Shown here: piece by piece, positions 1 through 64,000 of the stretch | Layout of the letters: each line of letters starts with the position of its first letter | Position numbering within the stretch: the first letter of the stretch is position 1 | Assembly (NCBI GenBank): GCA_020161145.1 | Contig: JAIUPQ010000006.1 | Span: 1-64,000 of the forward strand | Reading direction: 5' to 3' | DNA length: 64,000 bases | Source: Pseudomonadota bacterium | Lineage (GTDB): Bacteria; Pseudomonadota; Gammaproteobacteria; Burkholderiales; Burkholderiaceae_C | Notes under the pieces: model-generated | Seen by the model: only the letters and a program-made list of their open reading frames with translations | Told to the model about the DNA's origin: nothing | Database searches by the model: none | Position numbers and translations under genes: made by a program

Positions 1-56
1 ACGCGCTTGCGGGTCTTCTTGGTCGTCAGCTCAAGGCCCAGGCTGGTTTGCTTCAT
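1..56 (-). CDS. IS5-family transposase, N-terminal fragment cut by window edge
   Basis: Reading leftwards from an ATG at 56 the first 18 codons give MKQTSLGLELTTKKTRKR, which I recognise as the standard N-terminus of IS5-group DDE transposases (usually about 330 residues, followed by REFL..MERVVPW). The rest lies outside the window. The protein would catalyse cut-and-paste transposition of the element. Whether it is intact cannot be judged. Confidence 0.7.
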   Translation of the reverse strand, partial: MKQTSLGLELTTKKTRKR

Positions 57-123
57 GGCACCATCTTGCCCTCTCACGCCTGCGCGCGGTACCAGGGGTT
101 GCTCGGGTTTGTGCAGAGTGTCC
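1..123. mobile_element. End of an IS5-family insertion sequence (partial)
   Basis: The first 56 bases encode, on the minus strand, the start of an IS5-type transposase, and the stretch 57-123 upstream of it should be the IS end. The likely tip lies near 123: the sequence gtgcagagtgtcc is followed by CTAA at 124-127, which fits the 4-bp YTAR target duplication typical of the IS5 group. The other end lies outside the window, so neither the inverted repeat nor the duplication can be confirmed. The exact boundary is inferred. Confidence 0.55.
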
Positions 124-160
124 CTAACAGCGCCCGGAAGATGATGGCAGGAAAAGGACC

Positions 161-538
161 ATGAAGAAATACATTTTTAGTTTTATTGCTGCTCTCGCTT
201 GTGCAGCGACTCTTGCCATCGGTTTCGTATTTGGAGTGAATCGGGCGACTGAATCAAATCTGGTTCGTAGCAACTATTTGAGCACCATCAATGCTGCGGC
301 CTCATATTCTGCACACGCCGATGTCGTTGAGTTGATACATGCCCAAAAAACCGCTAAGGCGCTTTGTCATTTAAATTTGCTAGCAAGTGCTGAAGTAAAC
401 CAGGTTCGAACCTGTTTGGCGGCTGCTGACTGTCGAAAACTGGTCGAGGAAAAAGTGAGGGAGATCGCGCCGGAACTTTCGATAAATGGCTCATTAAGGA
501 CTATCTATTATCGCGAGGGCGAATTGTGCAAGCCATAG
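161..538 (+). CDS. Hypothetical membrane-anchored protein, AT-rich orphan
   Basis: 125 residues. A single hydrophobic segment at about residues 4-26 preceded by MKKY gives a signal anchor or uncleaved signal peptide; the remaining ~100 residues would be periplasmic and contain four cysteines (about residues 69, 84, 91 and 123). A purine-rich aggaaaagga lies just before the ATG. I do not recognise the family. The gene and the 180 bases after it are clearly more AT-rich than everything downstream, and it lies directly beside an IS5 end, so it is probably acquired DNA. Coding status rests on the long open frame, the start context and the convincing N-terminal segment. Confidence 0.55.
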   Translation: MKKYIFSFIAALACAATLAIGFVFGVNRATESNLVRSNYLSTINAAASYSAHADVVELIHAQKTAKALCHLNLLASAEVNQVRTCLAAADCRKLVEEKVREIAPELSINGSLRTIYYREGELCKP

Positions 539-812
539 TTTTATCAGCAGGCGTCGAATTGTATCCATATGAGGAAAATAGAATTTTGAATTGACCCAGG
601 CAACAGACTGGTCTTCGTCTTGCGGCGAGAATAATGCGGGGATGGCTATTAATGCTCCATACTTAAAATTACCTGGGGCTTGCGCAAACCACATGAATAA
701 ATAATTATAGCGGTTCCAAAATTTACCCTGTCAATATCAATCTTCCCAATCGTCGGGGTGCTTTGGCGCCTGACGGAAGGTGGGCTATGAATTCAGTTTC
801 TCTATCACGCGC

Positions 813-1370
813 ATGCCAACCATTTGCCCCAAATGCGACCACGTGCGCCCACCCGATACCCAGGCGCCAGATTGGCAATGCCCGGCATGCGGTGTTGTCT
901 ATGCCAAGGCCAATCAAGCCCCATATCAGCCAGCCGCGCCCCGGCGCGAGATTCATGGCATCAGGACCGAGTCAGATGGGTCCTGGGGCAAATGGCTGGT
1001 CATGGCCGTGCTGGTCGCCGGGGCCTGGTTTGGCCTGCGGCAGGTGATGGATCACGGCGCCGAGGTCAGCAGCCACCGGGCAAGCCGGGGTGCGGCCATG
1101 ACGGAGCAGGCGCTGCGTGAGCTGGCGGTGGGTGTCTCGGCCAGTGACGTGGTGATCTATACGACCACGCATTGCCCGTATTGCGCCCAGGCCAAGGAGT
1201 GGATGAGCCGCTATGGCTTTGCGTTCACCGAGTGCAATGCCGAGACGGATGGCGGCTGCGTCAAGGCCCCAGCATTTGACAAGCCCCCCCTACAGACCTC
1301 CAGGCCGGCGCCAGAAGCCACGCGACCTGACAGCGTTGGCCAAGGCCAGCCGAGATCAGCGGCCATTTGA
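813..1370 (+). CDS. Glutaredoxin-like thiol-disulfide protein with zinc ribbon, C-terminally truncated
   Basis: 185 residues from the ATG at 813; this start is preferred over a GTG at 780 because MPTICPKC is the usual N-terminus of this family. Domains in order: a zinc ribbon with Cys5/Cys8 and Cys23/Cys26, one membrane segment at about 60-76, and a glutaredoxin/thioredoxin fold beginning near 110 with the redox motif CPYC at 121-124. In relatives the fold continues with a cis-proline strand (TPY-like) and a final helix; here, after about residue 150, the sequence turns into Pro-rich text without those elements and overlaps the 3' end of the opposite HD gene by 15 bases. It therefore looks like a 3' deletion or frameshift product and is probably not a functional oxidoreductase. 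Its role in relatives is uncertain. Confidence 0.6.
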   Translation: MPTICPKCDHVRPPDTQAPDWQCPACGVVYAKANQAPYQPAAPRREIHGIRTESDGSWGKWLVMAVLVAGAWFGLRQVMDHGAEVSSHRASRGAAMTEQALRELAVGVSASDVVIYTTTHCPYCAQAKEWMSRYGFAFTECNAETDGGCVKAPAFDKPPLQTSRPAPEATRPDSVGQGQPRSAAI

Positions 1371-1961
1371 CGGCGGCGCAGGTTGATCCGGTGCGTTCTC
1401 GGCCACGCGCTGCCGGGTGCGCTCATCCAGGACGCTGCGCATCAGCGCGAACAGTGGATCTGCACTGGTGTGCTTCTGGCCGTAGCTCAGGTTGAATCCG
1501 TAGTCGAAGTCTGGCGGGTTGAGCCCCTGGTTGTGCTGAAGGATCGTCTCCAGCTTGTCCAGCGCCTTGACTGCCTTGGCTTCGGGCGAGGCGGCGTCCT
1601 CGTATTCCTGCCAAAGCGCCATGATGGCGGCTCTACGCGGCGCATCCAGGGAGCGCGTGAGGTGCAGCAGGTCGGCCTTCTCCTGGTCGCTCTTGTCGGG
1701 GTGCAGGCTTTTTTCCACGGCGGGGATGTCGCCGTGGATGGCTTCGCCCAGGTCGTGGATGACGCACATCTTCAGGATCTTGAGCATGTCCAGGCCGGCC
1801 AGTTCCTGCTCAAAGGTCATGGCCATCAGGCACAGGCGCCAGGTGTGCTCGGCCGTACTTTCCGGTCGGCCGGTTGAGGTGTGCGCGCTCCGGAGCACGC
1901 TCTTGAGTCGCTCTGCTTCCTGAAGGAAGACCAGTTGGCCTTTGATGTGGTCGATATGCAT
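1356..1961 (-). CDS. HD-domain hydrolase (YfbR/HDDC2-like 5'-nucleotidase family)
   Basis: 201 residues. The HD metal-binding signature is complete: His39, the His69-Asp70 pair followed by LGE, and a later Asp135 in KALDKLE. Overall layout and length match the HDDC2/YfbR class of HD hydrolases, which act on deoxynucleoside monophosphates and need a divalent metal; substrate here is inferred from family only. The gene stands alone, oriented towards the truncated glutaredoxin gene, with which it overlaps tail to tail. The ATG at 1961 begins a typical MHIDHIKGQLVFLQEAERLK start. Cytosolic, no signal sequence. Confidence 0.8.
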   Translation of the reverse strand: MHIDHIKGQLVFLQEAERLKSVLRSAHTSTGRPESTAEHTWRLCLMAMTFEQELAGLDMLKILKMCVIHDLGEAIHGDIPAVEKSLHPDKSDQEKADLLHLTRSLDAPRRAAIMALWQEYEDAASPEAKAVKALDKLETILQHNQGLNPPDFDYGFNLSYGQKHTSADPLFALMRSVLDERTRQRVAENAPDQPAPPSNGR

Positions 1962-1987
1962 CGTCAGCAGCTACTGGGTTGGATCAA

Positions 1988-2298
1988 TGGTGCCCGAGGC
2001 CGGAATCGAACCGGCACGCCTTGCGGCGAGGGATTTTCTTGCCACTTCGGCTTTCGCCGCCAGCGCGGGCGCTGTTCGTGGTCTGGAGCACGCCTTCACC
2101 ATAGCCTTGCGGCCACAGGTGCCCGCCGTCTGCTCTCTACACCTTCCCGGGCGTGGGCCTGGGCTTGGCTCGGCGTTGGCTCGGATGCCGGGGGCATCCA
2201 GGGCGTTCGCCGACTTTGACGGGCTTCACCTCGAGGGTTTCCCCCCGAGGGCTCAAATTGTTCAAGTCCCTTGTGTCTACCGATTTCACCACTCGGGC
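1988..2298 (-). tRNA. tRNA-Leu(UAA), interrupted by a group I intron
   Basis: Exon 1 occupies 2298-2264 (35 nt) and exon 2 2037-1988 (50 nt). Joined, they make an 85-nt class II tRNA: acceptor stem GCCCGAG/CTCGGGC, D-loop with GGTAGA, anticodon stem AGGGA/TCCCT with loop CTTAAAA (anticodon UAA), a long variable arm CGCC-GCAA-GGCG, T arm GCCGG-TTCGATT-CCGGC, discriminator A and encoded CCA. The break lies after U34, inside the anticodon, at the position used by the cyanobacterial and plastid tRNA-Leu(UAA) introns. Without splicing the tRNA could not work, so the intron must be active if this is the only UAA-reading leucine tRNA in the genome. Confidence 0.93.
2038..2263 (-). other. Group I intron (Azoarcus/cyanobacterial-like, probably IC3) in tRNA-Leu(UAA)
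   Basis: 226 nt between the two tRNA exons, without an ORF. It starts after the U of the 5' exon and ends with G, as group I introns do. Conserved core blocks match my recollection of the Azoarcus tRNA-Ile intron: AACGCCGAGCC, GAAGGTGTAGAGA, AGACGGC and AAGGCTATGGTGAAGGC. The P7 helix can be paired as GAGCA with UGCUC where Azoarcus has GACUA with UAGUC, a compensatory change in all varying positions, which supports a folded ribozyme. A guide segment GAGCCC near the 5' end can form P1 with the exon end, placing a G-U pair at the splice site (with one A-C mismatch). Self-splicing is inferred, not shown. Confidence 0.88.
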
Positions 2299-2326
2299 AT
2301 GCGCAGCAACGCGGTGGGCGCGGATT

Positions 2327-3802
2327 CTAGCGACGCCAGAACGAGGGCAACAGCAGCGCAACGAAGCTGAGGAACTCCAGCCGGCCCATGACCATGCCCA
2401 GGCTGCACAGCCACAGCTGGATGTCGGTCAGGCCGGCGAAGTTGCGCGCTGGCCCCACTTCGCCCAGGCCCGGGCCCACGCAGTTGACGCTGGCCCAGGC
2501 GGCGGTGGCGGCCGACAGCGGGTCCATGCCGGTCAGCAGCAGCAGCAGTGCCAGCGTCAGCGTGGTGACGCCGTAGACCACGACGAAGGCCAGCACGGCC
2601 AGCACGGTCTGGCCCGAGATGGGCATGTGGCCGATGCGCACGGGCCGCACGGCATGCGGGTGGGTCATGCGGTTGAGCTCATGCGCCGTCTGCTTGAGCA
2701 GCACCAGCAGGCGGATCATCTTGATGCCGCCGCCGGCCGAGCCGGCGCTGGTGGCAAACGTGGACAGCAGCAGGATGAGCACCGGCCCGAACAGCGGCCA
2801 GACCTCGTAGTCGGTGGTGGAGTAGCCGGTGGTGGTGGCAATCGAGATGGTGTGAAAGAACCCATGGCGCATCAGGGTCAGCGTATCGCCACCTTCCGGG
2901 CTGCTGGCTGCCACCCACACGGCCATGAACGCGCCGCAGCCCGCCAGCGTCAGCATGGTGGCGCGCCATTCGGGGTTGGCCAGCGGCGCCAGCCAGCGCC
3001 GCCGCTGTACGGCGGTGAAATAGAGCGCAAAGTTGCCCGCCGAGATGAACATGAAGGCGACGGCCACCCATTCCACGGCGGCTGAGTTGAAGTAGCCGAT
3101 GCTGGCGTCGTGGCTGGACAGGCCGCCCAGGCTGACGGTGGTGAACATGTGCAGCAGCGCGTCCAGTGGCGACATGCCGGCGGCCCAGTAGGCCAGCGCG
3201 CAGGCGGTGGACAAGGTGGCGTAGACGGCCCACAGCCCGGTGGCCGTTTGCGCCACGCGCGGCGTGAGCTTGCCTTCCTTGAGCGGGCCAGCGATTTCAG
3301 CGCGGTAGAGCTGGCTGCCGCCCACGCCCAACATGGGCAGCACGGCCACCACCAGAATCAGGATGCCCAGGCCGCCCAGCCACTGCAAATAGCAGCGCCA
3401 GACGTTGATGGAGGTGGGCAGTCCGTCCAGCCCCGACAGCACGGTGCCACCGGCGGTGGAGAGGCCCGAGGAGGCTTCGTAATAGGCCTGTGCCATGGTC
3501 AGATGGCGACCCACCTCGGCCAAACCCTGCATCAGGGGGATGGAGGCAGCCAGCGGCAGCAGCGTCCAGGTGCTGACGACCAGCAGCAGCGCGTGCCGGG
3601 GCTGCAGCTCGCGCTTGTAGCGCGACAAGCCCAGCCCCAGCAGCAGACCGCAACCCAGCGTCAGTGCCATGCCCAGCATGAAGGCCGGCGCCATGCCGTC
3701 GTCGTAATACAGCGCCGCAGCCAGCGGCAAGGTCATGGTCAGCGCAAAGCAGGCCATCAGCCAGCCCAGCAACCGCAGCACGGGCAGCAAATGGTGTGTC
3801 AT
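2327..3802 (-). CDS. trkH: Potassium uptake protein TrkH
   Basis: 491 residues, the usual length of TrkH. It is a polytopic inner-membrane protein with hydrophobic segments throughout and the four-fold repeated pore-loop layout of the SKT superfamily; the last filter region contains TSAGSAGGGIKMIR, matching the conserved TGSTGGGIK-type loop. It forms the K+ conducting subunit of the Trk system and is gated by the cytosolic TrkA ring, whose gene lies directly upstream and overlaps the TrkH start by 4 bases (ATGA), so the two are co-translated. The gene ends 29 bases before the tRNA-Leu 5' end on the same strand. Confidence 0.92.
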   Translation of the reverse strand: MTHHLLPVLRLLGWLMACFALTMTLPLAAALYYDDGMAPAFMLGMALTLGCGLLLGLGLSRYKRELQPRHALLLVVSTWTLLPLAASIPLMQGLAEVGRHLTMAQAYYEASSGLSTAGGTVLSGLDGLPTSINVWRCYLQWLGGLGILILVVAVLPMLGVGGSQLYRAEIAGPLKEGKLTPRVAQTATGLWAVYATLSTACALAYWAAGMSPLDALLHMFTTVSLGGLSSHDASIGYFNSAAVEWVAVAFMFISAGNFALYFTAVQRRRWLAPLANPEWRATMLTLAGCGAFMAVWVAASSPEGGDTLTLMRHGFFHTISIATTTGYSTTDYEVWPLFGPVLILLLSTFATSAGSAGGGIKMIRLLVLLKQTAHELNRMTHPHAVRPVRIGHMPISGQTVLAVLAFVVVYGVTTLTLALLLLLTGMDPLSAATAAWASVNCVGPGLGEVGPARNFAGLTDIQLWLCSLGMVMGRLEFLSFVALLLPSFWRR

Positions 3803-5226
3803 AGGAACGTGGCACTGACGCGAAAGAGCTTCTCGACTTGCGCCATGTGGCGGCGCTGTGGCACGAACAGCAGCACGTGGTCACCGGCGTGCACCTCGGT
3901 GTCGCCGTGGGCGATCAGCACCTCGGGCGGGGTGGCGGCATCGTCGGCCAGCCCGCGCACGATCAGGCCCACGGCCACGCCGGGCGGGAGCGCCAGGTCG
4001 CGCACGCGGCGGCCCACCACGCGCGAGCATTTGGCGTCGCCACGCACCACCATGTCCAGCGCCTCGGCCCGGCCACGGCGCAGGCTGTGCACGGCGTCCA
4101 CGTCGCCGCGCCGCACGTGGGCCAGCAACTCGCCCAGCATGGCCTGGGCGGGCGAGAGGGCGATGTCGATCTGGGTGCCGTGCATCAGGTCGGCATAGCT
4201 GCGCTGGTGGATGAGCGCCAGCACGCGCCGGGCCCCCAACTGCTTGGCCAGCATGCCGGCCATGATGTTGTCTTCGTCGTCGCTGCCGGTGGCGCAGAAC
4301 AGGTCCACCTCGTCGATGTTCTCGGCCTCCAGCAGCTCTTCGTCGGTGGCCTCGCCGTTGAGCACCAGCAGTTCGTCGGGCAGGGTGGCGGCCAGGTGCT
4401 CGCAGCGGGCGCGGTTGCTGTCCACCAGCTTGACGCTGTGCAGGCCGGGCATGGCCAGCAGCTGCGCGGCCAGCTGGCGCCCGGTGCGGCCACCGCCGGC
4501 AATCATCACGCGGCGCACGGGCGCGCTGGCGGCGTCGAACAGCGCCAGCGCTTCGGCGATGTGGTCTTTGGCGACGAAGAAGAACACCTCGTCGCCGGCC
4601 TCGATGCCGGTGTCGCCGGCGCAGTGCAGGAAGCGGTCGGGCCCCGTGGGGTAGCGGCGGTAGAGCGCCATCACGCGCAGCGGCACGGCGGGCAGCAGCT
4701 CGCCAATCTCGTCGATGCGCCGGCCCGCCAGCGGCGAGCCGGCCATGGCCCGCACCGAGGCCAGTGCCACCAGCCCGCGCGCAAACCAGCGCACCTGCAT
4801 GGCCTGCGGAAACGCCACCAGCTTGGCGATGTAGTCGGCCACCGAGGTTTCGGGGCGGATGACCCGGTCCACCGCAAAGCCCTCGGCACTGAGCAGGTCG
4901 TCGCTGTCGGCCAGGTCGCCGGTATGCAGCCGGGCAATGCGCCGTGGAATGCCAAAGCGCAGTTGGGCGATCTTGCAGGCCACCAGGTTGATGGCGTCCT
5001 GGTCGGTGCAGGCGATCAGCAGCTCCGTATCGGCCGCGCCGGCTTCTTCCAGCACGGCAGGATTGAGTGCGTCGCCCGTGACGCCGCGCAAATCGACCCG
5101 CTCTTCCAGCTTGGCCAGCCGCACGGGGTCGACGTCGATGACGGTGACGTCGTTGCCCCGCTCGGCCGCCAGATGTTCGGCCACGCTGGTGCCCATGCGA
5201 CCGGCACCCAGGATGATGATTTTCAT
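3799..5226 (-). CDS. trkA: Trk system potassium uptake regulatory subunit TrkA
   Basis: 475 residues with two tandem RCK (KTN-TrkA_C) units. The first Rossmann fold starts at residue 4 with the nucleotide loop GAGRMG; the second starts near residue 240 with AGGGRTGRQL. Such double-RCK TrkA proteins bind NAD(H)/ATP and form the cytosolic ring that gates TrkH. Located upstream of and overlapping trkH, so the pair forms an operon. No membrane segments. Start is an ATG directly followed by the usual KIIILGAGRMG. Confidence 0.93.
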   Translation of the reverse strand: MKIIILGAGRMGTSVAEHLAAERGNDVTVIDVDPVRLAKLEERVDLRGVTGDALNPAVLEEAGAADTELLIACTDQDAINLVACKIAQLRFGIPRRIARLHTGDLADSDDLLSAEGFAVDRVIRPETSVADYIAKLVAFPQAMQVRWFARGLVALASVRAMAGSPLAGRRIDEIGELLPAVPLRVMALYRRYPTGPDRFLHCAGDTGIEAGDEVFFFVAKDHIAEALALFDAASAPVRRVMIAGGGRTGRQLAAQLLAMPGLHSVKLVDSNRARCEHLAATLPDELLVLNGEATDEELLEAENIDEVDLFCATGSDDEDNIMAGMLAKQLGARRVLALIHQRSYADLMHGTQIDIALSPAQAMLGELLAHVRRGDVDAVHSLRRGRAEALDMVVRGDAKCSRVVGRRVRDLALPPGVAVGLIVRGLADDAATPPEVLIAHGDTEVHAGDHVLLFVPQRRHMAQVEKLFRVSATFL

Positions 5227-5320
5227 GATGGGATTGTCTTCGCAAGAAAACGAAGGGCCGCTCCCGAGTTTTCTTGACCCCCTTGGGGGGCCTGACGCGC
5301 AGCGGCAGGTTTGGGGGCGC

Positions 5321-6112
5321 TCAAATGACGACTTGTTCCACGGTGGGCGTTTCGTCCAGCGCCCGCGCGGCCATGCGCGCGAGGGTGTCGGTGGCGCCGG
5401 TGGATTGCAGGCGCAGCGGCGCCGGGGCTGGCGCCGCCGTGGCCTGCCCGATCAGGGTTTGCGCCTGGCGTGCCACGGCGTCGGCGGTGTCGATGAGGCG
5501 CACGCCGGGCAGCCGCGCGGCGATGCGCTCGGCCACGAACACGTAGTGCGTGCAGCCCAGCGCCACCACATCGACACCGGCGGCGCGCAGCGGTGCGCAA
5601 AAGCCATCGAGCAGCCGCTCGACCTCGGCGGCACCGGCTTCACCCTGCTCGATGGCGGCTGCCAGGCCGGGGCAGGGCATGGGCAGCACGTCGCAGCCCT
5701 GGGCGTGGCGCTCGACCAGCGCCGCAAACCGCGCGCTGGCCAGCGTGCCGGGCGTGGCCAGCACGCCCACGCGCCGCACCAGGCTGGCGGCCACGGCGGG
5801 CTTGACCCCGGGCTCCACGCCCACCACGGGCAACCCGGGGTGGCGCTCGCGCACCAGCGCAATGGCTTGCGCGGTGGCGGTGTTGCAGGCCACGACGATG
5901 AGGCCGGCGCCGCTGGCAAGCAGGTGCTCGCTGATGCGCGCGGTGCGGTCCATCACATAGGCGTCGCCGCGTTCGCCGTAGGGGGCGTGGTCCAGATCGG
6001 CCACGTAGTGCAGCGGATGGCCGGGCAGGCGCCTGCGCAGCGCAGCCAGCACCGAGAGGCCACCGACGCCGGAATCGAACACGCCGATCGGGGCGTCCTG
6101 CAGGGTGGGCAT
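5321..6112 (-). CDS. murI: Glutamate racemase MurI
   Basis: 263 residues from the ATG at 6112; an upstream in-frame start at 6220 would add 36 residues with no family match and would run into the etfB ribosome site, so it is rejected. The N-terminus [14 protein letters not shown] carries the catalytic Asp, and VVACNTATA and ALGCTHYVF contain the two catalytic Cys residues that interconvert L- and D-glutamate for peptidoglycan synthesis. Cytosolic. Divergent from etfB, with about 85 bases between the two starts. The 94 bases between its stop and trkA hold a short GC hairpin but no clear terminator. Confidence 0.93.
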
Positions 6113-6197
6113 GATGCGGTGCGGTAAAGTTGCAATAGCGGCTGAAGCCAGCCAGTTTAGGTCAACCTCAAACACAATCGCAGCAGGAGGCAGTCGG

Positions 6198-6947
6198 ATG
6201 AAAGTACTGGTACCCGTCAAGCGCGTGGTGGACTACAACGTCAAGGTGCGCGTCAAGTCCGACGGCACCGGCGTGGACATCGCCAACGTCAAGATGAGCA
6301 TGAACCCCTTCGACGAAATCGCCGTCGAAGAGGCCGTTCGGCTCAAAGAGAAGGGCGCTGTCACCGAGGTGGTGGCCGTCTCTGCCGGCCCCACGCAGGC
6401 ACAGGAAACGCTGCGCACCGCCATGGCCATCGGCGCCGACCGGGGCATTCTGGTGGACCACGCCGACGAGTTGCAGCCGCTGGCCGTGGCCAAGCTGCTC
6501 AAGGCCCTGGTCGACAAAGAGCAGCCGCAGCTGGTGATTCTGGGCAAGCAGGCCATCGACGACGATGCCAACCAGACCGGCCAGATGCTGGCCGCGTTGC
6601 TGGACTGGCCGCAGGCCACGTTTGCCTCCAAGATCGAGCTGGCCGATGGCAGCGCCACCGTCACGCGCGAAGTCGATGGTGGCCTGGAAACCCTCAAGCT
6701 CACGCTGCCGGCCATCATCACCACCGACTTGCGCCTCAACGAGCCGCGCTACGTGACGCTGCCCAACATCATGAAGGCCAAGAAAAAGCCGCTGGACGTC
6801 ACCAAGCCGTCCGATCTGGGCGTGGACGTGGCGCCGCGCCTGAAGACGCTCAAGGTGGCCGAGCCACCCAAGCGCGGCGCCGGCATCAAGGTGCCCGACG
6901 TGGCCACGCTGGTGGACAAACTGAAGAACGAAGCCAAGGTGATCTGA
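6198..6947 (+). CDS. etfB: Electron transfer flavoprotein beta subunit
   Basis: 249 residues starting [20 protein letters not shown], the standard EtfB N-terminus; the ATG at 6198 is preceded by a strong AGGAGG at 6185-6190, which settles the start against longer in-frame choices. The adenine-nucleotide domain carries the AMP/FAD-handling segment [14 protein letters not shown] and the recognition-loop region near [20 protein letters not shown]. With EtfA it forms the soluble heterodimer that accepts electrons from acyl-CoA dehydrogenases and passes them to ETF-quinone oxidoreductase. Stop and the etfA start are separated by 2 bases. Confidence 0.95.
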
Positions 6948-6949
6948 AC

Positions 6950-7888
6950 ATGAGCGTCCTCGTCTTTGCTGAACACGACCATGGCGCCCTGAAGGGCGCC
7001 ACCCTGAACACCGTGACCGCCGCCGCGCAGTGCGGTGGCGACGTGCATGTGCTGGTGGTGGGCCACAACGCCGCCGGCGCCGCCCAGGCCGCCGCGCAGA
7101 TTGCCGGCGTGGCCAAGGTGCTGCACGCCGACGATGCCCGCTTTGCCGAGCAACTGGCCGAAGACATGGCGGCCCAGGTGCTGGCGCTGGCGCAGGCCGG
7201 CGGGGCGTACAGCCACATCCTCTTTCCGGCCACCGCCCATGGCAAGAACGTGGCGCCGCGCGTGGCCGCCAAGCTGGACGTGGCCCAGATCAGCGATGCC
7301 ACCAAGGTGGTCGCCGCCGACACGTTCGAGCGCCCTATCTACGCCGGCAACGCCATCGCCACCGTGCAAAGCGCCGATGCCATCAAGGTCATCACCGTGC
7401 GCACCACCGGCTTCGACGCGGCCGGGCAGGGCGGCAGTGCGGCCGTCGAGACCGTGGCCCCCGCGTTTGGCAACGGCAAGGCCGCGTTCGTCAGCCGCGA
7501 AGTGACCAAGAACGACCGCCCCGAGTTGACCGCAGCCAAGATCATCGTCTCGGGTGGCCGCGCACTGGGCTCGGACGAGAAGTTCACCGAGGTGCTGACG
7601 CCGCTGGCCGACAAGCTGGGCGCCGCCATTGGCGCCAGCCGCGCGGCCGTGGACGCGGGCTATGCGCCCAACGACTTGCAGGTGGGCCAGACGGGCAAGA
7701 TCGTGGCCCCGCAGCTCTACATCGCCTGCGGCATCTCGGGCGCCATCCAGCATCTGGCCGGCATGAAGGACTCCAAAGTCATCGTCGCCATCAACAAAGA
7801 CCCCGAGGCACCCATCTTCGCCGTGGCCGACTACGGCCTGGAGGCCGACCTGTTCGTGGCCGTGCCCGAGCTGGTCAAGGCACTGTGA
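6950..7888 (+). CDS. etfA: Electron transfer flavoprotein alpha subunit
   Basis: 312 residues. The N-terminal alpha/beta domain starts [15 protein letters not shown]; the C-terminal FAD domain has [12 protein letters not shown], the [19 protein letters not shown] segment and [20 protein letters not shown], all diagnostic of EtfA. Partner of the preceding EtfB and electron acceptor for the acyl-CoA dehydrogenase encoded immediately downstream. A hairpin with a T run follows at 7920-7940, so etfBA can be expressed independently of the next gene. Confidence 0.95.
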
Positions 7889-7919
7889 GCACCCAAGCCA
7901 TCTTTTGACCCCCATCAAG

Positions 7920-7940
7920 GCCGGGCGCTGCCCGGCTTTT
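7920..7940 (+). terminator. Rho-independent terminator after etfBA
   Basis: Seven-base-pair stem GCCGGGC/GCCCGGC with a three-base loop (7920-7936) followed by TTTT. It lies 32 bases after the etfA stop and 21 bases before the next start codon, so it may also act as a partial attenuator for the acyl-CoA dehydrogenase gene. Confidence 0.75.
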
Positions 7941-7960
7941 CTTCGTCTGGAGACCTTCCC

Positions 7961-9754
7961 ATGAGCTATCGCGCCCCCATCCAGGACATGCTGTTTGACA
8001 TGCAGGCGCTGGCCGACATCGCTGGCGTGGCCCAACTGCCCGGCTTTGAAGACGCTGGCTACGACACCGCCCAGGCCGTGCTGGAAGAGTGCGCCAAGCT
8101 CAACGAGGGCGTGGTGGCGCCGCTGAACCGCGAGGGCGACCTCAACCCCTCGGCATGGAAAGACGGCGTGGTCACCGCCACGCCCGGCTTCAAGAGCGCC
8201 TTCCAGCAATTCACCCAGGGCGGCTGGCAAGGCCTGCACCACCCGGCCGACCTGGGCGGCCAGGGCCTGCCCAAGCTGATCCATGCGGCGTGTACCGAGA
8301 TGGTCAACGCCGCCAACCTCAGCTTTGCGCTGTGCCCGCTGCTGACCGATGGCGCCATCGAGGCGCTGCTGACGGCCGGCTCCGACGCCATGAAGGCCGC
8401 CTACATCCCCAAGATGGTGGACGGCTCGTGGACCGGCACCATGAACCTGACCGAGCCCCAGGCCGGCTCCGATCTGGCCGCCGTGCGCAGCCGCGCCGAG
8501 CCCCGGGCCGATGGCAGCTATGGCGTCTTCGGCACCAAGATCTTCATCACCTGGGGTGAGCACGACATGGCCGAGAACATCGTCCATCTGGTGCTGGCGC
8601 GGGTGGCCGGTGCGCCCGAGGGTATCAAAGGCATTTCGCTCTTCGTGGTGCCCAAGTTCCTGACCAAGCCCGATGGCTCACTGGGTGCGCGCAACGACGT
8701 GCACTGCGTCAGCATCGAGCACAAGCTGGGCATCAAGGCCAGCCCCACGGCGGTGCTGCAGTTTGGCGACGCCGGGGAGGGCGCCACCGGCTACCTGGTG
8801 GGCGAGGAAAACCGCGGCCTCGAATACATGTTCGTGATGATGAACGCCGCCCGCTTCGGCGTGGGCGTGCAAGGCATTGCCGTGGCCGACCGCGCCTACC
8901 AGCACGCCGTGGCCTATGCGCGCGAGCGCGTGCAGTCGCGCCCCGTGGACGGCTCGCTGCCTGGCGCTGCCACCATCATCCACCACCCCGACGTGCGCCG
9001 CATGCTGATGACCATGCGCGCCTACACCGAGGGCTGCCGCGCGCTGGCGTTGGCGGCGGCCGGCGCCTACGACGTGGCCCACCACCACCCCGATGCGGCG
9101 GTGCGCAAGGACAACCAGGCCTTCTACGAATTCATGGTGCCGCTGGTCAAGGGCTATTCCACCGAAATGAGCCTGGAGGTGACCAGCCTGGGCGTGCAAG
9201 TGCATGGCGGCATGGGCTTCATTGAAGAAACCGGCGCCGCCCAATACCTGCGCGACGCCAAGATCCTGACCATTTACGAGGGCACCACCGCCATCCAGTC
9301 CAACGACCTGGTGGGCCGCAAGACGGCGCGCGACGGCGGCGCGCTGGCCAAGGCCATTGCGGCGCAGATTGCCGCCACCGAAGCCCAACTGGCGGCGCAT
9401 GCCGACCCCCGCGCCCTGGCCTACGCGCAGCGCCTGGAGTCCGCCCGCGAGGCCTTTGTGGCCGTGGTGGACTACATGGTGGCCCACGCCAAGCGCAACC
9501 CCAACGCCGCCTACGGCGGCAGCGTCAACTACCTGATGCTGGCCGGCAACCTGATGGCCGGCTGGCAGATGGGCCGCGCCATGCTGGTGGCGCTGGACGG
9601 CGAGACCGCCACCCATGGCGCCGCCTTCATGGCCGCCAAGGTGGCCACCGCGCAGTTCTACGGCGACCACATCCTGACCCAGGCCCCCGGCCTGGCACTG
9701 CGCGTGCTGCTGGGCGGCGACGCCGTGATGGCGCTGGCGCAGGAGGCCTTCTGA
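7961..9754 (+). CDS. Acyl-CoA dehydrogenase, long ~600-residue class
   Basis: 597 residues, the long acyl-CoA dehydrogenase class that carries an extra N-terminal helix and C-terminal domain (FadE-like/DmdC-like). Seen: FAD- and substrate-binding segment GTMNLTEPQAGSDLAAVRSR, the ACAD signature LGVQVHGGMGFIEETGAAQYLRD region, and the catalytic Glu at about residue 440 in ILTIYEGTTAIQ. It oxidises an acyl-CoA to the 2,3-enoyl-CoA and passes electrons to ETF, whose genes lie just upstream. The chain length or substrate is not readable from sequence; the similarity to 3-methylmercaptopropionyl-CoA dehydrogenase is a class resemblance only. Its TGA overlaps the ATG of the next gene by one base. 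Confidence 0.88.
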   Translation: MSYRAPIQDMLFDMQALADIAGVAQLPGFEDAGYDTAQAVLEECAKLNEGVVAPLNREGDLNPSAWKDGVVTATPGFKSAFQQFTQGGWQGLHHPADLGGQGLPKLIHAACTEMVNAANLSFALCPLLTDGAIEALLTAGSDAMKAAYIPKMVDGSWTGTMNLTEPQAGSDLAAVRSRAEPRADGSYGVFGTKIFITWGEHDMAENIVHLVLARVAGAPEGIKGISLFVVPKFLTKPDGSLGARNDVHCVSIEHKLGIKASPTAVLQFGDAGEGATGYLVGEENRGLEYMFVMMNAARFGVGVQGIAVADRAYQHAVAYARERVQSRPVDGSLPGAATIIHHPDVRRMLMTMRAYTEGCRALALAAAGAYDVAHHHPDAAVRKDNQAFYEFMVPLVKGYSTEMSLEVTSLGVQVHGGMGFIEETGAAQYLRDAKILTIYEGTTAIQSNDLVGRKTARDGGALAKAIAAQIAATEAQLAAHADPRALAYAQRLESAREAFVAVVDYMVAHAKRNPNAAYGGSVNYLMLAGNLMAGWQMGRAMLVALDGETATHGAAFMAAKVATAQFYGDHILTQAPGLALRVLLGGDAVMALAQEAF

Positions 9755-10716
9755 TGCGCCGCGCCAACCGACTGGGCGCACTGGCCCGCGCGCGGCTGCC
9801 GGTCATCGGCTCGCCCATGTTCATCATCTCCACGCCCAAGCTGGTCATTGCCCAGTGCTGTGCCGGCGTGGTGGGTGCCATGCCCTCGCTCAACGCCCGC
9901 CCGGCCGAGCAACTCGACGACTGGCTGGCCGAGATCACCGAGACCCTGGCCGCCTGGGACCAGGCCCACCCCGAGACGCCCGCCGCGCCGTTCGCCATCA
10001 ACCAGATCGTGCACAAAAGCAATGCGCGGCTGGAGCACGACATGATGGTCTGCGCCAAATACAAGGTGCCGGTGGTCATCACCTCGCTGGGGGCGCGCGA
10101 GGACGTCAACCAGGCCGTGCAGGGCTGGGGCGGCATGGTGCTGCACGACGTCATCAACGACCGCTTTGCCCGCAAGGCCGTAGAGAAGGGCGCCGACGGC
10201 CTGGTGGCCGTGGCGGCCGGTGCCGGCGGCCATGCCGGCGTCAAAAGCCCGTTTGCGCTGGTGCAGGAAATCCGCGCCTGGTTCGACGGCCCGCTGGCGC
10301 TGTCGGGCGCCATCGCCACCGGCGGTGCCGTGCTGGCCGCGCAAGCCATGGGGGCCGATATGGCCTACATCGGCTCGGCCTTCATCGCCACCGACGAAGC
10401 CCGCGCCAGCGACGCCTACAAGCAGGCCATCGTCGAGGGCAGCAGCGACGACATCGTCTACAGCAACCTCTTCACCGGCGTGCACGGCAACTACCTCAAG
10501 TCCTCCATCGTGGCCGCCGGGCTGGACCCCGACCATCTGCCCGAAAGCGACCCCTCGAAGATGAACTTCGGCGGCGACGTGGCCGCCAAGGCCTGGAAAG
10601 ACATCTGGGGCTGCGGCCAGGGCATCGCCGCCATCCAGGCTGTGCAGCCCACCGGTCGCTACGTGGCCCAGTTGGCGGCCGAGTACCAGGCGGCCAAGGC
10701 GCGCCTGATGGGGTGA
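9754..10716 (+). CDS. Nitronate monooxygenase family protein (NPD/2-nitropropane dioxygenase)
   Basis: 320 residues, an FMN-dependent TIM-barrel. Seen: the N-terminal PVIGSPMFIISTPKLVIAQC strand, the glycine-rich AVAAGAGGHAG with the conserved His in the FMN region, and LSGAIATGGAVLAAQAMGAD phosphate-binding segment. Family members oxidise alkyl nitronates, but many act as enoyl reductases or have unknown roles. The start overlaps the stop of the acyl-CoA dehydrogenase gene, so the two are translationally coupled, suggesting a role linked to acyl-CoA turnover; that link is inference. Cytosolic. Confidence 0.85.
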   Translation: MRRANRLGALARARLPVIGSPMFIISTPKLVIAQCCAGVVGAMPSLNARPAEQLDDWLAEITETLAAWDQAHPETPAAPFAINQIVHKSNARLEHDMMVCAKYKVPVVITSLGAREDVNQAVQGWGGMVLHDVINDRFARKAVEKGADGLVAVAAGAGGHAGVKSPFALVQEIRAWFDGPLALSGAIATGGAVLAAQAMGADMAYIGSAFIATDEARASDAYKQAIVEGSSDDIVYSNLFTGVHGNYLKSSIVAAGLDPDHLPESDPSKMNFGGDVAAKAWKDIWGCGQGIAAIQAVQPTGRYVAQLAAEYQAAKARLMG

Positions 10717-10717
10717 G

Positions 10718-11422
10718 CTAGGTGGCGGGCCCGATGGTCAGCGCGATCTCGCCCAGGCCGGCCACGCGGCCGCTCAGCACGTCGCCCGCCACCACCGGCC
10801 CCACGCCCTCGGGCGTGCCGGTGAACAGCAGATCGCCCGCCGCCAGGTGATAAAAGCGCGACAGGTCGGCAATCAACTCGGGCACCGACCAGACCAGTTG
10901 GCTCAGATCGGCGCGCTGGCGCACCTGGCCATTGACCGCCAGCTCGATGGCGCCGCTGGCCAGCACCTGGCCCGGCATGGGCATCACCTCGGACACCACG
11001 GCCGCGTGCTCGGCATCCTTGCCCAGGTCCCAGGGCCGGCCCTTGTCGCGGGCGGCAAACTGCAGGTCGCGCCGCGTCATGTCCAGCCCGCAGGCGTAGC
11101 CGTAAATCAGCGCTGGCGCCTCCTCCACGCTGACCTGAAAACCCGGGCGGCCGATGACCACCACCAACTCCATTTCATGGTGGTAGTTGTGGGTGCCAGG
11201 CGGGTAGGGCACGTGCGCGCCCGACGGTGTCAAGGCCTGCGGTGACTTGGTGAAATAAAACGGCGTCTCGCCCGCCTTGTCCACCGCAAAGCCCATCTCG
11301 CGCGCGTGCGCCGCATAGTTGCGGCCCACAAAAAAGAGCCGGTTCACCGGCAGGCGCTGCACGACGCCGCGCACGGGCAGCGACGGCACGGGCGGCGGAG
11401 GCCAAAGGTAGGTGTCGGTCAT
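10718..11422 (-). CDS. Fumarylacetoacetate hydrolase (FAH) family protein
   Basis: 234 residues from the ATG at 11422 (MTDTYLWPP); an upstream in-frame start at 11455 adds 11 residues without family resemblance. Seen: LFFVGRNYAAHAREMG, the metal-site segment HNYHHEMELVVVIGR, GLDMTRRDLQ and LLFTGTPEGVGPV, which together define the FAHD1/isomerase-hydrolase type. Such enzymes cleave C-C bonds in acylpyruvates or decarboxylate oxaloacetate using Mg2+; the substrate here is unknown. Convergent with the nitronate monooxygenase gene, with one base between the two stops. Confidence 0.88.
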   Translation of the reverse strand: MTDTYLWPPPPVPSLPVRGVVQRLPVNRLFFVGRNYAAHAREMGFAVDKAGETPFYFTKSPQALTPSGAHVPYPPGTHNYHHEMELVVVIGRPGFQVSVEEAPALIYGYACGLDMTRRDLQFAARDKGRPWDLGKDAEHAAVVSEVMPMPGQVLASGAIELAVNGQVRQRADLSQLVWSVPELIADLSRFYHLAAGDLLFTGTPEGVGPVVAGDVLSGRVAGLGEIALTIGPAT

Positions 11423-11524
11423 CAAACACATCCGCTGTGGGGTATTGACCCGCATCTTCGCATCGTCTGACCCAGGCGGGCTGCGCTACGCTAGCCGGCC
11501 CTCGTCACCCATCCAGGCGCTGCC

Positions 11525-12007
11525 ATGATTCTGGAATCCGCCGTAAGCGCACCGCTCGCACCCCCGTTGCAAATCAGCCGGTGGTTCAACACGCCCGCGC
11601 CGCTTGACCTGATGCAACTGCGCGGCAAGGTCGTGGTTGTGCATGCCTTTCAGATGCTGTGTCCGGGCTGCGTCCAGCATGGGCTGCCGCAGACGCAGCG
11701 CCTGTGGCAGCTCTTTCGGCGCGACGACCTGATGGTGATCGGCCTGCACAGCGTGTTTGAACACCACGCCGTGATGGGGCCGCCGGCGCTGCAGACCTTC
11801 ATCCAGGAATACCGCTGGGATTTCCCCATCGGCATCGACCAGCCGGCCGCGCACAACCCCGTGCCACTGACCATGCAGGCCTACGGGTTGCAAGGCACCC
11901 CCAGCCTGGTGCTGCTGGACCGGCGCGGCCGCATCCGGCTGCAACACCTGGGCCGCATCGACGACATCATGCTGGGGCTGGCGGTCGGGCAGTTGCTGGC
12001 GGAGTGA
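11525..12007 (+). CDS. Thioredoxin-fold (AhpC/TSA-Redoxin type) protein with CPGC motif
   Basis: 160 residues. After a short N-terminal extension the fold begins at about residue 30 (MQLRGKVVVVHAFQMLCPGC), with a redox motif CPGC at 46-49 and the cis-Pro strand GLQGTPSLVLLDRRGRIR near 120-135. No signal peptide, so it probably acts in the cytosol. It resembles the TlpA/peroxiredoxin-like proteins often found as single genes; the CPGC pair suggests disulfide exchange rather than a one-Cys peroxidase. It sits just before the metal-resistance block, and is followed by an AT-rich 150-base gap, so it is probably the last ordinary gene before the island. Confidence 0.7.
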   Translation: MILESAVSAPLAPPLQISRWFNTPAPLDLMQLRGKVVVVHAFQMLCPGCVQHGLPQTQRLWQLFRRDDLMVIGLHSVFEHHAVMGPPALQTFIQEYRWDFPIGIDQPAAHNPVPLTMQAYGLQGTPSLVLLDRRGRIRLQHLGRIDDIMLGLAVGQLLAE

Positions 12008-12157
12008 GGTCGCCGCGGTCGATGATAGATGATGCATGACAATGTATATTATGTAAAATAAATGATGTCCATGACCCCGGCCTTGGGCTCCTTGTTCGAC
12101 AACCTGCGCCAGGCGACGACAGCACGTCTCTTCACATCTCCTTATATACTCCTCTGC

Positions 12158-12508
12158 ATGCGCCGATGGTTCATTGCCTTTCTTGCTTTGGTGATGGTGG
12201 CCCAGTTTTCCTGGGCCGCCACGGCGAGATGCTGCCTGAATGAAGTCGTCGGCACGGCCTCCAATGTCGAGGCGTCGTCGACGTGGACATTTTCGGCATA
12301 TGGGGTCGTGGATATCGATGACTCCGGCGAGCCTGCGGCGGCTTGCGATGCCGGTCACGGTCACAGCCATTGCCACCACTCCTGCGTGGCGATGCACAGC
12401 GATGAGCATGCCGCTCCGGTTCCGGCGGATCACGCCACGCCCAGCGTGTTGCGACAAGAGCCCGGTACCTCGCACATTCCCGAGGGGCTGGATCGCCCCA
12501 ATTGGTGA
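12158..12508 (+). CDS. czcI: CzcI-like small exported metal-resistance protein
   Basis: 116 residues from the ATG at 12158. MRRWFIAFLALVMVAQFSWA is a clear signal sequence ending in AATA, followed by RCC and a His/Cys cluster around residues 63-79 (HGHSHCHHSC). Size, N-terminus and position directly upstream of czcC match CzcI, the periplasmic accessory/regulatory protein of the Czc zinc-cobalt-cadmium system. A longer frame from 12062 exists, but its first 32 residues would block the signal peptide. No Shine-Dalgarno is visible; a TATACT hexamer at 12145-12150 lies so close to the ATG that a leaderless transcript is possible. Confidence 0.75.
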   Translation: MRRWFIAFLALVMVAQFSWAATARCCLNEVVGTASNVEASSTWTFSAYGVVDIDDSGEPAAACDAGHGHSHCHHSCVAMHSDEHAAPVPADHATPSVLRQEPGTSHIPEGLDRPNW

Positions 12509-12528
12509 CGCGCCTGATCTGGCGCGTC
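12507..12528 (+). other. Intercistronic hairpin between czcI and czcC
   Basis: An eight-base-pair perfect stem GACGCGCC/GGCGCGTC with a TGATCT loop begins inside the czcI stop codon. No T run follows, so it is not a classic terminator; it could protect an mRNA end or lower expression of czcC relative to czcI. Function is inference. Confidence 0.4.
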
Positions 12529-12621
12529 ATCCACTCAGCATCGTCCTGATTCTGTAGCTCGCTCGTCGAGCTGACGGCGCGCCGAACTGCCCCCCGCTGT
12601 CTTAGCAACCCGGAGAGTTCG

Positions 12622-13923
12622 ATGCGAAGCCCTGTTCGAGGCTACTGTGCGCCACTATTGCTGGCTGCGATTTGTTCCCCTGTTTTTCAAGCCTTTGCGC
12701 AACCTGCTGCCGGCGCAGCGCCGCAGGTTCTGGCCCCTACGCCAGTCGGCGCGCGAGTTTTGACACTCGATGAGGCACTGCGCCTGGCGCTTCTTCACAA
12801 CCCCGGCCTGGCCGGTGCCCAGCTTGAGTTGCAGGCCATGGAGGCGGCCGAGATGCAGGCCGAGGCCCGGCCCAATCCTGAACTCGGCGTGCTCGTCGAA
12901 GACACGAACAGTGCGACGCGGACGACCACTGTCCAATGGGCTCAACCCATTGAGCTGGGTGGAAAGCGCGCTGCGAGACAGGCTGCAGCAGCCCGGGCGC
13001 GTGAGCAGGCGGCAGTTGCCCTGCAAGCCAAGCAGGCCGAGTTGCGCGCTACGGTGGCCAGCGCCTTTTTTGAGCTGCTGGGGGCACAAGAGCAGGTGCG
13101 ACTCAGCACGGCATCCCTGGATCTGGCTCGAAATGCCACCGGCATTGCGGCCAAGCGCCTGCAGGCTGGCAAGGTCCCGCCCCTTGAGCAGGCCAAGGCC
13201 CAGGTGGCGGAGGCCGCTGTCCGGACAGAGTTGGCGCAGGCGCAGAGCGAGCAGATGCTGGCGCGTCAGCGCCTGGTGGCGCTCTGGGGCAAGGCCGCAT
13301 CTGCTTTTGATGTGGCACAGGGCAATGCCGAGGTGTTGCCCGATCTGCCATCCGATCGGCTGGTGGGAGAGCTGATGGCCCAGGCTCCCGCGATTCGACT
13401 CGCGCAACTGGATGTCGCGCGGCGCCAGGCATTGACGGAGGGCGAGCGGGCCAAGCGAATTCCGGATGTCACGGTGACGATGGGCGCCAAACGGGCGGCC
13501 GAGACGGGGCGCACACAAGCGGTCATCGGGCTGGCCATCCCCCTGCCGATCATGGACAGCAACAAGGGCAATTTGCTGGAGGCCTTGCGGCGCGAGGAGC
13601 AGGCGCGCGAGACTTTGACCGGCGCCGAGTTGCAGTTGCAGGCCGAAGTGTCCCAGGCCCTGGAGCGCTTGCGGCTGACTCGCCAGCAGGTCCAGCTGCT
13701 GCGCGGCGAGGTGCTACCCATCGCACAGTCCGCCTATGACGCAGCGGTCAAGGGCTACGAGCTCGGCAAGTTCGCCTTCCTCGATGTTCTGGATGCACAG
13801 CGCACGCTGTTCCAACTTCGCCAGCAGGCCTTGCGCGGGGCCGCTGACGCCTATCGCGCCGCCGCGGACCTTGATCGCCTGCTGGGTCAAAACACCCGCC
13901 CGGCTGGCCAATCCCAGGAGTAA
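12622..13923 (+). CDS. czcC: Outer membrane efflux protein CzcC (TolC/OEP family)
   Basis: 433 residues. Signal peptide within the first ~30 residues, then two OEP repeats: LTLDEALRLALLHNPGLAGAQ starts the first at about residue 48, and the second half contains the AYDAAVKGYELGKFAFLDVLDAQRTL signature (about 370-395). It forms the trimeric outer-membrane exit duct of the CzcCBA pump. The ATG at 12622 follows a good GGAGAG. It is the first pump gene after czcI and lies 6 bases before czcB. Confidence 0.9.
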   Translation: MRSPVRGYCAPLLLAAICSPVFQAFAQPAAGAAPQVLAPTPVGARVLTLDEALRLALLHNPGLAGAQLELQAMEAAEMQAEARPNPELGVLVEDTNSATRTTTVQWAQPIELGGKRAARQAAAARAREQAAVALQAKQAELRATVASAFFELLGAQEQVRLSTASLDLARNATGIAAKRLQAGKVPPLEQAKAQVAEAAVRTELAQAQSEQMLARQRLVALWGKAASAFDVAQGNAEVLPDLPSDRLVGELMAQAPAIRLAQLDVARRQALTEGERAKRIPDVTVTMGAKRAAETGRTQAVIGLAIPLPIMDSNKGNLLEALRREEQARETLTGAELQLQAEVSQALERLRLTRQQVQLLRGEVLPIAQSAYDAAVKGYELGKFAFLDVLDAQRTLFQLRQQALRGAADAYRAAADLDRLLGQNTRPAGQSQE

Positions 13924-13929
13924 CAAGCA

Positions 13930-15531
13930 ATGACATTTCAGATCAGCAACAAAAAATCCGTCGTGGCCATCGCCGCCGTCCTCGTGCTCGGCGTGGTGCT
14001 GGGCATTGCCATCCTGCGCACCGAACGCCAGCAGCCGGCGGGCGATGAGCATGGCCACGGGCATGCGGAAAACGCGGCCCATGCCGATGAAGAGCACCAT
14101 GGCGAGAAGGCCGGTGATGCGCATGAGCATGACAAGGGTCACGATGACAAGGAGCATCACGAGGCGGCGGAGATGTCGGCGCAGCCGAGCAAGGGGCCGC
14201 ATGGCGGCAAGCTGTTTGCAAAGGACGGATTCGGCCTGGAGCTGAGCATCTTCGAGACCGGCGTCGAACCCGAATTCCGCGTCTACATCTACCGTGACGG
14301 CAAGGCCGTCCCTCCGAGCCAGGCCAAGGTCAGCGTGAGCCTTGAGCGTCTGGGGCGCCCGCCGGAAGTGTTCAGCTTCAGCGCCGAGAAGGACTACCTC
14401 AAGGGCTCGGCCACGGTGGAGGAGCCGCATTCGTTCAAGGCGACGATCAAGGCCCAATCGGGTTCGCAATCCTATGAGTTCGGCTTTGAACAGGTCGAAG
14501 GGCGGGTGCAGATGACGGACGAGCAGCTCAAGCGCAACGGCGTGGAGCTGGCGAGCGCGGGCCCCGCCCGCATCCGTGGCGGCCTGCAGTTGCTGGGCGA
14601 AGTGAAGTTGAACCAGGATCGCAGCGTGTTCGTCACGCCACGGCTGGCGGGCATGGTGGAGTCGGTGCGGGCGAATGCGGGTGACCGCGTGCACCGTGGC
14701 CAGGTGCTGGCCGTGATTGCCAGCCAGGCGCTGGCAGATCAGCGCGGCGAGCTGCTGGCCGCGCAAAAGCGCCTCGGCCTGGCCAGGACCACCTTCGAGC
14801 GGGAGAAGACGCTCTGGGAAGACAAGGTCTCCGCCGAGCAGGACTATCTGAACGCCCGTCAGGCCTTCCAGGAAGCGGAGATCGTCGTCGAAGGTGCGCG
14901 CCAGAAGCTGGCCAGCCTGGGGGTCGGTGCCGCCGAATCGACCCAGGGCCTGACCCGCTACGAAATCCGCGCCCCGATCGACGGTGTCATCACCGACAAA
15001 AAAATCAGCGTGGGCGAGGTGCTCAAGGAGGATTCCGCTGTGTTCCAGGTGGCGGACCTGTCAACGGTGTGGGTGGAGCTGATCGTGCCGGCCAAGGACG
15101 TGACGCGCATCCGGGTCGGCGACGCAGCCCAGGTCAAGAGCGCGGCATTGGATAGTGCGGCCAACGCCAAGGTCACCTATGTGGGGGCGTTGGTGGGCGA
15201 GCAAAGCCGCAATGCCACGGCGCGGCTGGTGCTCAACAACGTCAAGGAGCAATGGCGTCCGGGTCTGCCGGTCTCGGTGGATCTGACCTCGGAGGAGGTC
15301 GAGGTCAAGGTCGCCGTGGCCGTGGAGGCCGTCCAGTCGCTGCGGGACTGGTCGGTGGTGTTCGGCCGCTATGGCCAGCAGTTCGAGGCGCGCCCGCTTG
15401 AGCTGGGTCGCAGCGACGGTCGCTACGTCGAGGTGTTGAAGGGCTTGTCGGCCGGCGAGCGCTACGCCGTCAAAAACAGTTTCCTGATCAAGGCGGACAT
15501 CGGCAAGGCTGGTGCGAGCCACGATCACTGA
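13930..15531 (+). CDS. czcB: Periplasmic adaptor CzcB (RND membrane fusion protein), His-rich
   Basis: 533 residues. One N-terminal membrane segment (about 10-28) is followed by a histidine/acid-rich stretch at 40-92 that should bind metal ions, a feature of CzcB proteins. Then a beta-rich CzcB-type domain, a lipoyl/barrel-sandwich half beginning near LAGMVESVRANAGDRVHRGQ, a long alpha-helical hairpin (LADQRGELLAAQKRLGLA), the second lipoyl half (YEIRAPIDGVITDKKISVGE) and the C-terminal beta-barrel and membrane-proximal domains. It links CzcA to CzcC and may hand metal to CzcA. Confidence 0.92.
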   Translation: MTFQISNKKSVVAIAAVLVLGVVLGIAILRTERQQPAGDEHGHGHAENAAHADEEHHGEKAGDAHEHDKGHDDKEHHEAAEMSAQPSKGPHGGKLFAKDGFGLELSIFETGVEPEFRVYIYRDGKAVPPSQAKVSVSLERLGRPPEVFSFSAEKDYLKGSATVEEPHSFKATIKAQSGSQSYEFGFEQVEGRVQMTDEQLKRNGVELASAGPARIRGGLQLLGEVKLNQDRSVFVTPRLAGMVESVRANAGDRVHRGQVLAVIASQALADQRGELLAAQKRLGLARTTFEREKTLWEDKVSAEQDYLNARQAFQEAEIVVEGARQKLASLGVGAAESTQGLTRYEIRAPIDGVITDKKISVGEVLKEDSAVFQVADLSTVWVELIVPAKDVTRIRVGDAAQVKSAALDSAANAKVTYVGALVGEQSRNATARLVLNNVKEQWRPGLPVSVDLTSEEVEVKVAVAVEAVQSLRDWSVVFGRYGQQFEARPLELGRSDGRYVEVLKGLSAGERYAVKNSFLIKADIGKAGASHDH

Positions 15532-15541
15532 GGAGCATGCC

Positions 15542-19147
<3,606 letters not shown>

Positions 19148-19188
19148 CTGAATCGAGCCAACCGGCCACACCTACACTACCCATCTCC

Positions 19189-19572
19189 ATGTCCCCCCGC
19201 CGCTTCCACCGCCAGACCACCACGTTCCTCATGGTGCTGTCGCTGCTGTTCGCCCAGTTGGCGCTGGCGGCCTATGTCTGCCCGGTGGTGACCGAGGCGC
19301 TGGCCATGGCCGACATGCGGATGGCTGATCAGCCTTGCGACGGCATGGACCCGCTGCAGCCCGTGCTGTGCCATGACCACATGGCCGACGCGGGCCAGAC
19401 GTTCGAGGCCGTCAAGGTGCCCACGGCGTCGCTGCCGGCCATCGTGCAGGTGCTGGCGTTGCCGCTGGTGCTGGATGCCGATGCGGCGCGGGCGGTGCCC
19501 ATGGCGGCCACGCCTGAAGCGCGTCCGCCCCCGGACCCGCTGTTTCTCGCCACGCTCAGACTGCGCGTCTGA
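19189..19572 (+). CDS. Exported Cys/Met-containing protein heading the cus operon, unknown family
   Basis: 127 residues from the ATG at 19189. A hydrophobic segment at about 11-28 ending LALAAYVC suggests export. The mature part has Cys31, Cys50 and Cys61 plus Met and His residues in the segment DGMDPLQPVLCHDHMAD, which could bind copper or silver. I do not recognise a named family. Its position, a small exported metal-ligand-rich protein directly ahead of the outer membrane gene of an RND operon, parallels CzcI ahead of czcC. No ribosome site is visible before the ATG. Confidence 0.65.
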   Translation: MSPRRFHRQTTTFLMVLSLLFAQLALAAYVCPVVTEALAMADMRMADQPCDGMDPLQPVLCHDHMADAGQTFEAVKVPTASLPAIVQVLALPLVLDADAARAVPMAATPEARPPPDPLFLATLRLRV

Positions 19573-19651
19573 TCCACTCCGTCGACTGACCGGCGCTGGC
19601 GCGGCTTTGCGGCCGCTCGCCAGCCACGCCCCATTCGTCTGCGGAGTTCCC

Positions 19652-20896
19652 ATGTCCATTCCCTTGCTGCGTGCCGCCGCTCTGGCTGCCGCATTGACCG
19701 CCCCTCTCCTGCCGGCCCTGGCCGTTGCCGAGCCCCTTTCGTTCGATCAGGCCCTCAACCTGGCGGCCCAGCGCTCGGAGGCCGCGCAGGCGGCGCGCGC
19801 GGCTGCGGCGGGCGCCGGCGAGTCCGTTCATGCGGCGGGGCAACTGCCCGACCCCATGCTGCGCGCCGGCATCGACAACCTGCCCGTCACCGGTGCCGAC
19901 CGCTTCAGCACCACGCGGGAGGGGATGACGATGAAGCGCATCGGCATCAGCCAGGAGTGGCTGTCGGCCGACAAGCGCGACGCCCGGGCCCGCGCTGCGC
20001 GGGCGGTGATGGATCGCGAGGCCGTCCAGGCTGCCGTGGCCGAGAGCGAGGCGCGGTTGCAGGCGGCGCTGGCCTACCTGGATGCCTGGTACGCCCATGA
20101 GGCGCTGCAACTCGCCGTCCAGACCGAGCACCACCTGCACGAGGAATGGGCCGCCGCGCGGGCCCGGCTGGCCGCCGCAGCCGGTGGCAGTGCCGAGGTG
20201 CTGCAGCTGGCGGCAGCCAAAGGCCTGGCCGAGGACGACAGCGACGAGGCGCGCCAGCAGCAGGCGGCCGCCCTGGTCGGGCTCCAGCGCTGGGTGGGTT
20301 TTGTGCCGGATGCGCTGACCAGGGCCGCCGCATTCACCGTGCCCACCGAAGCCGACTACCTGGCGCGCCACCCGCTGCTCGCCGCGCTGCACCGCGAGGC
20401 CGATGTCGCCCGCCAGGAGGCTGCCGTCGCAGCCCTGGCGCGCACGCCCAACTGGACCTGGGAGGTGGCCTACGGCCAGCGCACCGGCTACGCGGACATG
20501 GTCTCGGTGGGTGTCAGCATTCCGCTGCCCATCGCGCCAGCCCAGCGGCAGGACCGCGAGACTGCCGCCAGGCTAGCGCAGGTCGGCCGCGCCGAAGCCC
20601 AGCTGGCCGAGGCCACCCGCGCCGCCCTGGCCGACTACCGCGTGGCCACCAGCGACGCCGACCGGCTGCAGCAGCGCATTGCGCGCTACCAGGCTGGTGT
20701 GGCGGTGCCGGCCCAGCAGCGCACCGCCGCCGCGCTGGCCGCCTACCGCTCCAACGCGGGGCCGCTGGCGGCGCTGTTCGAGGCCCGCCATGCCGAGGTG
20801 GAGGTGCAGCGCAAGCTGCTGACGCTGCAACGCGACCTGGCCAAGGCCCAGGCCCAACTGGCCCTCAAGCCGCTGGCTCAAGGAGACACCCCATGA
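19652..20896 (+). CDS. cusC: Outer membrane efflux protein of the Cu/Ag system (CusC-like, TolC family)
   Basis: 414 residues. Signal peptide in the first ~25 residues (ALAAALTAPLLPALAVAEP), then an OEP repeat pair: LSFDQALNLAAQRSEAAQAA opens the first, and the MTMKRIGISQEWLSADKRDAR stretch is typical of the Cu/Ag TolC branch. Forms the outer membrane channel for CusBA. Its TGA overlaps the ATG of cusB by four bases, so the operon is tightly coupled. Low overall identity to E. coli CusC is expected; the name rests on the neighbours. Confidence 0.85.
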   Translation: MSIPLLRAAALAAALTAPLLPALAVAEPLSFDQALNLAAQRSEAAQAARAAAAGAGESVHAAGQLPDPMLRAGIDNLPVTGADRFSTTREGMTMKRIGISQEWLSADKRDARARAARAVMDREAVQAAVAESEARLQAALAYLDAWYAHEALQLAVQTEHHLHEEWAAARARLAAAAGGSAEVLQLAAAKGLAEDDSDEARQQQAAALVGLQRWVGFVPDALTRAAAFTVPTEADYLARHPLLAALHREADVARQEAAVAALARTPNWTWEVAYGQRTGYADMVSVGVSIPLPIAPAQRQDRETAARLAQVGRAEAQLAEATRAALADYRVATSDADRLQQRIARYQAGVAVPAQQRTAAALAAYRSNAGPLAALFEARHAEVEVQRKLLTLQRDLAKAQAQLALKPLAQGDTP

Positions 20897-22362
20897 AGCG
20901 CACCCCGTTGATCGCCGCCCTCGCCCTGGCCGGCGTGCTGCTGGCCGCAGGCGGGTTCCTGGCCGGGCGGCAGGCCGCGCACAGCCCTGCCCCCGCCCAG
21001 GCTGCATCGGGCGCCGAGCGCAAGCCGCTGTACTGGCACGACCCCATGGTGCCGGGGCCGCGCTTTGACAAGCCCGGCAAGTCGCCGTTCATGGACATGC
21101 AGCTGGTGCCTGTCTATGCCGACGACGCCGTCGAGGCCAGTGGCGTCAAGGTCAGCCCCACCGTGCAGCAAAACCTGGGCCTGCGCACCGCCGTGGTCAA
21201 GCGGGTGGACCTGCCGGCGTCGTTCGACGCCGTGGGCACGGTGCAGTTCGACGAGCGCCTGAACGTGGCCGTGCAGACCCGGGTGGCCGGCTACGTGGAG
21301 CACCTGGCGGTGCGTGCGCCCATGGAGCGCGTGCGCCAGGGCCAGGCGCTGGCCACGGTGTTTGCGCCGGACTGGCTGGCGCCGCAAAACGAGTGGCTGG
21401 CGCTCCAGCGGGCCGGCGTGGCGCCCGACATCGTGGCCGCCGCGCGCGAGCGGCTGCGCGCCCTGTCCATCCCCGAGTCGCTGATCCGGCAATCCGAGGC
21501 GGCCGGCACGGCCCTGGCACGCTTCACCTTGAGCGCGCCGGTGGGCGGTGTGGTGGCGGAGCTGGGCGTGCGCGACGGCATGGCGGTATCCCCGGGCATG
21601 ACGCTGTTTCGCATTGCCGGCCTGGAGACCGTCTGGGCCGTGGCCGAGGTGCCCGAGGCGCAGGCCACGCGCCTGGCGCGCGGCCAGCCGGTCACGGCGG
21701 CCTTGCAGGCTGACGCCAGCCAGACCTTCACCGGCACGCTGCAAGAGATCCTGCCGCAGGTGAATGCGGCCACGCGCACGCTGCAGGCGCGCTTTGCGGT
21801 GGCCAACCCTGGCGGCCGGCTGACCCCCGGCATGCTGCTGCGGCTGCAGGTGGTGGGCCCGTCGCGCAGCCGCCTGGTGGTGCCCGCCGAGGCGGTCATC
21901 CGCACGGGCACCCGGGCCGTCGCCATCGTCCGCAAGGGCAATGGCGCGTTCGAGCCCCGCGAGGTGCAACTGGGGGCCGACTTGGGCGACCACCTCGAGG
22001 TGCTGCACGGCCTGGCCGAGGGCGATCAGGTGGTGGCCAGCGGCCAGTTCCTCATCGACTCGGAGGCCCGGCTGAAGTCGGTGCTGGGGGCCATGGAAGC
22101 GGCCCCGTCGGCTTCGGCTGCGGCGGTTGCCCATGCCGCCACCGGTGTGGTCGAGAGCGTGGCAGCCGACAGCATCACCATCTCCCACGGCCCGGTGCCC
22201 GCGCTGCAGTGGCCGGCCATGACCATGGATTTCGGCAAGGCCGATCCCAAGGCGTTCATGGACCTCAAGCCAGGCGATGCGGTGCGCTTCGAGTTTCGCG
22301 AAGGCGGGCCGCTCGATTGGGAGCTGGTCTCCGTTCACAAGCAGACGGGGGGCCAGCCGTGA
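20893..22362 (+). CDS. cusB: Periplasmic adaptor CusB with fused CusF-like copper-binding domain
   Basis: 489 residues. N-terminal membrane segment (about 7-24), then the metal-handling segment [12 protein letters not shown]...[12 protein letters not shown] (47-75), whose Met residues correspond to the CusB metal-binding methionines. The lipoyl, helical hairpin and beta-barrel domains of an RND adaptor follow. The last ~74 residues form a CusF-like domain: His432, Trp440, Met443 and Met445 reproduce the CusF H-x7-W-x2-M-x-M spacing in [14 protein letters not shown]. So the adaptor and the periplasmic copper/silver chaperone are one polypeptide here. Start by ATG overlapping the cusC stop; an earlier open frame is antiparallel-frame noise. 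Confidence 0.92.
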
Positions 22363-25300
22363 TTGCCGCCCTCATTCGCTGGTCCATCGCCAACCGGTTG
22401 CTGGTCTTGATGGCCACCGCCCTGCTCGTCGCGGCGGGCTTGTGGTCGGTGGCGCGCACGCCGGTCGATGCGCTGCCCGACCTCTCCGACACCCAGGTCA
22501 TCGTGCGCACCACCTACCCGGGCAAGCCGCCCCAGGTGGTGGAAGACCTGGTCACCTACCCGCTGACCACCACCCTGCTCAGCGTGCCCGGCGCCAAGAC
22601 GGTGCGGGGCTATTCCTTCTTCGGCGACGCCTTCGTCTACGTGCTGTTTGACGACCAGACCGACCCCTACTGGGCCCGCTCGCGCGTGGTGGAGTACCTG
22701 AACCAGGTGCAGGGCCGCCTGCCCGCTGGCGCCACGGCAGCCCTGGGGCCCGACGCCACGGGGGTGGGCTGGGTCTACGAGTACGCGCTGGTGGACCGCA
22801 CGGGCCGCACCGACATCGGCCAGTTGCGTGCGCTCAACGACTGGTTTCTGAAGTTCGAGCTGAAAACCGTGCCCGACGTGGCCGAGGTGGCCAGCATCGG
22901 CGGCATGGTGCGGCAATACCAGGTGGTGCTGGACCCCGACCGCATGCGCACGCTGGGCATCACCCAGCGCATGGTGGTGGAGGCGCTTCAGCAGGCCAAC
23001 CAGTCCTCGGGCGGCTCGGTCGTCGAGCTGGCCGAGACCGAGTACATGGTCCGCTCGCAAGGCTTTTTGCAGTCGCTGGACGACTTTCGGGCCATTGCGC
23101 TGGCGGTCAGTGGCGCCACGCCGGTGCTGCTGCGCGACGTGGCCACGCTGCAGATCGGCCCGGAGATGCGCCGTGGCATTGCCGAGCTGGATGGCGAGGG
23201 CGAGGTCACCGGCGGCGTGGTGGTCATGCGCTCGGGCAAGAACGCGCGCACCACCATCGCGGCGGTCAAGGCCAGGCTGGAAGCCTTGAAGCCCAGCCTG
23301 CCAGCCGGCGTCGAGGTGGTGGAGACCTACGACCGCAGCAAGCTCATCGACCGCGCCATCGCCAACCTGCGCACCAAGCTGATCGAGGAGTTCATCGTCG
23401 TGGCGCTGGTCTGCGCCCTGTTCCTCTTTCACCTGCGTTCGGCCCTGGTGGCGGTGGTCACGCTGCCCATCGGGGTGCTGGCCGCCTTCATCGTGATGCA
23501 CGCCCAGGGCGTCAGCGCCAACATCTTGTCGCTGGGCGGCGTGGCCATTGCGCTGGGGGCCATGGTGGATGCCGCGGTGGTGCTGGTCGAGGCGGCCCAC
23601 AAACACCTGGAGCACTTTGAGGCGGCCCACCAGCGCCAGCCCACCGCAGGCGAGCGCTGGGCGCTGGTGTCGCAGGCGGCGGTGGAGGTGGGCCCTGCCC
23701 TCTTCTTCTCGCTGCTGGTCATCACGCTGTCGTTTCTGCCCGTGTTCACGCTGGAGGCGCAGGAGGGCCGGCTGTTCTCGCCGCTGGCCTTCACCAAGAC
23801 CTACGCCATGGCGGCTGCCGCCGGGCTGTCGGTCACGCTGGTGCCGGTGCTGATGGGCTACCTCATTCGCGGCCGCATCCCCAAAGAGACGGCCAACCCG
23901 CTCAACCGCGCCCTCATGGCGCTGTACCGGCCCGCGCTGGAGGCGGTGCTGCGCCGCCCCAGACTGACGCTGCTGGTGGCGGCGGTGGTGCTGGCGGCGA
24001 CCGCCGTTCCGGCCATGCGCCTGGGCGGCGAGTTCATGCCCCCGCTGGACGAGGGCGACCTGCTCTACATGCCGTCTGCCCTGCCCGGCCTCTCGGTGGC
24101 CAAGGCCAGCGAGCTGCTGCAGCAGACCGACCGTTTGATCAAGACGGTGCCCGAGGTCGAGCGCGTATTCGGCAAGGCCGGCCGCGCCGACACCGCCACC
24201 GACCCGGCGCCGCTGGAGATGTTCGAGACCACCATCCAGTTCAAACCGAAAGCGCAGTGGCGGCCGGGGATGACGCCGGACAAGCTGGTTGAAGAGCTGG
24301 ACCGCGCCGTGCAGGTGCCGGGCCTGTCCAACGTGTGGGTGCCGCCCATCCGCAACCGCATCGACATGCTGGCCACCGGCATCAAGAGCCCGGTGGGCAT
24401 CAAGGTCTCGGGGGCGGACCTGGCCACCATCGACCGGCTCACCACCCAGATCGAGGCGGCGGTCAAAGCCGTGCCCGGCGTCTCGTCGGCGCTGGCCGAG
24501 CGGCTGACCGGTGGCCGCTACATCGACGTGGACGTGGACCGCCAGGCGGCGGCGCGGTTTGGCCTGTCGGTGGCCGACGTCCAGGCCGTGGTGTCCACCG
24601 CCATCGGCGGCGACAACGTCGGCGAGGTGATTCAGGGCCGCGAGCGCTACCCCATCAACGTGCGCTATCCGCGCGAGATCCGGGACTCGCTGGCGCGGCT
24701 GCGTGAGCTGCCGTTCGTGACCGCCCAGGGGGCCACGGTGCTGCTGCAGGACGTGGCCCGCATCACCATTGCCGACGGGCCGCCCATGCTGCGCAGCGAG
24801 AACGCCCGCCTGTCGGGCTGGGTCTATGTGGACGTGCGCGGGCGCGACCTGCGCTCGGCCGTCACGGCCATGCAGGCGGCGGTGGCCGAGAAGGTGGCGC
24901 TGCCCGCCGGCTATGCGCTGGCGTGGTCGGGCCAGTTCGAGTACCTCGAGCGCGCCACCGAGCGGCTGAAGGTGGTGGTGCCCATCACGCTGGCCATCAT
25001 CTTCGTGCTGCTGTACCTGCTCTTTCGCTCGGCCGGCGACGCGGCGCTGGTGATGGCGGCCGTGCCTCTCTCGCTGGTGGGCGGGTTCTGGCTGGTCTGG
25101 GCGCTGGGCCATGCCATGTCGGTGGCCACGGCGGTGGGCTTCATCGCGCTGGCCGGCGTGGCGGCCGAGTTCGGCGTGGTGATGCTGGTCTACCTGCAAA
25201 ACGCCTGGCGGCAGCGGCGGGCCGCTGGCGCACCAGACGATGAGGCCACCTTGCTGGCCGCCATCCGCGAGGGGGCCGTGCTGCGGGTGCGCCCCAAGGC

Positions 25301-25496
25301 CATGACCGTGGCCGTCATCATGGCTGGGCTGCTGCCCATCCTCATCGGACACGGCACCGGCTCCGAGGTCATGACGCGGATTGCCGCTCCCATGGTGGGC
25401 GGCATGGTCACGGCGCCGCTGCTCAGCATGCTGGTCATACCGGCGGCCTGGTACCTGATGCATCGGCGGCGCCTGCGGGCGCTCAAGGTGGCGTGA
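22359..25496 (+). CDS. cusA: Copper/silver RND efflux pump CusA
   Basis: 1045 residues from a GTG at 22359 that overlaps the cusB stop (GTGA). [20 protein letters not shown] is the usual CusA N-terminus. The TM4 motif reads [21 protein letters not shown], the HME4 (Cu+/Ag+) signature, distinct from the DFG..DGAVV motif of the CzcA upstream. Two periplasmic loops and twelve membrane segments as in RND pumps; [18 protein letters not shown] is the TM10-11 counterpart. It extrudes monovalent copper or silver with CusB and CusC. No two-component regulator follows; the next gene is the opposing cio small subunit four bases away. Confidence 0.95.
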
Positions 25497-25500
25497 GGCG

Positions 25501-25644
25501 CTACAGGCCCATGCCCACGGCCGCCATCACCTGGCGCAGCAGCAGCGCCACCAGCCCCAGCGCGGCGACGCCGCCAGCCCACAGCAGCACGAACCAGCCG
25601 GCGCGGCGCCACCAGGAGACGGGTTGAGGGTCAGTGGTAGCCAT
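25501..25644 (-). CDS. DUF2474 small membrane subunit of the cytochrome bd oxidase (CydX-like)
   Basis: 47 residues: a short polar start, WWRR, then one membrane helix at about 17-37 and a short tail ending VGMGL. This is the pattern of DUF2474 proteins that follow cioB/cydB in proteobacteria and are thought to act like CydX, stabilising the oxidase. The ATG lies inside the 3' end of cioB (14-base overlap, different frame), which supports translational coupling. It is below common length cut-offs and easily missed. Confidence 0.75.
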   Translation of the reverse strand: MATTDPQPVSWWRRAGWFVLLWAGGVAALGLVALLLRQVMAAVGMGL

Positions 25645-26638
25645 CACCCGCACGCACCTTGCCGCGGAAGACGTAGTACGACCAGGCCGTGTACATCAGG
25701 ATGAAGGGCACGATGAACAGCGTGCCCACCAGCGCAAAGCCTTGCGCCTGGGGCGGCGCCGAGGCCTGCCAGATGGTGATGGACGGCGGCAGCGCCATGG
25801 GCCACAGGCTGATGCCCAGGCCGCTGTAGCCCAGAAAGACCAGGCCCAGCGTCAAGAGGAATGGCGCGCCGTGGGGCTGGCCGCGCAGCGAGCGCAGCAG
25901 CAGCCACGCGCACCACACCACCAGCAGCGGCACCGGCGCAAACCACAGCAGGTTGGGCCAGGCAAACCAGCGCGCGGCGATGGCCGGGTGGGCCAGCGGT
26001 GTCCACAGGCTGACGATGCCGATGATGGCAATCAGCCCCAGCGTCAGCGGCCGCGCCAGCGCCACCATGCGCCGCTGCAGTTCGCCCTCGGTTTTGAGGA
26101 TGAGCCAGGTGCAGCCCAGCAGCGCATAGGCCACGATCAACGCCAGGCCGCAGAACAGCGGGAACGGCGCGAGCCATTCCCACGAGCCCCCCACGTAGGC
26201 GCCGTTGGCCACCGTGAAGCCGTTCAGGTAGGCGCCCAGCGTGACGCCCTGGCAGAAGGTGGCCACCACCGAGCCGCCGACGAAGGCCTTGTCCCAGAAC
26301 GCGCGGTGGCCCTCGCTGGCCTTGAAGCGGAACTCGAACGCCACGCCGCGAAATACCAGGGCCAGCAGCATGAACACCAGCGGGATGTACAGCGCCGACA
26401 GCACCACCGCATAGACCAGCGGAAACGCCGCCATCAGTGCCGCGCCGCCCAGCACCAGCCAGGTTTCGTTGCCGTCCCAGACCGGAGCGACGGTGTTGAC
26501 CATCACGTCGCGGTCTTGTTTGTCCGGGATGAGGGGCAGCAGGATCCCGATGCCCAGATCGAACCCGTCCATCACCACGTACATCATCACCCCGAAGAGG
26601 ATGATGACGGCCCACAGCAAGGCCAGATCAACGCCCAT
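25631..26638 (-). CDS. cioB: Cytochrome bd ubiquinol oxidase subunit II (CioB)
   Basis: 335 residues with eight or nine membrane segments. The N-terminus VVMDGFDLGIGILLPL and the APVWDGNETWLVLGGAALMAAFP segment are the CydB family hallmarks. The short form and partner identify the CIO (cyanide-insensitive) branch. It pairs with CioA in the inner membrane to oxidise ubiquinol and reduce oxygen without pumping protons. The cioA gene lies just upstream and overlaps by 11 bases; the DUF2474 gene overlaps its end. Confidence 0.93.
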   Translation of the reverse strand: MGVDLALLWAVIILFGVMMYVVMDGFDLGIGILLPLIPDKQDRDVMVNTVAPVWDGNETWLVLGGAALMAAFPLVYAVVLSALYIPLVFMLLALVFRGVAFEFRFKASEGHRAFWDKAFVGGSVVATFCQGVTLGAYLNGFTVANGAYVGGSWEWLAPFPLFCGLALIVAYALLGCTWLILKTEGELQRRMVALARPLTLGLIAIIGIVSLWTPLAHPAIAARWFAWPNLLWFAPVPLLVVWCAWLLLRSLRGQPHGAPFLLTLGLVFLGYSGLGISLWPMALPPSITIWQASAPPQAQGFALVGTLFIVPFILMYTAWSYYVFRGKVRAGDGYH

Positions 26639-28022
26639 GGCTCACCTCCCCTTGCGCGCGCAGCGGTTGTTCATCGCCCGTTGCGCCCTCTGATGGCGGC
26701 AGCACCACGGGCTGCGGACCCTGGGCGATCAAGCGCAGCAAATACCAGACCCCGACACCGAACACGGCCACGTAGCTGACGACGAACAAGCCCAGGGTGA
26801 AGCTCAACTCGCCCACGCTGCGCGGCGTGGCCGCGTCGGCCGTGCGCATCAGGCCGTAGACGATCCAGGGCTGGCGGCCCACCTCGGTGGTGAACCAGCC
26901 CAGCAGGATGGCGGCCAGGCCAGAAGGCCCCATGACCAGCGCAAAGCGCAGCAGTGCGCGCGAGTCGTAGAGCCGGCCCCGCCAGCGCGCCACCAGCGCC
27001 CAGCCGCTCAGCAGCATCATCAGCAGGCCCAGGCCCACCATCAGGCGGAAGGTCCAGAACACCACGTAGGACGGCGGCCGGTCTTCGGGCGCAAACTCCT
27101 TGAGGCCCGGAAACTGGCCGTTCAGGCTGTGGGTGAGGATGAGGCTGCCCAGATGGGGAATCTCCACCTTGAAGCGCGTCTCTTCCCGCGCCATGTCGGG
27201 CCAGCCAAAGAGGATCAGCGGCACGGCCTCACCCGGGCGGTTCTCCCAATGGCCTTCGATGGCGGCAATCTTGGCCGGCTGGTGCTTGAGCGTGTTGACG
27301 CCGTGCAGGTCGCCCACCACGGCCTGCAGCGGCGCCACCACCAGCACCATGCCCATGGCCATGGCGAACATCTTGCGCACCGCCGGCGTGCGGTTGCCGC
27401 GCAGCAGGTGCCAGGCGCCGCTGGCGCCCACCACCAGCGCCGTGGCCAGAAAGGCCGCCAGCCCCATGTGCGCGAGGCGGTAAGGGAACGAGGGGTTGAA
27501 GATGACGGCCAGCCAGTCCACCGGCACCACCCGGCCGTCGATGATCTCGATGCCGGCCGGCGTCTGCATCCAGCTGTTGGAGGCCAGGATCCAGGTGGCC
27601 GAGATCAGCGTGCCCAGCGCCACCATCAGCGTGGCCACGAAGTGCAGCGCCGGCCCCACGCGGCTCCAGCCGTAGAGCATCACGCCTAGAAAGCCGGCCT
27701 CAAGGAAGAAGGCCGTCAGCACCTCGTAGGTCAGCAGCGGCCCGGTGACGCTGCCGGCAAACGTGGAATAGAAGCTCCAGTTGGTGCCGAACTGGTAGGC
27801 CATCACCAGCCCCGACACCACGCCCATGCCGAAGTTGACGGCAAAGATGGGCAGCCAGAAGTGGTAGAGGTCGCGATAGACCGTCTTTTGCGTCTTGAGC
27901 CAGCAGCCTTCCAGCACCGCCAGGTAAGACGCCAGGCCGATGGTGATGGCCGGAAAGACGATGTGCACCGCAATGGTGAACGCGAACTGGGCCCGCGCGA
28001 GCCATAGCGCTTCTTCTGTCAT
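26628..28022 (-). CDS. cioA: Cytochrome bd ubiquinol oxidase subunit I (CioA)
   Basis: 464 residues from the ATG at 28022 (MTEEALWLARAQFAFTIAVH), chosen over an upstream start 13 codons away because the haem-b595 ligand His in AVHIVFPA lies at the standard distance. GRQPWIVYGLMRTADA is the conserved GRQPW motif; the short Q-loop following HLGSLILTHSLNGQFPGLKEF is the CIO-type form rather than the long E. coli Q-loop. Carries the three haems with CioB. First gene of the cioAB-DUF2474 operon; such operons often respond to low oxygen or respiratory inhibition, but no operator is recognisable here. Confidence 0.93.
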   Translation of the reverse strand: MTEEALWLARAQFAFTIAVHIVFPAITIGLASYLAVLEGCWLKTQKTVYRDLYHFWLPIFAVNFGMGVVSGLVMAYQFGTNWSFYSTFAGSVTGPLLTYEVLTAFFLEAGFLGVMLYGWSRVGPALHFVATLMVALGTLISATWILASNSWMQTPAGIEIIDGRVVPVDWLAVIFNPSFPYRLAHMGLAAFLATALVVGASGAWHLLRGNRTPAVRKMFAMAMGMVLVVAPLQAVVGDLHGVNTLKHQPAKIAAIEGHWENRPGEAVPLILFGWPDMAREETRFKVEIPHLGSLILTHSLNGQFPGLKEFAPEDRPPSYVVFWTFRLMVGLGLLMMLLSGWALVARWRGRLYDSRALLRFALVMGPSGLAAILLGWFTTEVGRQPWIVYGLMRTADAATPRSVGELSFTLGLFVVSYVAVFGVGVWYLLRLIAQGPQPVVLPPSEGATGDEQPLRAQGEVSHGR

Positions 28023-28127
28023 GGATGGCGCCCCCCTCCGGCTGGTATGAAGGGCCAGCATACCGGCCCAGTCTGGTCGTGGCCGGATTGACCTTGATAG
28101 GCGCCAGGAATTTTCTGGGTGGGCCGT

Positions 28128-28196
28128 TCAGCGCTGCGCGCCAGCAAACCGCGCCCGGCGCTCGGCATCGGACGGATGGCTGGAGATGGCGATGAA
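28128..28196 (-). pseudogene. C-terminal remnant of an M48 peptidase gene at the left island edge
   Basis: On the minus strand the frame reads IAISSHPSDAERRARF then AGAQR and a stop (TGA at 28130-28128). The first 16 residues are identical to residues near the C-terminus of the intact M48 peptidase encoded at 36993-38018, whose own tail is different (GQVH). Upstream of the remnant the frame is broken by a stop, so only about 22 codons survive. This is the original or donor-side 3' end of the same gene, separated from the rest by the restriction-modification island. Confidence 0.8.
28145..28194. repeat. Left copy of the 50-bp direct repeat flanking the R-M island
   Basis: 50 bases that match 37007-37056 at 47 of 50 positions in the same orientation (differences at repeat positions 20, 29 and 32). 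Both copies are the 3' coding end of an M48 peptidase gene. The DNA between the copies (28195-37006) is the type I restriction-modification island. Confidence 0.85.
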
Positions 28197-28446
28197 TCAG
28201 TTCACGATACTCTCCACGCCGGGCGCTTCACGCTGCCGCCCTGCACCTGGGGTTGAGCCATGAAATCCAAGGCTCAGCCGGGGGCGCCTCCGGCGGCCTG
28301 GCAGGTGCCTTTTGTTCAAAAAACATCAAGCAAAGTCGAACTCAGCAATCCACCCCGAACACACAAATTCAGACACTCCACCCATCTCCCTCGGCTCACG
28401 CATCGCGCCTGAGCCAGACTCGACGAATCGAAACTGAACTTTGACG
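28197..28446. other. Non-coding leader region of the R-M island
   Basis: Part of the 424-base gap between cioA and hsdM. The stretch 28023-28127 should hold the cio promoter and 28128-28196 the peptidase remnant. The rest falls in GC and becomes A-rich after 28310, which fits a promoter for hsdM, but I cannot point to a convincing -35/-10 pair. A 50-codon frame from 28260 to 28412 has no recognisable content or ribosome site. Confidence 0.4.
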
Positions 28447-30003
28447 ATGACAAGCACCCAACAACGCGCCGAACTGCAACGCCGAATCTGGCAAATCGCC
28501 AACGATGTCCGCGGTGCCGTCGATGGCTGGGACTTCAAGCAGTACGTGCTAGGCGCCCTGTTCTATCGCTTCATCAGCGAAAACTTCATCGATTACATCA
28601 GCGGCGGCGACTCCAGCGTCAATTACGCCGGCATGGGGGACGGCGACAAAAACATCGCCGAAGCCAAAGAAGACGCGATCAAGACCAAGGGTTATTTCAT
28701 CTACCCCAGCCAACTGTTCGTCAATGTGGCGGCCAGCGCCAACACCAACGAGAGCCTGAACACCGACCTGGCCACCATCTTTGCTGCCATCGAGGCTTCG
28801 GCCAACGGCTACCCCTCCGAGCACGACATCAAAGGCCTGTTTGCCGACTTCGACACCACCAGCAACCGCCTGGGCAACACCGTCAGAGACAAGAACGCCC
28901 GCCTCGCGGCCGTGCTCAAAGGCGTGGAGGACCTGGACTTCGGCGACTTCGACGCCAGCCACATCGACCTGTTTGGCGACGCCTACGAGTTCCTCATCTC
29001 CAACTACGCCGCCAACGCCGGCAAATCGGGCGGCGAGTTCTTCACCCCGCAGCATGTGTCCAAGCTGATCGCGCAGCTGGCCATGCACAAGCAAACCAGC
29101 GTCAACAAGATCTACGACCCGGCCTGCGGCTCCGGCTCGCTGCTGCTGCAGGCCAAGAAGCACTTCGACGCGCACATCATCGACGACGGCTTCTTTGGGC
29201 AGGAAATCAACCACACCACCTACAACCTGGCGCGGATGAATATGTTCTTGCACAACGTCAACTACGACAAATTCAACATCCAGCTCGGCAACACGCTGGA
29301 GGAGCCGCACTTTGCCGACGACCGGCCCTTTGATGCCATCGTCTCCAACCCGCCCTATTCGGTGAAATGGATAGGCAGCGACGACCCCACGCTGATCAAC
29401 GACGAGCGCTTTGCCCCGGCCGGCGTGCTCGCGCCCAAGTCCAAGGCCGACTTTGCCTTTGTGCTGCACGCGCTCAACTACCTCTCGGCAAAAGGTCGCG
29501 CGGCCATCGTCTGCTTCCCTGGCATCTTTTACCGAGGCGGCGCCGAGCAGAAGATCCGCCAATATCTGGTGGACAACAACTATGTGGAGAGCGTGATTTC
29601 GCTCGCCCCCAACCTGTTCTTTGGCACCACCATCGCCGTGAATATTCTGGTGCTGTCCAAACACAAAACCGACACCAGCACCCAGTTCATCGACGCCAGC
29701 GGGCTGTTCAAGAAGGAAACCAATAACAACACGCTGCTGGACACGCATATCGATCAGATCATGGCGGTGTTCGATAGCAAGGCGAATGTCGATCACTTTG
29801 CCCAATCCATTCCGTTTGAGAAGGTGGCGGCCAATGGCTACAACCTGTCGGTCAGCAGCTATGTGGAGGCGAAGGACACTCGCGAGGTGGTGGATATTGC
29901 CCAACTCAATGCCGAGCTGAAAACCACCGTGGCGCGCATAGACCAATTGCGCCAGGACATTGACGCCATCGTGGCCGAGATTGAAGGAGCGCAGGATGAG
30001 TAA
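28447..30003 (+). CDS. hsdM: Type I restriction-modification system methyltransferase HsdM
   Basis: 518 residues from the ATG at 28447 (two codons after an in-frame TTG). Domains: an HsdM N-terminal helical domain (residues 1-160, [22 protein letters not shown]) and an N6-adenine methyltransferase domain with the SAM motif [11 protein letters not shown] starting at Asp224 and the catalytic NPPY at 301-304. With HsdS it makes the M2S methylase, and with HsdR the R2M2S nuclease. Its 3' end overlaps the RhuM gene by 8 bases. Sequence style is that of the EcoR124I (type IC) family, which the HsdR below also matches. Confidence 0.95.
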
Positions 30004-31036
30004 GCAACCCTCCGGCGAAATCATCCTGTACCAACGCGGCGACGCACCGGCCATTGATGTACGGCTGGACGGCGACACCGTCTGGCTCTCGCTGAACCAA
30101 ATCGCCGATCTGCTGGGTCGCGACAAATCCACCATCTCCCGGCACATTGCCAACGTGTTCGCCGAGGGAGAGTTAGAGCGAGCGGCAGTTGTTGCAGAAA
30201 TTGCAACAACTGCCGCCGACGGCAAAACCTACCGCGTCGAGCACTTCAACCTCGATGTGGTCATTTCCGTCGGCTACCGGGTCAAGTCCCGCCAAGGCAC
30301 CCAGTTCCGCATCTGGGCCACCGAGCGCCTGCGCGAGTACCTCGTCAAAGGCTTCGCCATGGACGACGCGCGCCTGAAGAACCTGGGCGGCGGCATCTAC
30401 TGGAAAGAGCTGCTGGATCGCATTCGCGACATCCGCTCCAGCGAAAAGGTGCTTTACCGCCAGGTGCTGGACCTCTACGCCACCAGCGTCGATTACGACC
30501 CCAAGGCCGAGGCCAGCCTGCTGTTCTTCAAGACCGTGCAAAACAAACTGCACTACGCTGCCCACGGCCAGACGGCGGCCGAGGTGATTGCCCAGCGCGC
30601 CGATGCGGGCAAGCCTTTCATGGGCTTGTTGTCCTTCTCAGGCACCCAGCCCACCATGGCAGAAGTAGGCAACGCCAAAAACTACCTGGATGCCAACGAG
30701 CTAAAGCGCCTGAACACCCTGGTGTCAGCCTACTTTGACGCCGCCGAATTCCGCGCCATGAACCACGAGCCAACCTATATGAAAGACTGGCTGGCGCACC
30801 TGACGCAACTGATCACCGCCATGGGCGGCCAAACCCTGCAAGGCGCAGGCAAGGTCAGCCACCACAACGCGCTGGCCCATGCCGAAGCCGAGTACGCCAA
30901 ATTCCGTGCCAAACAGGCCGTTCAACCTTCTGATGTGGAGGCGGTGTTTCTGGAGACTGTGAAAAAGGTGCAGAAGAAAATTGAGGGGAAAAATACACCC
31001 GCCCCAAGCAGCAAGAAGGGGCAGCGCGATGCGTGA
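29996..31036 (+). CDS. rhuM: RhuM-family protein embedded in the hsd operon
   Basis: 346 residues from the ATG at 29996. The N-terminal region [43 protein letters not shown] is the RhuM signature: a beta-rich start followed by a helix-turn-helix like segment (about 38-58). The C-terminal part ([35 protein letters not shown]) is the conserved RhuM alpha-helical domain. RhuM proteins are common companions of type I R-M operons and defence islands; their biochemical activity is not established. It overlaps hsdM by 8 bases and hsdS by 8 bases, so it is translated as part of the operon. No membrane segments. Confidence 0.88.
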
Positions 31037-32255
31037 ATTGGCGTTCTTGAAAAAGCTGCTGGATGGGGTGGAAGTGGAGTGGCGAGCTCTCGGGGAGCTT
31101 GGTGCGTTGATTCGGGGCAACGGACTGCAAAAGAAGGACTTCACGGAAACAGGCGTGCCCGCCATCCACTATGGTCAGATCTATACCTATTACGGTCTAT
31201 CCACTACTGCAACAAAATCTTTCGTATCACCAGATTTGGCTAAGCAGCTGAAAAAAGTTGACCAAGGCGATGTTGTTATTACAAATACAAGTGAAAACAT
31301 TCAGGATGTGGGCAAGGCTCTGGTATATCTTGGCGAGCGACAGGCCGTCACTGGAGGCCATGCGAGCATACTGAAGCCTGGCGAGTGTTTGTTGGGAAAG
31401 TACTTTGCGTATTTCACTCAGACAGATGCGTTTTCAAGCGAAAAAAGGAAGCATACCAAAGGTACAAAGGTGATTGATGTATCGGTCACTGATCTGGCTA
31501 AAATAAAAATACCCATCCCTTGTCCAGGCAATCCTCCAAAATCGCTTGAAATCCAAGCCAAAATCGTTCGAATTCTTGACAAATTTACCGAGCTTACAGC
31601 CGAGCTTACAGCCGAGCTTACAGCCGAGCTTACAGCACGCAAAAAACAATACAACTATTATCGTGATCAGTTGTTGAGTTTTGGAAATGGGGAGGTGGAG
31701 GTGGAGTGGAAGGCCTTGAGGGCTTTGGTCGACGTAAATACCGGATCAAAGCCACCTGAAATTCTTGAAAATGCGACAAGCTTTGATTACATCAATGCTG
31801 GAACATCCCGGTCGGGATACAGTGCAACAAGCAATTGTGCCGGCGATACCGTCACAACTCCGTCGCGAGGCCAGGGTGGCATTGGCTACGTGGGATACCA
31901 AAGGGAGGCATTCTGGTTGGGGCCTTTGTGCTACAAGCTGCAGTCAACAGACGACACTGTTCTAATCAACAAATTCCTTTATTACATTCTTCAATCACGA
32001 AGTGAACTGCTGTTAGGCTTAAAAAAAGAAGGCGGGGTTCCTGCCGTCAATAAGTCTGACCTTGTTCAACTGGAAATACCCGTTCCACCGCTCAAAGAAC
32101 AGAAACGGATTGTTGCCATCCTTGACAAATTCGACGCCCTGACCCACTTCCTCACCGAAGGCTTGCCGCGTGAAATCGAATTGCGTCAGAAGCAATACGC
32201 GTATTACCGCGAATTGTTATTGAGCTTCCCCAGGCCGGTGGATGTAGAGACATAA
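31029..32255 (+). CDS. hsdS: Type I restriction-modification specificity subunit HsdS
   Basis: 408 residues from the ATG at 31029. Two target recognition domains (about 15-165 and 225-345), each followed by a conserved helical spacer: IQAKIVRILDKFTELTAEL...RKKQYNYYRDQLLSF (about 175-215) and LKEQKRIVAILDKFDALTHFL...RQKQYAYYRELLLSF (about 355-400). The central spacer contains four 12-bp units that encode repeated ELTA/TAEL, as in EcoR124I and EcoR124II, where the repeat count sets the length of the non-specific gap in the target. The recognition domains are more AT-rich than hsdM and hsdR, as expected for exchanged specificity domains. The target cannot be read from sequence. Confidence 0.93.
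   Translation: MRELAFLKKLLDGVEVEWRALGELGALIRGNGLQKKDFTETGVPAIHYGQIYTYYGLSTTATKSFVSPDLAKQLKKVDQGDVVITNTSENIQDVGKALVYLGERQAVTGGHASILKPGECLLGKYFAYFTQTDAFSSEKRKHTKGTKVIDVSVTDLAKIKIPIPCPGNPPKSLEIQAKIVRILDKFTELTAELTAELTAELTARKKQYNYYRDQLLSFGNGEVEVEWKALRALVDVNTGSKPPEILENATSFDYINAGTSRSGYSATSNCAGDTVTTPSRGQGGIGYVGYQREAFWLGPLCYKLQSTDDTVLINKFLYYILQSRSELLLGLKKEGGVPAVNKSDLVQLEIPVPPLKEQKRIVAILDKFDALTHFLTEGLPREIELRQKQYAYYRELLLSFPRPVDVET
31590..31637 (+). repeat. Four tandem 12-bp units (TAEL tract) inside hsdS
   Basis: Units gagcttacagcc at 31590-31601, 31602-31613 and 31614-31625 and a fourth, gagcttacagca, at 31626-31637, encode ELTA four times (residues 188-203). Being in frame, gain or loss of a unit changes the spacer helix length by four residues without a frameshift. 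In the EcoR124 family this alters the target spacer by one base pair. Confidence 0.95.
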
Positions 32256-32256
32256 C

Positions 32257-33375
32257 ATGGGCAAGGCACTCGCGGAAATTGCCCACCAGCTACAGGACGC
32301 CAACAAAAAGGTGCAGCTGATTTATGCCTTCAATGGCACAGGCAAGACACGCCTGTCGCGCGAGTTCAAGCAATTGATTGCCCCCAAGGCAGATGGTGAT
32401 GATGCGCCGTCGTCGGAGTTGGCAGACAAGAAGATGCTGTACTACAGCGCCTTCACCGAAGACCTGTTTTACTGGGACAACGACCTGGGGCGGGATGCCG
32501 AGCCAAAACTGAAGATTCAACCCAATGCGTTCACCAAATGGGTGCTGGAAGAGCAAGGCCAGGACCAAAACATCGTCACCACCTTTCAGCGCTACACGAG
32601 CGAGAAACTGACGCCGCATTTCAGCGCCGACTTCTCGTCGGTCAGCTTTTCATTTGAGCGCGGCAACAATCAGCAAGAGCCCCACGTCAAAATCTCCAAA
32701 GGAGAAGAAAGTAATTTCATCTGGAGTGTGTTCAATGCATTGCTGGAACAGGTGATTTCCGAGCTGAACATCACCGAAGTCGCCGACCGCTCCACCGATG
32801 TCTTCAACAATCTGAGTTACGTCTTTGTTGATGACCCGGTGAGCTCGCTGGATGAGAACCACTTGATCGAGTTGGCGGTCAATGTGGCCGGGTTGATCAA
32901 ATCCAGTCAATCCGACCTGAAGTTCATCGTCACCACGCACAGCCCGCTGTTCTATAACGTGCTGTTCAATGAGTTGAATAGCAAGGCTTGCTACATGCTG
33001 GAGCGCTTCGAGGATGGTAGCTTCGCGCTCACTGAGAAACCCGGCGACTCCAACAAGAGCTTTTCCTATCATCTGCATTTGAAGCAAACCATCGAGCATG
33101 CGATTGCCGAGAACCGGGTTGAGCGCTATCACTTCACCTTGCTGCGCAATCTCTACGAGAAGACGGCCAGTTTTCTGGGTTATCGGAGCTGGTCAGAGCT
33201 CTTGCCTGACGACCGGCAGCTCTACCTGAGCAGAGTCATCAATTTCACCAGCCACAGCACGCTGTCCAATGAAGCAGTGGCACAACCAACACCTGCGGAG
33301 AAGGCCACCGTCAAGTTGCTGCTTGATCACTTGCACAGCACCCATGGTTTTTGGCAGCAGCAACAGGGAGCCTAA
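32257..33375 (+). CDS. prrC: PrrC-like anticodon nuclease (ABC-ATPase plus ACNase domain)
   Basis: 372 residues (E. coli PrrC is 396). N-terminal ABC-type ATPase: P-loop AFNGTGKT at 24-31, signature-like ISKGEESNFIWSVF at 146-159, Walker B and D-loop YVFVDDPVSSLDENH at 188-202, switch His in IVTTHSP at 224-230. C-terminal domain: Arg297, Glu301 and His333, in LLRNLYEKTASF and FTSHST, reproduce the +4 and +36 spacing of the PrrC nuclease triad Arg320/Glu324/His356. Position between hsdS and hsdR is that of prrC in the prr locus (prrA-B-C-D). PrrC is held silent by the type IC R-M complex and, when a phage inhibits it, cleaves tRNA-Lys at the anticodon. Target here is inferred. Start 2 bases after the hsdS stop. 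Confidence 0.85.
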   Translation: MGKALAEIAHQLQDANKKVQLIYAFNGTGKTRLSREFKQLIAPKADGDDAPSSELADKKMLYYSAFTEDLFYWDNDLGRDAEPKLKIQPNAFTKWVLEEQGQDQNIVTTFQRYTSEKLTPHFSADFSSVSFSFERGNNQQEPHVKISKGEESNFIWSVFNALLEQVISELNITEVADRSTDVFNNLSYVFVDDPVSSLDENHLIELAVNVAGLIKSSQSDLKFIVTTHSPLFYNVLFNELNSKACYMLERFEDGSFALTEKPGDSNKSFSYHLHLKQTIEHAIAENRVERYHFTLLRNLYEKTASFLGYRSWSELLPDDRQLYLSRVINFTSHSTLSNEAVAQPTPAEKATVKLLLDHLHSTHGFWQQQQGA

Positions 33376-33379
33376 AGGC

Positions 33380-33544
33380 ATGAAGCAGGTGATGTTGGAG
33401 CAGAAGATGCTGGAATTTCAGGCTACCTACCCCGACATGAAGGACTTATCGCGCAGCGGCCGGATTGCTGCCATGCGACGCTTCTGTGCCTTTCTCCGCC
33501 TGCGGTTTGAAGTGGTCCCACAGCCTGCGGGACAAATGCCCTGA
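33380..33544 (+). CDS. Small hypothetical protein between the anticodon nuclease gene and hsdR
   Basis: 54 residues, 5 bases after the prrC-like stop. N-terminal half is helical and charged (VMLEQKMLEFQATYPDMKDL), the middle is Arg/Phe-rich (RRFCAFLRLRF). No recognised family, no signal peptide. It could be a small operon protein or the start of a longer gene that has been cut; no good Shine-Dalgarno is seen. Listed because it fills the gap in the operon in the correct strand and spacing. Confidence 0.4.
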   Translation: MKQVMLEQKMLEFQATYPDMKDLSRSGRIAAMRRFCAFLRLRFEVVPQPAGQMP

Positions 33545-33567
33545 CGACAGGACACGTAAGGAGAAGC

Positions 33568-33630
33568 ATGTCCCTGCACAACATCAGCCTGCGCGATCAG
33601 ACCACGGAGTTTTTGCCCTACACCGGCTGA
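33568..33630 (+). pseudogene. N-terminal fragment of a second RhuM-family gene
   Basis: A strong AAGGAG (33557-33562) precedes an ATG that opens MSLHNISLRDQTTEFLPYTG and then stops. TTEFL.YT is how RhuM-family proteins start (followed normally by a nucleotide or DG.. strand and WLTQ helix). Only 20 codons remain. It indicates that another RhuM-type gene once stood here between the nuclease gene and hsdR. Confidence 0.5.
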
Positions 33631-33651
33631 TTATTTCAATTTTTGAAATAA
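33631..33651. promoter_or_regulatory. Perfect 21-bp palindrome upstream of hsdR
   Basis: TTATTTCAA-TTT-TTGAAATAA: two nine-base arms around a three-base centre, starting directly after the RhuM fragment stop and 73 bases before the hsdR ATG. It could be an operator for a dimeric repressor or a weak terminator (its AT-only stem argues against the latter). It lies where a separate hsdR promoter would be expected, since hsdR is not translationally coupled to the upstream genes. Confidence 0.5.
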
Positions 33652-33723
33652 CCATCGATCAGGGTATAGGTCGGACAGAAACGTAAGACGACTGACACAG
33701 CAGCAGAATAAGGGTTTATTCGA

Positions 33724-36700
33724 ATGACCGACAGCTACAAGACCATTGCCGAATCCAAGAATTTTATCGTTCTGGATCAGTACACCAAGGGTTGCCAGAC
33801 CAATGAAAGCTATCAAAGCGAAGGTGACCTGGAGCGTGAGTTCATTCGGGATTTAGAACATCAGGGCTATGAGTATATAGTCGGCCTGAACACGCCCGAA
33901 GCTATGCTCGCGAATGTGCGCGAACAGCTACAGGTGTTCAATAAAGTGCAGTTTGCAGATGGCGAGTGGTTGCGTTTTGTTGAGACCTGGCTGGACAAGC
34001 CCAGCGATGGCCCGAATGAGAAAACCCGCAAGATTCACGACGACTATGTTCATGACTTCGTCTTCGACGATGGCCGCATTCAGAACATCTACCTGCTGGA
34101 CAAAAAGAACATCGCCCGCAACAAGGTGCAGGTGATCAAGCAGTTTGAGCAGACAGGCACGCATGCCAACCGCTATGACGTGACGATTTTGGTCAACGGC
34201 TTGCCGCTGGTGCAGGTGGAGCTCAAAAAACGTGGCGTGGCGATTCGAGAAGCCTTCAACCAGGTGCACCGCTACAGCAAGGAGAGCTTCAATAGCACGC
34301 AATCCTTGTTCAAGTATCTGCAGCTGTTCGTGATCTCCAACGGCACCGACAGCCGCTACTTCGCCAACACCACCCAGCGCGGCAAGAACAGCTTCGACTT
34401 CACCATGAACTGGGCGAAGGCGGACAACAGCCTGATCAAAGACCTGAAGGACTTCACCGCCACGTTCTTCCAGAAAGACACGCTGTTGAAGGTGCTGCTG
34501 CGCTACTCGGTGTTCGATACCAGCAACACGCTGCTGGTGATGCGCCCCTATCAGATTGCCGCCACGGAACGCATTCTGTGGAAGGTCAGGAGCAGCTTTC
34601 AGGCCAAGAACTGGAGCAAGACGGAAAGCGGCGGCCTCATCTGGCACACCACCGGCTCGGGCAAGACGCTGACGAGCTTCAAGGCGGCACGTCTGGCCAC
34701 CGAGCTGGACTTCATTGACAAGGTGTTTTTCGTGGTGGATCGCAAGGATCTGGACTACCAGACCATGAAGGAATACCAGCGCTTTTCACCGGACAGCGTG
34801 AATGGATCGGACAGCACGGCTGGCCTGAAACGCAATCTGGAGAAGGACGACAACAAGATCGTTGTCACCACCATCCAGAAGCTCAACAACCTGATGAAGA
34901 GCGAGGCGGACTTGCCCATCTACGGCAAGCAAGTGGTCTTCATTTTTGACGAGTGCCATCGCAGCCAGTTTGGTGAGGCCCAAAAGAACTTGAAGAAGAA
35001 GTTCAAGAAGTTCTGCCAGTTTGGTTTCACCGGCACGCCCATCTTTCCGGAGAACGCTCTGGGCGCCGAGACCACGGCCAGTGTGTTTGGCCGTGAGCTG
35101 CATTCGTACGTGATCACCGATGCGATCCGCGACGAGAAGGTGTTGAAGTTCAAGGTGGACTACAACGATGTGCGCCCGCAGTTCAAGGCCATCGAGACCG
35201 AGCAGGATGAGAAGAAGCTCAGCGCGGCGGAGAACAAGCAAGGCCTGCTGCACCCCGACCGCATCCGCGAGATCACGCAATACATCCTGAACACCTTCCG
35301 CCAGAAGACCCATCGCCTGTATGCAGGCAACAAGGGCTTCAACGCCATGTTTGCCGTCAGCAGCGTGGATGCGGCCAAGCTGTACTACGAATGCTTCAGG
35401 GAGTTGCAGAAGACCAACGACAAGCGGCTGAAGGTGGCGACCATCTTCTCGTTCGCTGCGAACGAGGAGCAGGACGCGATTGGCGACATCCAGGACGAGA
35501 GCTTTGATGTGTCTGCCATGAACAGCAGTGCCAAGGAGTTCTTGAGTGCTGCCATCGCAGACTACAACGCGCTGTTCAAGACCAACTTCAGTGTGGACAG
35601 CAATGGCTTCCAGAACTATTACCGCGACCTGGCCAAGCAGGTCAAAGCCAAGGAGATCGACCTGCTCATCGTGGTGGGCATGTTCCTGACGGGCTTTGAT
35701 GCGCCCACGCTCAACACGCTGTTCGTCGACAAGAACCTGCGCTACCACGGGCTGATGCAGGCTTACTCGCGCACCAATCGCATCTTTGACGCCACCAAGA
35801 CCTTCGGCAATATCGTCACCTTCCGCGACCTGGAGCAGGCGACCATCAATGCCATCACCCTATTCGGTGACAAGAACACCAGGAACGTGGTGCTGGAGAA
35901 GAGCTACAAGGAGTACATGGAGGGCTTCACCGATGCGGCCACCGGTGAGGCCCGGCGGGGTTTCATGGATGTGGTGACGGAGTTGCAAGCCCGCTTCCCT
36001 GACCCCGCTGCCATTGAAAAGGAAGCCGACAAGAAGGCCTTCGTTAAGCTGTTTGGCGAGTATTTGCGCGTGGAAAACGTGCTGCAGAACTACGACGAAT
36101 TTGCTAGCTTGAAGGAGTTGCAAAACGTTGATCTTGCTGACCCTGCCGCAGTAGAGGCGTTCAAGGCCAAGCACTACCTGAGTGATGATGATCTGACCGC
36201 GCTGCAAGCCATCACGCTCCCGGCCGAGCGGAAAGTGCAGGACTACCGCTCGACCTACAACGATGTCCGCGACTGGCTGCGCCGTGAGAAGGCGGGGGCC
36301 GAGAAAGAGAAGTCCACCGTTGACTGGGATGACGTGGTCTTTGAGGTGGATCTGCTCAAGTCGCAGGAGATCAACCTGGACTACATCCTGGAGCTGATCT
36401 TTGAGCACAACAAGAAGATCAAGAGCAAGTCGGAACTGGTGGATGAAGTGCGCCGGGTGATTCGTGCAAGCCTCGGCAACCGCGCCAAAGAAAGCTTGCT
36501 GGTGGACTTCATCAACCAGACCGACCTGGATCAGATAGGCGACAAGGCCAGCGTGATCGATGCATTTTTCAAGTTCGCACAGGCGGAGCAACAGCAGGAA
36601 GTGCAGGAGTTGATCACCACAGAGAACCTCAACGCAGAGGCCACCAGGCGATACATCGCCACCTCACTCAAGCGAGAGTTCGCCAGCGAGAACGGTACGG

Positions 36701-36825
36701 AGCTCAACGCGGTTCTGCCCAAGATGAGCCCATTGAACCCGCAATTCCTGATCAAGAAGCGGACCGTCTTGCAGAAGATCGCTGCCTTTGTTGAGAAGTT
36801 CAAGGGTGTGGGTGGGCAGCTATAA
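33724..36825 (+). CDS. hsdR: Type I restriction endonuclease subunit HsdR (EcoR124I family)
   Basis: 1033 residues; EcoR124I HsdR, which it closely resembles along its whole length, has 1038. Nuclease domain with Asp152, Glu166 and Lys168 (PD-ExK in [21 protein letters not shown]). Helicase motor: motif I TGSGKT at 310-315, DECH box at 409-412, motif [13 protein letters not shown] and motif [12 protein letters not shown]-terminal helical assembly domain ends KGVGGQL. It translocates DNA and cuts away from unmethylated sites. Start [20 protein letters not shown] matches the family N-terminus. Separated from the upstream gene by a palindrome-containing gap, so probably with its own promoter, as for prrD/hsdR in related loci. 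Confidence 0.96.
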
Positions 36826-36849
36826 GCACCCGGTCATCAGGGGGAGAAC

Positions 36850-36942
36850 ATGTGGCATGACAACGAAACAACCACGGACTACTTGAACTTCGGCGTCGTT
36901 GCAGACGCCTGCGCGTTGCGGTACAGATCGAACTCAAACTGA
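36850..36942 (+). pseudogene. N-terminal fragment of a KAP-family P-loop NTPase
   Basis: 25 bases after the hsdR stop, an ATG with GGGGAG upstream opens MWHDNETTTDYLNFGVVADA and stops after 30 codons. The W.DNET..D.L.F..VA motif is the usual start of KAP NTPases (membrane-anchored P-loop proteins common in defence islands); the Walker A that should follow about 20 residues later is absent. A truncated leftover of a further defence gene. Confidence 0.5.
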
Positions 36943-36992
36943 AGCGTTGCAGTGAATCGACGCGGCTAGCCAACGCCTTGAGTGCACCCTTC

Positions 36993-38018
36993 TCAGTGCA
37001 CCTGACCAAACCGCGCCCGGCGCTCCGCATCGGAGGGGTGGCTGGAGATGGCGATGGGCAACTCGGGCTCGTCCTCGCTGGCGCGCCGCGCGGCGATGCG
37101 GTCGAAGAACAGCGCCATCTGCGTGGCGTCCAGGCCGGCGCCGTGCAGCAGGGTCAGCGCGTAGGCATCGGCTTCGCGCTCGAAGTCGCGCGAGTAGTCG
37201 GCCTGCACCAGCAGCACCGGCGCGGCGCTGAGCAGCCAGGTGGCGTCGCCAAAGACCAGCCCGGCCACGGCCGCCGCCGCACTGGCGCGGGCCACCAGCC
37301 GCAGGCCATGGGCATGGTGGACATGGCCCAACTCGTGGGCCAGCACGCCTTGCAGCGCATCAGGCGCATCGGCCAGCAGCGCAACCAGCTCATCGGTCAG
37401 CACCAGCGTGCCGCCCGGCAGCGCGAACGCATTGGGGCCCACGCGCTTGCCGCCCTGGCGGAACACCAGATGCCACGGTGGCGCGCTGCCGTCTGGCCAG
37501 GCGCGTGCGACGCTGGCGGCAAACCGCGTGCGGATGGCCTCGGTCTGGGCCTCGGGCAATTGGCTGGGGGTCAGCCAGCGCGCGTCGAGCTCATCCAGCG
37601 TGGCCTCGCCCAGCGTCTGCTGGACGTCGGCCGGCACCCAGGTGGCCGCGTGGTCGGCCGCCCAGGGCAGCGCCCAGCGCCAGGTGCCAAACAGCAGACC
37701 GCACAGCAGCGCCAGCGCCACCAGCACGCCGCGCCAGCTTTGCTGGGCGCGCACCACGGTGCTGTCCTGGTGGCCGGCGGCCGCACGCCAGGCATCCCAG
37801 GCCTGGGCGTCGGTTGCCACCAGCACCGAGCCGTCGGGCAGCAAGGCCTGGCGTTGGCCATGGCGCTGGCGCTCGGGCCAGACCACGGCGGCCGTGGCGT
37901 AGCTGCGGCTGGCGCTCTCGCCTTGCAGGTGCAACTGGCCGTCTGCCAGCCAGGCCACCACCGGGTGGGCAGCGGCCGTCTGACCGTCAAACCACTGCAA
38001 GGCCAGGCGGTCGCTCAC
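36993..38018 (-). CDS. M48 family metallopeptidase, C-terminal end replaced at island border
   Basis: 341 residues. N-terminal beta-rich domain, one or two membrane segments at about 92-112, then an M48 peptidase domain with HELGH at 228-232 and a following Glu (about residue 290, FEREADAYAL) as third zinc ligand. The start overlaps the stop of the upstream YjgN-like gene by four bases. The last 20 residues (IAISSHPSDAERRARF) repeat those of the remnant at 28128, but the final four residues GQVH come from island DNA, so the protein keeps its fold with a new tail. Probably a housekeeping membrane-linked protease of unknown substrate. Confidence 0.85.
   Translation of the reverse strand: MSDRLALQWFDGQTAAAHPVVAWLADGQLHLQGESASRSYATAAVVWPERQRHGQRQALLPDGSVLVATDAQAWDAWRAAAGHQDSTVVRAQQSWRGVLVALALLCGLLFGTWRWALPWAADHAATWVPADVQQTLGEATLDELDARWLTPSQLPEAQTEAIRTRFAASVARAWPDGSAPPWHLVFRQGGKRVGPNAFALPGGTLVLTDELVALLADAPDALQGVLAHELGHVHHAHGLRLVARASAAAAVAGLVFGDATWLLSAAPVLLVQADYSRDFEREADAYALTLLHGAGLDATQMALFFDRIAARRASEDEPELPIAISSHPSDAERRARFGQVH
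37007..37056. repeat. Right copy of the 50-bp direct repeat flanking the R-M island
   Basis: Matches 28145-28194 at 47 of 50 positions. It encodes codons about 322-337 of the M48 peptidase and marks the point where island DNA joins the chromosomal gene. Confidence 0.85.
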
Positions 38019-39157
38019 AGCCCCAGGTCGAAACCGAAGAAGTCGCCGGCGGCCTCGCCCGCCGCATCGGCGCCGGCTGTGCCCGCACCCACCTGCCAGG
38101 TGGCGGGGTCGGTTTGCGCCTGCACCGTCACGGCCTCCAGCCGCAGCCGCGCCATGGCCACGGCGGCAAACGGGCGGTACAGGCCCAGTGTCAACAGCGT
38201 CAACACGACGTTGACCGCATGCAGGCGCACCGTGGCACCCAGCGCCAGGCGGCTGTCAAAGCGCAGTTGGTCTGACGTGGTGGCGTTCCAGACCAGGTTC
38301 TGCAGCCGGGTGATGCCCCAGGGGTAGAGCAGCAGCCCCATCACACCGTAAAACACGAATATCAACACCACCGGCCCATAGATCAGCCACGGGCCTTTGG
38401 CGTCTTGCCCGCCGCCAAACACCACACCGGCCACCGCGCCACCCAAGGCCACCATCGCCAGCGTCGCCATGCCCAGCAGTTTGAGCGCCCACCCATAGAA
38501 CGCGCCCGGGCCTGCAGCGAACCGGGTTTGCTCGCCCGCCCAGGCATAGTGGTCGTGCTGGTAGCGCTTGATCCGGGCCAGCACCCAGGGCAAGGTCAGC
38601 ATCATGATGGCCATGCCGACGAACACCGCCACCACGCCCGACCCCACCTTCGTGGGCTCGAGTTCGTTGGGTGTACCCAGCCACACCGGCCCGGCCAGCA
38701 TCAGTGCCAGGCCCAGCCCCATCGGCGCCAGTGCGGCATAGGCACCCGCCAGGTCACCGCGAAAGGCAAAGCGCAGCCCACGCCAGGATGTGTTGGCCAG
38801 CCGGAACGCCAGGCCCGCGCGCCACAGCGCCGGCCAGATGGCGGCCAGGATGACAAAGGCCACCAGCGCTGCCACCGGCGACACCTGCCCGGCCACGGCG
38901 TACAGCCCGAACAGCACCAACAGCAGCACATGGCCCCGGAACATGGCCCAGGGCTGGCCATGGAACGCCAGCGGCTGGTCGTCCACCACCGTGTTGCCAT
39001 AGAAGTAGCGCAGCCGCCGCACCTTGGCAAACGGCAGGTAAAAGCCCAGCGTGACGACGATGAGCAGCAGGTTGACGATCCAGATGCGGAAGTACTCGCT
39101 GCCCGATCCGGTGAAGCGCACGGCCAGCGTGCGCGGGCTGTCGAAGGCCTCAGTCAT
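38015..39157 (-). CDS. YjgN family (DUF898) membrane protein
   Basis: 380 residues, about eight to ten hydrophobic segments. The repeated YjgN pattern is visible: FTGSGSEYFRIWIVNLLLIVVTLGFYLPFAKVRRLRYFYGNT at the start, and FDSRLALGATVRLHAVNVVLTLLTLGLYRPFAAVAMARL near the end. Function of DUF898 proteins is unknown. It is translationally coupled to the M48 peptidase (4-base overlap), a pairing common in this bacterial group, so a joint role in membrane protein handling is possible. Confidence 0.85.
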   Translation of the reverse strand: MTEAFDSPRTLAVRFTGSGSEYFRIWIVNLLLIVVTLGFYLPFAKVRRLRYFYGNTVVDDQPLAFHGQPWAMFRGHVLLLVLFGLYAVAGQVSPVAALVAFVILAAIWPALWRAGLAFRLANTSWRGLRFAFRGDLAGAYAALAPMGLGLALMLAGPVWLGTPNELEPTKVGSGVVAVFVGMAIMMLTLPWVLARIKRYQHDHYAWAGEQTRFAAGPGAFYGWALKLLGMATLAMVALGGAVAGVVFGGGQDAKGPWLIYGPVVLIFVFYGVMGLLLYPWGITRLQNLVWNATTSDQLRFDSRLALGATVRLHAVNVVLTLLTLGLYRPFAAVAMARLRLEAVTVQAQTDPATWQVGAGTAGADAAGEAAGDFFGFDLGL

Positions 39158-39166
39158 GAACGGCCC

Positions 39167-40261
39167 TCAGACGTTGAACAGGAAGTGCAGCACGTCGCCG
39201 TCCTTGACCACGTAGTCCTTGCCCTCGGCCCGCATCTTGCCGGCGTCCTTGGCGCCCTGCTCGCCCTTGAACTGGATGAAGTCGGGGTAGGCGATGGTCT
39301 GGGCGCGGATGAAGCCGCGCTCGAAGTCGGTGTGGATGACGCCTGCCGCCTGCGGCGCGGTGGCGCCGATGGGGATGGTCCAGGCGCGCACCTCTTTGAC
39401 GCCGGCCGTGAAATAGGTCTGCAGGCCCAGCAGCGTGAACGCGGCGCGAATCAGGCGCGCCAGCCCCGGCTCGGTCTGGCCCATCTCGGCCAGGAACAGC
39501 GCGCGGTCTTCGTCGCCCATGTCGGCCAGTTCGGCCTCAGTCTTGGCCGAGATGGCCACCACCGGCGCGTTCTGGCTGGCGGCGTAGTCGCGCAGGCGGT
39601 CCAGGTAGGGGTTGTTCTCGAAGCCGTCCTCGGCCACGTTGCCCACGAACATGGCCGGCTTGGCGGTGATCAGGCACAGCGGCCGCAGCACCGCCCACTC
39701 TTCCTTGGCAAAAGCGATGCCGCGCACCGGCTTGCCCTCGTTGAGCTGGGCCTCGCATTTCCTGAGCACCTCGACCAGCCGCAGCGCCTCTTTGTCGCCG
39801 CCGGCCTTGGCCACCTTGGTGTAGCGCTGCAAACTCTTCTCGACGGTCACCATGTCGGCCAGGCACAACTCGGTCTGGATGACCTCGATGTCGGCAATGG
39901 GGTCCACCTTGCCGGCCACATGGATGACGTTCTCGTCGTCGAAGCAGCGCACCACGTTGACGATGGCGTCCGTTTCGCGGATGTGGCTCAGGAACTGGTT
40001 GCCCAGGCCCTCGCCCTTGCTGGCGCCGGCCACCAGGCCGGCAATGTCCACGAACTCCACGATGGCCGGCAGCACGCGCTCGGGATGGACGATGGCGGCC
40101 AGCGCCGCCAGCCGCGCATCGGGCAGCTCGACCACGCCCACATTGGGCTCAATGGTGCAAAACGGGTAGTTCTCTGCCGCGATGCCCGCCTTGGTCAAGG
40201 CGTTGAACAGGGTGGACTTGCCCACGTTGGGCAGGCCGACGATGCCGCATTTGAGGCTCAT
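39167..40261 (-). CDS. ychF: Redox-regulated ATPase YchF (Obg-like)
   Basis: 364 residues from the ATG at 40261 ([20 protein letters not shown]); an upstream frame adds 27 residues before the family start. G1 motif GLPNVGKST at 9-17; the G4 position carries an NxxE-type motif (NVAEDG) instead of NKxD, which is why YchF prefers ATP over GTP. C-terminal TGS domain [37 protein letters not shown], ending in LHFLFNV. Binds ribosomes and affects stress responses. Cytosolic, single gene. Confidence 0.97.
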
Positions 40262-40328
40262 GAGTAGGGGCTTTCGAGGCAGGAAAACCCATGATTCTAG
40301 GCGGCCACCCTGCCTACAATGACCGCCT

Positions 40329-41459
40329 ATGTCCGTCAACAACTACCCCGTGCGCATTCTGGGCAGCGGCATCGTCAGCCGCTGCATGGCCTTGCTGCTG
40401 GCTGGCCAGGGCCTGCGCGTGGCCTTGCAAAGCCGCCTGGCCGCGCCGGGCGGCGACGATGTGCGCACCTATGCGCTCAACGCCGCCTCGGTGGATCTGC
40501 TGGAGCGTCTCAAGGTCTGGCCCGCCCTGCCTGCCAGCGCCCGTACTGCCGTGCGCGAAATGGCCATTGCCGGCGACGCCCAGCATGGCCAACTGGCCTT
40601 CAACGCCTGGCAGCAGCACGCGCGCGAGCTGGCCTGGATCGTCGATGCCGCCGCACTGGAGGCCGCGCTGGAGGCCGCCGTGGGCTTTGCACCCCACGTG
40701 CAGCTGATGCCCGACCCGCTGGCCGGCAACCCCATCTCATCGCAGACGCTGACCATCGTCGCCCAGGGCAAGCATGCCGCGCTGCGCGAGCAACTGGGTG
40801 TGCGCTGGGTCAGCCATGCCTACGGCCACCACGCGCTGGCCGCGCGCCTGGTGGGCGATCAGCCGCACCAGGGCGTGGCCCACCAGTGGTTTCGCGCGCC
40901 GGACGTGCTGGCGCTGCTGCCGTTCGACCGCTCCGAAGCGGGCACGAGCTGGGGTCTGGTGTGGTCGCAGCCCGCCGAGGCAGCCCGGCACTGGCGCGAG
41001 GCCCCGGTGGCCGAGTTCGAGGCGGCGCTGACCGCCGTGGCAGGCGCTGCCGTCGGGCCACTGCGGCTGGCCAGCGCGCGCAGCACCTGGCCGCTGGCCG
41101 TGGGCCACGCCGAGCGCACCCACGGCCCGGGCTGGGTGCTGGTGGGGGACGCCGCCCACCAGATGCACCCGCTGGCGGGTCAGGGTTTGAACGTGGGATT
41201 GGGCGATGTGCAGGGCCTGGCTGATACTCTGGCTGCACGCGAAGCCTGGCGTTCGCTGGGCGACGCGGCGCTGCTGGCCCGCCATGCGCGGGCCAGGCGG
41301 CTGCCCGTGGCCGCCATGACCCACGTCACCGACGGCCTGTGGCAGTTGTTTGCCCATCCGCACCCGCTGGTGCGCGAGGCCCGCAACCGGGGCATGGCCC
41401 TGGTTGACCGCATGGGGCCGCTCAAGCGTTGGTTGGCCAGCCAGGCTTTGCGGGCCTGA
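40329..41459 (+). CDS. FAD-dependent Ubi-type aromatic hydroxylase (UbiH/F/I family)
   Basis: 376 residues. FAD Rossmann start [19 protein letters not shown], and the second FAD motif [26 protein letters not shown] near residue 260, characteristic of the ubiquinone-biosynthesis hydroxylases. The mid DG-like motif is less clear. It would hydroxylate the quinone ring of a ubiquinone precursor on the inner face of the membrane; which position cannot be told from sequence. Followed 26 bases later by dsbC, in the same orientation; divergent from ychF with 67 bases between starts. Confidence 0.85.
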
Positions 41460-41485
41460 CGCATTCCATTTCATTTTCCGGACCG

Positions 41486-42229
41486 ATGACCATGATGACC
41501 CACTCCCCCACCCTGCGCCTGGCCCTGGCTGCTGCCTTGGCCCTGGCCACCACGGCCGCGCTGGCCGACGAGGCGGCCATCCGCAAGTCGCTGACCGAGC
41601 GCATGCCCAACCTGCCCAAGATCGACGAGATCACCAAGACGCCGGTCCCCGGCCTCTACGAGATCCGCATCGGCACCGACATCATCTACTCGGACGAGAA
41701 CGGCAACCACCTGATCGAGGGCTCGCTGTTCGACACCCGCACCAAGATCGACCTGACCAAGGCGCGCATCGACAAGTTCACCGCCGTCAACTTTGCCGAC
41801 CTGCCACTGAAAGACGCCATCGTCTTCAAGCAGGGCAACGGCAGCCGCAAGATGGCGCTGTTCACCGACCCCAACTGCGGCTATTGCAAGCGCATCGAGA
41901 AAGACCTGCAGAACGTCAAGGACGTGACCATCTACGCCTTCGTCATCCCCATCCTGGGTGCCGACTCGATGGCCAAGGCCAAGGACGCCTGGTGCGCCAA
42001 AGACACCACCAAGGCGTGGCGCGCCTGGATGATCGACGGCCAGGCGCTGCCGCGCAGCGCCGCCAGCAACTGCGACACCAGCGCCATCGACCGCAACCTG
42101 GCGTTTGCGCGCAAGTACCGCATCCAGTCGACCCCCGCCCTCATTTTTGAGGACGGCAGCCGCGTGCCTGGCGCCATCCCGCTGCAGCAGGTGGAAAAGC
42201 AGCTCGCCGACGCGGCCAAGAAGTCGTGA
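41486..42229 (+). CDS. dsbC: Thiol:disulfide interchange protein DsbC
   Basis: 247 residues from the ATG at 41486 (other ATGs follow at 41492 and 41495). Signal peptide with cleavage expected after ALA at 27. N-terminal DsbC dimerisation domain (about 30-90), then a thioredoxin fold with the active site CGYC at 131-134 in LFTDPNCGYCKRIEK and the cis-Pro in IQSTPALIF. Periplasmic disulfide isomerase. Its last codons overlap the GTG start of the next gene by four bases. Confidence 0.92.
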   Translation: MTMMTHSPTLRLALAAALALATTAALADEAAIRKSLTERMPNLPKIDEITKTPVPGLYEIRIGTDIIYSDENGNHLIEGSLFDTRTKIDLTKARIDKFTAVNFADLPLKDAIVFKQGNGSRKMALFTDPNCGYCKRIEKDLQNVKDVTIYAFVIPILGADSMAKAKDAWCAKDTTKAWRAWMIDGQALPRSAASNCDTSAIDRNLAFARKYRIQSTPALIFEDGSRVPGAIPLQQVEKQLADAAKKS

Positions 42230-42669
42230 CCTCGGCGCCAGCCGGTGCCCGCGCCTGGGCTTGGGCGGGCCTGGCACCGTTCGTCATCAGCGCGGTACTG
42301 GTCTGGCTGGTCTGGCCCGAGGTGCGCGACCACGCCGCCCTGGCCCTGGCCGCCTACGCCGGCTGCGTGGTGGCGTTTCTGGGCGGCATCCACTGGGGCC
42401 TGGCCTTTGGCGACGCCGCCAGCCACGCCCCGGGCACGCCGCGTGTGGCTGGGCTGGGCTGGGCCGGCGTGCCGCCGCTGGTGGCCAGCGTGGCGCTGTT
42501 GATGCCGCCCGGCGCCGGCCTGGTGATCCTGGGCGTCATGCTCATCGTCTGTTACCTGATGGACCGCCGCTACTACCTGGCGCGCGGCATGTCGGCCTGG
42601 CTGAACACCCGGCTGCGTCTCACCGTCATTGCTGCGCTGTGCTGTTTCATCGGCGCGGCAGGAGTTTGA
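42226..42669 (+). CDS. DUF3429 membrane protein
   Basis: 147 residues with four membrane segments; ALALAAYAGCVVAFLGGIHWGLAF is the conserved DUF3429 core. Starts with GTG overlapping the dsbC stop (GTGA), and stops 3 bases before the M61 peptidase gene, so it sits in an operon-like row. No function is known for the family. Confidence 0.8.
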   Translation: MTSAPAGARAWAWAGLAPFVISAVLVWLVWPEVRDHAALALAAYAGCVVAFLGGIHWGLAFGDAASHAPGTPRVAGLGWAGVPPLVASVALLMPPGAGLVILGVMLIVCYLMDRRYYLARGMSAWLNTRLRLTVIAALCCFIGAAGV

Positions 42670-42672
42670 ACC

Positions 42673-44388
42673 ATGATTGACTACCGCATCCGGCTGGCCG
42701 ACACGGCCGCCCACCGCTACCACGTCACGCTGACCATCGCCGCGCCGACGGCCGAGATGACGCTGGCGCTGCCAGTCTGGATTCCGGGCAGCTACCTGGT
42801 GCGCGAGTTTGGCCGCCACCTCTCGGGCGTGACCGCCCGCCAGGGCAAGGCGGCCTGCACCCTGACCCAGGTGGACAAGACCACCTGGCGCGTGGCCTGT
42901 ACGGGCCGCGCGGCGCTGGTGGTCGAGTACGAGGTCTACGCCTTCGACACCTCGGTGCGCACGGCCTTCCTCGACGACGCCCGTGGCTTCTTCAACGCCA
43001 CCAGCCTGTGCCTGCGCGTGCTGGGCCGTGACGCCGAGCCGCACCGCGTGACGTTGGCCGGCCTGCCCAAGGGCTGGCAGGTGGCCACGGCCATGGCCGA
43101 GGTGGCGCCGCTGACCTACCAGGCCGCCGACTACGACGAACTGGCCGACCAGCCGTTCGAGCTGGGCACCTTCTGGCGCGGCACCTTCAAGGCCGGCGGC
43201 GTGCCGCATGAGTTCATCGTGGCGGGTGCCTGGCCCAGCTTCGATGGCCAGCGCCTGCTGGCCGACGCGCAGCGCATCTGCGCCACGCAGATCGCCTTCT
43301 GGCACGGCAAGAAAAAACCGCCGTTTGGCCGCTACGTCTTCATGCTCAACGCCATGGAGGAAGGCTACGGCGGCCTGGAGCACCGCGCCAGCACGGCGCT
43401 GGTGTCGCCGCGCAAAGACCTGCCGCGCCTGGGCGAGGCGGGCCTCACCGATGGCTACGTCTCGCTGTTGGGCCTGATCAGCCACGAGTACTTCCACACC
43501 TGGAACGTCAAGCGGCTCAAGCCGGCCGAGTTCCTGCCCTACGACCTCACGCAAGAGAACTACACCGAGCTGCTGTGGTTCTTCGAGGGCTTCACCTCGT
43601 ATTACGACGACTTGATGCTGCTGCGCGCCGGCCTGATCGACGCGCCGCGCTACCTCAAGCTCGTCTCGCGCACCCTCAACCTCGTGCGCGCCACACCGGG
43701 CCAGCAGGTGCAAAGCCTGGCCGAGGCCAGCTTCGATGCCTGGGTCAAGTACTACCGCCCCGACGAGAACACCGCCAACGCCACCGTCAGCTACTACACC
43801 AAGGGCGCCTTGCTGGCCATGCTGCTGGACTGGCATTTGCGCGCGGCGGGCCAGTCGCTGGACGCCTTGATGCAGCAGCTGTGGGCCAGCGCGCCGGGCG
43901 GCGCCGTCACCGAAGCCCGTGTGGCCGACCTCGTGGAGCAACTGGCCGGGGCCGACCTGCGGCGCGCCTTCCTGCAATGGGTACACGCCCGCGCGCCGCT
44001 GCCGCTGGAGGCCATGTACGCCGCCATGGGCCTGGAGGCCCAGGCCGAACCGGCCGCCTCGCTGACCACGGCGCTGGGGCTCAAGGTGGGCGACAACCTG
44101 CGCGTCACCCATGTATTCAACGGCGGCGCGGCTGCGGCGGCGGGCGTGTCGGCTGGCGACGAGCTCATCGCCATCGACGGCTGGCGGCTGCGCAAGCTGG
44201 ACGACGCGCGCCAGTGGCTGGCCGCCGACGCCGCGTTCGACCTGGTGGTGGCACGCGGCCAGCGGCTGCGCACGCTGCGCGTCAAGCCCCTGCCGGCGGC
44301 GGCGTTTGCGCGCACGCTGCAACTGGCGCCGCTGGCCAAGCCCGCTGCTGACGCGGCGGCACGGCGCCAGGCGTGGCTGGGCGTCTGA
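42673..44388 (+). CDS. M61 family metallopeptidase with PDZ domain
   Basis: 571 residues. N-terminal beta domain (IRLADTAAHRYHVTLTIAAPTAEMTLALPVWIPGSYLVREF), a gluzincin catalytic domain with HEYFH at 271-275 and a downstream Glu in FFEGFTSYYDD (about 305) as third zinc ligand, and a C-terminal PDZ domain (LKVGDNLRVTHVFNGGAAAAAGVSAGDELIAIDG, about 470-540). This is the glycyl-aminopeptidase-like M61 layout. No signal peptide is evident, so it is probably cytosolic. Overlaps the start of the next gene by 16 bases. Confidence 0.9.
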   Translation: MIDYRIRLADTAAHRYHVTLTIAAPTAEMTLALPVWIPGSYLVREFGRHLSGVTARQGKAACTLTQVDKTTWRVACTGRAALVVEYEVYAFDTSVRTAFLDDARGFFNATSLCLRVLGRDAEPHRVTLAGLPKGWQVATAMAEVAPLTYQAADYDELADQPFELGTFWRGTFKAGGVPHEFIVAGAWPSFDGQRLLADAQRICATQIAFWHGKKKPPFGRYVFMLNAMEEGYGGLEHRASTALVSPRKDLPRLGEAGLTDGYVSLLGLISHEYFHTWNVKRLKPAEFLPYDLTQENYTELLWFFEGFTSYYDDLMLLRAGLIDAPRYLKLVSRTLNLVRATPGQQVQSLAEASFDAWVKYYRPDENTANATVSYYTKGALLAMLLDWHLRAAGQSLDALMQQLWASAPGGAVTEARVADLVEQLAGADLRRAFLQWVHARAPLPLEAMYAAMGLEAQAEPAASLTTALGLKVGDNLRVTHVFNGGAAAAAGVSAGDELIAIDGWRLRKLDDARQWLAADAAFDLVVARGQRLRTLRVKPLPAAAFARTLQLAPLAKPAADAAARRQAWLGV

Positions 44389-45500
44389 GCTTTCCGCACC
44401 ACCGCAAGCTGTTGCTGGTGGTGGTGGTGAGCGTACTGGCCGCCCACCTGGGCCTGGGCCAATGGTTGGTGCGCAGCGTCATTGGCAGCGGCCATGCCGA
44501 CGGCCCGCCGCCTGCCATTGAAGTGGCATTCGTGCACGAGCTGGCACCCGCCCTGCCCCCAGTGGCCCGGCCGTCAATCGCACCGTTGCCCACCAAAGCC
44601 GTGGCCGCGCCGGCGCTGGACGTACCCGGCCCCCTGCCCGTGGCATCGGCCCCCGAGGCGCCGCCGCCGCCCGAAGAGGTGGTGGCCGAGGACGACGGGT
44701 TGGCGCCGGCACCCGACCCCCAAGTGGTCTACGACGGCCCGCCGGACGATGACGCCGCCGTGGCCTTCGACTGGCCGCCCGCCACCCGGCTGCACTACGA
44801 CCTGACCGGCCAGTACCGGGGCCCGCTGTACGGCAGCGGCCAGGTCGAATGGCTGCGCGACGGCAGCCACTACCAGGTGCGCGTCAACATCGACGTCGAT
44901 CCGGCCTTCACGCGCCAGTTGGTCAGCGACGGCGTCATCACCCCCCAGGGCCTGTCACCACGCCGCTACGACGAAGAGACGCGGGTGCCACTGCTGGCGC
45001 CGCGCACGCACACGCTGCAGTTCGAGTCCGGGCAGGTGCGGCTGAGCAACGGCATGACCGAGCTCACGCCCGAGGGTGTGCAGGACAGCGCCAGCCAGTT
45101 CGTGCAGATGACCTGGCTCTTTCTGACCGACCCCGAGCGGCTGGCCGTGGGCCGCACGCTGGATCTGCCGCTGGCGCTGCCGCGCCGCGTCGGCGTCTGG
45201 ACCTATGACGTGACCGAGGCCCAGCCGCTGGCGCTGCCCTTCGGCACCATCGACACCTTCCATCTGGTGCCCCGCCAGGGCAGTGCCCGCGCGGGCGAGT
45301 TCAGCGCCGAGTTGTGGCTGGCGCCCAGCCTGCAATACCTGCCGGTGCGCATCCTGGTGCGCCAGAGCGCCGAGGTCTGGCTGGACTTGCGGCTCAAGGA
45401 CAAGCCGCTGCAGGCCGCGCCCGCCTCGGCGCCAGCCGAAACCGGCACGCTGCCGGAGCTGAAGGCACGCCGCCGCGACACCGGCGAGCAGTCGAAGTAA
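44373..45500 (+). CDS. DUF3108 domain protein with N-terminal membrane anchor
   Basis: 375 residues from the GTG at 44373. One membrane segment at about 13-30, a Pro/Ala-rich linker (about 45-115, EAPPPPEEVVAEDDG) that looks TonB-like, and a beta-rich DUF3108 domain (FDWPPATRLHYDLTGQYRGPLYGSGQVEWL onwards). Probably an inner-membrane anchored periplasmic protein; function unknown. Convergent with psd, 9 bases between stops. Confidence 0.75.
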   Translation: MAGRLSFPHHRKLLLVVVVSVLAAHLGLGQWLVRSVIGSGHADGPPPAIEVAFVHELAPALPPVARPSIAPLPTKAVAAPALDVPGPLPVASAPEAPPPPEEVVAEDDGLAPAPDPQVVYDGPPDDDAAVAFDWPPATRLHYDLTGQYRGPLYGSGQVEWLRDGSHYQVRVNIDVDPAFTRQLVSDGVITPQGLSPRRYDEETRVPLLAPRTHTLQFESGQVRLSNGMTELTPEGVQDSASQFVQMTWLFLTDPERLAVGRTLDLPLALPRRVGVWTYDVTEAQPLALPFGTIDTFHLVPRQGSARAGEFSAELWLAPSLQYLPVRILVRQSAEVWLDLRLKDKPLQAAPASAPAETGTLPELKARRRDTGEQSK

Positions 45501-45509
45501 GGCGCCCGC

Positions 45510-46355
45510 TCAGGAGGCCATGGCCTCGCCCAGGCGCACGGTGGTGCCGGGTTCCCAGCGCGGGTGGAACGCCAGCGGCCCCGGGGGCATCAGCATCACC
45601 ACCGTGGAGCCCAGCAAAAAGCGGCCCATCTCGGCGCCCCGCAGCAGCCGCACCTGGCCCGGCGCATAGGTCCAGGTGCGAATCCGCCCCGGACGAGGGG
45701 GATTGACCTTGCCATGCCAGACGGTGGCCATGCTGCCCACGATGGTGGCGCCCACCAGCGTCATGACGAACGGGCCATGGCGCCCCCTGAAGTGGCAGAC
45801 CACGCGTTCATTGCGGGCGAACAGGCCCGGCACCCCGCGCGCCGTAGTCGGGTTGACCGAGAACAGCGCGCCGGGCACGTGCACCATGCGCCGCAACTCG
45901 CCATCGCAAGGCATGTGGATGCGGTGGTAGTCGCTGGGGCTGAGGTAGAGGGTGGCGAAGTGGCCGTCGGCATAGGCCGCAGCGCGCTTGGCATCGCCGC
46001 CCAGCAAGGCCTGAACGCTGTAGTGATGGCCCTTGGCCTGGATGAGGTCGCCCTGCACGATGCGGCCACATTGGCTGACGGCACCGTCCACCGGACACAG
46101 CCAGTGCGCATCGGCCAGCGGGCGCGCACCCACCTTGAGCGCCCGGGTGAAAAACGCATTGAAGGTGGGGTAATGCTCGGGCATGGCCGATTCGGCCTCC
46201 AGCATGTTGACCCGGTAGCGCACGGCAAAGCGGCGGATGGCCCAACTGGTCAACGCCCCCGCCTCGGCTTCGGCCAGCACGCCGGCCACGCGAGTCAGCA
46301 GTTGCTTGGGCAGCAGGTATTGCGGCCACACGGCCAGACGGTCAGCAAACGACAT
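45510..46355 (-). CDS. psd: Phosphatidylserine decarboxylase proenzyme
   Basis: 281 residues from the ATG at 46355 (MSFADRLAVWPQYLLPKQLLT); a longer frame upstream overlaps the mrpA leader and is rejected. The self-cleavage site LGST (in GRFLLGSTVVML) yields the alpha subunit with a pyruvoyl Ser, and YLSPSDYHRIHMPCDG and VGATIVGSMATVWHG are conserved. It makes phosphatidylethanolamine at the inner membrane. Divergent from mrpA; the 100 bases between them must hold both promoters. Confidence 0.95.
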   Translation of the reverse strand: MSFADRLAVWPQYLLPKQLLTRVAGVLAEAEAGALTSWAIRRFAVRYRVNMLEAESAMPEHYPTFNAFFTRALKVGARPLADAHWLCPVDGAVSQCGRIVQGDLIQAKGHHYSVQALLGGDAKRAAAYADGHFATLYLSPSDYHRIHMPCDGELRRMVHVPGALFSVNPTTARGVPGLFARNERVVCHFRGRHGPFVMTLVGATIVGSMATVWHGKVNPPRPGRIRTWTYAPGQVRLLRGAEMGRFLLGSTVVMLMPPGPLAFHPRWEPGTTVRLGEAMAS

Positions 46356-46455
46356 GGGGCGCGATGTTAGCCGGCCTGCCTCGCTCCTAGAATGCGCAAC
46401 GCCTTTCCCTGCGCGGCCCTTGCGGTGCCGTCCTCCCACTCGCAAGCACCCCGCC

Positions 46456-49338
46456 GTGTCCGCCCTGATCGTCCTCGTCGCCCTGCCGTTTCTGGCCAGC
46501 CTGGCCAATACCGCACTGCCGGCCAAGGCGCGCAATGCAGCGTCGGTGCTGTCGTCTCTGGCCGCGCTGGCGGGACTGATCATCCTGATCTACCTGTGGC
46601 CTCAGGTCGAGGCGGGTACGGTGCTGCGCCACGAGTTGCCCTGGCTGCCGCAGCTGGGCATCAACCTGGTGCTGCGGCTTGACGGCCTGGCCTGGATGCT
46701 GGCCATGCTGGTGCTGGGCATAGGCTGGCTGGTGGTGGTCTATGCGCGCTACTACATGTCGCCGGGTGACCCGGTGGTGCGCTTTCACGCCTTTTTGCTG
46801 GCCTTCATGGGCGCCATGATGGGCGTGGCGCTGTCGGGCAATCTGGTGCAACTGGTGTTCTTCTGGGAGCTGACGGGCTTGTTCTCGTTCATGCTCATCG
46901 GCTATTGGCACCACCGCGCCGACGCCCGGCTGGGGGCGCGCACGGCACTGCTGGTCACGGGCAGCGGCGGCCTGGCGCTGCTGGTGGGCGTGCTGATGAT
47001 CGGCACCATGGTGGGCAGCCTGGATCTGGACGTGGTGCTGGCCTCTGGCGATGCCTTGCGCAACCACCCCTGGTACCTGCCCATGCTGGTGCTGGTGCTG
47101 CTGGGGGCGTTCACCAAGAGTGCGCAATTCCCCTTCCACTGGTGGCTGCCGCGCGCGATGGCGGCGCCCACGCCGGTGTCGGCCTATCTGCACTCGGCCA
47201 CCATGGTCAAGCTGGGGGTGTTCCTGCTGGCGCGGCTGTGGCCGGTGCTGGCGGGCACCGAGGAGTGGCTGTGGCTGGTGGGCGGCGCGGGCCTGGTCAC
47301 GCTGCTGGTGGGCGCGCTGCTGGCCATCGTGCAGAACGACCTCAAGGGACTGCTGGCCTATTCCACCATCAGCAACCTGGGCCTGATCATGCTGCTGCTG
47401 GGCCTCAACAGCAAGACGGCGGCGGTGGCGGCGGTGTTCCACATGCTCAACCATGCGGCGTTCAAGGCCTCGCTGTTCATGGCCGCCGGCATCATCGACC
47501 ACGAGACCGGCACGCGCGACCTGCGGCGGCTGTCGGGGCTGTTCAAGCCCATGCCGTACACCGGAACGCTGGCCATCGTCTCCAGCGCCGCCATGGCCGG
47601 CGTGCCGCTGCTCAACGGCTTTCTGAGCAAGGAGATGTTCTTTACCGAGACGCTGTACCTGGAGTCCAAGCCCTGGATCAACCTGGTGCTGTCCACGGCG
47701 GCGGTGTTTGCCGCCACCTGTGCGGTGGTCTATTCGCTGCGCGTGGCCCACGGGGTGTTCTTTGGCCCGCCGCCGGCGGCCGACCTGCCGCGCCAGCCGC
47801 ATGAGCCGGTGCGCTGGATGCGCCTGCCCATCGACCTGCTGGTCATCATCTGCCTGGTGGTGGGCGTGGCGCCCAACTGGGCCATAGGCCCGGTGCTGGC
47901 GACGGCCGCGCGGCCGGTGGTGGGCGGCGTGCTGCCGCCGTACACCCTGGCCGTCTGGCATGGCTTCACCACGGCGCTGATGATGAGCTTCGTGGCCATG
48001 ACGGCCGGGGTGGTGGTCTACGTCTGGCTGCGCCGGCGCATGCTGGCCCAGCGCCATCTGGCGCGGCCGCCGCTGCACGGCATGTCGCTGTTCCGGGCCT
48101 CGCTGGTCCACACCGTGCGCGCGGCGCGCTGGCTGATGCGCCGGCTGATGGCACCGCGCGTGCAGCGGCAACTGGCGGCCATCGTGGCGGTGGCGGCGCT
48201 GGCCGGCTGGCTGGCCTTTGGCGGCGAGGGCCTGGCCTGGGGCTCGCGCCCGCGCGTGGCCGCATCGCCCGAGTTTGCGCTGCTGTGGGTGGTGGGTTGC
48301 GGTTGCGCGCTGGGCGCAGCCTGGCAGGCCAAATACCACCGGCTGGCGGCGCTGACCATGCTGTCTGGCGCGGGCCTGATGGTGTGCCTGACCTTCGTCT
48401 GGTTCTCGGCGCCCGATCTGGCGCTGACGCAACTGGTGGTGGAGGTGGTGACGCTGGTGCTGTACCTGCTGGGCCTGCGCTGGCTGCCCAAGCGGCTGGA
48501 GACGGTGCGGCCGCTGCCCACGGTGCAGAGCATGAGCCGCCGCTCGCGCGACCTGCTGCTGGCCGCCGCCGTCGGCGTGGGGCTGGCCGTACTGTCCTAT
48601 GCCATGTTGACGCGACCGGTGCCGGCGCACAGCGCGCCCTTCTTCCTGGCCCAGGCGGTGCCCGGCGGTGGCGGCGCCAACGTGGTCAACGTGATGCTGG
48701 TCGATTTCCGTGGCTTTGATACCTTTGGCGAGATCGTGGTGCTGGTCATCGTGGCGCTGACGGTGTTCGCGCTGCTGCGGCGCTTTCGCCCGCCGGTGGA
48801 GGCTCAGCAGGTGCCGCCGCAGCAGCGCTGCGATGCGCCGCCGCTGGCCCCGGCCACCGAGCAGACCACCGGTGCCCGGGTTGGCCGCATTCCCCAGGGC
48901 TATCTGATGGGCCCCACGGTGCTGGCGGGCGTGCTGTTCCCGGTGATGCTGGTGGCGGCCGCGCATTTCTTCCTGCGCGGCCACAACGAGCCGGGCGGCG
49001 GCTTTGTAGCCGGCCTGCTGGTGGCCATCGCCTTCATCACCCAGTACATGGTGGCGGGCGCCGAGGCGGTGGAGTCGCGCGTGGGCCTGCACCCCATGCG
49101 CTGGATGGGCGCGGGCCTGTTGATTGCCTGCGCCACCGGCCTGGGCTCGCTGCTGCTGGGCTATCCGTTCATGACCACGCACACGGCCCATCTGCATCTG
49201 CCGCTGCTGGGCGATGTGCACGTGCCCAGTGCCATGTTCTTCGACATGGGCGTGTTCGCCGCCGTGGTGGGCTCGACGCTGCTGATCCTGCTGGCGCTGG
49301 CGCACCAGTCGATCCGCGCCAGGAAGCAGGTGGATTGA
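46456..49338 (+). CDS. mrpA: Mrp-type Na+/H+ antiporter subunit A (fused A-B)
   Basis: 960 residues from a GTG at 46456 (VSALIVLVALPFLASL). The N-terminal two-thirds is the NuoL/MrpA proton channel: FAFMGAMMGVALSGNLVQLVFFWELTGLFSFMLIGYWHH, SAQFPFHWWLPRAMAAPTPVSAYLHSATMVKLGVFLLAR and the KTAAVAAVFHMLNHAAFKASLFM lysine/histidine helices. The C-terminal third adds a NuoJ-like domain and an MrpB region (MGPTVLAGVLFPVMLVAAAHFFLRGHNEPGGGFVAGLL). No separate mrpB gene exists, so A and B are one protein. First of six coupled genes. Confidence 0.93.
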   Translation: MSALIVLVALPFLASLANTALPAKARNAASVLSSLAALAGLIILIYLWPQVEAGTVLRHELPWLPQLGINLVLRLDGLAWMLAMLVLGIGWLVVVYARYYMSPGDPVVRFHAFLLAFMGAMMGVALSGNLVQLVFFWELTGLFSFMLIGYWHHRADARLGARTALLVTGSGGLALLVGVLMIGTMVGSLDLDVVLASGDALRNHPWYLPMLVLVLLGAFTKSAQFPFHWWLPRAMAAPTPVSAYLHSATMVKLGVFLLARLWPVLAGTEEWLWLVGGAGLVTLLVGALLAIVQNDLKGLLAYSTISNLGLIMLLLGLNSKTAAVAAVFHMLNHAAFKASLFMAAGIIDHETGTRDLRRLSGLFKPMPYTGTLAIVSSAAMAGVPLLNGFLSKEMFFTETLYLESKPWINLVLSTAAVFAATCAVVYSLRVAHGVFFGPPPAADLPRQPHEPVRWMRLPIDLLVIICLVVGVAPNWAIGPVLATAARPVVGGVLPPYTLAVWHGFTTALMMSFVAMTAGVVVYVWLRRRMLAQRHLARPPLHGMSLFRASLVHTVRAARWLMRRLMAPRVQRQLAAIVAVAALAGWLAFGGEGLAWGSRPRVAASPEFALLWVVGCGCALGAAWQAKYHRLAALTMLSGAGLMVCLTFVWFSAPDLALTQLVVEVVTLVLYLLGLRWLPKRLETVRPLPTVQSMSRRSRDLLLAAAVGVGLAVLSYAMLTRPVPAHSAPFFLAQAVPGGGGANVVNVMLVDFRGFDTFGEIVVLVIVALTVFALLRRFRPPVEAQQVPPQQRCDAPPLAPATEQTTGARVGRIPQGYLMGPTVLAGVLFPVMLVAAAHFFLRGHNEPGGGFVAGLLVAIAFITQYMVAGAEAVESRVGLHPMRWMGAGLLIACATGLGSLLLGYPFMTTHTAHLHLPLLGDVHVPSAMFFDMGVFAAVVGSTLLILLALAHQSIRARKQVD

Positions 49339-49339
49339 G

Positions 49340-49687
49340 ATGGAAATCGTACTTTCCGTGGCAATTGGGGTGTTGGCCGGCTCGGGCGTGTGGCTGCTGC
49401 TGCGGCCCCGGACCTTTCAGGTGCTGATGGGGCTGGTGCTGCTGTCGTACGCGGTCAACCTGTTCATCTTCTCGATGGGCAGCCTGTCCATCGGTGCCGA
49501 GCCCATCATCTCGCCCGGCCGCCCTAGCCACGACCTGGGCAGCTACGCCGACCCGGTGCCGCAGGCGCTGGTGCTGACGGCCATCGTCATCGGCTTTGCC
49601 ACCACGGCGCTGTTTCTGACGCTGCTGCTGGCGCTGCGCGGCCTGGTGGGCAATGACCATGTCGATGGTCGCAAGGACGACGAGTGA
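49340..49687 (+). CDS. mrpC: Mrp antiporter subunit C
   Basis: 115 residues, three membrane segments, NuoK-like: GVWLLLRPRTFQVLMGLVLLSYAVNLFIFSMGSL and DPVPQALVLTAIVIGFATTALFLTLLLAL are MrpC hallmarks. ATG two bases after the mrpA stop. Part of the membrane arm of the multi-subunit antiporter. Confidence 0.93.
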   Translation: MEIVLSVAIGVLAGSGVWLLLRPRTFQVLMGLVLLSYAVNLFIFSMGSLSIGAEPIISPGRPSHDLGSYADPVPQALVLTAIVIGFATTALFLTLLLALRGLVGNDHVDGRKDDE

Positions 49688-51384
49688 TCCTCTCCAGCCT
49701 GATCGACGCGACCGCCGCCCTGCTGCCCCACCTCGTGGCGGTGCCCATCCTGCTGCCGCTGGCGTCGGCGGCGCTGATGCTGTTCATCGGTGACAGCGAC
49801 CGTGGGCGCAAGACCAAATCGGCCATAGGCCTTGCGTCGTGCGTGCTGGGGCTGCTGGTGGCGCTGGTGCTGCTGCTCCAGACCACGCAGGGGCCGGTGG
49901 TGCTCACCTACAGCCCGGGCAACTGGACGTATCCGTTCGGCATCTCGCTGGTGGCCGACGGGCTGGCCAGTCTGATGCTGGTGCTGTCGCAGACGCTGGC
50001 CATCGGCGCCGTGTGCTTTGCGCAGGCGCGGTGGCAGCGCGCCGGCGTGCATTTCAACGCCATGTTCCAGTTCCAGCTGATGGGGGTCAGCGGGGCCTTT
50101 CTGACCGGCGACATCTTCAACCTCTTCGTCTTCTTCGAGATCCTGCTGGCCGCCTCTTATGGCCTGCTGCTGCACGGCTCGGGTGGCATGCGGGTGCGCG
50201 CGGGGCTGCACTACGTGGCGGTCAATCTGGTGGCGTCCATGCTGCTGCTGGTGGGCATTGCGGTGGTGTATGGCGTGACGGGCTCGCTGTCGATGGCGGA
50301 CATCGCCGCGCGGCTGCCGCAGGTGCCGCCCGGCGACCAGGGCCTGCTGCGCGCGGGCGCGGCCGTGCTGGGCGTGGGGCTGCTGATCAAGGCCGGCGTC
50401 TGGCCGCTGAATTTCTGGCTGGGCCCCACCTATGCGTCGGCGGGCGCGCCGGTGGCGGCCTATTTCGCGCTGATGACCAAGATCGGCCTGTATGCGCTGC
50501 TGCGGCTGTGGACGCTGGCCTACCCGGGGGGCAGCGACGTCCACCCGGCCTTTGGCGCCGAGGTGCTGGCCTGGGCCGGCCTGGTCACGCTGGCCATCGG
50601 CTCGCTGGGCATGCTGGCCACCTACCGGCTGGACCGGCTGGCGGCGGCGGCCATCATCGCCAGCGCCGGCACCGTGCTGGCGGCGCTGGCCCTGGGTCAG
50701 GCGCAGCTGACGGCGGCGGCCCTCTTTTACGTGGTGGCCTCCACCTGGGCGGCGGCGGCGCTCTTTCTGCTGGTGGAGCTGGTGGAGCGTTCGCGCCAGG
50801 GCCGGCTGCGCGAGGCCACCACCTTCGACGACCTGAGCGTGGGCCGCTCGCTGTTCGTGGCCGAGGAGTTTGGCGACACCCCGCCGCCCGAGGTCAACCT
50901 CGACGAGTTCGAGCGTGCACTGGTGGGCACGCCCATCAGCCGCGCCCTGGCCGCGCTGGGCCTGGGCCTGGTGTGCTGCACGCTGATGATTGCGGGCCTG
51001 CCGCCCATGGCCGGGTTCGTGGCCAAGGCCACCCTGATCCAGGCCACGCTGGAGGCGTTGAACCTGCACCGCCTGGCGGGCGCTGCCGGCTGGACGCTGA
51101 TCGGCCTGCTGGTGGTCTCCAGCCTCGCGGCGCTGGTGGGCCTGACCCGCGCCGGCGTGCACATGCTGTGGGCACCGGTGGACCGTCCCGCGCCCCGGGT
51201 CAGCGTGGTGGAGTGGCTGCCCATTGCCTCGCTGTGCGGCATGGGCGTGCTGTTGGCGCTGTATGCCGGCCACGTGATGACCATCACCACCGGCATTGCG
51301 CAGTCGCTGTATGCGCCCAGCGGCTACATCCAGGCCTTGCAGCGCACGGTGCCCGTACCGTCGCCCACGCAGGAGCTGCCATGA
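49684..51384 (+). CDS. mrpD: Mrp antiporter subunit D
   Basis: 566 residues from the GTG at 49684 that overlaps the mrpC stop. NuoM/N-like proton translocating protein with about 14 membrane helices; FQLMGVSGAFLTGDIFNLFVFFEILLAASYGLL is the MrpD/NuoN motif and IKAGVWPLNFWLGPTYASAGAPVAAYFALMTKIGLYALLR contains the conserved Lys-bearing broken helices. Overlaps mrpE by four bases. Confidence 0.93.
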   Translation: MILSSLIDATAALLPHLVAVPILLPLASAALMLFIGDSDRGRKTKSAIGLASCVLGLLVALVLLLQTTQGPVVLTYSPGNWTYPFGISLVADGLASLMLVLSQTLAIGAVCFAQARWQRAGVHFNAMFQFQLMGVSGAFLTGDIFNLFVFFEILLAASYGLLLHGSGGMRVRAGLHYVAVNLVASMLLLVGIAVVYGVTGSLSMADIAARLPQVPPGDQGLLRAGAAVLGVGLLIKAGVWPLNFWLGPTYASAGAPVAAYFALMTKIGLYALLRLWTLAYPGGSDVHPAFGAEVLAWAGLVTLAIGSLGMLATYRLDRLAAAAIIASAGTVLAALALGQAQLTAAALFYVVASTWAAAALFLLVELVERSRQGRLREATTFDDLSVGRSLFVAEEFGDTPPPEVNLDEFERALVGTPISRALAALGLGLVCCTLMIAGLPPMAGFVAKATLIQATLEALNLHRLAGAAGWTLIGLLVVSSLAALVGLTRAGVHMLWAPVDRPAPRVSVVEWLPIASLCGMGVLLALYAGHVMTITTGIAQSLYAPSGYIQALQRTVPVPSPTQELP

Positions 51385-51869
51385 AGCGCTGGCTGCCCCA
51401 CCCCCTGCTGTCGCTGGCGCTGCTGGGTTTCTGGCTGCTGCTCAACAGCCCGGCGCATCTGTCCAACTGGCTGCTGGGCACCGTGCTGGCCCTGGTGGCG
51501 CCCTGGCTGGCCAGCACGCTGATTCCGCCCGGCCAGCGGCCTCGTCACCTGGGCGTGGCCGTCCGGCTGGTCTGGCACGTGTGCATGGACTCGGTGACCT
51601 CGGCGCTGGTGGTGGCGCGTCAGATCATGTGGCCGGCTGCGCAACGGCCGGCAGGGCAGTTCGTGCCCATCAAGCTGGCCCTCACCAATCCCTATGCCCT
51701 GACCTCGCTGCAAATCATCACCAGCGTCACCCCCGGCACGCTCTGGTGTGACTACGATGAGGCCACGGGCATCGCCGTCATCCACGTGCTGCACGTGGAC
51801 GACGAGGCCGACTTCGTCGCCACCTTCCGCCGCCGCTACGAGCAACCGCTGCAAAGGATTTTTGAATGA
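51381..51869 (+). CDS. mrpE: Mrp antiporter subunit E
   Basis: 162 residues. MrpE pattern: SLALLGFWLLLNSPAHLSNWLLGTVLALVAPWL at the start and ALTNPYALTSLQIITSVTPGTLW with a cytosolic C-terminal tail containing HVLHVDDEADF. ATG overlaps the mrpD stop (ATGA) and its own stop overlaps mrpF. Confidence 0.93.
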   Translation: MKRWLPHPLLSLALLGFWLLLNSPAHLSNWLLGTVLALVAPWLASTLIPPGQRPRHLGVAVRLVWHVCMDSVTSALVVARQIMWPAAQRPAGQFVPIKLALTNPYALTSLQIITSVTPGTLWCDYDEATGIAVIHVLHVDDEADFVATFRRRYEQPLQRIFE

Positions 51870-52144
51870 CCCACTGGTTCGACACCGCCGTGGCCATCAC
51901 CATTGCCTGCTACGCCGTGGCCATCGCCATTGCCGGCTGGCGGCTGCTGCGCGGCCCCAGCGCCGAAGACCGCGTGCTGGCCGGCGATTTCATGTACGTG
52001 GTGGGCATGCTGCTCATCCTGGTCTACGGGCTGCGCTTTCACAGCACCATGTACTTCGAGGTCGCGCTGCTGGTGGGCCTGCTGGGCTGGGTTTCCACGG
52101 CGGCACTGGCCAAGTTCCTGCTGCGCGGCGAGGTCATCGAATGA
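51866..52144 (+). CDS. mrpF: Mrp antiporter subunit F
   Basis: 92 residues, three membrane helices; RLLRGPSAEDRVLAGDFMYVVGMLLILVYGLRF is the MrpF core (RGP...DR). Overlaps mrpE by four bases. A small essential membrane subunit. Confidence 0.92.
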   Translation: MTHWFDTAVAITIACYAVAIAIAGWRLLRGPSAEDRVLAGDFMYVVGMLLILVYGLRFHSTMYFEVALLVGLLGWVSTAALAKFLLRGEVIE

Positions 52145-52175
52145 ACGGGCACGGCAACGGCCCGGGGAGCAGGCC

Positions 52176-52505
52176 GTGAACGTCTGGCTGCAAGGGCTGG
52201 TTTGTGCGCTGCTGCTGCTCAGCGGGGTGCTCACGCTGGTGGCGGCGCTGGGCCTGGTGCGGCTCAAGCAGGTGTTCACCCGCCTGCACGCGCATGCCGT
52301 GGTCAGCTCGCAGGCCGGTTGGTGCGTGGCCGCAGCGGGTTTCATCGTGTTCGCGGCCCACGAGCCCAGCCGGTCGCTGACCGGTTGGCTCACCATGCTG
52401 CTGTTGACCATCAGTTCACCCATCGCCGTGGTCATCCTGGCCCAGGCGGCATGGCGCCGCTCGCGGCATGGCCGGCAGGCGCTGGATCGTGAGGAGGCCT
52501 CATGA
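52176..52505 (+). CDS. mrpG: Mrp antiporter subunit G
   Basis: 109 residues from a GTG at 52176 (VNVWLQGLVCALLLLSGVLT) preceded by GGGGAG. Three helices; LVAALGLVRLKQVFTRLHAHAVVSS is the conserved MrpG segment (LG..R..D.Y.R.HA). Unlike the other joins in this operon, there is a 31-base gap after mrpF. Ends overlapping the next gene by four bases. Confidence 0.9.
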   Translation: MNVWLQGLVCALLLLSGVLTLVAALGLVRLKQVFTRLHAHAVVSSQAGWCVAAAGFIVFAAHEPSRSLTGWLTMLLLTISSPIAVVILAQAAWRRSRHGRQALDREEAS

Positions 52506-53866
52506 ACACCCCCACTCGCGTTGACGTGGCCATCGTGGGTGCCGGCACGGCCGGCATGGCCGCCTACCGTGCCGCACGGGCCCACACCGAAAGCGTGCTG
52601 CTGATCGAGGCCGGCCCAGGCGGCACCACCTGCGCCCGCGAAGGCTGCATGCCCAGCAAGCTGCTGATCGCTGCCGGCGACGCCGCCCATGCCATCGTGC
52701 AGGCGCCGAACTTTGGCGTGCACGGCGGCCCGCCGCACGTGGATGGGGCCGCCGTCATGGCCCGCGTGCGCAGCGAGCGCGACCGCTTCGTGGGCTTTGT
52801 GCTGGACACCATCCAGAGTTGGCCCGATGCCCATCGCCTCACCGGCACGGCGCGCCTGCTGGCGCCGGGGCAGCTGGACGTGGACGGCCGGCGCATCGAC
52901 GCCCGCGCCGTGGTCTGGGCCACCGGCTCGGCGTCGCACGTGGAGCCGGCCTGGCGCGCGGCGCTGGGCGAGCGCCTGATCACCAGCGAGGCCGTGTTCG
53001 AGTGGACCGACCTGCCCGCCTCGGTGGCGGTGCTGGGCACCGGCACCATCGCCATCGAACTGGCGCAGGCCCTGCACCGGTTGGGCGTGCGGGTGCGCGT
53101 CTTCGGCCGCAGCCCGCGCGTGGGTCCGTTGACCGACCCCGACTTGCAGGCGCAGGCCGTGGCGGTATTCAGCCAGGAGCTGCCCCTGACCCTGAGCCCC
53201 GAGCCGCTGCAACTGGGCCGCGATGGCCACCAGGCCGTGGTGCAGGGCGAGCGCTTCGACTGGGTGCTGGCCGCCACCGGCCGCAGCCCCAACCTGGCGG
53301 GCCTGGTCGCCCCCGATCTGCCACGCGACGCCCGGGGCCACCTGCCCTACGACGCCGCCACCGGCCAGGTGGCCGACCTGCCCCTCTTTCTGGCCGGCGA
53401 CGTCAGCGAACACCGCCCGCTGCTGCACGAAGCGGCCGACGCGGGCCGCATTGCGGGCGACAACGCCGCGCGCTGGCCCGATGTGCAGGCGCAAACGCGC
53501 CGCACGCCGCTGGGCGTGGTGTTCAGCGAACCGCAGATGACGCTGGCCGGCCAGAGCCATCGCGCGCTGACGCAGGCCGGCAAGGCCTTCGCCACCGGCC
53601 GCGTCGGCTTTGCCAACCAGGGCCGCAGCCGCGTCATGCTGCAGAACGTGGGGGCCTTGCACGTGTATGGCGAGCCGGGCAGCGGCCGCCTGCTGGGCGC
53701 CGAGATGCTGGGGCCGGCGGCCGAGCACATCGGCCACCTGCTGGCCTGGTCGGTGCAGCGCGGCGACACGGTGGCGCAGATGCTGGCCTACCCTTACTAC
53801 CACCCGGTGATTGAGGAAGGGTTGCGCACCGCACTACAAGATTTGCAAATGCAAATCAAGGCATAG
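52502..53866 (+). CDS. Lpd-like pyridine nucleotide-disulfide oxidoreductase coupled to the mrp operon
   Basis: 454 residues. FAD loop GAGTAG at 13-18, redox disulfide CAREGC (Cys44/Cys49) in GGTTCAREGCMPSK, a NAD(P) Rossmann loop VAVLGTGTIAIELAQAL near 175, FLAGDVSEHRPLLHEAADAG FAD motif, and the C-terminal His434/Glu439 pair in YYHPVIEEGL. All parts of a dihydrolipoyl-dehydrogenase/mercuric-reductase class enzyme are present. No lipoyl enzyme genes are nearby, so it is not the Lpd of a standard complex. Its ATG overlaps the mrpG stop (ATGA), tying it to the antiporter operon. Substrate unknown. Confidence 0.85.
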   Translation: MNTPTRVDVAIVGAGTAGMAAYRAARAHTESVLLIEAGPGGTTCAREGCMPSKLLIAAGDAAHAIVQAPNFGVHGGPPHVDGAAVMARVRSERDRFVGFVLDTIQSWPDAHRLTGTARLLAPGQLDVDGRRIDARAVVWATGSASHVEPAWRAALGERLITSEAVFEWTDLPASVAVLGTGTIAIELAQALHRLGVRVRVFGRSPRVGPLTDPDLQAQAVAVFSQELPLTLSPEPLQLGRDGHQAVVQGERFDWVLAATGRSPNLAGLVAPDLPRDARGHLPYDAATGQVADLPLFLAGDVSEHRPLLHEAADAGRIAGDNAARWPDVQAQTRRTPLGVVFSEPQMTLAGQSHRALTQAGKAFATGRVGFANQGRSRVMLQNVGALHVYGEPGSGRLLGAEMLGPAAEHIGHLLAWSVQRGDTVAQMLAYPYYHPVIEEGLRTALQDLQMQIKA

Positions 53867-53872
53867 TAGAAT
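53843..53872 (+). promoter_or_regulatory. Probable sigma-70 promoter of rpsU
   Basis: TTGCAA (53843-53848), an 18-base spacer and TAGAAT (53867-53872) lie across the end of the preceding gene, leaving a leader of about 105 bases before the rpsU ATG. Good fit to the consensus at both boxes. Confidence 0.5.
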
Positions 53873-53984
53873 TCGCCTTTTACCGCGCCTTCAAGTTTCT
53901 TGAGGCAGTTGCATACCAGCGGCAACGCCATTCGTGGGCTATACGCACTACGCACGGGGCCAGTCGCAGAGGATTCACCACCAC

Positions 53985-54197
53985 ATGACCACCATCCGCG
54001 TCAAAGAAAACGAACCGTTCGACGTTGCCCTGCGCCGCTTCAAGCGCACCATCGAGAAACTGGGCCTGCTGACCGAGCTGCGCGCCCGCGAGTTCTACGA
54101 GAAGCCCACGGCCGAACGCAAGCGTAAGAAAGCCGCGGCCGTCAAGCGTCATTACAAGCGCGTGCGCAGCATGCAGCTGCCCAAAAAGCTGTACTGA
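53985..54197 (+). CDS. rpsU: 30S ribosomal protein S21
   Basis: 70 residues from the ATG at 53985 ([20 protein letters not shown]); a longer frame from 53934 adds 17 residues not found in S21. The Arg/Lys-rich helix [19 protein letters not shown] and length are those of bS21. Followed by a hairpin terminator and then yqeY, a common neighbour of rpsU. Confidence 0.97.
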
Positions 54198-54222
54198 GTT
54201 TCCCCTCTCAATCGCTTTGACG

Positions 54223-54252
54223 AGCCCGCGCGGTCAGCCGCAGCGGGCTTTT
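54223..54252 (+). terminator. Rho-independent terminator after rpsU
   Basis: Seven-pair outer stem AGCCCGC/GCGGGCT with an inner GCGG/CCGC helix and a one-base bulge, followed by TTTT. It lies 25 bases after the rpsU stop and 17 bases before the yqeY ATG, so partial read-through could feed yqeY. Confidence 0.75.
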
Positions 54253-54268
54253 GTGCTTTGGAACACCC

Positions 54269-54712
54269 ATGACCCTCAAAGACCAGATCACCGACGACAT
54301 GAAGGCCGCGATGCGCGCCAAGGACAGCGAGCGGCTCGGCACCATCCGCCTGCTGCTGGCGGCCATCAAACAAAGAGAGGTGGATGAGCGCGTGACGCTG
54401 GACGACACCGCCGTGGTGGCCGTGGTGGACAAGCTGATCAAGCAGCGCAAGGATTCCATTACCGCCTATACCCAGGCCGCACGCCAGGATCTGGCCGACA
54501 AGGAAGCGGCCGAAATCGTGGTGCTGCAGGCCTATCTGCCGGCACGCCTCTCCGAGGCCGAGGTGGCCGCCGTGGTGGCCGAACTGGTGGTGGGCGCGAG
54601 CGGCCCGGCCGACATGGGCAAGGTCATGGGCGCGGCCAAGGCCCGCCTGGCCGGCAAGGCCGACATGGGTCAGGTCTCGGCGCTGATCAAGGCGGCGCTG
54701 GCCGCCAGGTGA
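54269..54712 (+). CDS. yqeY: GatB/YqeY domain protein
   Basis: 147 residues from the ATG at 54269 (MTLKDQITDDMKAAMRAKDS). Two helical sub-domains; LLLAAIKQREVDER and the GADMGKVMG-like tail (PADMGKVMGAAKARLAGKADMGQVSALIK) match the YqeY family, related to the tRNA-binding tail of GatB. Cellular role not established. Overlaps the next gene by four bases. Confidence 0.93.
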   Translation: MTLKDQITDDMKAAMRAKDSERLGTIRLLLAAIKQREVDERVTLDDTAVVAVVDKLIKQRKDSITAYTQAARQDLADKEAAEIVVLQAYLPARLSEAEVAAVVAELVVGASGPADMGKVMGAAKARLAGKADMGQVSALIKAALAAR

Positions 54713-55245
54713 AGATGGGTGCGCCTGCGCTTGTCCACTGCACGCCCGAGCGGCATGCCCAGGCCATCCTGGCCATCTTCAACGAGGCCATCCTCCACTC
54801 CACGGCGCTGTACGACTACAAGGCCCGCACGCCCGAGAACATGGCGGCCTGGTTCGACGACAAGCGGGCCGGCGGCTGGCCGGTGATCGGCGTCGAGGAC
54901 GCGGGTGGCACCCTGATGGGGTTTGCCACCTACGGCCCATTCCGGGTGCGGCCGGCCTACAAGTACACGGTGGAGCACTCGGTCTACGTGCACAAAGACC
55001 ATCGCGGCAAAGGGCTGGCCCGCGTGCTGATGGGCGAGCTGATGGCCGCTGCGCGGCAACAAGGCCTGCATGCGCTGGTGGGCGGCATCGACGCCACCAA
55101 TGCGGCCAGCATCGCCTTGCATGTCCAACTGGGTTTCGTGCACGTGGGTACGCTGCCCCAGGTGGGCTTCAAGTTTGGCCGCTGGCTGGATCTGGCCTTC
55201 TATCAGCTGCTGCTGGAGACGCCCGCAAACCCGGTGGACGGCTGA
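54709..55245 (+). CDS. GNAT N-acetyltransferase (phosphinothricin acetyltransferase-like)
   Basis: 178 residues if the GTG at 54709 is used (overlapping the yqeY stop); an ATG two codons later at 54715 is equally possible. The GNAT core is clear: HSVYVHKDHRGKGLARVLMGELMAAARQQG is the acetyl-CoA motif A (RGKGLA), and VGGIDATNAASIALHVQLGFVHVGTL is motif B. The TARTPENMAAWFD start and this core match the PAT/MnaT class, which acetylates small amines such as methionine sulfone or phosphinothricin; natural substrate unknown. Its end overlaps the opposing glk gene by 43 bases. Confidence 0.85.
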   Translation: MKMGAPALVHCTPERHAQAILAIFNEAILHSTALYDYKARTPENMAAWFDDKRAGGWPVIGVEDAGGTLMGFATYGPFRVRPAYKYTVEHSVYVHKDHRGKGLARVLMGELMAAARQQGLHALVGGIDATNAASIALHVQLGFVHVGTLPQVGFKFGRWLDLAFYQLLLETPANPVDG

Positions 55246-56186
55246 TCCAGCATGCGCGCCGCGCCCAGCAGTGCGGGCGACGCGGCCGCGGTGACCACCC
55301 AGACGGGCGCCGCGGCCACGTAGTCGCTGAAGCGGCCCTTGTTCTGCAAGCGCGCCAGAAAAGTCGATTGCTCCAGCTCGGCCAGCATGCGCGGCACGAT
55401 GCCGCCGCCCACGTAGACGCCGCCCACGGCGCCCAGGGTCAGCATCAGGTCGCCCGCCACCTGCCCCAGCCAGGCACAGAACAGCGCACGGGCCTCACGG
55501 CAGCGGGCGGTGTCACCAGCCAGCACCTCGGCCGCACTCGGGGCCGGCGTGGCCGGCTCACCGTCCAGCTCGGCCAGCGCGCGGTGCAGGTTCTCCAGGC
55601 CCTGGCCCGACAGCACGCGCTCGGCACTGGCATGGCCAAAACGCGCCGTCAGCCACTGCGCCACCGCCCACTCGCGCGGCGTGGTGGCGGCCAGGGTGAC
55701 GTGGCCACCCAGACCCGACAGTGCCCGCCAGCCCTGCGCGCCTTGCGGCACGAGGCCCGACACCCCCAGGCCCGTGCCCGGGCCGATGAGCGCACACACC
55801 GCATGCGCCGGATGCGGGCCGTTGCCGCTGCCCGCCAGCCGGTGCACCTCGTGCGCGGCCAGGCTGGGCAGGCCCAGCGCCAACGCGGTGAAGTCGTTGG
55901 TGGCCACCAGGCGCTCCAGCCCCAGATCGGCCCGCATGGCGGCGATGGAAAACGTCCACGGCGCATTGGTCATGGCCACCACGTCGCCCGTCACCGGGCA
56001 GGCAATGCCGATGGCGGCCTGTTGCAGCACCGGCTGACCGGCGCTGGTCAGGTAATCGTGCAGTGCCGTCTGGAACGATGGGTAGGCCGCCACGACCAGC
56101 GTGCGCACCTGCGTCAGCGGCGCACCGGCTGCGGCCTGCAGCGCAAAGCGGGCATGGGTGCCGCCGATGTCGGCCAGCAGGCGCAT
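55203..56186 (-). CDS. glk: Glucokinase (ROK-independent, Glk family)
   Basis: 327 residues. ATP-binding start MRLLADIGGTHARFAL, sugar-site segment VATNDFTALALGLPSL with the catalytic Asp, IGPGTGLGVSGLVPQG, and VGGVYVGGGIVPRML near the end. Cytosolic, phosphorylates glucose to glucose-6-phosphate. Convergent and overlapping with the acetyltransferase gene; three bases downstream of the decarboxylase stop on the same strand, so it may be co-transcribed with it. Confidence 0.93.
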   Translation of the reverse strand: MRLLADIGGTHARFALQAAAGAPLTQVRTLVVAAYPSFQTALHDYLTSAGQPVLQQAAIGIACPVTGDVVAMTNAPWTFSIAAMRADLGLERLVATNDFTALALGLPSLAAHEVHRLAGSGNGPHPAHAVCALIGPGTGLGVSGLVPQGAQGWRALSGLGGHVTLAATTPREWAVAQWLTARFGHASAERVLSGQGLENLHRALAELDGEPATPAPSAAEVLAGDTARCREARALFCAWLGQVAGDLMLTLGAVGGVYVGGGIVPRMLAELEQSTFLARLQNKGRFSDYVAAAPVWVVTAAASPALLGAARMLDQPSTGFAGVSSSS

Positions 56187-56189
56187 GGC

Positions 56190-58451
56190 TCAGCCTTGTT
56201 TGACGCAGTCCACCCCGTAGCGCATGCTGCCGTCCGGCTGCTCGTCGGCCACCAGGCCGTGCACGTCGGTGGCAAAACCGGGGAAGGCCGTGTTGAAGGT
56301 GCGCGTGAAGCGCAGGTAGTCGACGATGCGGCGGTTGAAGCGCTCGCCCGGAATCAGCAGCGGTATGCCCGGCGGGTACGGCGTCAGCAGCGTGGTGGTG
56401 ATGCGGCCTTCCAGCGCGTCGATTTCCACCCGCTCGGTGGTGCGGTGCGCGATGTGGGCATAGGCCGCCGTGGGCGTCATGGCCGGCTCCAGCGCCGACA
56501 GGTACATGTCGGTGGTCAGGCGCGCCACGTCGTGCTGGGCGTACATGGCATGGATGGCCTGGCACAGGTCGCGCAGGCCCATGCGCTCGTAGCGCGGGTG
56601 ACCGGCCACGAACTCGGGCAGCGCCCGCCACAGTGGCTGGTTGCGGTCGTAATCGTCCTTGAACTGCTGCAGCGCCGCCACCAGGGTGTTCCAGCGGCCT
56701 TTGGTGATGCCGATGGTGAACATGATGAAGAACGAGTAGAGGCCGGTCTTCTCGACGACGATGCCATGCTCGGCCAGGTATTTGGTGACGATGCTGGCCG
56801 GAATGCCCGTCTCGGCAAAATCGCCAGCCACGTTCAACCCGGGCGTGATCAAGGTGCACTTGATCGGGTCCAGCAGGTTGAACCCCGGGGCCAGGTCACC
56901 AAAGCCATGCCAGGCAGCGCCCGGCTCCAGCAGCCAGTCCTGCGGCGTGTCCAGCCCCTTGTCGGTCAGGCGGTCGGGGCCCCAGACCTTGAACCACCAA
57001 TCGCCCTCGTAGTCTTGCTCGACCTTGCGCATGGCGCGGCGGAAGTCCAGCGCCTCGGCAATGCTCTCTTCCACCAGCACGGTGCCGCCGGGCGGCTCCA
57101 TCATGGCGGCCGAGACGTCGCACGAGGCGATGATGGCGTATTGCGGGCTGGTGCTGGTGTGCATCAGGTACGCCTCGTTGAACAGGTGGCGGTCGAGCTT
57201 GACCGTCTGCGAGTCCTGCACCAGCACCTGCGAGGCCTGGCTGATGCCGGCCAGCAGCTTGTGGGTGGACTGCGTGGCGTAGACCACCGCCTCACGCGGC
57301 CGCGGCACGCCTTTGCCCATGGCGTGATAGCCGGTGTAGAACGGGTGAAAGGCGGCGTGCGGCAGCCAGGCTTCGTCAAAGTGCAGCGAACCCACCCAGC
57401 CATCGAGCTGGGCCTTGATGGCCTCGGCGTTGTAGAGCACGCCGTCGTAGGTGGACTGCGTCAGCGTCAGGATGCGCGGTTTGACCTTGGCCGCGTCCAC
57501 GCCAGCCAGCAGCGGGTTGCGGGCGATCTTTTCGCGGATGGCCTCAGGGCTGAACTCGCTTTGCGGAATGGGGCCGATGATGCCGTAGTGGTTGCGCGTG
57601 GGCGTGAGGAAAACCGGGATGGCGCCGGTCATGATGATGGCGTGCAGGATGCTCTTGTGGCAGTTGCGGTCGACCACCACCACGTCGCCCGGCGCCACCG
57701 CGTGGTGCCAGACCATCTTGTTGGAGGTGGACGTGCCGTTGGTGACGAAGAAGCAGTGGTCGGCATTGAAGATGCGCGCCGCATTTTTCTCGCTGTCGGC
57801 CACTGGGCCGGTGTGATCCAGCAACTGGCCCAGTTCTTCCACGGCGTTGCAGACGTCAGCGCGCAGCATGTTCTCGCCAAAGAACTGGTGGAACATGCGG
57901 CCGATGGGGCTTTTGAGAAAGGCCACGCCGCCTGAGTGGCCGGGGCAGTGCCAGGAGTAGGAGCCGTCCTGCGCATACTCCATCAGCGCGCGGAAGAACG
58001 GCGGCGCCAGCGAGGCGACGTAGCTGCGGGCGTCGCGGATGATGTGGCGTGCGACGAACTCCGGCGTGTCCTCGAACATGTGGATGAAGCCGTGCAGCTC
58101 GCGCAGGATGTCGTTGGGGATGTGCTGGCTGGTGCGCGTCTCGCCGTACAGGTAGATGGGAATCTCGGGGTTGCGGCGGCGAATCTCGCGAATGAAGGCG
58201 CGCAGGTTGGCCACCGCCGCGTCTTCTTCAGGCCCCTCGGAAAACTCCTCGTCGTCGATCGACAGCACAAAGGCGCTGGCGCGGCTTTGCTGTTGGGCAA
58301 ACAGCGACAGATCGCCATAACTGGTGGCCCCCAGCACCTCCAGCCCCTCGGCCTCCAGCGCCTGCGCCAGCGCGCGGATACCCAGTCCCGAGGTGTTCTC
58401 GGAGCGATAGTCCTCGTCGATGATGACGATGGGAAAGGTCAAGCGTTGCAT
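56190..58451 (-). CDS. Orn/Lys/Arg decarboxylase (large, biodegradative type)
   Basis: 753 residues from the ATG at 58451 (MQRLTFPIVIIDEDYRS), after which a response-regulator-like wing domain (1-~130) precedes a fold-I PLP domain. The Schiff-base Lys398 lies in ATQSTHKLLAGISQAS; SLHFDEAWLPHAAFHPFY carries the PLP-N1 Asp and SWHCPGHSGGVAFLKSP the conserved HxPGHxGG motif. C-terminal domain ends with YGVDCVKQG. This is the AdiA/LdcC/SpeC-sized class producing a polyamine or diamine while using a proton. Lysine or arginine as substrate cannot be decided here. First gene of a unit with glk, divergent from nfeD. Confidence 0.92.
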   Translation of the reverse strand: MQRLTFPIVIIDEDYRSENTSGLGIRALAQALEAEGLEVLGATSYGDLSLFAQQQSRASAFVLSIDDEEFSEGPEEDAAVANLRAFIREIRRRNPEIPIYLYGETRTSQHIPNDILRELHGFIHMFEDTPEFVARHIIRDARSYVASLAPPFFRALMEYAQDGSYSWHCPGHSGGVAFLKSPIGRMFHQFFGENMLRADVCNAVEELGQLLDHTGPVADSEKNAARIFNADHCFFVTNGTSTSNKMVWHHAVAPGDVVVVDRNCHKSILHAIIMTGAIPVFLTPTRNHYGIIGPIPQSEFSPEAIREKIARNPLLAGVDAAKVKPRILTLTQSTYDGVLYNAEAIKAQLDGWVGSLHFDEAWLPHAAFHPFYTGYHAMGKGVPRPREAVVYATQSTHKLLAGISQASQVLVQDSQTVKLDRHLFNEAYLMHTSTSPQYAIIASCDVSAAMMEPPGGTVLVEESIAEALDFRRAMRKVEQDYEGDWWFKVWGPDRLTDKGLDTPQDWLLEPGAAWHGFGDLAPGFNLLDPIKCTLITPGLNVAGDFAETGIPASIVTKYLAEHGIVVEKTGLYSFFIMFTIGITKGRWNTLVAALQQFKDDYDRNQPLWRALPEFVAGHPRYERMGLRDLCQAIHAMYAQHDVARLTTDMYLSALEPAMTPTAAYAHIAHRTTERVEIDALEGRITTTLLTPYPPGIPLLIPGERFNRRIVDYLRFTRTFNTAFPGFATDVHGLVADEQPDGSMRYGVDCVKQG

Positions 58452-58519
58452 GGCAAACCAAGGGGTCAAAAAAGGCAGCCGAAGAGTGTAGAACACCCTG
58501 CCCGACTTACACTGCCCTG

Positions 58520-58966
58520 ATGCTGGACTCCCTCTCTCCTGCCACCCTCTGGTGGCTGCTCGCGGGCCTGCTGGTGCTGGCCGAGTTGCTGACGGGCGCG
58601 ACCTTCTATCTGCTGATGCTGGCGCTGGGCGCCGCAGCCGGTGCCCTGGCCGCCCACCTGGGCCTGGCGGGCACCGCGCAGATGCTCACCGCCGCCTTGA
58701 TTGGCGGCGCCGCCGTCGCGCTGTGGCACTGGCGCCGCGCGCAGCGCCCTGCCCCCACGCCCGTGGCAGCCAACCCCGACGTCAACCTCGACGTGGGCCA
58801 GACGGTGCACGTCACCCACTGGCAGGCCGATGGCAGCGCCGTCGTGCAATACCGCGGCTCGGCCTGGCAGGCGCAGTTGCAAAGCGGCGCGCCGGCACAG
58901 GCCGGCGTGCACACCATCGTCGCCGTGCAAAGCAACCATCTGGTGCTGGCGCCCCACACACACTGA
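58520..58966 (+). CDS. NfeD family protein
   Basis: 148 residues. Two or three membrane segments in the first 75 residues (WWLLAGLLVLAELLTGATFYLLMLALGAAAG) and a C-terminal OB-fold (VDLDVGQTVHVTHWQADGSAVVQYRGSAWQAQL). NfeD short forms work next to SPFH proteins in the inner membrane. Stop lies 18 bases before the SPFH start. Confidence 0.9.
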   Translation: MLDSLSPATLWWLLAGLLVLAELLTGATFYLLMLALGAAAGALAAHLGLAGTAQMLTAALIGGAAVALWHWRRAQRPAPTPVAANPDVNLDVGQTVHVTHWQADGSAVVQYRGSAWQAQLQSGAPAQAGVHTIVAVQSNHLVLAPHTH

Positions 58967-58983
58967 CCACTAGGAACCTCGTT

Positions 58984-59898
58984 TTGGATTACATCGCCCT
59001 CGTCCTGCTGCTGATTGCCGTCGTCTTCATCATCCAATCCGTCAAGGTCGTGCCCCAGCAGAACGCCTGGGTGGTCGAGCGCCTGGGCCGCTACCACGGC
59101 ACCCTGGTGCCGGGCCTGAACTTTCTGGTGCCCTTCATCGACCGCCTGGCCTACAAGCACTCGCTCAAGGAAATTCCGCTGGACGTGCCCAGCCAGGTCT
59201 GCATCACCAAGGACAACACCCAACTGCAGGTGGACGGCATCCTGTATTTCCAGGTTACCGACCCCATGCGCGCCAGCTACGGCTCGTCCAACTACGTGAT
59301 GGCCATCACCCAACTGGCCCAGACCACGCTGCGCAGCGTCATCGGCAAGATGGAGCTGGACCGCACCTTCGAGGAGCGCGAGACCATCAACGCTCAGGTG
59401 GTCAATGCGCTGGACGAGGCCGCCGCCAGCTGGGGCGTCAAGGTGCTGCGCTACGAGATCAAGGACTTGACGCCGCCGGCTGAAATCCTGCGCTCCATGC
59501 AGCAGCAGATCACCGCCGAGCGCGAGAAGCGCGCGCTGATTGCCGCCTCCGAGGGCCGCAAGCAGGAGCAGATCAACATCGCCACCGGTGAGCGCGAGTC
59601 CTTCATCGCCCGCTCCGAAGGTGAAAAGCAAGCCGAGATCAACAAGGCCCAGGGCGAGGCCGCCGCCATCACCGCCGTGGCCGAGGCCACCGCCACCGCC
59701 ATCCGCCAGATTGCCGCCGCCATCCAGGCACCGGGCGGCCATGACGCTGTGCAGCTCAAGGTGGCCGAGAAAGCGGTCGACGCCTACGCCCAACTGGCCC
59801 AGAAGAGCAACACCATGATCGTGCCGGGCAACATGACCGAGGTGGGTGGCCTGATTGGCACCGCCATGGCGCTGATGAAAGCCAATAAGTCCAGCTAG
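58984..59898 (+). CDS. SPFH/stomatin-like membrane protein (paraslipin)
   Basis: 304 residues from a TTG at 58984 (LDYIALVLLLIAVVFIIQSV), preceded by TAGGAA; no ATG or GTG in frame fits the membrane anchor, so TTG is chosen. One N-terminal helix, an SPFH domain (VKVVPQQNAWVVERLGRYHGTLVPGLNFLVPFIDRL to about 200), and a C-terminal coiled coil rich in Glu/Ala (REKRALIAASEGRKQEQINIATGERESF). Forms oligomeric rings at the inner membrane together with NfeD. tRNA-Ser follows 14 bases after the stop. Confidence 0.92.
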   Translation: MDYIALVLLLIAVVFIIQSVKVVPQQNAWVVERLGRYHGTLVPGLNFLVPFIDRLAYKHSLKEIPLDVPSQVCITKDNTQLQVDGILYFQVTDPMRASYGSSNYVMAITQLAQTTLRSVIGKMELDRTFEERETINAQVVNALDEAAASWGVKVLRYEIKDLTPPAEILRSMQQQITAEREKRALIAASEGRKQEQINIATGERESFIARSEGEKQAEINKAQGEAAAITAVAEATATAIRQIAAAIQAPGGHDAVQLKVAEKAVDAYAQLAQKSNTMIVPGNMTEVGGLIGTAMALMKANKSS

Positions 59899-59912
59899 AA
59901 TGCGCGGTTGCC

Positions 59913-60003
59913 GGAGAGATGGATGAGTGGTTTAAGTCGCACGCCTGGAAAGCGTGTGTGGGTTAATAGCCCACCGCGGGTTCGAATCCCGCTCTCTCCG
60001 CCA
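59913..60003 (+). tRNA. tRNA-Ser(GGA)
   Basis: 91 nt including CCA. Acceptor stem GGAGAGA/TCTCTCC with discriminator G, D-loop GATGAGTGGTTTAAGTC, anticodon arm ACGCCTGGAAAGCGT (anticodon GGA), long variable arm GTGGGTTAATAGCCCAC, T arm CGGGTTCGAATCCCG. No intron. Confidence 0.97.
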
Positions 60004-60013
60004 AAGTGATCCA

Positions 60014-60042
60014 AGCCCTTGTTTATCAAGGGCTTTTTTTTT
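60014..60042. terminator. Terminator shared by tRNA-Ser and the LysR gene
   Basis: Perfect eight-pair stem AGCCCTTG/CAAGGGCT with a TTTAT loop (60014-60034) and a run of eight or nine T. It stands 11 bases after the tRNA. The stop codon of the opposing LysR gene (60026-60028) lies inside it, so its last codons are part of the hairpin. Confidence 0.85.
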
Positions 60043-61018
60043 GGGTGCTGGCGTTTGAGGACGATGATGTCGAGCGCCCAACGCTGCCGGCACCAAGCTC
60101 CTTGCGGCTCAGGACGAACGTGTCGCTGTCCGTCAGGCGTTCAATGGCCATATCGATGAATGCCTTGACCCGAAGCGGCTGGTTGCGATTGCCGTAGTAG
60201 AGGTAGACGCTGTACTCACTGCTGACGTGCTTCCCGAGCACTGGCACCAATTGACCCGCCCGTATGTAGGGCGCCGCCGTCAGGTTGGTGAGTTGGCCGA
60301 GTACCTGCCCTCTCAGCGTCGCCTGGAGTTCGAACTCCGCATCGTTGGTCGACAGCGCGGGCGATAGGTGGCGGTACACCACGCTACCGCTGACATCGAA
60401 GCACCATGGCAGCATCTGCCCTGTGGCCGGATGGCGGAACACACTACATCGATGGGCGGCAAGATCCTCCAGGCTGTTCGGCCGGCCGTGGCGCTCGAGA
60501 TACGCTGGCGCCGCACACACCACCAACTGCAAGGGCAGCAGACGCCGCGCGATCAACCCCGGATCGGGCGTCGTGTTGATGCGAAATCCGACGTCCACGC
60601 GGCTCTGAACCCAGTCCCCGATGTGATCGTCCAACTGCACGTCCGGCTCGACCAAGGGGTACTTGCGCGTGTACTCGTCTACCAGGGGCGCAAGCACCCG
60701 AATGAAAGCCGACTCGGGACCGACGATGCGCAACGGCCCCGCAATGTCGTCCCGGGACTGCTTTGCCGCCGCAAGGGCGCGCTCGACGGTCGCCAACGCC
60801 GGTTGGGTGGACTCAAGCAGGCGACGTCCTTCGTCCGTCAGCGCCAGACTGCGTGTGCTGCGATGAAGCAGTCGTGCGCCGAGGTGCTTCTCAAACTGCG
60901 CCAGCAGTTTGCTCGCCGACTGCGCTGAGACTCCCTGAGCCAGCGCCGCGCGCCTGATGCTGCCCAGTTCGACAGACTTCGCCAGTGTTGCGATCGCCCG
61001 CAGTTCGTTGATCCGCAT
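60026..61018 (-). CDS. LysR-family transcriptional regulator
   Basis: 330 residues. Winged helix-turn-helix at 1-62 (LRAIATLAKSVELGSIRRAALAQGVSAQSASKLLAQFEKHLGARLLHRS) and a periplasmic-binding-like effector domain from about 90 (GPLRIVGPESAFIRVLAPLVDEYTRKYP). Divergent from the exported hydrolase gene with 154 bases between starts, the arrangement typical of a LysR regulator and its target. The long, low-complexity tail (RSTSSSSNASTQKKSP) runs into the tRNA-Ser terminator and is probably an accident of the 3' junction, which suggests the gene was joined here by recombination. Confidence 0.9.
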   Translation of the reverse strand: MRINELRAIATLAKSVELGSIRRAALAQGVSAQSASKLLAQFEKHLGARLLHRSTRSLALTDEGRRLLESTQPALATVERALAAAKQSRDDIAGPLRIVGPESAFIRVLAPLVDEYTRKYPLVEPDVQLDDHIGDWVQSRVDVGFRINTTPDPGLIARRLLPLQLVVCAAPAYLERHGRPNSLEDLAAHRCSVFRHPATGQMLPWCFDVSGSVVYRHLSPALSTNDAEFELQATLRGQVLGQLTNLTAAPYIRAGQLVPVLGKHVSSEYSVYLYYGNRNQPLRVKAFIDMAIERLTDSDTFVLSRKELGAGSVGRSTSSSSNASTQKKSP

Positions 61019-61172
61019 CGGTCTTTCAGGTCATTTCGCCGGGCGCCTATTACAACCTATGGTTGCGATTGCTTCAATGGATTGATCGCTAGTTGAATGT
61101 CACTCGAATCTCTAAAGTTTCGATCACGCGTTCAGGTTGGCGCGCTATATCAAAACCGATTTTGGAGAAACC

Positions 61173-62186
61173 ATGAAGCAGCCACTCATCACCGCCATCG
61201 CCACCACCATTGCCGCTTTCAGCATGACCATGACCACCGCCCAAGCCACCACGACCGTCCAGATGACACCTTCAGCCGTTGCCGCCCCTGTTGTGGTCAT
61301 CAAGGCGCATGTCCGCTTCGTCAGCAACGGGATCACCATCGCGGCGACCCTCTTCCGCCCCGATTCGGGCCGTCGGCTGCCCGCCGTCGTCGTCGCGCAC
61401 CCGGCGGGCGGGGTCAAGGAGCAGACTGCCTCCCTCTATGCCGAGCGACTCGCTGCCAAGGGCTATGCGGCGCTCGTGTATGACGCCGCCTACCAGGGCG
61501 AAAGCGGTGGCGAGCCCCGTGGCCTGGAAGACCCGTTCCAGCGTGCCGAGGACGTGCGGGCTGCCGTCACCTACCTTGCCACCCGCAGCGACATTGACCC
61601 GCAGCGTATTGCCGCCCTGGGCATCTGCGCGTCCGGCAGCTACGTGCCCTTCGCCGCGCAGACCGATCGCCGCATCAAGGCTGTGGCCACTGTGAGTGCG
61701 ATCGACCTGACCAAGGAAATCTTCACCAGCCCCGAGGCGCGTGATGCCCTGCTCGACCAGGCCGGCACGTTGCGCAACCTCGAGGCTCGTGGCGAAGGCG
61801 CATTCATGATGAACCACACGCCCACGACAAAGATCGAGGCCGGGACGTTCCCCGAGCGCAGCTTGTTCCGCGAAGCGTACGACTACTACCGCACGCCCCG
61901 CGGCGCGCATCCGCGCTCTACGCAATGGGGTCCGATGCGGATGGACGTGGCGGCCCAGTTCGATGCCTTCGCCCACAACAACTGGATCGCGCCGCGTCCG
62001 CTGCTCATGATTGCCGGCACCGACGCGGACACGCGCCACTACAGCGAGGAAGGCATCGCCAAGGCAACCGGCCCGAAGGAGCTGTACTTGGTGAAGGGCG
62101 CTTCCCACGTCGACCTCTATGACAAGGACGAGTTCGTGCCCAAGGTCGTTGACAAGCTGGCCGACTTCTTCGACAAAGGCCTCTGA
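61173..62186 (+). CDS. Exported alpha/beta hydrolase, dienelactone-hydrolase-like
   Basis: 337 residues from the ATG at 61173. Signal peptide (MKQPLITAIATTIAAFSMTMTTAQA). The alpha/beta core shows VVVAHPAGGVKEQTASLYAERLAAKGYAAL and YDAAYQGESGGEP; the nucleophile elbow reads LGICASGSY with Cys152 in the nucleophile position, as in dienelactone hydrolases, rather than Ser; the likely His is His312 in GASHVDLYD. Substrate unknown, probably a small ester or lactone in the periplasm. Likely controlled by the divergent LysR protein. Confidence 0.82.
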   Translation: MKQPLITAIATTIAAFSMTMTTAQATTTVQMTPSAVAAPVVVIKAHVRFVSNGITIAATLFRPDSGRRLPAVVVAHPAGGVKEQTASLYAERLAAKGYAALVYDAAYQGESGGEPRGLEDPFQRAEDVRAAVTYLATRSDIDPQRIAALGICASGSYVPFAAQTDRRIKAVATVSAIDLTKEIFTSPEARDALLDQAGTLRNLEARGEGAFMMNHTPTTKIEAGTFPERSLFREAYDYYRTPRGAHPRSTQWGPMRMDVAAQFDAFAHNNWIAPRPLLMIAGTDADTRHYSEEGIAKATGPKELYLVKGASHVDLYDKDEFVPKVVDKLADFFDKGL

Positions 62187-62215
62187 GCTCCCCCAGACCT
62201 GCCGCTGCGCGCCTT

Positions 62216-62372
62216 GCCCACTCCACGTCGGTCACCGCCAGCGCCGTCATGTTGATCACGCGCCGCACGGTGGCCGCCGGGGTCATCACGTGTGCGGGCT
62301 TGGCCGCGCCCAGCAAGCTCGTCCGAGACGCCGAAGTTGCTGTGCGACAGCAGCGCCACGCTGGGCGTGATG
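62216..62372 (-). pseudogene. Deleted, diverged copy of the maeB 3' end
   Basis: Segment 62216-62317 corresponds to 62894-62995 with about seven mismatches, and 62318-62372 is identical to 63238-63292; the 242 bases between these blocks in the intact gene are missing. Both blocks encode the C-terminal phosphotransacetylase-like domain of MaeB on the minus strand (ITPSVALLSHSNFGVSDE is readable), but the deletion shifts the frame. The differences in the first block fall mainly in third codon positions, so this copy comes from a related lineage rather than a recent duplication. Confidence 0.85.
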
Positions 62373-62412
62373 GCAACCCACTGCATGGCCGCGCAGGCGA
62401 CCTACTCCGCGC

Positions 62413-62763
62413 TCAGGACATGGGATCAATGAAGACGTGGAGCGTGCGGATCCGTCCGCCATCGATGTGGGCGACGTCGGTCCCGGTGACCGGGCCAGAT
62501 TGCCAGCGTAGGCGGCCAAGGCCATGGTGGCCCACGGCAGGGCCGGTGGCGGTGAAGACGGCTTCAGGCGGCAGGCTGGCGAGCAGTCCGCCCACCGCCG
62601 CGTCGATCGCGGCATGGCCGGCTGCTTGGGTGCCCGGCTCGAACAAGGTCGCATCGGCAGCATAGAGCTCGGCAATCGCGGCCTGGCGACGCACCGCATC
62701 GCGCTCATTGAACACGCGGGCGATGTTGGCCTGCATCAGCTTGTCATAGGCTTGGTCGTCCAT
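62413..62763 (-). CDS. SnoaL/NTF2-like protein
   Basis: 116 residues: MDDQAYDKLMQANIARVFNERDAVRRQAAIAELYAADATLFEPG is the helix-helix-strand opening of a SnoaL-like fold, ending in a beta sheet (TDVAHIDGGRIRTLHVFIDPMS). Such small cone-shaped proteins act as ligand-binding enzymes or isomerases; function not assignable. It lies between the two maeB-derived sequences and is divergent from the exported hydrolase direction, so it belongs to the accessory cassette. Confidence 0.75.
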   Translation of the reverse strand: MDDQAYDKLMQANIARVFNERDAVRRQAAIAELYAADATLFEPGTQAAGHAAIDAAVGGLLASLPPEAVFTATGPAVGHHGLGRLRWQSGPVTGTDVAHIDGGRIRTLHVFIDPMS

Positions 62764-62843
62764 ATTCAGCTCCTCTTTTTTTTATTGCATTCAGAACACA
62801 TTCGCTCTGCATGCGCGGTGGCTTCGCACCCCCTTGTGATGAC

Positions 62844-62869
62844 AAAGAGGCCCCAATCGGGGCCTCTTT
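62844..62869 (-). terminator. Terminator after maeB
   Basis: Perfect eleven-pair stem AAAGAGGCCCC/GGGGCCTCTTT with an AATC loop, 6 bases beyond the maeB stop on its strand. The A/T ends give a U-rich exit in either direction, so it probably terminates from both sides. Confidence 0.85.
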
Positions 62870-62874
62870 GCATG

Positions 62875-64000
62875 TCAGCTCTCGCCGCGCCGCGCCCACT
62901 CCACGTCCGTCACCGCCAACGCCGTCATGTTGACGATGCGGCGCACGGTAGCCGCCGGGGTCATCACGTGTGCGGGCTTGGCCGCGCCCAGCAAGATGGT
63001 GCCCACCGTGATGCCACCGCCTGCGGTGACGCGCAGCAGGTTGTAGGAGATGTTGGCGGCGTCCACGTTGGGCATGACCAGCACGTTGGCGTCGGCGGTC
63101 AGGGACGAGTCGGGAAAGACGCTGTCCCGCACCTCGCGCGAGAGCGCGGTGTCGCCCTGCATTTCGCCGTCGATGGCCAGTTCGGGGTCACGCGCCTGCA
63201 CCAGTGGCAGCGCCGCGCGCATCTTGACGGCGCTGGGCTCGTCCGAGACGCCGAAGTTGCTGTGCGACAGCAGCGCCACGCTGGGCGTGATGCCAAAGCG
63301 CCGCACGGCCGCCGCAGCCAGCAAGGCGATGTCGGCCACCTGCTCGGCCGTGGGGTCGGTGTTGACGTGGGTGTCGCAGATGAACAGCTGCTGCCCCGGC
63401 AGGATCAGCATCTGCATGGCGGCCAGCGTGTGCTGGCCCGGGGCCAGGCCGACCACGTCGCGCACGTGGCGCAGGTGGTCACCGTAGCGGCCTTGCAGGC
63501 CGCAGAGCATGGCGTCGGCCGCGCCGGTCTGCACCAGCATGGCGCCCAGCAGGCTGCCTTTGCTGCGCATGTCTGCCTTGGCGGTGGCCTCGGTGATGCC
63601 GTGGCGGCGCTGCTTGCGGTAGTAGGCCTCGGCGTGGGGCGTGTAGACGGCCGGATCCTGCGGGTTGATGACGGTGCAGTTGCCACCCGGCACCAGCCGC
63701 AGGCCGAACTCTTCGATGCGCCGCTCGATGACCACCGGGCGGCCGATCAGCACGGGGTGCGCCAGACCTTCATCGATGACCACCTGGACGGCTCGCAGCA
63801 CGCGCTCGTCCTCCCCTTCGGCGTAGACCACGCGGCGTGAGGGCGCGCGGCGCGCGGCAGCAAACAAGGGCTGCATGGCGCTGCGCGAGCGGTAGACGAA
63901 CTCACCCAGCCGCTGGCGGTAGGCCTCCATGTCGGCCATGGGGTGGGTGGCCACGCCGCTGTCCATGGCCGCCTTGGCCACGGCCGGCGAGACCGTTTCG
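62875..64000 (-). CDS. maeB: NADP-dependent malic enzyme MaeB, C-terminal part (cut by window edge)
   Basis: At least 375 residues are visible, beginning outside the window (ETVSPAVAKAAMDSGVATHP). The visible part is the phosphotransacetylase-like domain: RRVVYAEGEDERVLRAVQVVIDEG, ADAMLCGLQGRYGDHLRHVRDVVG, GITPSVALLSHSNFGVSD, VLVMPNVDAANISYNLLRVTAGGGITVGTILLGAAKPAHV. The ~30 residues before this domain are the end of a malic enzyme domain, which identifies the two-domain MaeB rather than a stand-alone Pta. It makes pyruvate and NADPH from malate; the Pta-like domain binds acetyl-CoA as regulator but is not a phosphotransferase. Confidence 0.9.
   Translation of the reverse strand, partial: ETVSPAVAKAAMDSGVATHPMADMEAYRQRLGEFVYRSRSAMQPLFAAARRAPSRRVVYAEGEDERVLRAVQVVIDEGLAHPVLIGRPVVIERRIEEFGLRLVPGGNCTVINPQDPAVYTPHAEAYYRKQRRHGITEATAKADMRSKGSLLGAMLVQTGAADAMLCGLQGRYGDHLRHVRDVVGLAPGQHTLAAMQMLILPGQQLFICDTHVNTDPTAEQVADIALLAAAAVRRFGITPSVALLSHSNFGVSDEPSAVKMRAALPLVQARDPELAIDGEMQGDTALSREVRDSVFPDSSLTADANVLVMPNVDAANISYNLLRVTAGGGITVGTILLGAAKPAHVMTPAATVRRIVNMTALAVTDVEWARRGES

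Follow-up and report, generated by a model that had tools for sequence, protein, structure and literature searches.

Anatomy of the split tRNA gene

The window (the whole 64,000-nt stretch of DNA that was analyzed) carries on its minus strand, from position 2298 to position 1988, a complete class II tRNA-Leu gene with an encoded CCA end, into which 226 nt are inserted after the first anticodon base (U34). Features are listed below in window coordinates.

1356..1961, minus strand: open reading frame downstream of the tRNA gene, which we take to encode an HD-domain protein; no match to the fetched ICE loci
1988..2298, minus strand: split tRNA-Leu(UAA) gene, 311 nt with the intron (ARAGORN, introns allowed)
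1988..2037, minus strand: exon 2, from A35 to the CCA end (read from the sequence)
2032..2037, minus strand: AAAATC, the remaining six bases of the att core, separated from CTT by the intron (sequence; core from attL and attR)
2038..2263, minus strand: group I intron, 226 nt, last base G (alignment and consensus structure)
2086..2090, minus strand: 3' strand of P7, UGCUC (helix 8 of the structure)
2131..2135, minus strand: 5' strand of P7, GAGCA (helix 8 of the structure)
2252..2254, minus strand: internal guide sequence GAG, the 3' strand of P1 (alignment structure)
2264..2266, minus strand: CUU, the 5' exon part of P1; its last base is the U of the U.G pair at the splice site (P1 alignment columns)
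2264..2298, minus strand: exon 1, 35 nt, through U34 (read from the sequence)
2327..3802, minus strand: open reading frame upstream of the tRNA gene, presumably TrkH-like; matches only same-genus trkH homologues, with no tRNA remnant between

Positions 2264 to 2266 also form the first three bases of CTTAAAATC, the att core defined from attL and attR of related elements.

When ARAGORN was run without introns, the split gene was missed and a tRNA-Ser was the sole call in the window. With introns of 150 to 450 nt allowed, the single call in the window was tRNA-Leu c[1988,2298], with anticodon taa and an intron of length 226 at 36. Together with the fold described below, this upholds the initial annotation, which had placed a 226-nt group I intron in a tRNA-Leu(UAA) gene at 1988..2298. 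Note that the intron mode also made calls elsewhere that look false (one runs across the Gly-Cys-Gly tRNAs in L164, for instance) and was used as supporting evidence only; due to these calls, the exons and the fold were also relied on to identify the gene. The insertion point after U34, previously recognized as the site of the cyanobacterial tRNA-Leu(UAA) introns, agrees both with ARAGORN and with the cyanobacterial exons. Cyanobacterial and plastid tRNA-Leu(UAA) introns, which we take to carry the subgroup IC3 label, interrupt the same tRNA at this same site and have the same fold class as the intron in the window. No sigma-70-type promoter was found in a scan around the split gene.

The split gene escapes ARAGORN at its defaults, and introns of this kind lie outside the stated design of tRNAscan-SE 2.0 (partial text of PMC8450103), so that genomes with such genes can seem to lack tRNA-Leu(UAA) or tRNA-Leu(CAA).

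Structure and covariation of the intron

Twenty-five distinct intron sequences with 7 to 8 exon bases per side were aligned. Identical introns were entered once, and L191, with an intron of 355 nt, was excluded from alignments and trees. Supplied with no structure, RNAalifold recovered P1 with a U.G pair at the splice site, P2, P4, P5, P7, P8 and P9, with at least one compensatory change in 35 of the 72 pairs. For an explicit structure containing the P3/P7 pseudoknot, 95.0% of 1292 cells were paired compared with a shuffled mean of 85.2%, where the structure had been drawn on the window row, which favors the window on this measure. Two-sided changes were seen in 27 of 52 pairs (shuffled mean 14.7) and the covariation score was 0.293 (shuffled 0.120); for each of these three values, none of 500 shuffles reached that of the real alignment. 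The statistic for further pair types was matched by 3 of 500 shuffles, and sliding the structure by 1 to 3 columns reduced the cells paired to 31–44%.

P7, singled out in the initial annotation as a compensated GAGCA/UGCUC helix, forms between 2135–2131 and 2090–2086; across the 25 relatives 100% of its cells pair and its variable pairs change together. The splice-site pair is U.G in 23 of 25 rows and C-G in both CAA rows. As judged from the alignment and its predicted core helices, P3 through P8 with the P3/P7 pseudoknot, the insert in the window is a group I intron. The UUU just before the guide GAG could pair by eye as P10 with A35–A37. From this fold, guanosine-dependent self-splicing, with CUU paired to GAG in P1 and AAA paired to UUU in P10, would be predicted to rejoin the exons into a normal tRNA.

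An Rfam covariance search had been proposed as a check capable of overturning the group I assignment. RF00028 gave no match to the window intron, neither at the gathering score nor at E<=10, and at the gathering score the introns in ten relative loci were also missed. In the control, introns scored above the cut-off in four of four cyanobacterial genomes (best 75.9 to 79.9 bits). The two tRNA-Leu introns of G226 reached 35.8 bits (in a gene 91% identical to that of the window) and 20.1 bits against a cut-off of 50, and no intron was found by the model in G295 (gene 96% identical to that of the window) or G618. Since close relatives also fall below the cut-off while cyanobacterial introns are found, we attribute the miss to a blind spot of the model, and RF00028 was dropped as an arbiter.

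Each of the four best cyanobacterial places found with RF00028 is a tRNA-Leu intron: two are called Leu(taa) by ARAGORN, and the remaining two, for which it sets the boundary wrongly, were assigned to Leu from their exons. We also built a model of 151 positions, R1, from the relatives. On the 3.5-Mb genome R1 matched one place with an E of 1.3e-35, the window being a member of the training set, and it also matched the tRNA-Leu introns of the four cyanobacterial genomes (E 3e-14 to 3e-13).

tRNA-Leu(UAA) genes in the genome of the window

All 41 tRNA places of the window's genome, which is rated 100% complete, were read with ARAGORN, and the leucine anticodons are CAG, CAA, GAG and TAG. A pattern for intact UAA and CAA genes found only CAA in this genome. 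A second, intact tRNA-Leu(UAA) gene, the presence of which the initial annotation had considered damaging to its own reading, was found in neither search, and the split gene is the only tRNA-Leu(UAA) found in the genome. Among the family genomes, the intact-UAA pattern was absent from each of the 26 for which the matches listed include an intron-bearing UAA gene, and it matched 177 of the 273 others; the pattern misses some intact genes, and the remaining 96 non-matching genomes are not all without one. Splicing of the window tRNA would be expected to be necessary for growth.

It is highly unlikely that the gene is a decayed relic that no longer splices. The failure to reach the RF00028 cut-off would fit such a relic, but the core helices are intact and show compensatory changes, the exons form a complete tRNA, and no other UAA gene was found in a genome of this completeness.

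Occurrence of related introns

Introns are known in the proteobacterial genes for tRNA-Ile(CAU) of Azoarcus, tRNA-Arg(CCU) of Agrobacterium, and tRNA-Leu(UAA) of a gamma-proteobacterium, the last reportedly described by Vepritskiy and colleagues in J Bacteriol in 2002. The initial annotation had named only the Ile and Arg cases; the Leu(UAA) kind is not new to proteobacteria. At least 32 of 299 family genomes, including that of the window, carry an intron-bearing tRNA-Leu (at least 26 UAA, at least 8 CAA and at least 2 both), and at least five further family genomes contain related introns in tRNA-Arg(CCU) (two), tRNA-Ile(CAU) (two) or tRNA-Thr(UGU) (one). The survey of relatives suggested at the outset gave many carriers in the family; within the genus of the window, none of the 15 further genomes had a full-length match to tRNA-Leu(UAA) plus intron. 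At the level of the order R1 matched 54 of 349 genomes, and at that of the phylum 41 of 398, in several tRNAs. A collection-wide search with the pattern GGGACTT-N-TTGAGCC was too loose to be useful; among the matches listed, a screen of 120 stretches retained only L067 and L101.

The tRNA-Ile and tRNA-Arg introns of proteobacteria are likewise small group I introns in anticodon loops. They differ in being inserted after U36, and the examples found here (L197–L199 and L206) fall outside the Leu clade of the tree. Introns in tRNA-Ile2 have been reported in Acidovorax and Burkholderia (partial text of PMC8450103).

In the tRNA-Leu(CAA) genes (L177, L179–L183, L192 and L193) the intron follows C34 and the guide GAG is unchanged, giving C-G in place of the usual U.G; this pair was counted in the alignment for two of the eight loci. 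Related group I introns also follow U34 in a tRNA-Thr(UGU) gene (L205, G111:C6:358700-359800) and in a tRNA-Ser(UGA) gene (L342, G408), neither of which we know to have been described as a group I intron host. In the tRNA-Thr(UGU) intron the would-be P10 bases differ by eye so as to fit the 3' exon of that tRNA. In G251, a degenerate intron 3' part with exon 2 (L196, G251:C12:28312-28472) lies a few hundred bp from an intact tRNA-Leu(CAA); this degenerate 3' part was removed before counting.

Mobile elements carrying a split tRNA-Leu gene

The native 5' half of another tRNA-Leu lies ∼200 bp upstream of the split gene in 10 of the 25 other UAA genomes, in L101 (a Lysobacterales genome) and in 8 of 8 CAA genomes, all taken from among the matches listed. 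The sequence of this half varies with the host and is followed, from CTTAAAATC or GACTCAAAA on, by DNA common to different hosts; in L173 (G274) the half appears by eye to be more degenerate. Gly and/or Cys tRNAs adjoin the remnant in eight of the nine UAA loci with a remnant that were scanned whole. At the other end, a tyrosine recombinase with integrase domains lies ∼180 bp from the matching host tRNA 3' half, and in all 15 cases (8 CAA and 7 UAA) the two halves, when joined, restore an intact tRNA-Leu whose anticodon matches that of the carried gene.

Both ends are on one contig, 50 to 82 kb apart, in 10 of the 15 pairings. The other five rest on the fit of the halves, because the ends are on different contigs (G178, G095, G196 and G203) or 2.56 Mb apart on one contig (G152). 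All 15 mapped elements have integrases of one family and interrupt a native tRNA-Leu (UAA or CAA) within its anticodon loop, leaving that gene broken. Each brings a complete tRNA-Leu with the same anticodon as its target, the intron of which splits the gene's own att core. No intronless tRNA-Leu was found in the 16 attL and 17 attR loci that were scanned whole. An intact integrase was not found for G142, G016, G285, G274 and L101, five loci that have a native 5' half, G274 keeping a fragment; the first four are drafts of 20–130 contigs or more, and decay is another possible reason for the missing integrases.

Pfam annotation of one element of the 15, that of G270, identified TrbI, CagX, a coupling protein, DUF3363, ParA and metal-resistance genes, and trb-like ORFs were seen by eye in the element of G295. 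The element integrase has a 62.7% identical homologue on the Polaromonas plasmid pPNAP01, a replicon that appears in the table of Tn4371-like elements in the partial text of PMC2789088. By its annotated gene content the G270 element is a Tn4371-like ICE, as the other elements of the relatives probably are. According to the partial texts of PMC9960961, PMC11448139, PMC6563109 and PMC2789088, ICEs of the Tn4371 family (ICEKKS102Tn4677, ICEbphKF708) share with them a tyrosine integrase, trb-type transfer genes, a relaxase-type protein, GATTTTAAG and a tRNA-Leu target. A carried tRNA-Leu is not mentioned in the parts of these four texts that were available, and PMC9960961, PMC11448139 and PMC6563109 do not use the word "intron" in their main texts. 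No ICE with such an intron was found in the literature, of which coverage was partial. Whereas some islands restore their target (partial text of PMC4383910), the elements described here break it and supply a whole replacement tRNA.

Integrase and att sites

The UAA elements have CTTAAAATC at both ends (attL and attR), defining it as their att core. The CAA elements share CTCAAAA instead, for which the literature covered gave no match. CTTAAAATC is the reverse complement of GATTTTAAG, the 9-bp repeat of ICEKKS102Tn4677 (partial texts of PMC9960961 and PMC11448139). For this ICE of the Tn4371 family, transfer has been demonstrated and tRNA-Leu is named as the main target (PMC9960961, partial text); a 2024 description places it upstream of a Gly-tRNA gene (PMC11448139, partial text).

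When the same 299 family genomes were searched with the element integrase, 33 had a match at E<=1e-100. In 14 of them the integrase is at tRNA-Leu, in sixteen elements altogether, and 15 of the 16 carry the split gene; in G131, a draft that is 87% complete with an integrase at a UAA site, no intron-bearing tRNA-Leu was found. The 18 other integrase places that were read are at GTGAAATGAAAAA-like sites, near the reverse complement of the published TTTTTCAT (partial text of PMC2789088). Among the remaining 19 integrase genomes, a split tRNA-Leu occurs in two, that of the window and G148, and lies on a contig other than that of the integrase. G295 has a second UAA-group integrase (L285, G295:C1:3137916-3139157) at a non-tRNA CTTAAAATCC site, and the split tRNA of this genome is whole.

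Flanks and phylogeny of the window gene

When positions 1–4000 of the window were compared by BLAST with the other fetched loci, 168 of 182 matches fell inside 1980–2305. Seven of the other 14 are to trkH, and seven span the gene and reach at most 2317. No att remnant was found near the locus and no integrase homologue on its contig, C5, which begins at window base 1; elsewhere in the genome the element integrase has a single homologue, on a different contig. The window locus does not lie inside an identifiable ICE of the Tn4371 family. A native tRNA-Leu remnant was also looked for after the Gly-Cys-Gly cluster of the same genome, and none was found. The related integrase of this genome (L282, G000:C10:448433-449701) is at a GTGAAATGAAAAA site that resembles the Tn4371 target and is not a tRNA; standing at a TTTTTCAT-like non-tRNA site, it was ruled out as the lost element.

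In a first tree the window intron is placed among the element-borne UAA copies (support 88/89), its nearest relatives being L163 and L164 at 96% identity; L067, for which no remnant was seen, falls in the same set. The CAA copies are grouped in a single clade (97/96) next to two UAA element copies, a placement suggesting that target and spare tRNA changed together in the element. In a second, larger tree, built with one entry per set of identical introns, support for the CAA clade is 87/0 and the exact place of the window intron is not fixed. Fourteen rows of the first tree are intron-bearing tRNA-Leu genes without any element.

The phylogeny against cyanobacterial introns, envisaged in the initial annotation, was provided by the larger tree, in which four cyanobacterial tRNA-Leu introns form a long branch of their own (99/99) apart from the proteobacterial tRNA-Leu introns, with differing base composition and the meeting of long branches flagged. 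Recent transfer of a cyanobacterial or plastid tRNA-Leu intron would account for the identical insertion site and for the recognition of cyanobacterial introns by R1, but this separate branch makes such a transfer extremely improbable. The proteobacterial copies, many of whose nearest relatives are on integrating elements, are a lineage distinct from the cyanobacterial ones.

Origin and possible role of the intron

The window gene looks like a stranded ICE tRNA gene, given that its nearest kin are element-borne (96%) and that similarity to other loci does not extend far past the gene. Most economically, the native tRNA-Leu was probably replaced by an element copy via recombination, with the native flanks left in place.

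We consider the following explanation, taken as a whole, to be likely. As read from the element sequences, a Tn4371-like ICE integrates by its tyrosine recombinase in the 7-nt anticodon loop of a native tRNA-Leu, splits the gene beyond use, and makes good the loss with a full tRNA of the same anticodon. By cutting the att core of this spare gene into CTT and AAAATC, the intron would leave the spare functional while removing the target of the integrase; we infer that the spare tRNA is in this way protected by its intron against the integrase of the ICE that carries it. The body of the window gene would descend from this line of ICE-carried spare tRNA-Leu genes, as its nearest kin suggest, and in the lineage of the window the spare would have been left alone at a chromosomal locus, probably after recombination had replaced the native gene.

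A rather unlikely alternative is that the window holds an ordinary, vertically inherited chromosomal group I intron and that the elements merely captured a gene of this type, the intron having no role for them. Introns do occur at native-looking sites beside Gly and Cys tRNAs (L174, L175, L185, L186 and L187) and in other families, and introns of the same type persist in tRNAs without a visible element; because such introns also occur without any element, the capture of an intron-bearing gene may have been chance. Vertical inheritance sits poorly, however, with the lack of a full-length match to tRNA-Leu(UAA) plus intron in the other 15 genomes of the genus, and with the finding that the nearest kin of the window gene are element-borne copies in other genera. 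Against capture of an intron without a role, the intron is inside the att core in 15 of 15 mapped elements and in both target classes, although these should not be counted as 15 independent events due to the shared ancestry of the elements.

Returning to the explanation by an ICE-borne spare gene, the stronger proposal, that the intron is a working part of the element, is advanced tentatively and with slightly more doubt than conviction. It would mean that the element destroys an essential tRNA gene (UAA or CAA) and provides an integrase-resistant copy, and that what is seen in the window is the outcome, a host that retains only the resistant split gene and hence lacks the usual tRNA-Leu(UAA) attB. 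If true, a self-splicing intron gains a selectable job, and the element swaps an essential tRNA for its own copy.

The intron in the window itself belongs to a known kind; the novelty lies in the connection with elements by which an essential tRNA is replaced and in the position of the intron inside the att core. In archaea, an intron of tRNA-Thr was brought by an integrating element, and an att-site intron was proposed to block further integration (partial text of PMC3293823). That case concerns an intron at 24/25, one locus and one population, again going by the partial text, whereas here a predicted self-splicing intron, bacterial elements, two target tRNAs and 15 mapped cases are involved. 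The elements described here would provide a concrete case for tRNA introns guarding genes against integrating elements, as argued before for archaea (partial text of PMC3293823).

Plasmid-borne relatives

The window gene matches 1,289 of 72,556 plasmid records, 1,267 of them over at least 80% of the gene; context was read in only some. Plasmid pCTX-M3 has an unannotated tRNA-Leu(UAA) with a 213-nt group I intron (L310:5001-5248; NC_004464.2, 61829-62076), and this L310 version is present in 624 of 5,426 complete E. coli genomes. In the three plasmids read for this feature (L310, L311 and L312), the unannotated, intron-bearing tRNA-Leu(UAA) lies within ∼3 kb of an aac(3)-II gene. Bradyrhizobium sp. 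ISRA443 has an intron-bearing tRNA-Leu(UAA) (L313:3001-3284) ∼750 bp from trbI on its conjugative plasmid NZ_CP094524.1.
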